IMG/VR virus record: IMGVR_UViG_3300049846_002063
Coordinates: 1-39,819 of that record
DNA length: 39,819 nucleotides
Source: a virus
Direction: 5' to 3' (one strand)
Shown here: piece by piece, positions 1-39,819 of the stretch
How the letters are laid out: each line of letters opens with the position of its first letter
Position numbering within the stretch: the stretch's first letter is position 1
Made by a program: the position numbers and the translations under genes
Notes under the pieces: model-generated
What the model saw: the letters and a program-made list of their open reading frames with translations, nothing else
Databases searched by the model: none
What the model was told of the DNA's origin: nothing

Positions 1-127
1 TCTGATTTGTTTTTATTAATAATATCCAGTGTAGTATTCACGACTATTGGCACGTTTGTTGCGACAGAGTCGCGGGCGAATACCATCGTATGTAGGTTCT
101 TCTCTGCTAGGGCACGCTTTATTTTTT
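1..127. repeat. Terminal direct repeat (left copy) marking a circular contig
   Basis: Bases 1-127 are identical to 39693-39819. An exact 127-base end overlap is what de Bruijn assemblers with k = 127 leave when a contig closes on itself, so I read it as an assembly overlap and not as a biological terminal repeat. The putative small terminase gene reads through the join in frame, which supports circularity. Confidence 0.93.
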
Positions 128-545
128 CATTCTTTTGTAGGGCTTTCTGAGAGATTCCCTTCTTGTTCCAGAACTGCTCGGCATACCAGACCGCCTGAGA
201 GAGCGTGGCGCCCCTGCTGATTCCTCCGGCTAGCTTTTCGTACTGTGCCTCGCTCAAGCCTTCCGTGGCGGCTATGTGCTCGAAAAGTGCAATGGTAGCT
301 TCAGTAGTGGATGTAAGGCGAGGCTGCTCCACATTCTTTAATATTTCCTCGATTTTCTCGTTTTTTAGAGTGTCGCCAGACCTGTCAAGATCAGATTTTG
401 AATCAACATTCTCTATCTTTTTCTTAGGTCTCCCGCCTTTATTCTTCTTAATAGGAATAGGCTCAATTTCCACAGATGTAGGCGCATCCGCTACCTCTTG
501 CATAATTTGAAAGTTATTCTTTGATTTTGGTTTAGGATTGGACAA
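1..545 (-). CDS. Putative terminase small subunit, N-terminal part (gene continues at 39359-39819)
   Basis: Joined across the circular ends, this reading frame gives a 292-residue protein. The start chosen is TTG at 545, with AGGA about 7 bases upstream and an in-frame TAG just before it; an ATG at 503 (residue 15) is the alternative. Residues 33-43 are basic with an AT-hook-like core (GGRPKKK), followed by a mostly helical middle and an acidic C-terminus. It lies upstream of the large terminase in the same direction, separated by two small genes, which is the usual place for the DNA-recognition subunit of the packaging motor. No family signature is decisive, so the name rests on position, size and the DNA-binding-like N-terminus. 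It could instead be another DNA-binding protein. Confidence 0.5.
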   Translation of the reverse strand, partial: MSNPKPKSKNNFQIMQEVADAPTSVEIEPIPIKKNKGGRPKKKIENVDSKSDLDRSGDTLKNEKIEEILKNVEQPRLTSTTEATIALFEHIAATEGLSEAQYEKLAGGISRGATLSQAVWYAEQFWNKKGISQKALQKNEKIKRALAEKNLHTMVFARDSVATNVPIVVNTTLDIINKNKS

Positions 546-548
546 GTT

Positions 549-842
549 CTATTCCTGTGCTATTATTAATTCAAACGACGGAACCCCTGCGAAATGTAGG
601 TGAGAACGGAGTGAGGTGTATACATCGGGGAGATCTGTCTTTAGATGTAGGTAAAAGTAGGTGCGCATAGGTGCGGCTCTCACTGTGTAGGTGCGCATAT
701 GCTGCTCGGAACCCCCATAAATGCCGACATTTCGCACATTGTGGAGTGTTCGTGAAGATTTGGTGGAGAGTCGATGGAGAGGCTTGACATTTTGATTGGC
801 ATACTTTTTGCTGGAGGCATAATTTCTATATATTGTGGTCAA
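549..842 (-). CDS. Small hypothetical protein, doubtful
   Basis: This is a 97-codon frame starting with TTG inside a TTGA overlap with the stop of the upstream frame, and ending 4 bases before the start of the putative small terminase. The junctions look like translational coupling, and the small-terminase Shine-Dalgarno overlaps its stop. Against it are a weak start with no Shine-Dalgarno, an odd composition (repeated MRTY) and the fact that the repeated peptides follow from a DNA repeat cluster at 596-699. The stretch may be a non-coding control or packaging site that happens to be open. Confidence 0.3.
   Translation of the reverse strand: MTTIYRNYASSKKYANQNVKPLHRLSTKSSRTLHNVRNVGIYGGSEQHMRTYTVRAAPMRTYFYLHLKTDLPDVYTSLRSHLHFAGVPSFELIIAQE
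596..699. repeat. Helically phased TAGGT repeat cluster upstream of the small terminase
   Basis: TAGGT starts at 597, 648, 658, 668 and 688, so the spacings are 51, 10, 10 and 20 bases, all close to whole helical turns. The 13-mer GTAGGTGCGCATA occurs exactly twice, at 657-669 and 687-699. A related GTAGGTGCTCAT lies at 39268-39279, on the other side of the small terminase gene. The pattern suits a cooperative protein binding site, such as a packaging (pac-like) or regulatory site. Confidence 0.6.
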
Positions 843-1024
843 AAATAATAAATTAATTCAACCACCCCAATATGTTGTGGTGCGTACTTTTCTACAACAT
901 ACCCACACAATTCACTTCCAAACTTAACAGTTTCACTTCCAATTACGCTGTCAATTACGCTGTCAATTACGCTGTTCACTTCTGCTATTCCCCTGCTATT
1001 CTCGCGTTTGAATTCCCTCACCAA
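839..1024 (-). CDS. Small hypothetical protein with tandem peptide repeat, doubtful
   Basis: A 61-codon frame beginning at TTG 1024 (GTG 1021 is also possible). It has no good Shine-Dalgarno. It contains a tandem NSVIDSVIDSVIGS segment that comes from a 12-bp DNA repeat. It starts 19 bases after the previous gene and its TGA overlaps the next TTG, so it fits the packed leftward gene series, but coding status is uncertain. No family is recognised. Confidence 0.35.
   Translation of the reverse strand: MVREFKRENSRGIAEVNSVIDSVIDSVIGSETVKFGSELCGYVVEKYAPQHIGVVELIYYF
911..985. repeat. Short repeats: TTCACTTCC and 12-bp tandem GTCAATTACGCT
   Basis: GTCAATTACGCT stands at 950-961 and 962-973, with a shortened copy (CAATTACGCT) at 940-949. 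TTCACTTCC(AA) occurs at 911 and 932, and TTCACTTC at 975, so spacings are about 21 and 43 bases. The tandem units lie inside a doubtful small reading frame on the minus strand and may be a binding site or a simple slippage expansion. Confidence 0.6.
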
Positions 1025-1042
1025 TTCATCGCGGTAGAATAT

Positions 1043-1333
1043 TTAGTCTATTACATATTTAACCGTCAGTTCTTTAACTCGCTTCTCTGGGTCTGTTACT
1101 CTTTTTAGGCTAAATATATGATGCAGGAATTCCTCAATGCTTATTTCTGCTTCTGTTTCTGTTGGAATATTTAAATCGAATAGGACTTTAAACTTTATAT
1201 TGTATTGGTCTATATTTATTACTTCTACTACCTGGTCAATATTGCTATACTCTAATACGTCACCTGGTTTGATGCAATAACGCTCATCGAGTCCCAAATA
1301 TAGCTTATTATCCATTATTGTATGTTTCATCAT
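1043..1333 (-). CDS. Hypothetical protein, 96 aa
   Basis: A 96-residue soluble protein starting ATG ATG at 1333, five bases after the stop of the small gene upstream. It is rich in charged residues. A segment of alternating hydrophobic residues (about residues 25-55) has YCIKPGDVLEY and VVEVINIDQYNIKFKVLF stretches that suggest a small beta-barrel of the SH3 or KOW kind. This is a structural impression only. I do not recognise a family. It belongs to the leftward gene series that leads into the packaging genes. Confidence 0.7.
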   Translation of the reverse strand: MMKHTIMDNKLYLGLDERYCIKPGDVLEYSNIDQVVEVINIDQYNIKFKVLFDLNIPTETEAEISIEEFLHHIFSLKRVTDPEKRVKELTVKYVID

Positions 1334-1338
1334 TTTTA

Positions 1339-1500
1339 CTATATATCTTCCAATATCTTTTTCTTTATCTCTTCTGGGTATTCCTGTAGGATTTCTTGAA
1401 TTAGTGTCCTGTTATATTCCTCCAATAGTTTATCTATATCTTCCCAGAACTCTTCAATCTCTTCTTTTCGCCTATTATATTCATTCTCATCATATTTCAC
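1339..1500 (-). CDS. Small acidic helical protein, 53 aa
   Basis: A 53-residue frame starting GTG at 1500. The GTGA overlap with the stop of the gene upstream (TGA at 1499-1497) is a typical coupled start. The product is almost all charged (MKYDENEYNRRKEEIEEFWE at the start, KKKILEDI at the end) and predicted helical. The good fit between the neighbours and the coupled start support it as real. No known family. Confidence 0.6.
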   Translation of the reverse strand: MKYDENEYNRRKEEIEEFWEDIDKLLEEYNRTLIQEILQEYPEEIKKKILEDI

Positions 1501-2129
1501 AGTTTCACCTTTATTGTAATTCCGGCTCCGAATTCTTTTGTGTTTGTATTTATGGACAGACCTATTTGTGTATTATCTAGGAATGGCACGGTTCTTGCAA
1601 TTGGGGTTAATTCCAGTATTGGTGTACGATTAATAAGGTCATATCCTATAGACGTATTTAATATTGCATATTTAGAATTATTAAAGAATGATATCCCTGT
1701 GGATGGAATTAATTGAGGGTTTAGATTCGTATCTATACCAGAAGCTATTCCTAAGGTGAGCTTTGGGTTTAGTCTTAATTTATCATTAATTGTTACTTTG
1801 GTTGTCTTTAGTGGAATTTTGTATTTGGTATTATTTGTTTCTATAATTAATGTTGTATTGGGTTTGCCATTGACAATATTTGTTTCTGCTGTATATACTC
1901 TTTCTGCAACAGGGACCGAAACTTGCGAATTATTTCTTAATTTGAACACTTCCTTATTATCTCTTATTATTGTCGGCTCCGATTTGGCTTCCAATTTTAC
2001 ATTTACCGGAATTGGGATTGAATTATTTATTGAACCGTCTTCCGTAGGATTTAGCTTTGGTGTATAAAGGAATACGGCGGCTAAGATTATTAATGCTGTT
2101 GCAGTGAGAATGTAATAGTATTTATTCAT
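1497..2129 (-). CDS. Membrane-anchored beta-rich protein of unknown function
   Basis: A 210-residue protein with an N-terminal hydrophobic helix (about residues 5-22) after a short MNKYYY start, with no lipobox and no clear cleavage site, so an inner-membrane anchor with the rest in the periplasm is likely. The body is rich in Asn, Thr and Ile with alternating strands. A short PxPV segment and a stretch of charged residues (about 45-65) follow the anchor. The C-terminal half ('LNPKLTLGIASGI', 'FGAGITIKVKL') has amphipathic strands. Its start overlaps the upstream HTH gene by 8 bases. A spanin-like or host-surface role is possible but not shown. Confidence 0.7.
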   Translation of the reverse strand: MNKYYYILTATALIILAAVFLYTPKLNPTEDGSINNSIPIPVNVKLEAKSEPTIIRDNKEVFKLRNNSQVSVPVAERVYTAETNIVNGKPNTTLIIETNNTKYKIPLKTTKVTINDKLRLNPKLTLGIASGIDTNLNPQLIPSTGISFFNNSKYAILNTSIGYDLINRTPILELTPIARTVPFLDNTQIGLSINTNTKEFGAGITIKVKL

Positions 2130-2442
2130 CTTCGTCTATGTCCGTTACAGCCAGCATGGATTCAATCATCCTTAATTCCTGGGCTAAGTGTTCTGCGTCC
2201 TCTGCGAGTTGTTGTACTCTAAATGTAATTCCAGTTCTTGAATTGAGAATGAGTTCTGGGAATAGTTTCATTAGTTCTGGAATTCGTACCCAGATTTTTC
2301 CTTCATTCTTATGTTGGTATATTAATTTCCCGTCGCATTGTTCATTTGCTTTTTTGACAAAGTGTCTGACGGCTCGTTTTGTCCTTTTTAGGATAATGGC
2401 TAATTCCGCCACAGAGCAATAGCCTTTATTATTTGTCATCAT
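2122..2442 (-). CDS. Small helix-turn-helix DNA-binding protein
   Basis: A 106-residue protein. The N-terminal part (about 8-60) reads as a winged helix of the excisionase/MerR-like kind: 'CSVAELAIILKRTKRAVRHFVKKA' gives a helix-turn-recognition helix, then 'KIWVRIPEL' a wing and final helix. The C-terminal 40 residues look like a coiled coil and end in an acidic tail. It overlaps its upstream neighbour by 4 bases (ATGA) and its downstream neighbour by 8, so the three are co-translated. A transcription regulator of the leftward block, a DNA-packaging partner or an excisionase are all possible. Confidence 0.65.
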   Translation of the reverse strand: MMTNNKGYCSVAELAIILKRTKRAVRHFVKKANEQCDGKLIYQHKNEGKIWVRIPELMKLFPELILNSRTGITFRVQQLAEDAEHLAQELRMIESMLAVTDIDEDE

Positions 2443-2969
2443 TTTACAATCCTTAAGGGTTTGAAGTTTTCCTCTATATATAAGTCTCTGTAGTGCATAT
2501 ATTCATCCAACGCAGCGTTGAATTCCTGCTTCACTGTATTAAGCATTGTTTTTAATGTATTTTGCAGATTCTTCTGTGTGGATGTGTCGCATTTATATTT
2601 AGCCCATGCTATTCTTAGCACTGTTTTAATTATTTGGTCTGCACCATAATTTAATATTAATAGCCTTGCTATTTGCTGATCATTTTGCGAGGCTTCAATG
2701 ACCTCTGGCGGAATTCGTCTTGTGTCATATGCATAATTAAATGTCACCAGGGTTTTGGTGGAGCATTTAATAAGGATTTTCCTAATAGATCTATGTTCTG
2801 TGATCCGTCTGATTGACCCGTCTGTATGCGTGTCTGCTTCTGTAGGTAGGTTGCCGAATGCCTTCTTATCCATGGCGGAAGCCATATTGGATTTCATGTC
2901 GCATGGGGCATTATTATAGTATATGTATAATTCATCAATTATGGCTTGTTTGGAATCTTTTTTATGCAT
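2439..2969 (-). CDS. Hypothetical protein, 176 aa, first gene of the leftward block
   Basis: A 176-residue, mostly helical soluble protein, starting ATG 2969 with AGGA about 8 bases upstream. No motif identifies it. It has a basic middle (residues about 50-75) and a long amphipathic C-terminal helix region. As the first gene leftward from the divergent intergenic region it would be the promoter-proximal gene of the transcript leading into packaging genes, so a regulator of late transcription is a reasonable but unproven guess. Confidence 0.7.
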   Translation of the reverse strand: MHKKDSKQAIIDELYIYYNNAPCDMKSNMASAMDKKAFGNLPTEADTHTDGSIRRITEHRSIRKILIKCSTKTLVTFNYAYDTRRIPPEVIEASQNDQQIARLLILNYGADQIIKTVLRIAWAKYKCDTSTQKNLQNTLKTMLNTVKQEFNAALDEYMHYRDLYIEENFKPLRIVK

Positions 2970-3040
2970 GTTCTTGTCCTACATTATAATATATCGTAAT
3001 AATGATATGGATCTTTAATTAATTAAGAAAAATGATGATA

Positions 3041-3093
3041 TTGCCTGTGGATTTTTGTCTGTCTATATATTGGGTGTCGGCGCGGTGCTGACA
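3041..3093 (+). promoter_or_regulatory. Sigma70-like promoter and leader hairpin of the rightward block
   Basis: TTGCCT (3041-3046), a 17-base spacer and TATATA (3064-3069) precede the first rightward gene. The expected transcript starts near the G-rich TGGG. The leader contains a 7-bp stem, TGTCGGC with TGCTGACA (3075-3093), then an A-rich stretch and AAGGAG at 3105-3110. A second promoter with a similar leader lies at 4329-4357. The intergenic stretch 2970-3119 is divergent; I could not settle a leftward promoter in it. Confidence 0.6.
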
Positions 3094-3119
3094 AAAAACA
3101 ACAAAAGGAGAAACATAAA

Positions 3120-3416
3120 ATGACTGAGTATAGTGTTATGCACATTGACTATAATGAAGAGCTTGCTATTAATCTTCCATGCGACGCTGAGAGCGAGGAG
3201 GAAGTGTTTGTATCATTGGCAACAAGACTAATTGCAATTCTAAATCTATCGAAGAATGAAACTGTTGAAAGCTTCATAGAGGCATTTCACAGTATGATTA
3301 AAGGCGAAAATGAGACGCCTGTTATTGTGTTACGCAAAAATGGAGAAAATTACGGATTTATGTGCAAAAACAATTATGAAAGTGATGCGTATAGCTGGTT
3401 TACCGGTAGAATTTAA
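3120..3416 (+). CDS. Hypothetical acidic protein, 98 aa
   Basis: A 98-residue acidic soluble protein starting ATG 3120 with AAGGAG 9 bases upstream. It is the first gene of the rightward block behind a sigma70-like promoter, so it is likely expressed early or from the prophage. The middle (about 25-65) looks helical and the end reads as strands ('ETPVIVLRKNGENYGFMCKN'). No family is recognised. Confidence 0.75.
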   Translation: MTEYSVMHIDYNEELAINLPCDAESEEEVFVSLATRLIAILNLSKNETVESFIEAFHSMIKGENETPVIVLRKNGENYGFMCKNNYESDAYSWFTGRI

Positions 3417-3441
3417 CAACACAAGGAAAGAATTATTTATT

Positions 3442-4041
3442 ATGAAAACTATTATTATCGCTGGAATTATTGGTCTGAATGTTATTGGGTGTGCATGTAA
3501 TAAGGCAGTAACTACTGCGGCTGCTGCTGGGGTTGCTTCTGTTCCCGCCTCTCCTGCTGTGAGCGCTATTGCTGCTGCTAATGATACTGAGAGAGATACG
3601 GATATTGTTTTGGTATTGTCTGGTGGTATTGAGGTGTCGCGCGGAGAGCATCGAGAATATCTGAAGTGGAAAAACCATCCTGATATTGATGTTGGAAGCC
3701 ATATGTCTAGTTTTGCTTTTGCTACAATTACCAATCCTGGTTATACAGTGACAGCGGAAGATAGGGTTATTATTAAGAGTTTTATTGCAGCTATGATGAA
3801 GTCTAGCGATGTTTGTTTTAAGTCCAAGACAGCTCTCAAGGCTTCAATGTTTATGTATGATAACAAATCGTTTTATGCTGACTGTAGCAGTCCTAAAAAG
3901 TATTTTGAGAGTATTAGGATTGGCGCGGCACAGAAATATGATGGTTGGCTAGGTAGCTATATGCATCATTATGCTTCATATATTGAAGAAAAGATGCATG
4001 AGGCTATTTTACAAAAGCAACAAGAAACAGTGGCACTATAA
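3442..4041 (+). CDS. Putative lipoprotein, 199 aa
   Basis: The start is taken at ATG 3442 (AAGGAAAG at 3423-3430, the same leader as the next gene), not at further-upstream in-frame codons that would overlap the gene before it. The N-terminus MKTIIIAGIIGLNVIGC is a short basic start, a hydrophobic core and a lipobox-like VIGC, so Cys17 would be lipidated after signal peptidase II. An Ala-rich low-complexity linker (about 22-48) precedes a soluble domain of about 150 residues with two further Cys. Phage lipoproteins made early or in the lysogen often block superinfection; here that is inference from type and position. Confidence 0.7.
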   Translation: MKTIIIAGIIGLNVIGCACNKAVTTAAAAGVASVPASPAVSAIAAANDTERDTDIVLVLSGGIEVSRGEHREYLKWKNHPDIDVGSHMSSFAFATITNPGYTVTAEDRVIIKSFIAAMMKSSDVCFKSKTALKASMFMYDNKSFYADCSSPKKYFESIRIGAAQKYDGWLGSYMHHYASYIEEKMHEAILQKQQETVAL

Positions 4042-4071
4042 TTATTGAATTAAAGAAAGGAATTATTTATT

Positions 4072-4290
4072 ATGAAAATGTTTACAATGTTTGGTTTTAT
4101 TATTCTTATGTCTGCTTGTACCGAGGCTCCTACATCAACTGGTGGAATGTGTGTGAGTTCTGGAGAGGAGTATGTCTTTCCTTACAATACTGATATCCTA
4201 CCTGATCTAAGTGAAGGTGTGACATATGTGGGATATTCTCTTACTCTGTGTAATCCTGATGAGATGTGCTGCGAGGTGTCTTCTTACTGA
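4072..4290 (+). CDS. Putative small lipoprotein, 72 aa
   Basis: A 72-residue protein with a signal peptide MKMFTMFGFIILMSAC; the lipobox LMSAC puts the modified Cys at 16. The mature part is about 57 residues with four further Cys (including a CC pair near the end), so it may be disulphide-bonded in the periplasm. Its leader (AAAGGAATTATTTATT before ATG) copies that of the lipoprotein gene upstream, suggesting the two arose or spread together. Superinfection exclusion by receptor blocking, as by T5 Llp, is a possible role. Confidence 0.7.
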   Translation: MKMFTMFGFIILMSACTEAPTSTGGMCVSSGEEYVFPYNTDILPDLSEGVTYVGYSLTLCNPDEMCCEVSSY

Positions 4291-4309
4291 TTGTAATTAT
4301 AATTAATCT

Positions 4310-4357
4310 AGGGACCTTATTTTAGATATTGTCTTGGTGGGGTCCCTGGGTTATTGT
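4310..4357 (+). promoter_or_regulatory. Second rightward promoter with overlapping inverted repeat
   Basis: TTGTCT (4329-4334), a 17-base spacer and TATTGT (4352-4357). An inverted repeat AGGGACC (4310-4316) and GGTCCCT (4341-4347) brackets the -35 box, with the right arm in the promoter spacer. This could be an operator or a weak terminator of the lipoprotein genes. The leader downstream (TGTGTTGACGGCGAC, then AAATAACAACAAAG) resembles the leader of the first rightward gene. Confidence 0.5.
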
Positions 4358-4408
4358 ATCTGTGTTGACGGCGACTAAATAACAACAAAGAAAGAGAGAA
4401 TTATAGAG

Positions 4409-4702
4409 ATGTTTAATTATATTGTTACTGGTGAGAGCGCGAGTTATGGACTGATGACGGCGGAGGTTCAGGCTGATGACGAAGCCGGAGCGGTTGATGC
4501 TGCTCTTGAAGTCTTCTCTGCCGCTGCTGGCGAGGACATTAGCCTTGCATTTATTCGTGTATATTCAGAGGTTGAAGTGTCGGCTGAAGAATTCTATGGC
4601 GAGGAGGGTCTTGAACTTTTTCGCGAAGTCTATAAAGTTAATCCAGATTTGTTTAAACCGTGCCCGGATCTTGTTAAAGTGTTTTTAAAGGAGGGTGAGT
4701 AA
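4409..4702 (+). CDS. Hypothetical acidic protein, 97 aa
   Basis: A 97-residue, strongly acidic protein (many Glu and Asp, few basic residues) starting ATG 4409 behind a GAGAG-type ribosome site. It is the first gene after the second rightward promoter. Its start 'MFNYIVTGESASYGLMTAEVQADDEAGAVDAAL' resembles a ferredoxin-like strand-helix pattern. Small acidic early phage proteins are often DNA mimics or inhibitors of host enzymes, but nothing here proves that. Confidence 0.7.
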   Translation: MFNYIVTGESASYGLMTAEVQADDEAGAVDAALEVFSAAAGEDISLAFIRVYSEVEVSAEEFYGEEGLELFREVYKVNPDLFKPCPDLVKVFLKEGE

Positions 4703-4704
4703 TT

Positions 4705-5112
4705 ATGTCAAAACATATTGAACTGTCAGATTTTACTTATGTTGTAAAGAGCGACCATTGCCACATTGGCGTAACGCAGCGTGGCGGGTGCAAAGTCAAA
4801 AAGGGAGCCGTAATTAATAGTGATTTACTTATAGCAATCATTGAGCGCTTGTGTCCGTCTAAGGACTTCTCGGATTATATGTCGTCCGTTCGCGGCAAGC
4901 CTTTTCTTACTATCTATGACGACGAGACTAATTCCAGAGATATTAACCCCGAGAGGCTTTTCGGGTTCACATGGGGTGCGGTAAACGGTGTGGATGGTTT
5001 GTGGCTGGTCCGCTGCAAAGGGGTGGACAAGACCGGTAAAAAAGTCAAGTATGGCGGCAAGAAAGCAACTCACTGCGTTATTGACTTTGATTACAGCGGG
5101 ATTGTAAGCTGA
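4705..5112 (+). CDS. Hypothetical protein, 135 aa
   Basis: A 135-residue basic protein starting ATG 4705, two bases after the stop of its neighbour, with GGAGGGTGAG upstream. It contains 'YVVKSDHCHIGVTQRGGCKVKKG' near the start and a Gly/Lys-rich 'GVDKTGKKVKYGGKK' near the end, with four Cys and several His that could bind metal. No family is recognised. It is in one transcript with the small genes on both sides. Confidence 0.7.
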   Translation: MSKHIELSDFTYVVKSDHCHIGVTQRGGCKVKKGAVINSDLLIAIIERLCPSKDFSDYMSSVRGKPFLTIYDDETNSRDINPERLFGFTWGAVNGVDGLWLVRCKGVDKTGKKVKYGGKKATHCVIDFDYSGIVS

Positions 5113-5125
5113 AAGGAGTTAAGTG

Positions 5126-5350
5126 ATGATTAAATATTATAATGTGGAAGTTTCTTATAGCTATGTTGTAAAGGTCATTGGTAATGATGAGGACCAGATG
5201 ATCGATGGAGCGATCAGTATAGCACCTGATTATTATTGTTCTGATAACGCCGAGGTTGACGAGATAACCGAGGAAGAATATAATAACGAGGTTCAATCCT
5301 ACTGTAAGGCTCCTGTTGTTTATGCTGACCAAACGAAGGAGGTTAAGTAA
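5126..5350 (+). CDS. Hypothetical acidic protein, 74 aa
   Basis: The start is taken at ATG 5126, with AAAGGAG 7 bases upstream, rather than the in-frame GTG at 5123. The 74-residue product is acidic and Tyr-rich, opening 'MIKYYNVEVSYSYVVKVIG', a strand pattern similar to the opening of the 97-residue acidic protein at 4409 ('MFNYIVTGESASYG'). The two may be distant duplicates. Confidence 0.7.
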   Translation: MIKYYNVEVSYSYVVKVIGNDEDQMIDGAISIAPDYYCSDNAEVDEITEEEYNNEVQSYCKAPVVYADQTKEVK

Positions 5351-5352
5351 TT

Positions 5353-5541
5353 ATGTCAAAAGTCAAATTAAATATTGGAGACATTTATAAACGCACGAAC
5401 GGGACGGGCGTTGTTAAAATCTTGCGCTATGGAGAAAAAATAGTTAAACTAGAAAAAGTTTCTGGCTTTAAACATCCTGGGGTAGGTTATCTTCTCTTAC
5501 CGAAGGCGATCTTTCTCGAACTTTACAGAAAGGATGAATGA
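5353..5541 (+). CDS. Small basic protein, 62 aa
   Basis: A 62-residue basic protein starting ATG 5353, two bases after the previous stop, with AAGGAGG upstream. 'VKLNIGDIYKRTNGTGVVKILRYGEKIVKLEKV' reads as a five-stranded small barrel of the SH3 kind, which would fit nucleic-acid or protein binding. No family is recognised. Confidence 0.7.
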   Translation: MSKVKLNIGDIYKRTNGTGVVKILRYGEKIVKLEKVSGFKHPGVGYLLLPKAIFLELYRKDE

Positions 5542-5543
5542 CC

Positions 5544-5678
5544 ATGACAAGATTTATCTTAAGCGTATCAACGACTTTTACATTAGTGTTTATGATAATG
5601 TATCCGTTCGGGGTCTTTAGCCCGGTGTCTTGTTTTCTTGGGGCTGTAACGGGTGCGGCGCTTGGTGAGCTTTTCTAA
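5544..5678 (+). CDS. Small membrane protein, 44 aa
   Basis: A 44-residue frame starting ATG 5544, directly after the previous stop, with AAAGGATG upstream. The product (MTRFILSVSTTFTLVFMIMY at the start) is hydrophobic throughout, with one or two membrane segments separated by 'PFGVFSPVS' and a GxxxG-like 'GAVTGAALG'. It closes the rightward block. A role at the host membrane is likely; function unknown. Confidence 0.6.
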   Translation: MTRFILSVSTTFTLVFMIMYPFGVFSPVSCFLGAVTGAALGELF

Positions 5679-5711
5679 CCCTGTAGGTTAAAGTGCAAAA
5701 CTGTCTGACAT

Positions 5712-5742
5712 GACCCTGCAATGCGTCAAGCGTTGCGGGGTC
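5712..5742 (+). terminator. Strong hairpin after the rightward block
   Basis: A 13-bp stem, GACCCTGCAATGC with GCGTTGCGGGGTC (two G-T pairs), and the loop GTCAA, followed by TCTACTTTTA. The T-run is interrupted, so this may be a weak terminator or an RNA-stabilising hairpin. Two AAGATCGGC direct repeats follow at 5760-5768 and 5773-5781. Confidence 0.55.
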
Positions 5743-5794
5743 TCTACTTTTATGACGCAAAGATCGGCACACAAGATCGGCGCGCCAAATACAG

Positions 5795-5821
5795 AAAAGC
5801 CAGGAATTACCCTGGCTTTTT
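5795..5821. terminator. Bidirectional rho-independent terminator
   Basis: AAAAGCCAGG, loop AATTAC, CCTGGCTTTTT: a 10-bp stem with an A-tract on one side and a T-tract on the other. It sits between the convergent ends of the rightward block and the integrase gene and can stop both transcripts. Confidence 0.85.
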
Positions 5822-5860
5822 GCGTTTTATATCGGCTTACAGTCATCTACGCGGCTTCCA

Positions 5861-6973
5861 CTACAGCCACTTCTCTGCTGCTGCCTTTGCGGCTGTAGAG
5901 TCCTTATGCACATACATCATCGTAGTTGTGATGTTTTTGTGTCCTAGCAGGTCTCTCACCTGTATTAATGGCATACCGGAATTCGCCAGTCTTGTGGCGC
6001 AACTATGACGAAGTCTATGATAATTGCAGTCCTTACCATCAGATTCGGGTACAGCACGCATATACAGGTTCAACAGCGCATTAGGTAGGGTCCAGTAGTT
6101 CAACTTCTTATTGTTTCTTGCGCTGTATTGCACAATAATATCTTGAGCAATTTCCTCTGTAATAATAATTATTCTTCCTGTCCTGGAATGTTTTGTCCCT
6201 TGGACTATTTTCCTGTCGTGTGACACATAATGTTCATTGACGCGAAGTGTCCAAGCCTGGCTCTTTTCGTCATACACTACTTTTGTTTTGTCTACCGCTG
6301 CTGCCTCGCTTCGGCGTAGACCTAGGCGTAGCCCCAGAACGATCATAAGACGCTCCACATGGCTCTCAGAATATTTTGTCAGCTTTTCCTGTACGTCCTG
6401 AGGATAGGCTAGCTTGGTGTATGACTCGTCTGTATGCCATTGTGAACGAATTAGTGTAGTGTCGGGTTTTGCAACCTTGTACCCACATTTAATGGCATGA
6501 TCCACTATTGCTGTAATAGCAATTTTGTGAATATTTTTTGTTCCATTAGATATTAGTTCACCATTTCGCCTTGTTGACTTGCTGCGTAGCTTGTCAATGG
6601 CGGAATTCACCTGGAGCCAATCCTTAGATGTAATTTTGTTCAGTTGCTTCTTTTGTAGGTTCTTGGGAATACAATACTCCCATGCTCGCCTATATCTGTT
6701 TTTGGTAACCTGATGTACCTCTTTAGAATTTACGTGAGGCAAAAATTCTTCCTCAAAAAATTCCCTTAGAGTTGGGTGTGTCTTGATCAGGTTCTGACCA
6801 CGAAGATTTAAGGCGAATTGTTCTGCAAATTCATAAGCCTGCTCCTCTGACGCAATGTCACGATCCAGAATTACACGTTTTCTGGGTGATCGTGTTCCGT
6901 CAGGGTAGCTTACCTGAACATCTGCTTCCCATCGAGTTTCGCCATGTTTCTGAATCTGTCTCACTTTGATCAT
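5861..6973 (-). CDS. int: Tyrosine recombinase, phage integrase
   Basis: A 370-residue integrase that would recombine attP with a host attB. The start is ATG 6973, with AGGAG 8 bases upstream, rather than a TTG 18 codons earlier that lies at the promoter. The N-terminus has a beta-type arm-binding domain ('KHGETRWEADVQVSYPDGTR'), then an SAM-like core-binding domain (about 70-175), then the catalytic domain. All catalytic residues are visible: Arg220 (GLRRSE), Lys261 (GTKHS), His319 and Arg322 (HRLRH), His345 (LLGH) and Tyr354 (TMMYVH). It has its own sigma70-like promoter at 7027-7055 and is followed by a two-way terminator. Confidence 0.95.
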   Translation of the reverse strand: MIKVRQIQKHGETRWEADVQVSYPDGTRSPRKRVILDRDIASEEQAYEFAEQFALNLRGQNLIKTHPTLREFFEEEFLPHVNSKEVHQVTKNRYRRAWEYCIPKNLQKKQLNKITSKDWLQVNSAIDKLRSKSTRRNGELISNGTKNIHKIAITAIVDHAIKCGYKVAKPDTTLIRSQWHTDESYTKLAYPQDVQEKLTKYSESHVERLMIVLGLRLGLRRSEAAAVDKTKVVYDEKSQAWTLRVNEHYVSHDRKIVQGTKHSRTGRIIIITEEIAQDIIVQYSARNNKKLNYWTLPNALLNLYMRAVPESDGKDCNYHRLRHSCATRLANSGMPLIQVRDLLGHKNITTTMMYVHKDSTAAKAAAEKWL

Positions 6974-7026
6974 GTAGCATTCTCCTGGACTACATTGCGA
7001 AAAGCTGGAGACGGAATAGGTCTCCA

Positions 7027-7055
7027 ATTATAGAGAATTCTGGCTTGATTCGCAA
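7027..7055 (-). promoter_or_regulatory. Integrase promoter
   Basis: On the minus strand: TTGCGA (7050-7055), a 17-base spacer, TATAAT (7027-7032). The start of transcription falls near 7020, about 47 bases before the integrase ATG. TTGGAGAC follows the -10 box directly, so a protein bound there would control integrase expression. Confidence 0.75.
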
Positions 7056-7233
7056 CATTCGGTCTGAGAGCCTAAATGCTCGTAAGTGCGCGAAAGTTAA
7101 TCATAAATAAACTCTTCTTGACAGTGTAAGAATAAGATGCGTTCTACAGGGCATATCCTGATCGTGCATTGTTATTCCTACTTTACCATCAATCTTTTCG
7201 CGCACTTACGAACAATGACCTCTCCATGTCTCC

Positions 7234-7262
7234 AATATGGATCGGAGACTGGATTTTGTCAA
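7234..7262 (-). promoter_or_regulatory. Second leftward promoter candidate with the same operator-like element
   Basis: On the minus strand: TTGACA (7257-7262), a 17-base spacer, CATATT (7234-7239), followed directly by GGAGACATGG. The placement of TTGGAGAC after the -10 box repeats that of the integrase promoter. Confidence 0.5.
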
Positions 7263-7296
7263 CTAAGGAAGCTGCTGGAGACGGTGGAGACACTGA

Positions 7297-7902
7297 TCAT
7301 TGGATCAGCCTGAACGCAAGAGCACGACGGTTTCCACCATTGTCTTCTGCCTGACCTTCTTGCACTAGATATTTCAAAACTTTTAGAATGATTGATGAAT
7401 CTTCATTCAGACGCTTGGACATATCTGACGCACCTACATATAGCTCACCATGCATCTGTAGATCCGCCTTCACACGATCAATTACATGTGACCAGGATGC
7501 TGACAGACGGATCGGCTCTGGGTCTTTTTTTACAGTAGTTTTCTGTTTCCGCTGCCCAGAATTAGGCTTAAAAGCCGGAGTAACGCCAGAATATCCAACA
7601 GGCTTTACCAGTGCTTGAACAGCGTTACCTAGTGCGCGAATTCTAGAGATATTTTCATCACTTAGAGAGGCATCAAATACAATATGTTTCAGACGGTCTA
7701 CCATGCCTTCTAGTTCGTCTAATGATTCATCAACCTTAACAGTTTCAGCACTTTCCAGCAGCTTACGCAGCGCTTCGAGCTGATCAACGTTCAGTTTTCG
7801 AGGATCTAGATCTGCGATGTTAAACGTCATAGGAACCTCTTCTACTACAGGATCAACAGTTTGGTCAACAGATTCGACAGGGACGGACTGTTTCTTAGCC
7901 AT
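7297..7902 (-). CDS. Winged-helix-like protein, putative regulator or replication protein
   Basis: A 201-residue protein. Residues about 1-30 are polar, about 30-100 helical and acidic, about 105-125 a Lys/Pro linker ('KPNSGQRKQKTTVKKDPEP'), and the last 70 residues read as a winged helix ('LYVGASDMSKRLNEDSSIILKVLKYLVQEGQAEDN'). The start ATG 7902 has no Shine-Dalgarno, and a promoter -10 box ends 6 bases before it, so the message looks leaderless, as for lambda CI made from pRM. Its position between integrase and resolvase, next to an operator-like region, suggests the lysogeny switch or replication control. No known repressor family is recognised. Confidence 0.65.
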   Translation of the reverse strand: MAKKQSVPVESVDQTVDPVVEEVPMTFNIADLDPRKLNVDQLEALRKLLESAETVKVDESLDELEGMVDRLKHIVFDASLSDENISRIRALGNAVQALVKPVGYSGVTPAFKPNSGQRKQKTTVKKDPEPIRLSASWSHVIDRVKADLQMHGELYVGASDMSKRLNEDSSIILKVLKYLVQEGQAEDNGGNRRALAFRLIQ

Positions 7903-7908
7903 GATCTA

Positions 7909-7936
7909 GATATAGTACTAAACTAATTCTAGTCAA
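7909..7936 (-). promoter_or_regulatory. Promoter for a leaderless transcript
   Basis: On the minus strand: TTGACT (7931-7936), a 16-base spacer, TATATC (7909-7914), then TAGATC and the ATG of the winged-helix-like gene at 7902. Transcription would start at or within a base or two of the ATG. Confidence 0.55.
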
Positions 7937-7951
7937 ATGATTTTTCTGAGG

Positions 7952-8467
7952 TCATTCTGACCCATACAGATCCCTGCCGGCGATGTTTAGTGCCAGGCTG
8001 TCCATAATGTCTAAATAATACTTCTTTGTTTCAAATTGAGATAACCAGGTAGGTACAGTAATTATTTTTGATACTACATCAGGTATCTGATCTTTTTTAG
8101 GAGTAGTAGAATATTTTGCTAATCTTTTTACCCTTGCTCTGACAGTCTGGACTGGTATAACATTAAAGAGTTTTGTAGAGTTTAGTAAACTATACTGAAC
8201 ACATACATTTAAAGCAGCTAGAACCTGTAGAGTATGTATCTGTGTTTTTAAACCACACTGTCTAGAATAATCCTCTATAAATGTTCTTTTAATGTTGTAG
8301 CCGTCTAAAACTGTGTTAACCTCATCTATAACTGTTTTAACTCTTTGTGCTGTAGTGAGTTTTTTATCTGTAGGTAAATGTTTAGCTAAAAGAATAGAGT
8401 TATTATTATCTAAAACTGATATTCCTGTAGAGGTAAAAGAGAGATCTAATGCTAAAGTATTACCCAT
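7952..8467 (-). CDS. RuvC-like Holliday junction resolvase
   Basis: A 171-residue protein; the start is ATG 8467 with GGAG 6 bases upstream (an in-frame TTG four codons earlier overlaps that site). It has the RNase H-like fold pattern of RuvC nucleases: 'LALDLSFTSTGISVLD' with Asp8, 'TFIEDYS' with Glu65, and 'DIMDSLALNIAG' with Asp153 and Asp156 as the acidic metal ligands. Phage members cut branched DNA to clear junctions before packaging. Length matches RuvC. It follows a 660-bp non-coding region and precedes the winged-helix-like gene. Confidence 0.8.
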   Translation of the reverse strand: MGNTLALDLSFTSTGISVLDNNNSILLAKHLPTDKKLTTAQRVKTVIDEVNTVLDGYNIKRTFIEDYSRQCGLKTQIHTLQVLAALNVCVQYSLLNSTKLFNVIPVQTVRARVKRLAKYSTTPKKDQIPDVVSKIITVPTWLSQFETKKYYLDIMDSLALNIAGRDLYGSE

Positions 8468-8478
8468 ATTATTCTCCA

Positions 8479-8510
8479 AAAATTAAAAAGGCAAGCTAGA
8501 TAGTCTAGCT
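8479..8510 (-). terminator. Hairpin and T-tract before the resolvase gene
   Basis: On the minus strand: AGCTAGA, loop CTA, TCTAGCT, then TGCCTTTTTAATTTTT. It would end leftward transcripts arriving from the late genes, or act as an attenuator in the resolvase leader, since the Shine-Dalgarno follows directly. Confidence 0.6.
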
Positions 8511-8576
8511 CACCTTCTCGTGAAAACTGCTATATACAGCTCACTTCGTTCGCTGTATATGTTTTAAAACTATAAT

Positions 8577-8616
8577 ATTCTGTATTGATTCTGATCATAT
8601 TCTGAATATTAATCTG
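8577..8616. repeat. ATTCTG array with 11-bp period
   Basis: ATTCTG starts at 8577, 8588 and 8599, exactly 11 bases apart, with AATCTG at 8611. Repeats on one face of the helix suggest cooperative protein binding. Confidence 0.55.
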
Positions 8617-8666
8617 TAGTGTCGGTTTTCCGTCGTCGTTTCGTTTACACTACACTCCTAGTAAAA

Positions 8667-8687
8667 CCTCCCTCCCCTTCCCCTCCC
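8667..8687 (-). other. G-quadruplex-type tract
   Basis: The minus strand carries G-runs of 3, 4, 4 and 3 separated by A, AA and A, in a 21-base pure purine tract. Loops this short favour a stable parallel quadruplex; a purine mirror-like tract could also form a triplex. The G-rich strand is the RNA-sense strand for leftward transcripts. Confidence 0.7.
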
Positions 8688-8823
8688 TAAAGCAGTTTAA
8701 AAAACATTGTCTACTCGACAAGTTTTTCTCATTAATTAAGAATTATGTAATTAAATGTAGTTATTAGACTCACCTTTAGGTGATGAGTATTTTGACGCAA
8801 GGCAAAATGCTCAAAAACTTCCT

Positions 8824-8849
8824 ATATTATTTACTAACGTAAATAATAT
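8824..8849. repeat. Perfect 11-bp AT-rich hairpin
   Basis: ATATTATTTAC, loop TAAC, GTAAATAATAT. It lies just before the TAATATACAGT repeats. Confidence 0.75.
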
Positions 8850-8861
8850 GTATTATAACTA

Positions 8862-8906
8862 TAATATACAGTAATAAAGATCTATAATATACAGTTAATA
8901 TACAGT
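8862..8906. repeat. Iteron-like TAATATACAGT repeats
   Basis: The 11-mer TAATATACAGT occurs at 8862-8872, 8885-8895 and 8896-8906; the last two are directly adjacent and the first is 23 bases upstream. Direct repeats beside an AT-rich hairpin resemble iterons that bind a replication initiator. Confidence 0.65.
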
Positions 8907-8911
8907 TATTC

Positions 8912-8946
8912 TTCCGCGTAAGATCTTCCGCGCGCGCACGCGCGTA
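8912..8946. repeat. TTCCGCG repeats and alternating CG tract
   Basis: TCTTCCGCG occurs at about 8910-8918 and 8924-8932. From 8929 to 8946 there are 18 bases of strict pyrimidine-purine alternation, almost all CG, with Z-DNA potential. It is a sharp GC island in an AT-rich region. Confidence 0.6.
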
Positions 8947-9138
8947 GCAATAACTGTGCCAACTGATATTACTTCTAGAGCAGTTTAGGTCAGAACTTTT
9001 TCTGCACCTACAGCCAATACTCTAAATAATTAAAGAACCGCTCTATAATCTTTTACAAATAGACTTTGATGGAAGGATGAGTTACGCTGCGTCCTACAGT
9101 TAAAACGCTGTCATAATTAAATTAGGAAGGAATACTAT

Positions 9139-9645
9139 CTAGACTTCTTTTAAATACATTTCGTAAAGTTTCTTATGGACACTTTGATATAGTTTTAGAC
9201 TGGCTGTAAAGTATCCTCCCTTATGGAGTTCATTAATAAAGTCTTCGCGTCTGCCGTCAACAGCCGCAATCCAGGCGTTCCAGTAGCGGTTGTTGGCTAA
9301 CAGTCGTAGATGATCTAAAAGCCCGTCATGAGCTGACAGAAAAGCTTTAAAATGTGTTTGTGGATGAGGCGGATCAAACCATTCTTCTTTGCCATTAATG
9401 ATTTCACTACACCTGAACATTTGCACATATCCATCATAATTTTTAGGAACTTTTGCATTACCAAAATTATAGTTCCACATTGATTTGTAACCTCCCGTTT
9501 CGAGATGTACTTGTGCCAGCAGAATAGCCAGCATTTCGTTTGATGGTTGTGTTTTTTCAGGCATAAAATCATTTAAGGCATCCTTAAACAGTTGAATTAC
9601 CTGATGTTTTTGAAGTGTGGTCTTTTTAGCAGTTATTATTTTCAT
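9139..9645 (-). CDS. Endolysin, lysozyme-like peptidoglycan hydrolase
   Basis: A 168-residue single-domain protein. 'LAQVHLETGGYKSMWNYNFGNAK' (about 43-65) matches the catalytic segment of glucosaminidase/FlgJ-like lysozyme-fold enzymes, in which a Glu (here Glu49) precedes 'TGG...NFGN'. It would cleave the glycan backbone of the cell wall at the end of infection. It has no signal peptide, so a holin is needed; a three-span membrane protein lies a few genes upstream. The ATG at 9645 has no clear Shine-Dalgarno, which may be a result of the endonuclease gene having inserted directly upstream. Confidence 0.75.
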   Translation of the reverse strand: MKIITAKKTTLQKHQVIQLFKDALNDFMPEKTQPSNEMLAILLAQVHLETGGYKSMWNYNFGNAKVPKNYDGYVQMFRCSEIINGKEEWFDPPHPQTHFKAFLSAHDGLLDHLRLLANNRYWNAWIAAVDGRREDFINELHKGGYFTASLKLYQSVHKKLYEMYLKEV

Positions 9646-9668
9646 TTTTAGTCGAGTTAAGAAAAATC

Positions 9669-9718
9669 TTTTACTCCTTATAAATGTTGTCGCTTTTCGG
9701 CAGCATTTAGGAGTAAAG
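9669..9718 (+). promoter_or_regulatory. Hairpin hiding the endonuclease ribosome site, with an internal TATAAATG promoter box
   Basis: TTTACTCCT (9670-9678) pairs with AGGAGTAAA (9709-9717), and AAATGTTGTCG (9682-9692) pairs with CGGCAGCATTT (9698-9708). The stem is about 20 bp with a 3-base bulge and the loop CTTTT. It covers the whole Shine-Dalgarno AGGAG. TATAAATG (9679-9686) sits in the left arm. A transcript begun from it, near 9691, would lack the sequestering strand. TTAAGA (9657-9662) 16 bases upstream could serve as a -35 box. Confidence 0.75.
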
Positions 9719-10441
9719 ATGAGTTATATTTATGCAATTTTTGAAAATTCAACAGAATTACCTATTTACGTAGGATCAACATCAACCAGTTTAAATAACC
9801 GTTTCCGACTGCATTTACGCGATGCGTTTAAGCGAGACAGTCAGGCTAAAATTCACGAATATATTAGATCAAAAGCATCATCAATGAACGATGCTAAATC
9901 TGTATTCAATATTCAGCAACTGAAGGAATGTTCAGAATTGCTAGCGCCAGATTATGAAGAATTTTTCACAACAAAATTACGAAGCGATGGCTATGTACTG
10001 TTGAATATTTTGAAGGCAGCAAAATCCCTACAGCCTATTGACACACGTAATACACCTGCTGTGGTTGATGCTAATACATTATTTTGCAGACACTGTGGGT
10101 GCGCAAAACCCAAATCAGAATTCCACAATAAAAAATCAATGACCGGAAAACAATCATATTGCGCGGAGTGTCAGATCAAATTGATGTCTGAATATAGACG
10201 TGCAAAAATAGTCAAATCACTCAAAAAAATTCCGTCACAATATACGCCAGAAACAGTACCTCTGTCTAAATTTTGTGCAAAATGCAAGCGAGTTTTACAG
10301 ATTAATAAATTCTATGTGTGCGCAACACATAAAGATGGGTTTCAATCCTACTGTTCATCATGTTGTAAAAAATATGATAAACAAAAACAATTAGCTAAAA
10401 AAGCACAAATAGAATCAAGTATTAATTCAGCATCACTTTAA
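9719..10441 (+). CDS. Free-standing GIY-YIG homing endonuclease with zinc motifs
   Basis: A 240-residue protein from ATG 9719 (AGGAG upstream). Residues 3-5 and 17-19 give the YIY...YVG pair of the GIY-YIG fold, followed by Arg28/His32, a Glu in 'YEEFFTTKL' and 'YVLLN', all in the usual order. The C-terminal half has two CxxC...CxxC modules (about residues 120-150 and 185-215), expected to bind zinc and DNA. It is the only rightward gene in the late block and is convergent with its neighbour, with overlapping stops at 10438-10441. Such genes spread by cutting phage DNA that lacks them. Expression looks controlled by the hairpin at 9669-9718. Confidence 0.85.
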   Translation: MSYIYAIFENSTELPIYVGSTSTSLNNRFRLHLRDAFKRDSQAKIHEYIRSKASSMNDAKSVFNIQQLKECSELLAPDYEEFFTTKLRSDGYVLLNILKAAKSLQPIDTRNTPAVVDANTLFCRHCGCAKPKSEFHNKKSMTGKQSYCAECQIKLMSEYRRAKIVKSLKKIPSQYTPETVPLSKFCAKCKRVLQINKFYVCATHKDGFQSYCSSCCKKYDKQKQLAKKAQIESSINSASL

Positions 10442-11181
10442 AATTTATCATAGGAAACTAATCTGTAATATAGAGGATCAGATATTATGTCAAACAGATC
10501 ATAATACTGGTCCTCAATTATTATGTCCCTGGAAACAAGCCTAATTGTTTGCGAATAATCGGAGTGGTCTCGCGTGTGGGAAAATCCAGCAGGTTGAATT
10601 ACCTTAAGATTTTCAAATTCTTTTGTTTTATGTAGTTTTATTCCATTCCATGTATTTTTATTTGTCTCAATATGCCATCCGTAATTACATGCAATATTTT
10701 TCTTTGCACTGGGATGAATTATCCAATCTTTACCGACATCAGCAACTAATTGATTTGGTGCAGGATCAACTCCGCGAATAAATGCATCTACATCCCTGCT
10801 ATGTTGCACACACGCTATACCAGATGATGATATTTGACGCACAGCAGGACGAATCTTTACCTCAGAATATTTAAATATTATGTCCGATATTTTTTCTGTT
10901 GGTAGTGAATATCCAAATGTGTCCGCAATCTCAATAGCTAAATCATACGTAGCATTGATTCTAATTCCGTCCAATTTTACAGCATCTGTTGCAACTGTAA
11001 TTATTGTTTTAGGGGCTTGACAAATCATTATTGGAACCATTGTAGGTTCGTCTATTTTGTCTGCCTGTATTGCGTCCAAAATGAAATTTTCGTATCCATT
11101 TGACGCGGTGCTTTTAAATGCCATAATCTCTGAAGTATTAAAATTCATTTTGTCGAGCCTTGATTTTTTGAAGACATCCAT
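10438..11181 (-). CDS. Hypothetical late protein, 247 aa
   Basis: A 247-residue soluble protein, placed between the lysis genes and the endonuclease. The middle and end carry conserved-looking 'GIACVQHSRDVDAFIRGVDP' and 'AGFSHTRDHSDYSQTIRLVSRD', rich in His, Asp and Arg, which suggests an enzyme or virion protein, but I do not recognise the family. The start is unsure: ATG 11181 has no Shine-Dalgarno and sits 2 bases after a TATAAT, whereas ATG 11148 (residue 12) has AAGG about 9 bases upstream and would suit a transcript starting from that box. Confidence 0.65.
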   Translation of the reverse strand: MDVFKKSRLDKMNFNTSEIMAFKSTASNGYENFILDAIQADKIDEPTMVPIMICQAPKTIITVATDAVKLDGIRINATYDLAIEIADTFGYSLPTEKISDIIFKYSEVKIRPAVRQISSSGIACVQHSRDVDAFIRGVDPAPNQLVADVGKDWIIHPSAKKNIACNYGWHIETNKNTWNGIKLHKTKEFENLKVIQPAGFSHTRDHSDYSQTIRLVSRDIIIEDQYYDLFDIISDPLYYRLVSYDKF

Positions 11182-11183
11182 TT

Positions 11184-11230
11184 ATTATAGAAAGTGAAAA
11201 GCTTTCTTGTCTGACACTGATACTGACACT
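11184..11230 (-). promoter_or_regulatory. Promoter-like TATAAT with CTGACACT direct repeats upstream
   Basis: On the minus strand TATAAT lies at 11184-11189, with a weak CAGACA-like -35 box about 18 bases upstream. CTGACACT occurs twice, at 11211-11218 and 11223-11230. Following a terminator, this would restart transcription of the 247-residue gene and the endolysin. Confidence 0.45.
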
Positions 11231-11260
11231 CTTACCTCATTCTTTTATTCCCGAAAAGCA

Positions 11261-11287
11261 AAAAGCCGGCAAACTTTGCCGGCTTTT
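11261..11287. terminator. Rho-independent terminator in the late block
   Basis: AAAAGCCGGCAA, loop ACT, TTGCCGGCTTTT: a 12-bp stem with A- and T-tracts on the two sides, so it works both ways. It follows the coiled-coil gene and ends the main leftward late transcript. Confidence 0.9.
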
Positions 11288-11310
11288 CTTTTTGGTGATA
11301 TGTCTGATGT

Positions 11311-11568
11311 TTAGCTCTTTTCTGCTATTATTTTTACGAGATATTCAACTATATTTTGTATTTGATCTATTTTACTATTGACAGTTTTAAAATGTTCATC
11401 CAAACTGGCTTCAATTCTGTCAGCCTTAATTTGAAGGCGCCGTAGATCATCGCTAATATTTTCTAAATGAATCTGTTGTTTATCTAATTCAACGTCATGT
11501 GCAGCTACTTCCGCTTTTATTTTTTCAGACTCACCTACTAAGTGTAGGAAATGTTTATCATTCACCAT
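11311..11568 (-). CDS. Coiled-coil protein, 85 aa
   Basis: An 85-residue helical protein with heptad patterns over most of its length ('KIKAEVAAHDVELDKQQIHLENISDDLRRLQIKADRIEASL' region) and no membrane segment. It starts at ATG 11568 with AGGAG upstream, inside the end of the holin-like gene (11-base overlap). Its place beside the holin-like gene and its length recall XhlA-type or lysis-accessory proteins, but those carry a C-terminal membrane anchor that is not seen here. Confidence 0.7.
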   Translation of the reverse strand: MVNDKHFLHLVGESEKIKAEVAAHDVELDKQQIHLENISDDLRRLQIKADRIEASLDEHFKTVNSKIDQIQNIVEYLVKIIAEKS

Positions 11569-11944
11569 TGTCTACTCCTGTAGGTGGAGGAGGCGGAATT
11601 TCAGAATGAGACTTTGGTGGTCTTACACTGTCCTTAAACTCAATTATATTACTTTTTCTAAATGAGTGCTTAATTGACGAATGAAAAAATGATGTTATAG
11701 TGCCAAGAATCAAACCAAATACAATATATGATGCTGGATCAGTAAAGTTTTCAGCGTGAATAAATGTAGTTAGAATAATTGATACTAAAACTGTAATACA
11801 TGGTAGAATTGTTCTGTTCCATAATTTTGTTGTATTTAGTGCTGGAATGTAAAATTCAGCCTGACGTTTTATGAATTCTACAATAATCCAGTTGCCAATG
11901 ATAACTACTCCGGCTTCTGGCGTAAGAAATGAATTAAAATTCAT
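11558..11944 (-). CDS. Holin-like membrane protein
   Basis: A 128-residue protein with three likely membrane segments (about 10-25, 45-64 and 71-88), a basic stretch after the last ('SSIKHSFRKSN') and a Pro-rich hydrophilic tail (IPPPPP). The size and three-span layout fit class I holins, which open the inner membrane for the endolysin encoded downstream. No holin family motif proves it. GGAG lies 8 bases before ATG 11944. Confidence 0.55.
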   Translation of the reverse strand: MNFNSFLTPEAGVVIIGNWIIVEFIKRQAEFYIPALNTTKLWNRTILPCITVLVSIILTTFIHAENFTDPASYIVFGLILGTITSFFHSSIKHSFRKSNIIEFKDSVRPPKSHSEIPPPPPTGVDNGE

Positions 11945-11959
11945 ATTGACTCCGATTTT

Positions 11960-12586
11960 CTAGTATGAAAGTGTTACATATTCTACTTCTGGATTTACGA
12001 ATCCATAAGAAGGATATACTGATGTAATGTCATTTGTTGTATACGACTGTATTTCAATCTGCCAAGTATAAAAGATATCATTCCAATAGTTCTGCTGCGT
12101 ATACGATCCCTTGTCAATCTGATATGGATTTAAGCTATCGAAAATCAATTCAGTTCCAGTTGAATTAACAAGTGTAGGTTGAGATATAGCACTATTCATA
12201 TTTGTTGCTGCGCAATATATTGATATTAGTGAATAAAAATCATCTCCACTTCTCTTTTTTATACCCGCTTTTATCTTTAGACCGTACAGGTTAATGTACC
12301 CTGGAGTTTCAATTATGAATCTTTTCATGCTACTACCACGGCGAATTGTGCCACCAGATATTAGTAAACTTCTAGTTAATGCAGAATCTTGGAGGCTTGT
12401 AAACCATATACTACCATTTGTCGCATCGTGATTAAGTGTAGGATCACTAGAAGAGCTGCTATACTTTTGTGTTTGCCATGACTGAACAGATGATGTAAAA
12501 TTGAATCCACCATTAAGCTGTCTATCACTAGCAAATCCATATGTTTTTACACCGGCACCAAAACTAGTTCCAGAAGTGATTATCAT
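11960..12586 (-). CDS. Putative tail appendage protein, 208 aa
   Basis: A 208-residue Ser/Thr/Tyr-rich, beta-type protein, starting ATG 12586 with AAAGGA upstream. The start 'MIITSGTSFGAGVKTYGFAS' is typical of small phage tail-tip or fibre-associated proteins, and the middle reads like a jelly-roll or lectin fold ('SWQTQKYSSSSSDPTLNHD', 'ELIFDSLNPYQ'). It follows the fibre, lectin and glycosyltransferase genes in the same transcript, so a host-contact role is likely. No exact family. Confidence 0.6.
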   Translation of the reverse strand: MIITSGTSFGAGVKTYGFASDRQLNGGFNFTSSVQSWQTQKYSSSSSDPTLNHDATNGSIWFTSLQDSALTRSLLISGGTIRRGSSMKRFIIETPGYINLYGLKIKAGIKKRSGDDFYSLISIYCAATNMNSAISQPTLVNSTGTELIFDSLNPYQIDKGSYTQQNYWNDIFYTWQIEIQSYTTNDITSVYPSYGFVNPEVEYVTLSY

Positions 12587-12813
12587 AATTTTTCCTTTAA
12601 AGATTTTAGATCAAGACCCACAACTCTCCACATTTCAACATCCATATCATCCAGACACACAATTGTAGGTAATGATCTTATTTGATATTTAGCCGCCAAT
12701 TCATGTTGAACATCAATATCAATCGTGATATGATCAATATTGTTATGAATAAGAAATCTTGTCAATGTGACACATGGACTGCACCATCTAGCAGAAAATT
12801 TCAGAAGCCTCAT
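12583..12813 (-). CDS. Thioredoxin-fold protein
   Basis: A 76-residue short thioredoxin. The active site WCSPC has Cys11 and Cys14, and the cis-proline loop is 'SLPTI' (Pro49). The protein is shorter than bacterial thioredoxin (about 105), lacking the N-terminal strand and helix, which is common in phages. It would reduce disulphides in the cytoplasm or assist an assembly or nucleotide-reducing enzyme; no ribonucleotide reductase is present here, so its partner is unknown. It overlaps both neighbours by 1-4 bases, so it is co-translated with tail genes. Confidence 0.85.
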   Translation of the reverse strand: MRLLKFSARWCSPCVTLTRFLIHNNIDHITIDIDVQHELAAKYQIRSLPTIVCLDDMDVEMWRVVGLDLKSLKEKL

Positions 12814-13028
12814 TATACAGTCTCAGTATAACCCAATTCAGCTAATTTATTTGCTACAGTGGTTGTAATTGATTCTGGTGTGGTCCAGTTTTCCAGTTGA
12901 TACATTTCCTGACCTAAATTTGTGTCAATACGAATTGAACACGAACTGTTTCCGTCCTGCGTGTCTGTAATTATTATTGTAACGCAAGATATTGTTTTTT
13001 GAGTATTTAATTCTTTTGAAAATGTCAT
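12813..13028 (-). CDS. Hypothetical protein, 71 aa
   Basis: A 71-residue protein of unknown function, with a beta-rich first half ('ISCVTIIITDTQDGNSSCSIRID') and a helical end. The ATG 13028 overlaps the glycosyltransferase stop by 4 bases, with AGGA nearby. It lies between the glycosyltransferase and thioredoxin genes and is translated with them. Confidence 0.65.
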   Translation of the reverse strand: MTFSKELNTQKTISCVTIIITDTQDGNSSCSIRIDTNLGQEMYQLENWTTPESITTTVANKLAELGYTETV

Positions 13029-13861
13029 TGTCCTACCTTTATGATTTGTTCTACCATCCGCGCAATCACAGACTTTGTTCTTGGTAGCGAGTCTTTAGTT
13101 ATTGTATTTTCAATATCATTTATTTTTGGATTTCCTCCATACCAATGACAACCTATAGTGTCAGAGAAATACTCCAAATTATATGTATCGTCTGCCAATT
13201 TTTCACAATCACCAGCCCACACTTTGTACACGCAAGACTCATCAATATACAGTGCCTTTGATCCATATCCAGAAATGACTGTTTCATTTACACCGTGTAA
13301 CAGATTTGTACCTATTCCTTGATATTGTGTGGCACTATAATTTCGTCTCGCTGCATCTGATACGGTTCTGAAGAATGCATTATTCTTTCTTGACATTATA
13401 AAACCAATAGCATGGACTCCACACGATCTATATTTGCACAAAACAGTATCTTTATCACAATTTTCAGGTACATTTTCAATTAACGATGTTATTGGTTTAA
13501 AGTAAATAATATCATTGTCTGACCATAAGCCACCTTCAGATCCTAACAATTTCCATCTTATATAGTCTGACTTGTGAACTGGATGCATACGATTTGACAT
13601 TCCAAGTTCATTGAAATCATGCTCTATAATTTCAACTCCACTTTCTTTAAGAAGCAAAAAGTAATCGTCTATAATTTTTAATTTAGCTTGCTCACCAGTA
13701 AGCCATGTAGGATTTAGATTTGCATTATTTGATATATGAACCTTTACTTTCCAATCTGGGTTCAACTCAATAAATGAAAGCATTGAAATATATCTCAGAT
13801 ATGACAATTTTCCTTCCCAGAAATAATGCGCAATCTTTGGAATTTTATTTAAATGAAACAT
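13025..13861 (-). CDS. GT32-like glycosyltransferase with DXD motif
   Basis: A 278-residue enzyme resembling the DXD sugar-transferase family (GT32; Gly_transf_sug). The N-terminal 'IPKIAHYFWEGKLSYLRY' is the usual 'IPKIIHxxW' opening, and 'HKSDYIRWKLLGSEGGLWSDND' (about 96-117) holds the family's 'D..R...L...GG.Y.D.D' pattern, with Asp115-Asn-Asp117 binding the metal and nucleotide sugar. A C-terminal 'GCHWYGG' is also typical. It would transfer a sugar, either to a virion or fibre protein or to the host surface to change its receptor; neighbours are the fibre and a lectin-like protein. TATAAT-like sequence precedes it at about 13904-13910. Confidence 0.8.
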   Translation of the reverse strand: MFHLNKIPKIAHYFWEGKLSYLRYISMLSFIELNPDWKVKVHISNNANLNPTWLTGEQAKLKIIDDYFLLLKESGVEIIEHDFNELGMSNRMHPVHKSDYIRWKLLGSEGGLWSDNDIIYFKPITSLIENVPENCDKDTVLCKYRSCGVHAIGFIMSRKNNAFFRTVSDAARRNYSATQYQGIGTNLLHGVNETVISGYGSKALYIDESCVYKVWAGDCEKLADDTYNLEYFSDTIGCHWYGGNPKINDIENTITKDSLPRTKSVIARMVEQIIKVGQ

Positions 13862-13903
13862 TATTTTTGTTTCTCACTTTCTGATAGTAATATTATATAT
13901 CCA

Positions 13904-14770
13904 TTATAATGCCCATTTATTCATAAGGTATGACTCCACCTTATCCATTTCATGTGGCGCATGTTTCCCTGCATAAATGATAAACTCACCAAAGTTTCCT
14001 CGCCATGGTTGAAAAGTTTTTCTGCTACCAACTGTCAATTTTAGCGGAAACCTAAACGGACGTTGGTTTTGTAGTGTCGATCCATTTAGAACGCTATTTG
14101 TAGTTGAAAGTTGCACTTTATTTTTTCTACACACAATGCATTGTGTAGCTGATGATGCACCAGGCAAGGCTTCATAAGTAACTGTCATTAGACTATACGA
14201 TGTAAATTGTTGCCTGGCGATCATTAATTGCGTATAACCACTAGCTTGCTCTGGTCCCCTAGTATTCAAGTTAATATCATCATTTGATCCATCTCTTGCA
14301 TAATAAGCAAATCCATTACCACCATTCGTACCATCACCGTTCATTGTTATTCCTGTGTGTAATTCATACGGTATGCCAAGTATGGTCGATTCATCTTTGA
14401 TTACCCAGTAGACGGTAGCTGCCTTATGTCCTGTCAACTCATTTATATCCTTTAATGTCTCCATGTAAGGGAATGTTCCATTATCTTGACCTTGGGTATA
14501 TACTGCGCCAAGACTATTTTTTTGGTTCGCTCGGTATAGAAATCGCCATGTGTTGCTTGGCGTTGAACTCTCGTATAAATGATGATTATTTCCACTTACA
14601 TCATTCCATTTCGTTAAATAGTTTGATGTAAGCGTCATTGTTGAAGTATCACTGCCATCATACCAAACCACACAACCATTGTCTCTTGAAGCACCTTTTG
14701 TTGTCAACAGTTCATATTTTATATTGCTCTTTAGTTGATGAGTATTTGCTACAATTGTTGATATTTTCAT
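13904..14770 (-). CDS. Tail protein with LamG/concanavalin-like lectin domain
   Basis: A 288-residue protein. 'CVVWYDGSDTSTMTL...KWNDVSGNNHHLYES' near residue 33 and 'NFGEFIIYAGKHAPHEMDKVESYLMNKWAL' at the end are the opening and closing signatures of the LamG-like jelly-roll domains found in many phage tail and secreted proteins. The domain usually binds carbohydrate, so this is a likely receptor-binding subunit. It follows the long collagen-like fibre gene after 13 bases in the same transcript. Confidence 0.75.
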   Translation of the reverse strand: MKISTIVANTHQLKSNIKYELLTTKGASRDNGCVVWYDGSDTSTMTLTSNYLTKWNDVSGNNHHLYESSTPSNTWRFLYRANQKNSLGAVYTQGQDNGTFPYMETLKDINELTGHKAATVYWVIKDESTILGIPYELHTGITMNGDGTNGGNGFAYYARDGSNDDINLNTRGPEQASGYTQLMIARQQFTSYSLMTVTYEALPGASSATQCIVCRKNKVQLSTTNSVLNGSTLQNQRPFRFPLKLTVGSRKTFQPWRGNFGEFIIYAGKHAPHEMDKVESYLMNKWAL

Positions 14771-14783
14771 AACTTTACCAATC

Positions 14784-17700
14784 TTATGCTACAGCTATTG
14801 TTGTGATTGTTCCTGAACTTCCTCTGTATTTTAGAGCTCCGCTTTCGACATACAAAAATCCTCCTGATGTCGGATTTGTTCCTGGTGCAGTAACATTATT
14901 TAGTTTAATATACGGGAATACGTCTAGAAGCGTATTCGTAACAGAGACCCTCATTGTATTTCCAGTGTAAATATTAACCAACCCATCGGTGCCACCATTT
15001 GCATATCCGCCATATATCTCAACGTTCCCTGCTCCGCCTGACGCACCAATTGTATTATTTCCACCGCTCAATTTTAGCGTATTGCCCCAACCAGCCACAG
15101 ACACGGATCCTGCACCAACTGTAACGCTAGAAAGCGAACTATCAAATACTATTCCTGTTGTTGAAGTCGTATATATTAAGTACCCATCACCAACAACAAC
15201 CCTGTTGCTAGTATCTTTTGCTATAGCTGTAATGTCCGCTGTATTTGCTTCATTTCTAAATTTTATATATCCATCTTTAGCTAACCTGACAGACCCAGAG
15301 GCAGCAGGATTTGTTCCAATGCTTAAATAGTTTGTCAATGCAAGCGGATCACTTCCTCCACCGCCACCGCCAGATTCAGCAGCCCATGTAGGAACACCAG
15401 ACACAGTTTTTAATACATATCCGTCAGTACCTGATGCTAATTTAGTTACAGCAATATTTGCATTTGCAGCAATATTTGCATTTGACCATATGTAGCCATC
15501 AACATAACCTTTTGTAGCAGCATCAGATGTTGCTGTAGGTGTGGCTAAATTAGTTACAGTTGCTGCGTTTGTAAATGTAATACCAGTTTCACTTACACTA
15601 AATACGCTAGACCCATTACCTATTAGAATATTATTGCTTGTGTCTTTTGATATAGCATTAAGATCCGCCGAATTTGCTTCATTACGGAATTTAATATAGC
15701 CATCTTTGGCTAATCTGATATTTCCTGATTGTGCCGGATTTGTTCCAGATTTTATGTATGTTGCAGTTCTAGTTCCGTCTGCTAATAGATATTGGGTGTG
15801 GTCATCATCTGCTAATCCTGTCAATGCGCCATGATCAGTTACTCCACCTCCACCGCCAGATTCAGCAGCCCATGTAGGTGTTCCAGATACAGTTTTTAAT
15901 ACATAATTATCTGTGCCAGCAGCGAGTTTTGACACTGCAATATTTGCATTTGACGCAACGTATCCATCAACTACCTTTGTCCAACTATTAGTAGTTCCAT
16001 TTGATGCATATATTGAATTAGCCGTACCTGTCGTAATACCTTCACCTGCCGGTCCCTGCGGACCCGTTGCACCAGTTGCACCGGCAGGTCCTGTAGGTCC
16101 TTGTGGTCCAGTATCTCCAGTGTCTCCTTTAGGACCCTGAATGCCCTGCGGTCCCTGCAACCCTTGTGGACCTTGTGGTCCTGTAGCTCCTGCTGGACCC
16201 TGAGGACCTACAGGTCCTTGTTCACCTTGCGGACCAGCCGGACCTTGCGGTCCTGTTGCCCCAGGAGCGCCGTCAGCACCATCAGCACCAGCCGGTCCCT
16301 GAGGACCTTCTGGACCGGGATCGCCTTGTGGACCCTGCTCTCCCTGCGGACCAGGAATTAATAATACAGAATCAACGTAGAATTTTGTAGCAGCATCCTG
16401 AGGGTTAACCGGATCGGCTAGGTCAGTAATTGCATTTGATCCTAATGACAGATCAGCAAGCATAGAACGATCGCCATTTACAGGTAAATATTGTAAATGA
16501 TCATCGTCTGCTAAACCTGTTAATGCTCCATGGTCGGTTACACCACCACCGCCACTACCACCAGCATTAGGCTTCCATTGTGGCACTCCGCCGTCTGTAG
16601 TTAATATGTAGCCATCATTAACATTGCCAGCTAATTTTGATACAGCTATACTGGCATCTGACGCAACATATGCGTCTTTAATTTTACCCCAATCATTTGC
16701 AGTACCATTTGATAAATAGACAGTATTAGGATCACCAGGATCAATTCCTTCTCCTGCGGGACCTTGTGGACCCTGCTCGCCTTGAGGTCCTTGTATTCCT
16801 TGCGGTCCTTGAGGACCTACATCTCCAGTGTCGCCTTTAGGACCCTGAGCACCAGCAGGACCTGTAGGTCCGGTGTCTCCAGTGTCGCCTTTAGGACCTT
16901 GTGGTCCAGTCGCACCCGTTGCCCCTGTAAGACCTTGTGGACCCTGTGGTCCTGTAGGTCCTTGTGCACCTGTCGCACCAGCAGGTCCCTGCGGTCCGGT
17001 TGCGCCTTGTGGTCCCTGTGGACCTGTTGCACCTGTAGGACCAGCGGGACCCTGCGGTCCTTGTGGACCGGCTGGACCCTGAGCAGCAGATGCTTCAACC
17101 CACGCCGTTGTGCCGTCTTCTGCTACTGACAAGAAATAGCCGTCCAAGCCGTCTGTAGGTGGAACGAAGCCTTGACGAATAGATGTAGCTCCACCGTAAG
17201 TATTAATTATATCCCACGTAGCATTTATAGCTACCACGCTTGCAGCAGCAGCCTTTTCTGTTGCAGTGTCGTCTGCATATTTTTTATTCGCTGCGTCACG
17301 ATCAAGCCATGGATCTTCCAAATCATTAATTCTATTGTTTCCAGCACTTAGATTACCAGTTAATGCTCTTGTGCCATTTGTTTTAAGATATTGTGGATGA
17401 TCATCATTTGTCAATCCATTTAAGTTAGCATGTTCCGAGCAGAAATTCAATACCCAATCTACATCAGTTTTTCTGGCGGAATCATTTGCGTCAACAGGTT
17501 CACCTAAATTTTTGATAATTCTATTTTCAGCATCATTGTCTGCAAACAATACCTGCGATATGCTAGGCGTTGCACCAGTAATTACATTTCCAAATTCGTC
17601 TAATAATCTATTAAATCTATCTGTCCATCCACGCTCGGAATCTGCCTCAAAAGTTTCACCAGCAAAAAATGGATATAGATCACCCTGTGTAGGGACATAT

Positions 17701-18020
17701 ACAGCAGATGTTGCTATTAATTCTGGATTAAATGATCCATTAGAATCGACACCACCATTTACTACGCATTTAATACCGAACGCCTGACCACCTACTACGT
17801 TTGGCACAGTAAATGTAGCCGTAATACCCAGAGGTGTTCCAGTGCGTGTTATTGTAATGCTTGAAGGTGGAACGTCAGCAGAATGTGTGCCGAATATTTC
17901 CCATGTAACAGTTTTTACGCCATTAGGTGCAGCTACTTCAAGATTGATCGTTTCACCGCCAGATGCTACATAATGTGTACCGACTGTTTGCCCGTTTATT
18001 GAAAATTGTGCTGTTACCAT
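14784..18020 (-). CDS. Long tail fibre with two collagen-like shafts
   Basis: A 1078-residue structural fibre. The N-terminal part (about 1-110) is beta-sandwich-like. Then come fibre modules of the 'DAATKxYVD' kind ('[17 protein letters not shown]', '[16 protein letters not shown]', '[16 protein letters not shown]'). Two uninterrupted Gly-X-Y runs, about 37 triplets at residues 312-423 and about 35 at 555-660, form collagen-like triple helices. '[13 protein letters not shown]' occurs twice, and two 60-residue modules near residues 750 and 905 ('[13 protein letters not shown]') are internal duplicates. The end '[18 protein letters not shown]' is a common fibre tip. It would reach the host receptor. 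Confidence 0.9.
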
Positions 18021-18562
18021 TAAGAACCGTCCGATTGATAGCTAAATCCTGCTGTTGGAATCCAAATATTGTCATCAACTTTGGTCAAAGTTACGCTTGC
18101 TCTTTTACTATTTGCTTTTTGTATTCTGGATGTATTAGTACCACCATATCCATTATATACAACATCAACATAATAGTCAGTACATGGATTATGGAATGTA
18201 ATACTGACACCTATAGGTGCGCTTCCATCATCACCTAATGTCCATGTTCTATTGCCTGTCAGCGATTCTAGTGCAACAACATATGCACCATATCCATTCC
18301 ATGATATTGTTTGCGACGCACCAACATCCAATGTTACATCGTATTTAATATAACCACCATCAACATGGACTCTATTTACTACTAAATCAGTGGTAAATTC
18401 AGCACCCTCACCACCAATAACAATTGGATCTGTAGGTGTATATGTACCACCATTCTCACCATCAACACATTTTAATAATTCAGTTTGCACGGAATTGACT
18501 TCAGTGCTACGTAGTTTTTCACCTACTGCCCAGCCGCCTGGTTTTATTACAGATATAGTCAT
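18020..18562 (-). CDS. Tail fibre or tail-tip protein, 180 aa
   Basis: A 180-residue protein with the opening '[27 protein letters not shown]', a pattern I associate with the N-terminal attachment part of phage tail fibre proteins. The rest is beta-rich ('[19 protein letters not shown]', '[17 protein letters not shown]'). Its stop overlaps the start of the long fibre by one base, so it is likely an adaptor or a small fibre. AAGG precedes ATG 18562. Confidence 0.6.
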
Positions 18563-18572
18563 TATTTTAACC

Positions 18573-19277
18573 TTAAAAGCTATTGAAATCTAATTCATCA
18601 TTATCTAGATCAAATCCGTCATATGGTGCTACTGTCCATGACCATGTAGCATACGCAGGAAGCAGACGATCTAATAGTTCGTACATTTGTACGTTAACAA
18701 GATAATTAAAATCATACGAGAAAATATCATCAGGACGCTTTATTACAACCAGAACATTACATCTAGCACTAGTCCATTCATCACTGAAAAATATATTACC
18801 ACCTAGATTGTATGGTAATGGATTAATTCCTTCCCAATATGTTAATTCAGGAGGATTGTCCAAATCTTGCCCATTAAAGAATATTAATGACACAAAGTCA
18901 GACCCAAGCAAATCCTTTAATGATTCCGATATAATTGATGCTGTAGGACCATGCATTGCTTTATATTTAGCCATACATGCAGCTCTGATGTCGTCAGCAG
19001 ACTCATCGTCTCTTATTGATATTCCTAATCTGTCAGCCCATGAACGCAATGCATCATATGCTGTTGTTGGAATAGAATTTTTTATAACCCGCTCTGATGT
19101 AGCAGAAAGACCTGCAAAAAGTCTTGCTGTAGCAATATTTTCAGCACCTACTATACTGTGGTCATCTGTAGTAAAAGCGGAGCCTAGTGTGGACTTTATT
19201 GCATGTAGCCATTTTGCGGCTGATGGTTTTCCACCGCCTAATCGTCTCGGGAATGGTGCTAGTCCGCCTAATGCCAT
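18573..19277 (-). CDS. Mu gp48-like (DUF2313) baseplate or tail protein
   Basis: A 234-residue protein between baseplate J and the fibres, the place of Mu gp48 / P2 gpI, which joins the wedge to the fibre. The C-terminal 'LLDRLLPAYATWSWTV' matches the 'L.R..PAHT.W.W' end of this family, and the N-terminal 'RLFAGLSATSERVIKNSIPTTAYDALRSWADRLGI' fits its helical region. Assignment rests on the motif and the gene order. Confidence 0.65.
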   Translation of the reverse strand: MALGGLAPFPRRLGGGKPSAAKWLHAIKSTLGSAFTTDDHSIVGAENIATARLFAGLSATSERVIKNSIPTTAYDALRSWADRLGISIRDDESADDIRAACMAKYKAMHGPTASIISESLKDLLGSDFVSLIFFNGQDLDNPPELTYWEGINPLPYNLGGNIFFSDEWTSARCNVLVVIKRPDDIFSYDFNYLVNVQMYELLDRLLPAYATWSWTVAPYDGFDLDNDELDFNSF

Positions 19278-19278
19278 T

Positions 19279-19743
19279 TTATGTCCAGACTATTAAGGTG
19301 AATCTGCCGTCAGCAGGTAGTGTCACCTGCACTCTATTTGCGGCTAATATTGCACAATCATTTGCGCCAGATATAGCGCCAATAATATTTACAGAACCCA
19401 TTTGCCCGTATGCGTCAGCATATTCAGAATCCCATGTAAATTCGACACTATATCCATCAACTAGAACATCCGGCATATTACCAATGCCATTTCCGTACAT
19501 TGATCTATATCCATGTACTGATAGCTCACCACCGCTTAAAGTGGCGCATATGACAGCAAATGGAGCAGTATTGTCTACGGCAGCAACATCTTGTACTAGG
19601 GACGAAAATTGTGCAGCAGATTGATCTGTAGTTGGATCAATTACATCTATTCCTAAATAATTTTGTTTGTCTACATGTCCGCCATAGTCGGTAATGTCAG
19701 CATTTCTAATCCATGGTGGTAAACGTGATGGTGTTATAGCCAT
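19279..19743 (-). CDS. Structural protein, unknown, 154 aa
   Basis: A 154-residue beta-type protein with AAAGGA before ATG 19743, located between baseplate J and the gp48-like gene. 'MYGNGIGNMPDVLVDGYSVEFTWDSEYADAYGQMG' and the ending 'VQVTLPADGRFTLIVWT' suggest a beta-sandwich. In this order it should be a small baseplate component. No family is recognised. Confidence 0.6.
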   Translation of the reverse strand: MAITPSRLPPWIRNADITDYGGHVDKQNYLGIDVIDPTTDQSAAQFSSLVQDVAAVDNTAPFAVICATLSGGELSVHGYRSMYGNGIGNMPDVLVDGYSVEFTWDSEYADAYGQMGSVNIIGAISGANDCAILAANRVQVTLPADGRFTLIVWT

Positions 19744-19771
19744 ATTAAATCCTTTATATTACTATATATCA

Positions 19772-21271
19772 TTATTTTTTATATATACCAAATCGTCTTA
19801 GTTTTAGCACATTCGGTGCATCTGCTACTGATGCTGGTACAGTTGGTCCAGAAATACTCCTGTATGAATATATAGCATCTAAAATTTCTGAATGATTATT
19901 GATTAATTGTGAGAGTTGCGCTGTGCCTAAATCTGACGGATAACTCTCTTGTGCTGTTGGTTTTCGTTTTGCGCGCGGCAATCTATAATTAGATGATGTA
20001 TTTTCGCCAGGACCTAATCCTGACATAATATTCAACCATGTTCCACGATAAGACGCAATATTTGCAGCAGCAGGGCTTATGTAGTCTCCCGCTTGGATCC
20101 CAGTAAATGCAGTGTCAACTGTCACCGTAGTTGTAGCACCTACTGTATATCCAGTAACAACGCCTATTGTGAAACTCTGTGTCACAGGATTCCACCATGC
20201 TATTTTTGTTATTCCAACAATAGGAGTACCACAATTATTACTTAATCTAAATTCTGTATCTGATACAACAGACTTTACATCTGCTACTACATCACCACCG
20301 CTAAGCGCAGGATATACTGAAGAATAGTTTTCCCAACCTACACTAGTTCCACCAGAACTTGTAGGATCTGGTAAATATAATCTTAATGCAACATCAACAT
20401 CTTCGTCTTCTACAGATTGAACAACAATTTCAACAGGTTCAGGTGCCTCTGCTAGAATTGCATTTTCAACTATTTCAACTTGCCCAACAGGAACTACTCT
20501 GCTAAAATCTTCGTCATCAATATTTACTTCTTTTATTACAACGATTTTTGCGCTACCAGGACCGCCTAATGCTGGGTAACAGAATGCTTTTTGAATAGAT
20601 GATGTTGATGCTTCTGCAATTTCTATTAAATGTGCAGAATTTCCACCAGCAGGGAGATTCCGTCTTCTGTTTAGAATTCTCTCTCTTTTTCTCTCATCGT
20701 CTTCTGCGTCAGATCCACCAGTAAGACCAGGTGCTACAACCTCTGCCTCGTTGAATACACCTACAGGCGGTGCAGTCCATCGCACCTTTTCACCCGCTCC
20801 TGCGTTTGTTTTTGAACCTAAATCTATACTGACAACATCAATTTGATCATTATTGACAACAGAGGTCCAGGTTCCAACAACTTTTATACGTGTACCATTT
20901 TTTGTTACTAATTGTGTACCGTCTGCTATTGTAGCAGAATAGTTTTTTGAGATTGCTAATTTAATTTTTCCAGCAGAAGCAGATGCACCTACCTCTGGTA
21001 ATCCTATAGCCTCGCGAATATTGTCTAATGCTTGACCTTGTGCGGTTAATTCGCTAGTGTCCTGTGCAGAAATCTCAATTGACGCAAAACATCCTAATGC
21101 CATATTTGCATTACATGTTGCTCTTATGTACGGCTCACTACCTGGTAGAACGACAGGATCACTTACACCTGCTTCGATCATTCCCACACGGTAGTCACGT
21201 AACCACTGATCTCTAATTTCTGATGCTGTTTGTGGTACGTATACCTGCCCTAAATCCGGTAATGTGCTCAT
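19772..21271 (-). CDS. Baseplate wedge protein, baseplate J-like (Mu gp47 / P2 gpJ)
   Basis: A 499-residue wedge protein. The N-terminal 'AQGQALDNIREAIGLPEVGASASAG', then 'GTQLVTKNGTRIKVVGTW' and 'APGLTGGSDAEDDERKRERILNRRRNLPAGGNSAHLIEIAEA' are the typical baseplate J pattern, in which the mature wedge is formed by two copies per arm. It shares its start base with the end of the gp25-like gene. A middle insertion ('VVADVKSVVSDTEFRLSNNCG') is an added domain. Length is larger than P2 gpJ (about 300) and close to Mu-type and larger members. Confidence 0.85.
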   Translation of the reverse strand: MSTLPDLGQVYVPQTASEIRDQWLRDYRVGMIEAGVSDPVVLPGSEPYIRATCNANMALGCFASIEISAQDTSELTAQGQALDNIREAIGLPEVGASASAGKIKLAISKNYSATIADGTQLVTKNGTRIKVVGTWTSVVNNDQIDVVSIDLGSKTNAGAGEKVRWTAPPVGVFNEAEVVAPGLTGGSDAEDDERKRERILNRRRNLPAGGNSAHLIEIAEASTSSIQKAFCYPALGGPGSAKIVVIKEVNIDDEDFSRVVPVGQVEIVENAILAEAPEPVEIVVQSVEDEDVDVALRLYLPDPTSSGGTSVGWENYSSVYPALSGGDVVADVKSVVSDTEFRLSNNCGTPIVGITKIAWWNPVTQSFTIGVVTGYTVGATTTVTVDTAFTGIQAGDYISPAAANIASYRGTWLNIMSGLGPGENTSSNYRLPRAKRKPTAQESYPSDLGTAQLSQLINNHSEILDAIYSYRSISGPTVPASVADAPNVLKLRRFGIYKK

Positions 21272-21741
21272 TATTGAACCCTTATGCCATCAAGTTTATT
21301 TGTTGTTAAATCATTATATACTACTGTATACGACACCCTGCCCTGGATATTCTGATCAATTATAATATCTTCTATTATTATTACTTTTTCAATGTCAGTT
21401 AATTGATATAATGCTGTTTTTACAGAGTCTTTTAGAAGTATTTCAAAGCGTTGATCTATTTTCTTTATTGTAGGTATTGCGTTTCCAAAATCTGGTAGTA
21501 CACTGCTGGTTCCTAGTCCGGTTGACAATGCTAACAATACTCTTTGACGAACCGATGGCATTGTGTCAAGATTGCCATCAACTGATGCTGTAAAATCTTT
21601 TTCAACAGGGTCTAAATACCGCGCACCTGGTACAGAAATGTTCGCAGCCTCATTTTCTTGTGGAGAATATAGACCAAATGGAAAATACCCTATGGGGGCT
21701 AATCCATATCCATAATTCTGAATATTTAACTGTTTTTTCAT
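21271..21741 (-). CDS. Baseplate wedge protein, gp25/gpW-like
   Basis: A 156-residue protein of the GPW/gp25 family, which nucleates sheath assembly on the baseplate. 'VDGNLDTMPSVRQRVLLALSTGLGTSSVLPDFGN' with the 'VRQRV...L.T..G.....P.FG' pattern and the C-terminal 'ALYQLTDIEKVIIIED...RVSYTVVYND' are characteristic. It precedes baseplate J by one shared base, the standard order in P2, Mu and T4. Confidence 0.85.
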   Translation of the reverse strand: MKKQLNIQNYGYGLAPIGYFPFGLYSPQENEAANISVPGARYLDPVEKDFTASVDGNLDTMPSVRQRVLLALSTGLGTSSVLPDFGNAIPTIKKIDQRFEILLKDSVKTALYQLTDIEKVIIIEDIIIDQNIQGRVSYTVVYNDLTTNKLDGIRVQ

Positions 21742-21742
21742 T

Positions 21743-22057
21743 TTAATCCAATGGGCAAGATATGTTAAATGTAGGCAAAGGTGGTATACTTGGTAGAGAT
21801 GGAATTGGAACCCCTGGAATTACAAGCGGGATATCTATATTCAAATCTATTCCTATATCTGGAAGACTAAATACAGGAAGTGGAGGTACGGAAGGTAAGG
21901 AAGGAAGAGTAATTGATGGTAAAATAATTGGAATTTCAATATTTAAATCTATTCCTAAATCTGGTAGAGTAAATGTCGGGAATGGTGGTACAGTTGGTAA
22001 GGAAGGAAGAGTTACGCTTGGAATAACTATTGGAATATCAAAATTACACAGAGACAT
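21743..22057 (-). CDS. Proline-rich triple-repeat protein beside the tail spike
   Basis: A 104-residue protein starting at ATG 22057, inside TAATG with the spike gene stop; an earlier in-frame start would overlap the spike gene. After MSLCNFD come nearly three copies of a 34-residue unit, of the form 'IPhhhPSh-hPSLPpV-PP-P-F-LPDhGIDLNI'. A single Cys stands near each end. It lies between the spike and the gp25-like gene, where PAAR tip proteins are often found, but it does not look like PAAR. It may be a spike cap or needle. I know no family for it. Confidence 0.75.
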   Translation of the reverse strand: MSLCNFDIPIVIPSVTLPSLPTVPPFPTFTLPDLGIDLNIEIPIILPSITLPSLPSVPPLPVFSLPDIGIDLNIDIPLVIPGVPIPSLPSIPPLPTFNISCPLD

Positions 22058-22704
22058 TATACTGCCTTGACAAACAATCCAGCACAAGGAGCACCAGGAG
22101 GGGCGCCGCATAATACAGGTACAGCTGCTGTAGTACCTACCATCACAGCAGTTGCGTTTAATAATATTCTGCCATCAGCAAGTAATTGAATTGAACATTT
22201 TTCATTACCTAGAGTGACCTGATCTTCGCTCATTTCAAAAAATGTTTTAAATCCTATAATTTGTACTTTCTTATTTTCACCATCAACAGAAAATACGATT
22301 TGTTTTCCGTCAGATTGTTTTACAACAATAGAGGCTATTTTGGAATCGCCTTTTAATAACATTTGAGAAGATTGTTCAGTGTCAGTAGAATGAACTGCCG
22401 TGTCACCTTCTGCTAAATTTCCATACACTGTGGCGGCACGTGGATCTCTCATTCCAAGGACAACCCCGTCACCAATTCCGCGCGCCACAAGGCACTCTGC
22501 CGCTCCGGCGTCTGTTCTGGCTGCTGGACGCGCCGTAACCCCTAGTGCACCGTAGACTGGCATAGGGGATAGGTCCTCCGCGTCATTTACATCTTCCCCA
22601 ATAGGGGCAGACTTTGCGCTAATTGTTGGTGTATTAGCATCAGGATCAAGCTCACCAGTGCTTACATAAGCTACTTCTAATACATCATCTATAGAATGAA
22701 GCAT
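22057..22704 (-). CDS. Baseplate spike (gpV/gp45-like)
   Basis: A 215-residue protein with the layout of Mu gp45 / P2 gpV spikes: an OB-fold-like N-terminal part ('PVYGALGVTARPAART-GAAECLVARGIGDGVVLGMRDPRAATVYGNLAEGDTAVHST'), then repeated strands ('SIVVKQSDGKQIVFSVDGENKKVQIIGF') of a beta-helix. The spike sits at the centre of the baseplate and pierces the outer membrane. The C-terminal Cys-containing tail is unusual and may bind the proline-rich protein that follows. RBS AGGAGGA. Confidence 0.8.
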   Translation of the reverse strand: MLHSIDDVLEVAYVSTGELDPDANTPTISAKSAPIGEDVNDAEDLSPMPVYGALGVTARPAARTDAGAAECLVARGIGDGVVLGMRDPRAATVYGNLAEGDTAVHSTDTEQSSQMLLKGDSKIASIVVKQSDGKQIVFSVDGENKKVQIIGFKTFFEMSEDQVTLGNEKCSIQLLADGRILLNATAVMVGTTAAVPVLCGAPPGAPCAGLFVKAV

Positions 22705-24041
22705 TATTCATCTCCTCCTAATTGAATCGCCTTGTCGCGATATAGCGTTAATCGTGTTTTTGGTCCGCTGCCCTGACCTGCCTGAAACTCTACGCCCTTT
22801 ACCCACATAATTTCTTGAACGCCATGAACCTGATCATCAACATTGACAATGAGATCTGGAGTGTATATAAATGCTCTCTCAGGACCATGACCTTTTACTA
22901 CTGCTTCAACAATAAATGTATCTTTAAAGCGATCAACTACAGACCGTTGTAATTTATTCGACAATTGTTTTTGTGATTTTGACTGTTTATCAGATATAAT
23001 CATTGGTCTATAAATCTTCGCTATTTCAGCGCCTTCTTGACCTTCTCGTGTACCTGGAACCACTCTATCCTCTATAATATTTGTTCTCATAAATTTTACA
23101 TCTTCTGTAATTCCATTAAATGGAAAGAATGTAGCGCTGCTGGATTTTGTGGCAGACTTTGTTGCTTTTGCCTCTTGCAATAATTTTTCAACTGGGTCTG
23201 TTACTTTTATTGATTTTTTTAGTGCTGTGAGTAATTTAGTGTCAGTAATTGACCCATAAGAGGCACAGTATGTAGGTACATTTGCATAATCTCTAATTAT
23301 CTCTAGGTCTAGAATATTATTAGACTGACCTGAATCAACAGGATATAGTCTCAGTGTAATAGGCGTAAATGGCGTAGCGGAATAATTAGGATATGTTAAT
23401 GATATTGTATTCATGTCAGGACCAGGCAAAATAGTTCTACCTGCTTTTCTGCATATCTTATTCACAAATTCAAATATTGACTCGTTTGGTGAAGGCTTCT
23501 CGTCCTCAACAGTTTCTGATCCGCCTGGAGATGTTGCTTTTGTGTCAATAATATTTGACAAATATTCTACCCATGCATCACCATAGTCTACTGCAAAAAT
23601 TCCTATAGGCTCACAAACCTTTTTTACAGCAACAGCTAAGTCCTCGCCTTTTTTAATCTTTATTGACGTGTCTATTGATGCATCAACTAGTTGTGATCTA
23701 TAGTCGGTTCCAGAGAATCGCACTTGAAGCGTATTTTCACCACCACCCAAACGCTGCGTCCAGCATATACCATTCATTATGCCTATGCCGTTAATAAATA
23801 TTTGTATACGTGAGAATGGACTTGTAAGTGTTACTAATTGAGAGTATGTCTCCGGTGTATGTGCTGAGAATGTAAATTCAAATGTCCATGTCGGTTCTAA
23901 ATAGTCTAGTCTTATATTATAATCAATAGGAGCATTAGGTAATTTAACGAATCTACCACCAGTAGCAGAATTATACGCATATACCTCCACTAGAAATTCT
24001 GCGTCTGCCGTTGTTCCTGTAATTGTTAAGCTGTCAGTCAT
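22704..24041 (-). CDS. Baseplate hub protein (gpD/gp44-like)
   Basis: A 445-residue hub protein. It resembles Mu gp44 / P2 gpD: 'YNIRLDYLEPTWTFEFTFS...' and 'PFSRIQIFINGIGIMNGICWTQ' give the first tail-tube-like barrel and 'RFSGTDYRSQLVDASID' with 'ESIFEFVNKICRKAGRTILPGPD' the second. The hub forms the trimer joining tube and spike. It directly precedes the spike gene in the usual order and overlaps the circularisation gene by 4 bases. Confidence 0.85.
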   Translation of the reverse strand: MTDSLTITGTTADAEFLVEVYAYNSATGGRFVKLPNAPIDYNIRLDYLEPTWTFEFTFSAHTPETYSQLVTLTSPFSRIQIFINGIGIMNGICWTQRLGGGENTLQVRFSGTDYRSQLVDASIDTSIKIKKGEDLAVAVKKVCEPIGIFAVDYGDAWVEYLSNIIDTKATSPGGSETVEDEKPSPNESIFEFVNKICRKAGRTILPGPDMNTISLTYPNYSATPFTPITLRLYPVDSGQSNNILDLEIIRDYANVPTYCASYGSITDTKLLTALKKSIKVTDPVEKLLQEAKATKSATKSSSATFFPFNGITEDVKFMRTNIIEDRVVPGTREGQEGAEIAKIYRPMIISDKQSKSQKQLSNKLQRSVVDRFKDTFIVEAVVKGHGPERAFIYTPDLIVNVDDQVHGVQEIMWVKGVEFQAGQGSGPKTRLTLYRDKAIQLGGDE

Positions 24042-25024
24042 TTTGTTTTCTTATACTTGACTATTGAGCCTTTTGCTACTGTGGGTTCTGTCTCCCTTGG
24101 ATTCAGTCTACGAAAATCCATATATGACATTCCTAATTGTCTTGCAAGCTCATATACTGATATATCCTGCGTTACTGTATATACTCCAATTTTAACTGTC
24201 TCATTTGGAAATATTACATTTTCAACGGATGCTAGAGTGTCTTTAAGATCCATACATTGACGCTTAATTAGCCACTGATCTGCTGTAGTAATTCTAGTAG
24301 TAGTGTCTTTGTTTAATTGTGCCGCTTCTCCTGATGTTCTTTTTAAGATTTCAGAAGTCTTTTTACTTCCGACTTCTAATGCATCTAGGATATTATTTGT
24401 CCTGGCAATTGTGTCTGATATAGCTGCTCCTACTCTGTCAGCATAAGAAATACCTTGACGCATTATTCCTGATATAGCATCCAATGGATTTACTGTGGGT
24501 TTAGGTGGTTCTTTTTGTACCCATTTGACTTTACTCACTGTGTCATCAAGCTGTCTTGCTGCGTCTTTACCATCATTAACTGTTGGTATTACATTAATAA
24601 TTCCGTCAGCATCAACCTCATTCTCTGTAGGAGCATGAATAAATTCTACTGTAACATCAGCACCATCGCGTTTTAAAGCATCTAGATCGCCAGACCATGA
24701 TATACATTTTGCGTCAAACATTCCTAATGCTGGGTCCTCAAGTTTCCCTGCTGTTGAATCTCTGCAAGCATTTAGAAAATCATAGAATGTTTTTGTGAAC
24801 AAGTCTTTGTAGTCACCTACAGACACACCCTCACGAAATGGTATTATGTATGTAAATATGAGATTTTTTCTTCCTAATGACTCAATAATGGCATTATTCC
24901 TGAAAAGGAATTTGTTTTCTGATTGCTCTTGAGAAAATGCCATGGTACATCTAGTTACAGGTACAGCAATTCCTCTAAATCTAAGTGTTTGTAACTTGCT
25001 TAATACATCATTTTGCTGAACCAT
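24038..25024 (-). CDS. DNA circularisation protein-like with C-terminal LysM-type domain
   Basis: A 328-residue protein. The N-terminal half resembles the DNA_circ N-terminal family (Mu gp43): 'LQTLRFRGIAVPV...GRKNLIFTYIIPFREGVSVGDYKDLF...ALGMFDAKCISW'. The last 60 residues ('VKIGVYTVTQDISVYELARQLGMSYMDFRRLN', then 'GSIVKYKK') read as a LysM-like module that could hold peptidoglycan. It joins tail initiation with the hub and follows the tape measure gene, as in Mu-like phages. Confidence 0.75.
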   Translation of the reverse strand: MVQQNDVLSKLQTLRFRGIAVPVTRCTMAFSQEQSENKFLFRNNAIIESLGRKNLIFTYIIPFREGVSVGDYKDLFTKTFYDFLNACRDSTAGKLEDPALGMFDAKCISWSGDLDALKRDGADVTVEFIHAPTENEVDADGIINVIPTVNDGKDAARQLDDTVSKVKWVQKEPPKPTVNPLDAISGIMRQGISYADRVGAAISDTIARTNNILDALEVGSKKTSEILKRTSGEAAQLNKDTTTRITTADQWLIKRQCMDLKDTLASVENVIFPNETVKIGVYTVTQDISVYELARQLGMSYMDFRRLNPRETEPTVAKGSIVKYKKTK

Positions 25025-27312
25025 TAGCGTCCACCTCTGGATTTATCTGAAATTGGTACTGGATTTTGTGTAAGATTTCCAAATCTTTCTTTTACTTTAT
25101 CTGTAGCATCAACTAGTGATGACATAGCGGCGCTTGCGCGTTGCGTTGTAGCCTTCAATTGTTCGGACGCTTTTGCTGCTTCCATGTCCGCCTGTTGTTT
25201 TTTAATACTGGCTTCTAGATCCGCTTTTGCTGCTTCAAGTTGTTTTATATTTTCTTCACTAGATATACGAATAGGACCATCAGTATACCCAAGTAAATTG
25301 CTTAGTCTTCCAGAAGCGCCTTCGTAGAAGTCTCCTAGCATTCCAGACCATGAACCCTTTTCATTTTTAGCATAATTCAACTGTGCGGATATTTGCGCTA
25401 ATGCAGCTTTTTTATCTGTCAAGTTGTTTCCACCAGCCAATACTGATGCATTAACGCTTGACATTAATATTTTATCTGATCTGGCTTGCACTTCATCCCA
25501 GAAACTATTAGCTATTTCTTTACCTATATATAAACCTACACCTGCCGATAGAACACCTGCTGCTATACCTCCCATAGCACCCACTGTAGCGAATCCTGCT
25601 TGACCTGCTCCTCTTGCTGCGGATGCGGCTGCGGCGCCAGAGCCAGCATTACCTAAAGCGGCAGCTGCTGCGGTTGATGCAGCTCGGGCGCTGCTAGCGC
25701 TCATGAATCCGGTAGCTTTTGATGAAACAAGCTTTGACAACATATAATTAGCTCCGAAATTAATACCAGTTCCTGCGATATTCTTCATTAGAGAAGCTCC
25801 GCCTAACCATGCAGCTAACGCAAGAGGAGATGATGTAGCTCCTGATTTTTCCGCAAAGAACATAAATATATTAGCTAGAGATGTTAATGCTTTGGTGAAT
25901 TTTGGTAACAACGGAAGCATTTCGTCAAGGAATGTTTTAAGCGATGGTGTCGCCTGGTCTACAAAATTTGACCATGCTTTTGATAATTCTCTGTCAGGTT
26001 GGTTTGCTCTAAACCCAGACCCTTCCAATATACTACGTTGGTTCCATGGCATATTCTCCATACCAGCCATTTTAGTTCTTAAGGCTTTTCTTCCAGCTTC
26101 TCCACCACCACCAGCCAAAAATGCTTGTAAAAGCGGACGAACTATTTTAATAGATTCGCCTTGGAATATTTTTCCCAATTCCGTTTGGTTACCTTTAGTA
26201 GCCACAATCATTGCTTCCGCCATCTGCGCAGGGCTTAGAGCCAAGTTTCCGTCTTCGCCGAAGACATTTACTCCGTATTTTTCCTTAATTGTATCAGCCG
26301 CATTGATTAAGTCTGCTGACAAACGAAGTGCCGCCGTACCTGCCTCCTCGGGTCCCTTCGCACCACCAGTTTCAACTGCAAATTGTGCCATACCAGACAT
26401 TTGCAATAAGTTTTTAATAGGATCTCCAGAAAATTGTCCAGAAGCAGCGGTAATGACAGCCATTGTTCTGGAAAAATCATCCATATTGATGTTTCCTTTT
26501 TTAGCCTGCTCTGTCATCTGAATCAATGCGTTATAGGTCTTATTTCGTAGTTCGTCCTCATTTGTAATTCCTTTTGATGCCAACATAGCTACAATATGAC
26601 CTGCTGCCTTACCCATATCACTTACATTAGCATTACCATAATCTGATATTCTAGCAATATCAGGCATAAATCCTTGGAATAATTTACCACGACCAGCAAC
26701 ACCTATAGCAGCTCTGAAACCAGTAGCAATCTCTTCAAATGACATACCTGTCTCTTTTGCTATTCCTTCAAATTGTGCTGTAATATCCTCTTGAAGTTGT
26801 CCTAATGAGCGCTTTTCGTCTGGAGTTTTCATCTCATTAGCAATTCCAGCAGTAATCGCTTTTTTATTTATCATATCACGCATCGCGGCAGCAAATAGAC
26901 CCACAGCACCAGCGGTGCCATATGTTGCAGCACTTTTAATGTCTCCCATAGTGTTTGACGCTGTGCTTTTAATCATTTGTGTGCGCATCCTGCCTATGCG
27001 CGCTTCTGCTCTCTCACGTTCTCTATTTTCTGTGCGTATTCTGCGTAGATTGTCCCTATGTGTACGCTCCTGCTCACGTTTGGCTGCTACGGCTAGTTTT
27101 GTCTCTTCCTTCATTTTAGCGACAGATAATTTAGTCTCCTCCTGTGCCATGGTCCTAGCCATAGGATCAACTCTTCTGCTTACCTTGTTTGCTAAATTAT
27201 TTGCTTTAAGCAGAGACATATTTAGGCGTTGAAAGCGCGTCTCTAATGATGCTAATGCAGCTTTTACTCTTTCAACGCCTACTATACTAGTCTCGAATTG
27301 TAGATTAGCCAT
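25024..27312 (-). CDS. Tape measure protein
   Basis: A 762-residue protein that sets tail length and fills the tube. It has a coiled coil at the N-terminus (about 30-115), the TP901-like core region ('TGMSFEEIATGFRAAIGVAGRG...'), Ala/Gly-rich hydrophobic segments near residues 505-595 that could form channel or membrane spans, and a second coiled coil near the C-terminus. At 1.5 angstroms per residue it would span about 110 nm, a medium tail. It overlaps the next gene start. Confidence 0.9.
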   Translation of the reverse strand: MANLQFETSIVGVERVKAALASLETRFQRLNMSLLKANNLANKVSRRVDPMARTMAQEETKLSVAKMKEETKLAVAAKREQERTHRDNLRRIRTENRERERAEARIGRMRTQMIKSTASNTMGDIKSAATYGTAGAVGLFAAAMRDMINKKAITAGIANEMKTPDEKRSLGQLQEDITAQFEGIAKETGMSFEEIATGFRAAIGVAGRGKLFQGFMPDIARISDYGNANVSDMGKAAGHIVAMLASKGITNEDELRNKTYNALIQMTEQAKKGNINMDDFSRTMAVITAASGQFSGDPIKNLLQMSGMAQFAVETGGAKGPEEAGTAALRLSADLINAADTIKEKYGVNVFGEDGNLALSPAQMAEAMIVATKGNQTELGKIFQGESIKIVRPLLQAFLAGGGGEAGRKALRTKMAGMENMPWNQRSILEGSGFRANQPDRELSKAWSNFVDQATPSLKTFLDEMLPLLPKFTKALTSLANIFMFFAEKSGATSSPLALAAWLGGASLMKNIAGTGINFGANYMLSKLVSSKATGFMSASSARAASTAAAAALGNAGSGAAAASAARGAGQAGFATVGAMGGIAAGVLSAGVGLYIGKEIANSFWDEVQARSDKILMSSVNASVLAGGNNLTDKKAALAQISAQLNYAKNEKGSWSGMLGDFYEGASGRLSNLLGYTDGPIRISSEENIKQLEAAKADLEASIKKQQADMEAAKASEQLKATTQRASAAMSSLVDATDKVKERFGNLTQNPVPISDKSRGGR

Positions 27313-27314
27313 TG

Positions 27315-28148
27315 TTACTCTTTATTAGTTATTCTCTTTGCTAAATCAATAGCATCTGCTATGCTAAATTCATCAACATTAGCTTTTTCCGCCAAGCTTT
27401 GACGCAGTGCTTCTTGTTTGGTTATTTGCTTTGAGCCGCTTGACAAACTCGACGCAGCCTCGGTAGAGGATGAATTCTTTTGTACCAAGTTCACAGGGGA
27501 CGACTCCCCAAAATCTTCCGAGTTGGATAATAGGAAATGTTTCGTAAAATTCTTCGCCAAAGCCACTAAAGTTTCTACCAAGATCGGCGATGGCAATTGC
27601 CCTAAAGGGAAATATTCTGCGCCTTCTGCTACTGCTTTAATCCATACATCAAAATTATCTTTTACCCACACTGCATAATCGTTTGGTCCATGTTTTTCTT
27701 GCACCAGTGTGTAGACGTTGAATAGTGCGACTATTTCGTCTGGAGTTAATTTTGATATCATTTGATCTAGGTCTTGAAACAGCGGACTGAATCTTTTTGA
27801 GCCATCCGGCAATTCCACCATCTTTTCCCGACATAATGCTCGGAATAAAACTTCGGTTGCTACTGCGTCTTGGTATATTTCGTTTACGGCGCCCGAAGTG
27901 CTCGTAAAGTCTTCGCTTTTGAGTTTTTTGTCTGTAATAAGCCGCTCGCGTGCAGATGTGCGACATGCTTCTTGCTCCCTATAGGTGAGAACTCTAAATC
28001 TAATTCTATATACATCTCCAGTAAGCCGTACATCTACTACTTCTGACGCCTGCTCCCTATTTAATAGCCTTAAAAATAGTTCGTCAGGCTTTTCATTTGA
28101 AGGCTTTACTTCCGTTGTATTTATTGGTTTAATATGGTCTTTTAACAT
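27315..28148 (-). CDS. Tail assembly chaperone-like protein
   Basis: A 277-residue protein between tube and tape measure, the fixed place of tail assembly chaperones, which wrap the tape measure during assembly. It has a beta-type start ('VVDVRLTGDVYRIRFRVLTYREQEACR') and helical rest with a Ser-rich linker. The usual -1 frameshift partner is not evident, and the protein is longer than usual, so it may combine both functions. RBS AAGGAG before ATG 28148. Assigned from position. Confidence 0.55.
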   Translation of the reverse strand: MLKDHIKPINTTEVKPSNEKPDELFLRLLNREQASEVVDVRLTGDVYRIRFRVLTYREQEACRTSARERLITDKKLKSEDFTSTSGAVNEIYQDAVATEVLFRALCREKMVELPDGSKRFSPLFQDLDQMISKLTPDEIVALFNVYTLVQEKHGPNDYAVWVKDNFDVWIKAVAEGAEYFPLGQLPSPILVETLVALAKNFTKHFLLSNSEDFGESSPVNLVQKNSSSTEAASSLSSGSKQITKQEALRQSLAEKANVDEFSIADAIDLAKRITNKE

Positions 28149-28175
28149 AATAGCTCCTTATAGTATTATATATAA

Positions 28176-28203
28176 CAAAAAAGCCATGGTATTACACCAT
28201 GGC
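28176..28203 (-). terminator. Rho-independent terminator after the tail tube gene
   Basis: GCCATGGT, loop (ATTAC on the plus strand), ACCATGGC, with a T-tract on the minus strand. It is the second of two hairpins after the tube gene and should lower expression of downstream tail genes. Confidence 0.8.
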
Positions 28204-28271
28204 ATCAAGTTACTTCTGTTGAACGAATATCGCCAAACAGACAGTTATTTAGCTCCATGCTTAAAAGAATT

Positions 28272-28306
28272 GGTGAGGGAGAGCCGGAGCATTACCCTCC
28301 CCCACC
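28272..28306 (-). terminator. Long hairpin just after the tail tube gene
   Basis: On the minus strand GGTGGGGGAGGG pairs with CTCTCCCTCACC: 12 pairs (two G-T) with an 11-base loop, 13 bases after the tube stop, then AATTCTTTT. It may be a weak terminator or a block to 3'-exonucleases that protects tube mRNA. The stretch 28204-28318 has no convincing gene. Confidence 0.65.
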
Positions 28307-28318
28307 TACTCTAGTTTA

Positions 28319-28690
28319 TTATTCTAGTGGTTTAAGTTGTCCAGTCCAGTTGAAGCTGGATTCTGTATTTGCATTTACAGATTGTGAGGTTGAACAATCC
28401 ATAAATTTACCATTGCCAGAATATGTTTTTGCACCAATAATTACTTGCAGGGTATGGTAACCGCCTTTTGCAGCAGCACTGTGGAAGTCGAATTCGAGTC
28501 CACCTATATGTACTACAGACGATCCACTAATGGATACATCACCAGCACCAGGAGTGAATCCTGCGAGACCTTCTGCAATTGTGTCCATTCTGACCTGACC
28601 AGAATTGGTGTTTATTGTGATATTGGATGCTTTTGCTTGATATAACCCATCAATAAACAGGGTTAAAATTGCGCCATCTTGTAAAGCCAT
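28319..28690 (-). CDS. Tail tube protein
   Basis: A 123-residue beta-rich protein right after the sheath gene, the standard position and size of Mu gp40-like tube subunits, which form the inner tube that is driven into the host. 'DGAILTLFIDGLYQAKASNITINTNSGQVRMDTIAEGLAGFTPG' fits the family's opening with 'G...G.TPG'. AAGGA precedes ATG 28690. Two hairpins follow the gene. Confidence 0.85.
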   Translation of the reverse strand: MALQDGAILTLFIDGLYQAKASNITINTNSGQVRMDTIAEGLAGFTPGAGDVSISGSSVVHIGGLEFDFHSAAAKGGYHTLQVIIGAKTYSGNGKFMDCSTSQSVNANTESSFNWTGQLKPLE

Positions 28691-28704
28691 TGTTTTTCCT
28701 TATA

Positions 28705-30255
28705 TTAGCCGGCGCTGACTTCAGCAACCCGTACTGTAGTTTGATGTAAGAGATTAATTACGTCTAAATCATATGAGACTTCTAGACGACCACCATTATT
28801 AGGATCAATGCCTACATTGATTCCAGCTATAGTAGCATCAACATTCTTTAATTTACCTTGCGTTTCAAATTCACGGAGTAAACCAGTCAGCCAGCTACGA
28901 TATTGTGAAGGTGTAAGGACTTTTGCTAAACGAACTTGATTTGGATTGACATCACCATTCGGTAATTTTTCATCGTCTTTTAGCTTAAAGGATGAATATG
29001 TATTTGAATGACGTACTTTGTGTGTGTCAACAACTTCATCGGCGACACTGACGCGATGCGTCTCAACAGCACGACGATCATCTAATAGACCGGAAGCATC
29101 TTTGCTACGTGTAGTGCAAGACATTACAAGGAATGATCCTGCGGCGGATGATTGTACTGGTGTAAGACCGTCAACTAATGCATCATTTAAATCATTTGAA
29201 TCTAAATAGTCAGCATCAGATGCTGTATTTTTTACAAGCCAGTCTTGACCTTTAAATCCATCAAAGTTATATGCTGTGTCAGTGGCTTCATATTTCATTC
29301 TGATTGCAGCAACATTTGCTACAACTTCTGCCATATGATTTTCTGGTTTATGTTGCCATACTAATTGTAGTCTTTCATAATTACGCGCTACAGCAAGTGA
29401 GCTTGCAGCAGCTAGTGATGCGCTTGTACCAGTAATACCTACAGAGCGTAAGCCAGGGTCAGGTAATGATTTTGCTTCAATATGATTTGACAAAGCAGCA
29501 AGTGCGCCAGAGCTTGAAAGTGATGTTACAATGTAGTAGTAACGGGTAGCTGTGATTGTGTCTAATGCAGCTTGTAAATTTGTTAATTCAGTTGTAGATC
29601 CATCTACACCAGCAGTACCGAAACCTAGTCCTAAATATGCACCAGACATAACTACTGTAATGCCAGCAGCTTTTGATTTTTGTGAGCGAAGTGATATAAC
29701 GCCAATTGTTCCGTCACCCTGTGATGCACCTGCTACTTTAGCTGTAAATGTCACTTTACCAGCAGTATTTGATGCTGTAACGGGTAGCCATGATTTTGCA
29801 TTAACAGAGGCTTCAATTTTTTCACCAATAGCATCAGCAGTGTCACCTACTGCTACGGCAACATCAACTTCCTCACCTGCTACGACAACGCGGAGACTTC
29901 CTGAGCTTGTAGCTGTCCCTGTGAGTGAAATGTAGCCATCAGCAGCCACTGCACTACCAGATGATTCACTGTAGGGAACTACATAGACATCACCTCTTTT
30001 GTTGACTTTAAAGTGTGTGCGTAGCATTAAATGTAGTGGAGATCCTGAACCAGCACCCTCAATTACTTCTGCTTCATTTCTGACTTTATATGTTGTATTA
30101 ACTGTCCAGGTTCCAGCAGATGTTTTAGGCGCAAAATAGACAATTGATCTTGCGGCACCAGTAGCTATGCTAGGACCTTGCGCGAATAGAATTTGTGTAT
30201 ACATCCCAGGCACTACGAATGTGCTTGGAATTCCTGTTACGGGAATATTTGCCAT
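28705..30255 (-). CDS. Tail sheath protein (Mu gpL-like)
   Basis: A 516-residue contractile sheath subunit. The N-terminal 'IPSTFVVPGMYTQILFAQGPS' and the C-terminal 'RLAKVLTPSQYRSWLTGLLREFETQGKLKNVD...NPNNGGRLEVSYDLDVINLLHQTTVRV' fit Mu gpL. The presence of sheath, tube, gp25 and baseplate J proves a myovirus tail. A long Ala/Thr/Gly-rich middle part (about 100-230) looks like an insertion domain on the outer surface. RBS AAGGA. Confidence 0.9.
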   Translation of the reverse strand: MANIPVTGIPSTFVVPGMYTQILFAQGPSIATGAARSIVYFAPKTSAGTWTVNTTYKVRNEAEVIEGAGSGSPLHLMLRTHFKVNKRGDVYVVPYSESSGSAVAADGYISLTGTATSSGSLRVVVAGEEVDVAVAVGDTADAIGEKIEASVNAKSWLPVTASNTAGKVTFTAKVAGASQGDGTIGVISLRSQKSKAAGITVVMSGAYLGLGFGTAGVDGSTTELTNLQAALDTITATRYYYIVTSLSSSGALAALSNHIEAKSLPDPGLRSVGITGTSASLAAASSLAVARNYERLQLVWQHKPENHMAEVVANVAAIRMKYEATDTAYNFDGFKGQDWLVKNTASDADYLDSNDLNDALVDGLTPVQSSAAGSFLVMSCTTRSKDASGLLDDRRAVETHRVSVADEVVDTHKVRHSNTYSSFKLKDDEKLPNGDVNPNQVRLAKVLTPSQYRSWLTGLLREFETQGKLKNVDATIAGINVGIDPNNGGRLEVSYDLDVINLLHQTTVRVAEVSAG

Positions 30256-30289
30256 GTGAATTCCTTAAAGTTTTACTTTTATTGTAATT

Positions 30290-30580
30290 TTATTGCTGTG
30301 GAATCCAAGCCCCATCAGCAAATACGTGTTTTATATATTGTACGCCGCAAGTTTTAGCTGTATATTCATCAGCACAGATTAAAGAATTATCCCTCTTTAC
30401 AAGTTTGATGATTCTTTTTCCCTCTTTACTATTTGCGTCAAATTCATCAGGACTTTCTTTTGCAATATATTCGCCGTTCTTTAGTTTCCTTCCGACGTAT
30501 TGTCCTGGTCCGCCTACATGCAGCATGACGTATGGTCTAGCTACAAGTAGGTCGTTTTTTGCATAAAATTTTAATGTCAT
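30290..30580 (-). CDS. Hypothetical protein, 96 aa, head-tail region
   Basis: A 96-residue protein between the connector genes and the sheath, starting ATG 30580 with AAAGGAG close upstream. It is basic at the start ('MTLKFYAKNDLLVARP'), and 'GGPGQYVGRKLKNGEYIAKESPDEFD' resembles a small beta domain seen in Mu-like phages near this site. No family I can assert. Confidence 0.55.
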   Translation of the reverse strand: MTLKFYAKNDLLVARPYVMLHVGGPGQYVGRKLKNGEYIAKESPDEFDANSKEGKRIIKLVKRDNSLICADEYTAKTCGVQYIKHVFADGAWIPQQ

Positions 30581-30591
30581 ATTTGCTCCTT

Positions 30592-31041
30592 TTAGCGACC
30601 AGAAAAACGTCTGGCTGCTTCGTTATAACGCTTGATTAATCGTGGAGACATTCTATTATATGCTCCTGTGTGCGCGTTACTAAAGAATTTGTATGGTTTA
30701 TTACCAGGATGGTTCACTTGTTTTCTGAATACCATCTCTCCATTATACATAAATCTTAAAAATCTTGCTCGTCTAGCGCGTATAATGTGCGGTCTTGTTC
30801 CATATTCTATATACTTAGCGTACCTTATGCCTGTAAATGACCGCAATCGTAATGGACGCGCAAATTTATGACGTATATTGTTTCTTAATCTATTTCCGCC
30901 AAAACTTTTGTCTTCTCTAATAGTTTCTGAAATGTCGGTTGACATTTCCTCTAATTCTCTGTGACCTTCACTCACTAGATCCTCAATAAGCTGTTTTATT
31001 TTCCTGGAACAGCTACTGTAGTCTAGTTTAAAATTGATCAT
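30592..31041 (-). CDS. HK97 gp10-like head-tail joining or tail completion protein
   Basis: A 149-residue basic protein with 'RYAKYIEYGTRPHIIRARRA' and 'VNHPGNKPYKFFSNA', the 'YA.Y.E.GT.PH.I......H.G...P..F' pattern of HK97 gp10-like neck and tail-completion proteins. It overlaps its upstream neighbour by 4 bases and precedes the sheath, the normal place. Confidence 0.8.
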   Translation of the reverse strand: MINFKLDYSSCSRKIKQLIEDLVSEGHRELEEMSTDISETIREDKSFGGNRLRNNIRHKFARPLRLRSFTGIRYAKYIEYGTRPHIIRARRARFLRFMYNGEMVFRKQVNHPGNKPYKFFSNAHTGAYNRMSPRLIKRYNEAARRFSGR

Positions 31042-31760
31042 TTAAATTCTTCGTCTATTATATCCAATTGTTCAACAGATACAGACACTTCTGTCTCATC
31101 AAGGGCTTCTAGCGACGGATCATAATTCTCATAAGGATATGTAGAGTTTTGATATCCAGGACCGGACAATTCAACGGTTTTTAGCGTGATGCGTACAACA
31201 GGGTGAATTATTCCGTCCTTATTTTCTGACGCGATTTCCCAATTTCCGAATTCTACAGCTGTTACATCTACAGACCAGAACCCAGCACCTCCTGCTACGG
31301 CTCCAAGAATTCCAGAATATCCGTCAATGTATGCTGGATGACCACGACGCTCAATTACGCCATAGATAGAATTTGGAATAAGATTAAGTAAAGTATTTAC
31401 TTTTGCATATTCTTCTAGTGCTGTTTCCGGCAACACATAATCTATGGTCCATTCACTTACACGTTGCGAATTGGATAGAGTAAATCCTTCATAGGATGAT
31501 GACTTCCTACTAATAGATAATAGTGGAAATTTTAACTTATTGCCTTTTGCTAGCCAGGGCTCTATGCTAAATGGAACAACATCTGACAATACATACCCAT
31601 CCCATTTAGCCTTAGCTGGACGCATTGCTAAATATGCACTCTGACAATCATATAGAATTGCGGCTTTTAGAAGACCACACAATACACTTAGTGCAGGATC
31701 TGCTACGTTTGAAGCAGGGAGGTTAGTTTTACCTACATGATAAAATGCTTCAATCGTCAT
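31038..31760 (-). CDS. Tail terminator-like protein (by position)
   Basis: A 240-residue protein between connector genes and the sheath cluster. It is beta-alpha in pattern, with 'FPLLSISRKSSSYEGFTLSNSQRVSEWTIDYVLPE' followed by 'NTLLNLIPNSI', a layout typical of tail terminators that cap the tube and attach it to the head. The last 25 residues are acidic. It overlaps both neighbours, so it is co-translated. No family motif proves it. Confidence 0.55.
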   Translation of the reverse strand: MTIEAFYHVGKTNLPASNVADPALSVLCGLLKAAILYDCQSAYLAMRPAKAKWDGYVLSDVVPFSIEPWLAKGNKLKFPLLSISRKSSSYEGFTLSNSQRVSEWTIDYVLPETALEEYAKVNTLLNLIPNSIYGVIERRGHPAYIDGYSGILGAVAGGAGFWSVDVTAVEFGNWEIASENKDGIIHPVVRITLKTVELSGPGYQNSTYPYENYDPSLEALDETEVSVSVEQLDIIDEEFK

Positions 31761-32220
31761 TTGATGACACCCGTTTTAATTGTAATGTAAATCCTAACGC
31801 TCTGTCGCCTTTAAAGGAGACAAGTTCAAATCTAGCATTATTAATGCCAGGACCGTCTATAATAAAATATGTGGATGAAAATCCTTCTTGACTCATTGCT
31901 GCAAGAGAATCATAATCCATGCCTTGTTCATATCCATCAGCACCAATAAATGATGGAGTAAGGGGTCCTACCTCTACATCAACATCATCATTTGCGCCTT
32001 GAAGGTATGTTCTATTTGTAACGATTTTCACTTTAGGATTATATAAATAATCGTGTCGTATATCTGTTACTGTGCGTGTCTCGTAACCATCATCATTCCA
32101 TGGTGATGATTCGTAAGTTCTTGTGACTAATTTTACTGTAAATGGACGAAACCCTAGTTTACCAGCAATGCCCCTAAGTTTGTCAACTGTGGGCTTTAGT
32201 CTGTCTGCTAATGTAGGCAT
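31750..32220 (-). CDS. Head completion/neck protein (by position)
   Basis: A 156-residue protein following the connector at 32224 after 3 bases. 'FRPFTVKLVTRTYESSPWNDDGYETRTVTDI' and 'YFIIDGPGINNARFELVSFKGDRALGFTLQLKRV' read as a beta-barrel of the neck stopper kind. Position between the connector and the terminator-like gene agrees. Family uncertain. Confidence 0.5.
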   Translation of the reverse strand: MPTLADRLKPTVDKLRGIAGKLGFRPFTVKLVTRTYESSPWNDDGYETRTVTDIRHDYLYNPKVKIVTNRTYLQGANDDVDVEVGPLTPSFIGADGYEQGMDYDSLAAMSQEGFSSTYFIIDGPGINNARFELVSFKGDRALGFTLQLKRVSSNDD

Positions 32221-32223
32221 ACT

Positions 32224-32631
32224 TTATATGCCCCACGGAATACCATATTGGAATGGAGATCCTGACCATCCATCTCCAGTATATCCAGCATTACCATAGA
32301 CATCATTTACTACAGCTATACCGAAAAGAGTTGATAGTCTACCTACCCACATTCTACCAGCAGATCTTAATTCTGATTGAACTGAACCTTGAAAGAATTC
32401 AGGATCACCTTGACCAGCAGAGCTAATACCTGCTACATCTAATGCGATTGATGTTAATCTTGAATCTATGTCTGCTAATTTAGTAAGTATATCTTCTGTC
32501 TCAGCTTGTCCAGCTACATCATTTCCAAATAGTTCTATAGCAGACTCAAGTCTTGGATTTGATTGTGTATGAATATTCGGAAAACCTAAATAGAATCTAA
32601 TTTTTGTTTTTTGTAAATCTGTAAATGCCAT
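32224..32631 (-). CDS. Head-tail connector-like protein, 135 aa
   Basis: A 135-residue helical protein, first after the capsid gene. 'FTDLQKTKIRFYLGFPNIHTQSNPRLESAIELF' and 'LTKLADIDSRLTSIALDVAG' suit the helical adaptor proteins that attach to the portal. AGGAG before ATG 32631. Assigned mainly from order (capsid, connector, stopper, gp10-like, terminator). Confidence 0.55.
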   Translation of the reverse strand: MAFTDLQKTKIRFYLGFPNIHTQSNPRLESAIELFGNDVAGQAETEDILTKLADIDSRLTSIALDVAGISSAGQGDPEFFQGSVQSELRSAGRMWVGRLSTLFGIAVVNDVYGNAGYTGDGWSGSPFQYGIPWGI

Positions 32632-32653
32632 TTAGGCTCCTAATGTAAGAAGC

Positions 32654-32681
32654 GGGAACGTCGGCTTAAGCCGACGTTCCC
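32654..32681. terminator. Perfect 28-bp palindrome after the capsid gene
   Basis: GGGAACGTCGGCTT and its exact complement form an uninterrupted dyad, 14 bp per arm. It lies 16 bases after the capsid stop without a long T-tract, so it is probably an mRNA-protecting or partial-stop hairpin that keeps capsid mRNA high. Confidence 0.75.
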
Positions 32682-32696
32682 TTATAGTAGAACTAA

Positions 32697-33704
32697 TTAG
32701 AGCTGAACGTTCTTACGTACACCACATGTATTCGGCTTCTCTACAACAAGCTGAATCATGTTGCGAACTGCCGCTTTGCTGGCATGTGCAGTCTTAGCTA
32801 GTCTGATGTAGTCAAAATCAAACGGTAGACCGTCTGACATTAAACGACCTTCAACGCCAAGAGGAGCAGTGTAAGGAAGAGTTGTAGTATATACAAAGTT
32901 TGTATTGAGGTAATAGATTGTACCACCGGCAGTTGCGTCAGCATAACCGTCTTTATCCTCCACAAACATACAGCCTTCAATCATAACTGTCTCTAATGCA
33001 GACTCACCAAGTGCGACTCTGCCAACAGAGGTGGTTAATGTTTGGTATTGACGTTGAACATCAAATGTTTCAAGAACTTTCTTGAATACAGAAGGATGGC
33101 ATACGGCTAAGTTGGGGCGTTCACCTGAAGAAACTTTGATTTGTGCTAAGTCCTCACGAACTAAGGCTTTGGTCAAAGCTGTTGCAGAACCAGGTGCAGC
33201 TACATAGGGGCGCCATGCAGCATAAGCGCTGTCGCTACGGTCAATACCAGCATATTGATTTGTAGTGCTACCAATTGCGGTATTGAAGCCTACAAGACCA
33301 TTTGATGTAGTACCACCGAATAGTTGTGCGTTGATGTCAGAGCCCATTTTGCGGCTTGAATTGATTAATTGTTTTGCCCAGAGTTCAACGTTGCCAGCAG
33401 GATTTGCAGAAGCAGCAGCTTTTGCTAATGCTTCGTCTGTGACGTGAATACCTGATTCAAAGCGACCGTAGCTTAAAGACGCTGCTACTTGCGCATCACC
33501 ACCGAAGTCGGAGATCGTGGAGCCCTCGGCGTGGTTTGCAACTACAGCACCATCAAATTCAACAACCCAGCTAATGGTATTTGAACCACGTTTACTGGGA
33601 AGAATTGATAATGTAGTAGCAGCGCGGTTTAATTGTGACTTAATGTCATCTTTGTAAAGTGTTGCTAATTTAACTAATGAAGAGGTAACGGGTGTGTCGG
33701 ACAT
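32697..33704 (-). CDS. Major capsid protein, HK97-fold
   Basis: A 335-residue protein after the scaffold gene. 'SILPSKRGSNTISWVVEFDGAVVANHAEGSTISDFGGD' and 'YGRFESGIHVTDEALAKAAASANP' fit the N-arm/E-loop region, and 'LAQIKVSSGERPNLAVCHPSVFKKVLETF' the A-domain of HK97-type capsid proteins. Length, order and strong RBS (AGGA before ATG 33704) support the call. A palindromic hairpin follows. Confidence 0.85.
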   Translation of the reverse strand: MSDTPVTSSLVKLATLYKDDIKSQLNRAATTLSILPSKRGSNTISWVVEFDGAVVANHAEGSTISDFGGDAQVAASLSYGRFESGIHVTDEALAKAAASANPAGNVELWAKQLINSSRKMGSDINAQLFGGTTSNGLVGFNTAIGSTTNQYAGIDRSDSAYAAWRPYVAAPGSATALTKALVREDLAQIKVSSGERPNLAVCHPSVFKKVLETFDVQRQYQTLTTSVGRVALGESALETVMIEGCMFVEDKDGYADATAGGTIYYLNTNFVYTTTLPYTAPLGVEGRLMSDGLPFDFDYIRLAKTAHASKAAVRNMIQLVVEKPNTCGVRKNVQL

Positions 33705-33733
33705 GTTGTTTTCCTATTTTATTATTTATAGTT

Positions 33734-34405
33734 TTAAATTTCTAGACCTGGATTTTCCAGAGCAAATAGGAGCGCCTTTTCCTCAATAGTTAATTGTTGA
33801 TGCTGAGAGGTATTCACGGCAGCAACAGAATTAGGCTTGACTCCTGGAGCGGGTTTTGTAACTTTTGGTTTGACAGCTAAATATCTTGAGCCTTTTTCGG
33901 ACTTTAGAAATTCTGAAACGCCAGAAGCTAAATCATATTCAGTTTCATTATAGTTGAAGACCGCTCCTCCGTCTTCACTAAGTTTTACGCTACTCATTAA
34001 ATGAGGGACTAATAATTCTTGAATCTCTGGGGAGACTTTATTTCCTAGCATTGATACAATGGCAGATTCAGCCTCTTTTGCGTGGGCTTTTCGTGCGGCT
34101 TCTTTTGCTTGTGCCTCTGCCTCACGATTACGTCTCTCTAATTTTTCTACCTTTTGTAATAATTTTTGGACAGCAGGATCATTCACCTTGTCAGCGGGCA
34201 GATCATCGTCCTCTTGTGCAGGTGCAGGAGCGGTAGCAGTTTTCTTTGCTGCTTTTCTAGCCTCGGCTTGGACGGCTTTTCTAATCTCTGCTTGAATAAT
34301 TTTTTGTAGTTCGGAAAGATTTACACCTTCCCCTACATTATTATTGTTGGTTGATTGTTCCTCTACGGGTGTATTTTGTGCATCTGTGATCATATTTTGT
34401 GTCAT
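33734..34405 (-). CDS. Scaffolding protein
   Basis: A 223-residue protein, mostly charged and helical, with long coiled coils in the N-terminal half (about 28-115) and a 'PAPGVKPN' linker before a short C-terminal helix. Such proteins line the procapsid interior during assembly and leave or are digested. It sits between portal and capsid. No protease domain is visible. AGGAG precedes ATG 34405. Confidence 0.8.
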   Translation of the reverse strand: MTQNMITDAQNTPVEEQSTNNNNVGEGVNLSELQKIIQAEIRKAVQAEARKAAKKTATAPAPAQEDDDLPADKVNDPAVQKLLQKVEKLERRNREAEAQAKEAARKAHAKEAESAIVSMLGNKVSPEIQELLVPHLMSSVKLSEDGGAVFNYNETEYDLASGVSEFLKSEKGSRYLAVKPKVTKPAPGVKPNSVAAVNTSQHQQLTIEEKALLFALENPGLEI

Positions 34406-34417
34406 TTATACTCCTAA

Positions 34418-35917
34418 TTATTCGTTTTCGTCGGTATTTTCTTCTGAATCTTCGCCTTCAACCTCGGGAATTGCTACGCCTATAGGTGTGGTCTCATCGA
34501 CTTCCTCTTCCTTTTCAGCACCACCTAAGTACAAGTCTTCATTATTCACTTGTTGTCGTGCTTTATCTGACAAGTCGGGAACTAAGGCATTAGCAAATCT
34601 AATTGTAAATTCCTTCATCGCTGTAGGTTGAATGTATATATTCGGTAATTCTTTTGCTATTGTAATTAGTGTCTCAGGATCCATGGTCTGTATTTTCTCA
34701 AAACCCTCGACGCACCACTCAATTTCATCACCCCTAGCGTCGGATATGAATTGGTATGTTTTTTCAATAGCCTCTCTCACAAGCACTCCATAATTTTTAA
34801 TCATTGTCATACCAGTTGACTTGTCAATCATTTTCGCAGAAGCAGATCTCCATGCAAATGATTTATTTTCAACATTGCTAAAATGCATATTTCCAACCCT
34901 ATAAAGATCGTCTCTTGACAGAGCTACTGCATTAGCTATATTAGGCATGGCAGATGAATCTGGTTCTAAGAACTTGACATCATCTTGGCTTCCTAGAATA
35001 ATGGCTGTTTTTGAGCGTAACATATTTTCTGCTGTCTCAGGCTTCTCACATTTGAATACGGGTTGTGAAAAACTGGATTTTGCTAATGTCCATTGATTTG
35101 CAACCTCAGCTCGTATATTGCGAACCTGCGGAGCATAAAGCGAATCGCCTAGGAATTCGCCTTCTGGAATATCAATTAAAATCACGGGAACTTCATCAAA
35201 TCCATGTTCATATGTTGTTGCATGTCCTACATCAGACATGACATTAGGAACCGCACTTCCAAGCCATTTAACATCAAATCTATATATATTCCTCTTATCA
35301 TAAATTAGATATGTTTCATGGGTTGTCATATTTTCATCCCATGGTGAGTCATGATAGCAGGATACTTTTCTTATTTTACACCAGTCTAGTTTTCCATTTT
35401 CATTATATTTCCAGTCAAGCAATTCCTCAGCATCAAATGCGTCAAGTTTTATCGTTGACATTAGCGATTCTGCTGACTTTTTTGTTAATGGCATATATTC
35501 ATCTGAATCTACTAAAGGCGTAACAATTCTCCATCCTGCCCTTTTCTGATGCGCTGCGTCTGTAAATACTTTTCTTACAAATGAGTCTAAATCTGTACCC
35601 TTACCGTCAACATCTTCTCTAAAGATTTTGTATGCTTCTGGTACATCACTGTTTTCATCTTCTGGGCGTACAACAATAGGATGCTCAAACAAGAATCCTG
35701 CTGTAAAGTTTACCACAACAGACATATGATTTGTATGGCACATTTTCGCCAAATTCTTTTTTAATTCGGTGACATAATATGGATCTGTTGCTGACGGTGT
35801 AATGAACTCACCTATTCTGTCCTCATATTTTTCTCCGCCGCTGTATAATGCTTTTAAATTCTTTATTCTCTCTACATTGTAACTTTTGTTTGTTTTTTGT
35901 AAAATACCATATCGCAT
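34418..35917 (-). CDS. Portal protein
   Basis: A 499-residue portal forming the ring by which DNA enters the head. It follows the large terminase and precedes scaffold and capsid. 'ALYSGGEKYEDRIGEF', 'NHMSVVVNFTAGFLFEHPIVV', 'NGKLDWCKIRKVSCYHDSPWDENMTTHETYLIYDKRNIYRFDVKW' and 'FKCEKPETAENML' match the SPP1-like portal pattern. The C-terminus is acidic and probably disordered. AAGG precedes ATG 35917. Confidence 0.85.
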   Translation of the reverse strand: MRYGILQKTNKSYNVERIKNLKALYSGGEKYEDRIGEFITPSATDPYYVTELKKNLAKMCHTNHMSVVVNFTAGFLFEHPIVVRPEDENSDVPEAYKIFREDVDGKGTDLDSFVRKVFTDAAHQKRAGWRIVTPLVDSDEYMPLTKKSAESLMSTIKLDAFDAEELLDWKYNENGKLDWCKIRKVSCYHDSPWDENMTTHETYLIYDKRNIYRFDVKWLGSAVPNVMSDVGHATTYEHGFDEVPVILIDIPEGEFLGDSLYAPQVRNIRAEVANQWTLAKSSFSQPVFKCEKPETAENMLRSKTAIILGSQDDVKFLEPDSSAMPNIANAVALSRDDLYRVGNMHFSNVENKSFAWRSASAKMIDKSTGMTMIKNYGVLVREAIEKTYQFISDARGDEIEWCVEGFEKIQTMDPETLITIAKELPNIYIQPTAMKEFTIRFANALVPDLSDKARQQVNNEDLYLGGAEKEEEVDETTPIGVAIPEVEGEDSEENTDENE

Positions 35918-35944
35918 GTTTTAGCCTTTATGTAATTATATATC

Positions 35945-38332
35945 TTAAAATATTCCAACTGGTGCATTAATAACAAATGGTTTAAATGACTTCTCTTCGT
36001 ACAATGCAGTGAAAGCCCACACAAGAGCATCCAGACGATCGGGTGACTTATTCGTACCCTTTTTAAAAGCCTCGCCTTCTGGATCAAAGGTGCGCATTTG
36101 TGTCTCTAATAATACGAATTCCTTACAGTGAAATATCTTATTTTGCTCGTAGAGTGCGGCTACAGGTTCTGCTCGGGTCATTTTTCCTCTTGACGCTGTC
36201 ACCAGTTTTACAGGAATATTTGGAGCCAAGGATTTAAATACAGATTCTAGCCACATTCCTCCTTGATTTTTCTCCACAACAATATAGTCTGCATTATATG
36301 TTCTAAATGCTTCTATAGCGACGCTCGCAGCATGATTAGCTGTACCTACACAGGAGAGATCCGCAAATACAAAACCCCTCTCTCCATTTTTACCAGCCAC
36401 AATTATTCCATGCTCATTGGATTTACCATTATTGCTCATTGCAGGGTCAACAGAAACAACAATCTTTTCACAATTCTCTGGTAATATTACTCCACGCTGA
36501 ATCCAGTTTTCTTTAAATAGAACTCCAGAATCATCAAGAATTTTTGCATAAATCTCTTGTTGACCCAATCTTGTGTTGGCGTTCTTCTTTAAATGCTTTA
36601 TATACTTTCTAGTTAGATTTTGTGCATTTTGAAAAGAGTCACCCTCGGTCACATAACAGTCACTGTCATTCATTAATTCTATAAGCAATTGTCCAGCGAC
36701 AATTTTCGGCGTTGTTGTAATTATTGCTTTTGACCCGCCTTTTCGTAATGCTAATACAGCTTGATCCCAAGTATCTTTTAGATTATAATAGCTAGCCAAC
36801 TCATCGAACCACGCTCCTGACAAGTTGTTTCCACGCACCGCGTCAGGAGTGTCAGAAGAAAAGGAATATATCTGTACGCCATTTACTAATGTTAATGTTA
36901 AATCCTTCCTGTCGAAAGCCGCCTTGACTCCCATACGCTTAAATGTTTCAACAAGACCGGAATCTCCAAGGATTTGATTTCTCTTAATATCATTGAGAGA
37001 GCGTCCGAATATTCCGTAACGTCCTGCATTCTTGTCTGCCCAACATTCTCGAGCAAGCCATTCGGAAGCCGTGCGCGTATTGTGTGTTGCTATAAACGAT
37101 TCTGTGACTAAGAAGGTTGAAGTGGGAGAGTCTACTTTAATGCATTTTGTCGGAACGGATTCTACTTCTGAAATCTTTGTGATATACCTTCTATTTATTC
37201 TCAATATTTGATTTGTTGACTTATTTATTTTTGATACTTTTCTAGATAATTTAAATACATCATATGTTGTTGAAAAATGTATTCTATATCTATCCTTCTT
37301 TAGTGATGCTTTTATTCCTAGACTACATACCAATTCATACATTTGTTTTGCTAGTACTGGAATAACAGAGCAGAACTCCATATTCCTGCTGTTCTTTTCA
37401 ACGCAGCCGTCTGTATCCATTAAGCCTTGTAGTAATAGCATTCTTTGTTGCTTTGATGCCCTTAAATACATAGATGGAATATGTTTATTATTTATTAAAT
37501 TCAGCTCTTTAAGGGTTGCTCGTAAGTCATTGATTCTAAAGCGCGAAGCCCTTTCTGCACATTTCCTTGTATCTGTGACTGAATATCCATATGAGGTAAT
37601 TATTGATCTTAATTCCTCTATGTCATCATCTGCTTGGGTTATTATAGCGTCTCTGGAATCGCCATCACCAAGCCATACACCTAATATATATGGATGAATT
37701 GGTAAGTCTTTTTCCTCACATTCTATTATAGCATTATCTATACTATATTCCAATTCTCTTCCAGTATTATAATTACTGATAATATCTTTCATTCCAAACA
37801 CATTTTCGTACATCGGCACGAATTGTGTTTTTCTGTCTTTACGCTCTAATTGTTTTCGTTCCTGCTTTGTTCTAAGATGCCATAAATGATTTTCATCGGC
37901 AACTATACTACTACCGTCATCAAATTCTACTTTGTAGCATTTGTTTCCAATCCATATAGGTGATGTGTAGGTTACTTTGGTTTCTCTGCCATTCATGTCG
38001 TATACAGTGTCACCAACAGAGATCTCTCCCATTGTTTTAAACCCGGATGTGGTAGGTATTTTCTCACCCACCCACAGCGCTTTTCCCCAACCCCTCCCAG
38101 CAAGAATAAGCCAATAACTCCACGGATCTGGCGGTGGTAACTGATTAGGTCTGGCTATATACTCCCACTTTGTTGTTAATTCATTTTGTTCAAATGGTGA
38201 GAGTTTACCAAGAATAGCATCCTGCTTATCCTTTGGCAATTGTTTTAATTTATCAAAGAATTTGTCCCTATAGGACTTCTGCCCCTCCGGCATCCACCAT
38301 CTAATTTTGTTTGGGTCAATAATTAGCGACAC
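35945..38332 (-). CDS. terL: Terminase large subunit interrupted by an intein
   Basis: A 795-residue precursor starting GTG 38332 (AAGG upstream), whose start overlaps the previous gene. Residues 1-84 and 419-795 form a 461-residue large terminase, the normal length. The Walker A motif is 'LAGRGWGK|T', cut by the intein between Lys84 and Thr419. Walker B is 'GAWFDELASY', and the nuclease residues are in 'VSVDPAMS', 'IVVEKNQGG' and 'SPDRLDALVWA'. The enzyme pumps DNA into the head with ATP and cuts it. It is inactive until the intein splices itself out. Confidence 0.93.
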   Translation of the reverse strand: MSLIIDPNKIRWWMPEGQKSYRDKFFDKLKQLPKDKQDAILGKLSPFEQNELTTKWEYIARPNQLPPPDPWSYWLILAGRGWGKALWVGEKIPTTSGFKTMGEISVGDTVYDMNGRETKVTYTSPIWIGNKCYKVEFDDGSSIVADENHLWHLRTKQERKQLERKDRKTQFVPMYENVFGMKDIISNYNTGRELEYSIDNAIIECEEKDLPIHPYILGVWLGDGDSRDAIITQADDDIEELRSIITSYGYSVTDTRKCAERASRFRINDLRATLKELNLINNKHIPSMYLRASKQQRMLLLQGLMDTDGCVEKNSRNMEFCSVIPVLAKQMYELVCSLGIKASLKKDRYRIHFSTTYDVFKLSRKVSKINKSTNQILRINRRYITKISEVESVPTKCIKVDSPTSTFLVTESFIATHNTRTASEWLARECWADKNAGRYGIFGRSLNDIKRNQILGDSGLVETFKRMGVKAAFDRKDLTLTLVNGVQIYSFSSDTPDAVRGNNLSGAWFDELASYYNLKDTWDQAVLALRKGGSKAIITTTPKIVAGQLLIELMNDSDCYVTEGDSFQNAQNLTRKYIKHLKKNANTRLGQQEIYAKILDDSGVLFKENWIQRGVILPENCEKIVVSVDPAMSNNGKSNEHGIIVAGKNGERGFVFADLSCVGTANHAASVAIEAFRTYNADYIVVEKNQGGMWLESVFKSLAPNIPVKLVTASRGKMTRAEPVAALYEQNKIFHCKEFVLLETQMRTFDPEGEAFKKGTNKSPDRLDALVWAFTALYEEKSFKPFVINAPVGIF
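37079..38080 (-). mobile_element. Class 3 intein with LAGLIDADG homing endonuclease in terL
   Basis: A 334-residue intein, residues 85-418 of the precursor. It begins with Ala1 ('ALWVGEKIPT') in place of the usual Cys/Ser, and ends 'ATHN' before a +1 Thr. All residues of the class 3 signature are present: Trp67 two after the block B His65 ('NHLWHL'), Cys313 at the block F position of the usual Asp ('TKCIKVD'), and Thr332 before the final His-Asn. In class 3 inteins that Cys attacks first. Between them lie two LAGLIDADG motifs ('LGVWLGDGD' at 133-141 and 'LLLQGLMDTDG' at 215-225), so the element can home. Confidence 0.9.
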
Positions 38333-38565
38333 AATAATTCCTTATACGATATTTTTGACTTGAACTTCACTCTGGTTTCAATGCGCTTTCTTCCTCTGGG
38401 GCATTTCTTTAGCCTGAGATATTTTATTGTGGTATTATGTATTAATGTCTCAATTGTTGGCATGGCAATATTTACGGAATTTGGAGAGACATTAAAGTAG
38501 TAATTCAACGTCCTTTCGCTAATATTTGCAAAATGCTTTATTGAGGAAAATATAAATTCGCTCAT
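38323..38565 (-). CDS. Small basic hypothetical protein, 80 aa
   Basis: An 80-residue protein with a strong ribosome site (AGGAGGAG) before ATG 38565 and a C-terminus overlapping the terL start by 10 bases. It is strongly basic in the second half ('LRLKKCPRGRKRIETRVKFKSK'), which suggests nucleic-acid binding. The opening resembles a small helical domain. It lies between the putative small and the large terminase; it may assist packaging. No family is recognised. Confidence 0.65.
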   Translation of the reverse strand: MSEFIFSSIKHFANISERTLNYYFNVSPNSVNIAMPTIETLIHNTTIKYLRLKKCPRGRKRIETRVKFKSKISYKELLCR

Positions 38566-38639
38566 TGACTCCTCCTGCTGGTGAGTTATATTTAGAGGTG
38601 TGACACGGCAGCGATAATATGCTAATATTGGAATAACAT

Positions 38640-38668
38640 TACCCTGTAGGAATTCGTCCTATGGGGTA
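38640..38668 (+). terminator. 12-bp hairpin followed by a T-rich stretch (plus strand)
   Basis: TACCCTGTAGGA pairs with TCCTATGGGGTA (two G-T pairs), loop ATTCG, followed by TTTGTTTTTATT. Oriented to stop rightward (antisense) transcription, although no rightward gene is seen in this part. It may also serve as a processing hairpin between the two leftward genes. Confidence 0.5.
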
Positions 38669-38688
38669 TTTGTTTTTATTATGGAATA

Positions 38689-39027
38689 TCATTCTATTAT
38701 CCATTCTATCACTAATTCCCTCTTCTGTTTCCGCGTTAATAATAGATAGGAATATTTCTTATAGAATGCAATATCTAAAAGCTCATCGTATAGCCGATTC
38801 TGGTTAAACTTGCTCAGATTCGACCCGCGCCTGTTATATTCCCTTAATTTATCATTATAGTCCTTGCACCAACATAAGTATGACATAAGCTCAAAGTCTT
38901 CATCACTGCCATTTTGTATTGCTTCTCTGAAAATTATAGCATCCCTTTTTACCATCGGCAGTTTCTCTTTTCTCCAAATGTTGAATCTATTATGCATATT
39001 CTTCATTCTATTATAATATATCATCAA
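38689..39027 (-). CDS. Hypothetical protein, 112 aa
   Basis: A 112-residue basic helical protein. Start TTG 39027 (GAGG 8 bases upstream) is preferred; ATG 39024 follows at once. It contains many aromatic residues and Lys/Arg ('RFNIWRKEKLPMVKRDAIIF', 'LLLTRKQKRELVIEWIIE'), without a recognised domain. It lies just after the putative small terminase in the leftward order. Confidence 0.6.
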   Translation of the reverse strand: MMIYYNRMKNMHNRFNIWRKEKLPMVKRDAIIFREAIQNGSDEDFELMSYLCWCKDYNDKLREYNRRGSNLSKFNQNRLYDELLDIAFYKKYSYLLLTRKQKRELVIEWIIE

Positions 39028-39358
39028 GACAATCGCCTCTGTATAGGTTATAATTTGATGTTATTATGTTCATGGTGTAATTTTGGTTAAGAGAGAATCG
39101 CAAAAAGACATAGCAAAAATGCCGGTAAAACGCAGTTTGAATTTGGTTTGTGTAGGGGTGAAAAACAGGGTTGGCATGTTAATCATTGGTCAATGTCTAG
39201 ATTTTCAAAAACCTTCCTGACCAGGAGCCGTGCCTACATGTAGGTAGAATTTTTGATCATGCTACGTGTAGGTGCTCATGAGCGCGCCACTTCATATATC
39301 CTCAGCACTACACTACCATATATATAACGCGCCATCATCTGTGCCAGAATTGGAGCCT
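39028..39358. other. 331-bp intergenic stretch with palindromes
   Basis: No convincing gene is present. It holds the perfect palindromes CCTACATGTAGG (39233-39244) and GCTCATGAGC (39274-39283), and a GTAGGTGCTCAT copy at 39268-39279 that matches the repeat cluster at 596-699 on the other side of the putative small terminase. It may be part of a packaging or control site. Confidence 0.5.
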
Positions 39359-39819
39359 CTATGTGCCAGATTCATCGCCAAGAGTGGAGACAATGGACTC
39401 ATCATTATCGTAAGTGTCCGTAATCTCATTAGATTCTGGCGTGTCACCATCTTCTGTAAGAACATTGTCGTCCTCATCCACCATGATTTGGTCCAGCTTG
39501 CGCCTTAAAAGGTCCTGGTCCGCCTCCTCCACTGCAATCCTTATGCCCTTCTCTGTCCACTCCAGAAGGTCTGCATATATGCGCAGGTAGGACTGCATTA
39601 CGTTATGTGACTCCCTAAGCTGTTTAGTTAGCTGACCGTACAGCGGAGTAGATGGTGATAGTGAGCGAATACATCCCTGAATGTAGTCAATATCTGATTT
39701 GTTTTTATTAATAATATCCAGTGTAGTATTCACGACTATTGGCACGTTTGTTGCGACAGAGTCGCGGGCGAATACCATCGTATGTAGGTTCTTCTCTGCT
39801 AGGGCACGCTTTATTTTTT
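39359..39819 (-). CDS. Putative terminase small subunit, C-terminal part (gene begins at 1-545)
   Basis: This is the remainder of the 292-residue gene that crosses the circular join. In the circular genome the frame runs from 545 down to 1 and on from 39692 to 39359 without interruption; bases 39693-39819 repeat 1-127. The part encoded here is helical ('LTKQLRESHNVMQSYLRIYADLLEW') with a long acidic, probably disordered tail (about 40 residues rich in Asp and Glu), which in small terminases often contacts the motor. Confidence 0.5.
   Translation of the reverse strand, partial: KIKRALAEKNLHTMVFARDSVATNVPIVVNTTLDIINKNKSDIDYIQGCIRSLSPSTPLYGQLTKQLRESHNVMQSYLRIYADLLEWTEKGIRIAVEEADQDLLRRKLDQIMVDEDDNVLTEDGDTPESNEITDTYDNDESIVSTLGDESGT
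39693..39819. repeat. Terminal direct repeat (right copy)
   Basis: Identical to 1-127; see the left copy. It marks where the circular sequence was cut. Confidence 0.93.

Follow-up and report, generated by a model that had tools for sequence, protein, structure and literature searches.

How a nuclease gene that reads against its neighbours could stay silent in stray RNA and still be expressed is the question raised by an endonuclease gene whose Shine-Dalgarno sequence lies within a long hairpin. The gene is carried on a virus record of 39,819 bases, which was analysed at its full length and is called the window below. The minus strand of the window carries a contractile-tail gene set (tail sheath, baseplate, portal, terminase, and major head protein). 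We favour, with slightly better than even confidence, the view that the hairpin locks the start site of the endonuclease mRNA, and that the lock is opened by the gene's own promoter within the hairpin arm.

The endonuclease gene and its neighbours

The locus is composed of the following features.

9139-9645, minus strand: upstream neighbour, divergent, glucosaminidase/endolysin-like by domain matches
9719-10441, plus strand: GIY-YIG endonuclease gene, 240 aa with two C-terminal CxxC...CxxC modules, assigned by Pfam and motif alignment
10438-11181, minus strand: downstream neighbour, convergent, function not assigned, from the gene list
11261-11287, plus strand: strong terminator-like hairpin with T runs on both strands

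The N-terminus of the 240-aa protein matches the Pfam GIY-YIG family weakly (23.3 bits versus a cut-off of 22.6). When the protein is aligned with T4 I-TevI, it has residues corresponding to the GIY-YIG tyrosines, glycine, arginine, histidine, glutamate, and asparagine, which we take to be the catalytic residues by comparison with I-TevI. The two CxxC...CxxC modules at the C-terminus match phage endonuclease VII/HNH and Lar-like families, which is consistent with the initial annotation of the gene as a zinc-finger-bearing GIY-YIG endonuclease. Single-sequence structure prediction of the protein gave no usable model (pLDDT 39.5). An upstream GTG start at 9617, from which the hairpin would be coding, was rejected; it has no visible Shine-Dalgarno sequence, and the GIY motif starts directly from the 9719 ATG. 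A search for a group I intron around the gene gave no Rfam match at the gathering score and none at E up to 5. Since no intron was seen, the gene is taken to be free-standing, as had been claimed.

The endonuclease gene is antisense to both neighbours, a point absent from the initial annotation, and no plus-strand gene lies close upstream of it in the window. The terminator-like hairpin at 11261-11287 is the probable end of both the endonuclease transcript and the leftward late operon.

Several other stretches of the window have features of their own. At the downstream neighbour (10438-11181, minus strand), a CAGACA-18-TATAAT sequence (11181-11213) ends 2-3 nt 5' of the listed ATG, so that this gene would have either a leaderless mRNA or a true start further in. 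Positions 8480-9138 form an AT-rich stretch of about 650 bases without a clear gene, containing several short palindromes and repeated TATACAG-like words, and are a possible origin or regulatory region. A very stable hairpin (GGGAACGTCGGC...GCCGACGTTCCC) at 32641-32682 on the minus strand directly follows the major head protein gene, precedes 32224-32631, and is likely a terminator or an mRNA-stabilising element. At 795 aa, the terminase-like protein encoded at 35945-38332 on the minus strand is long; a primase and a DnaC-like helicase loader family are additional matches of its N-terminal part.

A hairpin over the ribosome-binding site

In sense RNA the hairpin has 21 bp, one 3-nt bulge, and a 5-nt loop (-23.5 kcal/mol). 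In the MFE structure, positions 9669-9678 pair with 9709-9718 and positions 9682-9692 with 9698-9708, giving these parts.

9669-9678, plus strand: lower left arm, TTTTACTCCT, pairing with 9709-9718 and including the anti-Shine-Dalgarno CTCC
9679-9681, plus strand: bulge TAT, 3 nt, the sole bulge in the stem
9682-9692, plus strand: upper left arm, AAATGTTGTCG, pairing with 9698-9708, with U-G wobbles at 9687/9703 and 9690/9700
9693-9697, plus strand: loop CTTTT
9698-9708, plus strand: upper right arm, CGGCAGCATTT
9709-9718, plus strand: lower right arm, holding the Shine-Dalgarno GGAG (9710-9713) 5 nt before the ATG

The GGAG is paired throughout, and the endonuclease ATG follows at 9719-9721. 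In RNA starting at 9660-9672, each Shine-Dalgarno base has a probability of being unpaired of about 0.001 or less. This computed structure agrees with the initial description of a hairpin of about 20 bp with one 3-base bulge that covers the whole Shine-Dalgarno sequence. The 60-nt stretch has an MFE of -24.4 versus a mean of -8.8 (sd 2.4) for 10,000 of its dinucleotide shuffles (z -6.4); the best shuffle reached -21.9, and 0/10,000 folded as well. The folding z-score of a 121-nt stretch around the hairpin is -4.4. No Rfam family matched the endonuclease leader.

The antisense RNA of the hairpin folds at -14.9 versus -23.5 kcal/mol in sense. The antisense fold is weaker because each of the two arm substitutions, a U-G pair in the sense RNA, becomes an A-C mismatch in antisense. 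Based on two substitutions, this computed bias argues mildly that selection has acted on the sense RNA and that the element is not a pure DNA palindrome.

The effect of losing the 5' part of the RNA was computed as opening energy, the free energy needed to unpair positions -13 to +6 around a start, in the long RNA and in 5'-truncated RNAs. The endonuclease start costs 17.1 kcal/mol to open in the long RNA, more than any other of the 51 window starts (mean of the other 50, 5.8; sd 2.9), and 3.6-4.1 kcal/mol once the RNA begins at 9688 or later. Truncation relief is 13.5 kcal/mol at this gene versus a mean of 1.1 (sd 1.4, maximum 7.1) at 49 other window starts. The same calculation was applied, as a positive control, to three T4 genes whose switch is established or proposed, and opening fell from 12.8 to 2.1 kcal/mol for I-TevI, from 15.6 to 5.0 kcal/mol for segB, and from 16.8 to 3.9 kcal/mol for gene e. 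The claim that RNA lacking the left arm is freed at the start site thus holds in computation, with a change like that of the three T4 genes. Two of 23 other T4 starts also had high relief, alc (12.3 kcal/mol; position 1276 of L008) and denV (8.6 kcal/mol; position 1356 of L009), so relief is not specific by itself; these two are either false positives or unrecognised cases.

A candidate promoter in the left arm

Two promoter-like sites precede or overlap the hairpin.

9657-9684, plus strand: candidate sigma70-type promoter, TTAAGA-16-TATAAA, with a weak -35 at 9657-9662 and a predicted start at about 9691
9610-9639, plus strand: second promoter-like site, TTGAAG-18-TATTAT, from which RNA would include the whole hairpin

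The left arm has TATAAATG at 9679-9686, made up of the TAT bulge and AAATG. Its TATAAA (9679-9684) resembles a -10 box and would place the RNA start at about 9691, the top of the left arm. This box exists because of the sole bulge in the stem. When the bulge is removed, the left arm loses its -10 box (the best remaining candidate has 3 mismatches), and only 5 of the 64 possible bulge triplets would yield one. The sequence hints that the bulge may serve the promoter. Sigma70-type sites are common in AT-rich DNA here (7 on the plus strand in 3 kb), and 15 promoter-like sites were found in the region versus 12.5 expected by chance. Of the good sigma70 -10 box that had been claimed for the left arm, the TATAAA itself is present; the -35, TTAAGA, is weak, and such sites occur at chance frequency.

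A box close to the T4 late promoter had also been noted in the left arm. T4-late-like boxes with at most one mismatch number 104 in the window versus 99 expected, and a tblastn search for gp55 or gp45 gave no significant match. Because the late box occurs at chance frequency and gp55 has no match, the T4-late reading was dropped and a sigma70-type promoter is what we infer. A search for sigma70 region 2 gave no match, which is a weak negative as the same search mode missed the known GIY-YIG domain. The window has only two exact TATAAATA sites. One of them, at 33723-33730 on the minus strand, precedes the major head protein gene by 19-26 nt and may be there by chance.

In the proposed switch, plus-strand RNA begun upstream of about 9672 would fold, bury the Shine-Dalgarno sequence, and be poorly translated. 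A promoter with its -10 box (TATAAA, 9679-9684) in the left arm would start RNA at about 9691, and this RNA would lack the left arm and be translated. The gene would thereby be shielded from stray or read-through transcription and expressed solely from its own promoter, in a design like that of I-TevI and segB, probably with a host-type sigma box rather than a T4 late promoter. We infer that the in-arm promoter is active, that read-through RNA is made, and that translation responds accordingly. The silent RNA had been proposed to come from far upstream. No sense transcript is evident there, and no enclosing upstream sense transcription unit was found, both flanking genes running the other way. 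Given this antisense placement and the lack of a plus-strand gene close upstream, silent RNA would arise from stray rightward transcription, for example from the promoter-like site at 9610-9639. Alternatively, it could come from a new context once the gene has moved.

If all endonuclease mRNA started upstream, the hairpin would merely damp expression to a low constant level, and there would be no switch between long and short RNA. Such damping is consistent with the weak consensus of the in-arm promoter and with the other promoter-like site at 9610-9639, and a low level of a DNA-cutting enzyme is plausible in itself. We consider it unlikely, however, as the placement of the bulge makes a -10 box and the expected start is the top of the left arm, as in the T4 cases with the box in the arm.

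It is less probable again that the element is mainly a DNA operator, in which case the endonuclease or a repressor would bind the inverted repeat that spans the promoter. Autorepression of this sort is known for I-TevI, whose operator overlaps its late promoter (PMC2988022), and the inverted repeat here overlaps promoter-like sequence. However, the I-TevI operator is recognised through its likeness to the homing site (PMC2988022), and the two arm substitutions here keep pairing in sense RNA only and break the DNA symmetry, a weak argument as there are only two. An operator role and an RNA role could coexist.

Opening of the start site in trans, whether by an antisense or small RNA, by a protein, or by temperature, is a little less probable still. 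The hidden RBS of ISPpu9 is opened by an antisense RNA (PMC8450116), and any leftward transcript of the neighbours that ran through the leader would be antisense to it, but no candidate trans RNA was identified and the leader has no Rfam family match. An RNA thermometer was rejected because opening the start site still costs 11.7 kcal/mol at 55 C. That the hairpin is a minus-strand transcription terminator whose overlap with the start site is incidental is very improbable: ATTTTTCTT comes after the inverted repeat in the leftward direction, but the minus-strand fold is weak (-14.9, with two A-C mismatches), a scan for terminators did not list it, and it would stop transcription just before the endolysin-like gene.

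Known hairpin control and other GIY-YIG genes

The start-site lock that we favour has precedents. Hairpins over the RBS have been published for I-TevI, II, and III, segB, and mobE (PMC2988022), T4 gene e is a further case (PMC3014915), and sequestered ribosome sites of numerous intron genes have been noted in a review (PMC3073962). In T4, the hairpins silence long sense RNAs made from early and middle promoters (PMC2988022, PMC3014915). I-TevI resembles the gene described here in being a GIY-YIG gene with a hairpin in its long RNA that buries the RBS and a left arm that holds a promoter box (here a candidate), and the computed effect is alike (12.8 to 2.1 kcal/mol versus 17.1 to 3.6 kcal/mol here). 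I-TevI is borne on an intron (td), co-directional with td, and has a T4 late promoter (gp55), whereas the gene here is free-standing and runs against its neighbours, with no T4 late machinery found in the window. The initial annotation had equated the two arrangements. The occluded start, the relief of 13.5 kcal/mol upon truncation, and the box in the arm fit that claim, and a T4 late promoter and upstream sense RNA do not. The mechanism is quantitatively plausible and matches the T4 cases, apart from these two T4-specific features.

The free-standing state of the gene had been regarded as a departure from known cases, but T4 segB and Aeh1 mobE are also free-standing endonuclease genes in which a hairpin hides the RBS (PMC2988022; mobE by description). 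They differ in belonging to T4-like phages and in being co-directional with the surrounding genes, and segB has no significant sequence similarity to the endonuclease gene. By analogy, T4 segD is a precedent for antisense placement, being a free-standing GIY-YIG gene oriented against its neighbours; the review gives no promoter for segD and shows no RBS hairpin (PMC2988022). Transposase mRNAs (ISPpu9, and IS200 by citation in PMC8450116) are alike in that mRNA structure at the RBS silences a mobile-element enzyme, but ISPpu9 encodes a transposase and is relieved by an antisense RNA rather than a downstream promoter (PMC8450116).

The initial proposal to look for the same leader beside related endonuclease genes yielded no close protein or leader relative in the searched phages and viral contigs. 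Searches with the 240-aa protein by tblastn found no close relative in phages or in plasmids, where there was one weak GIY match (Euzebya), and the sole matches of protein pattern searches in viral and genome contigs (L002 and L004) were false positives. No phage had DNA similarity to the window, no related phage was found in viral contigs through the portal, endolysin-like, and terminase genes, and searches of phages, plasmids, and viral and genome contigs found no relatives with and without the endonuclease gene. A hairpin pattern search in viral contigs gave two matches. The first (L005, 5558-5615), on another viral contig, has the same TTTACTCC...GGAGTAAAGATG ends and precedes a 54-aa gene that is followed by terminase; it was not counted, since alternative pairing lets its start open at a cost of only about 3-5 kcal/mol. 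The second (L006) was rejected as a palindrome with no gene on it; this near-perfect palindrome of about 60 bases (8602-8661) lies beside a 'CTAATTAACACTCGCACACT' repeat array.

As no close relative was found, 20 GIY-YIG genes of phages outside the T-even group were sampled. Relief was at least 7.5 kcal/mol in five of them versus 0/49 window controls (Fisher p 0.001), or versus 2/72 when the T4 controls were added (p 0.005). The survey is suggestive only, since the 7.5 kcal/mol threshold was picked after looking at the data and ranking all 20 genes against the controls gave no difference (Mann-Whitney p 0.20). The five genes belong to Sinorhizobium phiN3, Enterococcus EfV12-phi1, Streptococcus CHPC1109, Staphylococcus PT1-1, and crAss-like cr112_1. 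In CHPC1109 (L016), phiN3 (L017), PT1-1 (L019), and EfV12-phi1 (L020), opening falls from 10.7-15.0 to 1.5-3.5 kcal/mol upon 5' truncation, as in the gene studied here. These four differ in being co-directional with the upstream gene where annotated, in having leaders with no sequence resemblance to the endonuclease leader and, phiN3 excepted, in having weaker hairpins. Introns probably carry several of the sampled GIY-YIG genes, namely those adjoining thymidylate synthase, ribonucleotide reductase, or terminase genes. The survey hints that the scheme arose more than once.

The locus is probably a further case of the hairpin control scheme known from T4, in an unrelated non-T4 phage, with a putative promoter and predicted regulation. 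Free-standing hairpin cases were already known in segB and mobE, and what is probably new is the candidate in a non-T4 phage. More tentatively, the locus may represent a free-standing endonuclease gene outside the T4-like phages, set against the direction of its neighbours, with a portable leader lock in which the bulge makes a host-type promoter. Such a lock could silence read-through anywhere and would need no phage-specific sigma factor. If the lock works, the T4 way of quieting homing endonucleases is not bound to T4 late transcription. It would then be a general solution for mobile nuclease genes, and further cases could be sought by comparing the computed opening energy of starts when the 5' arm is present and when it is absent.
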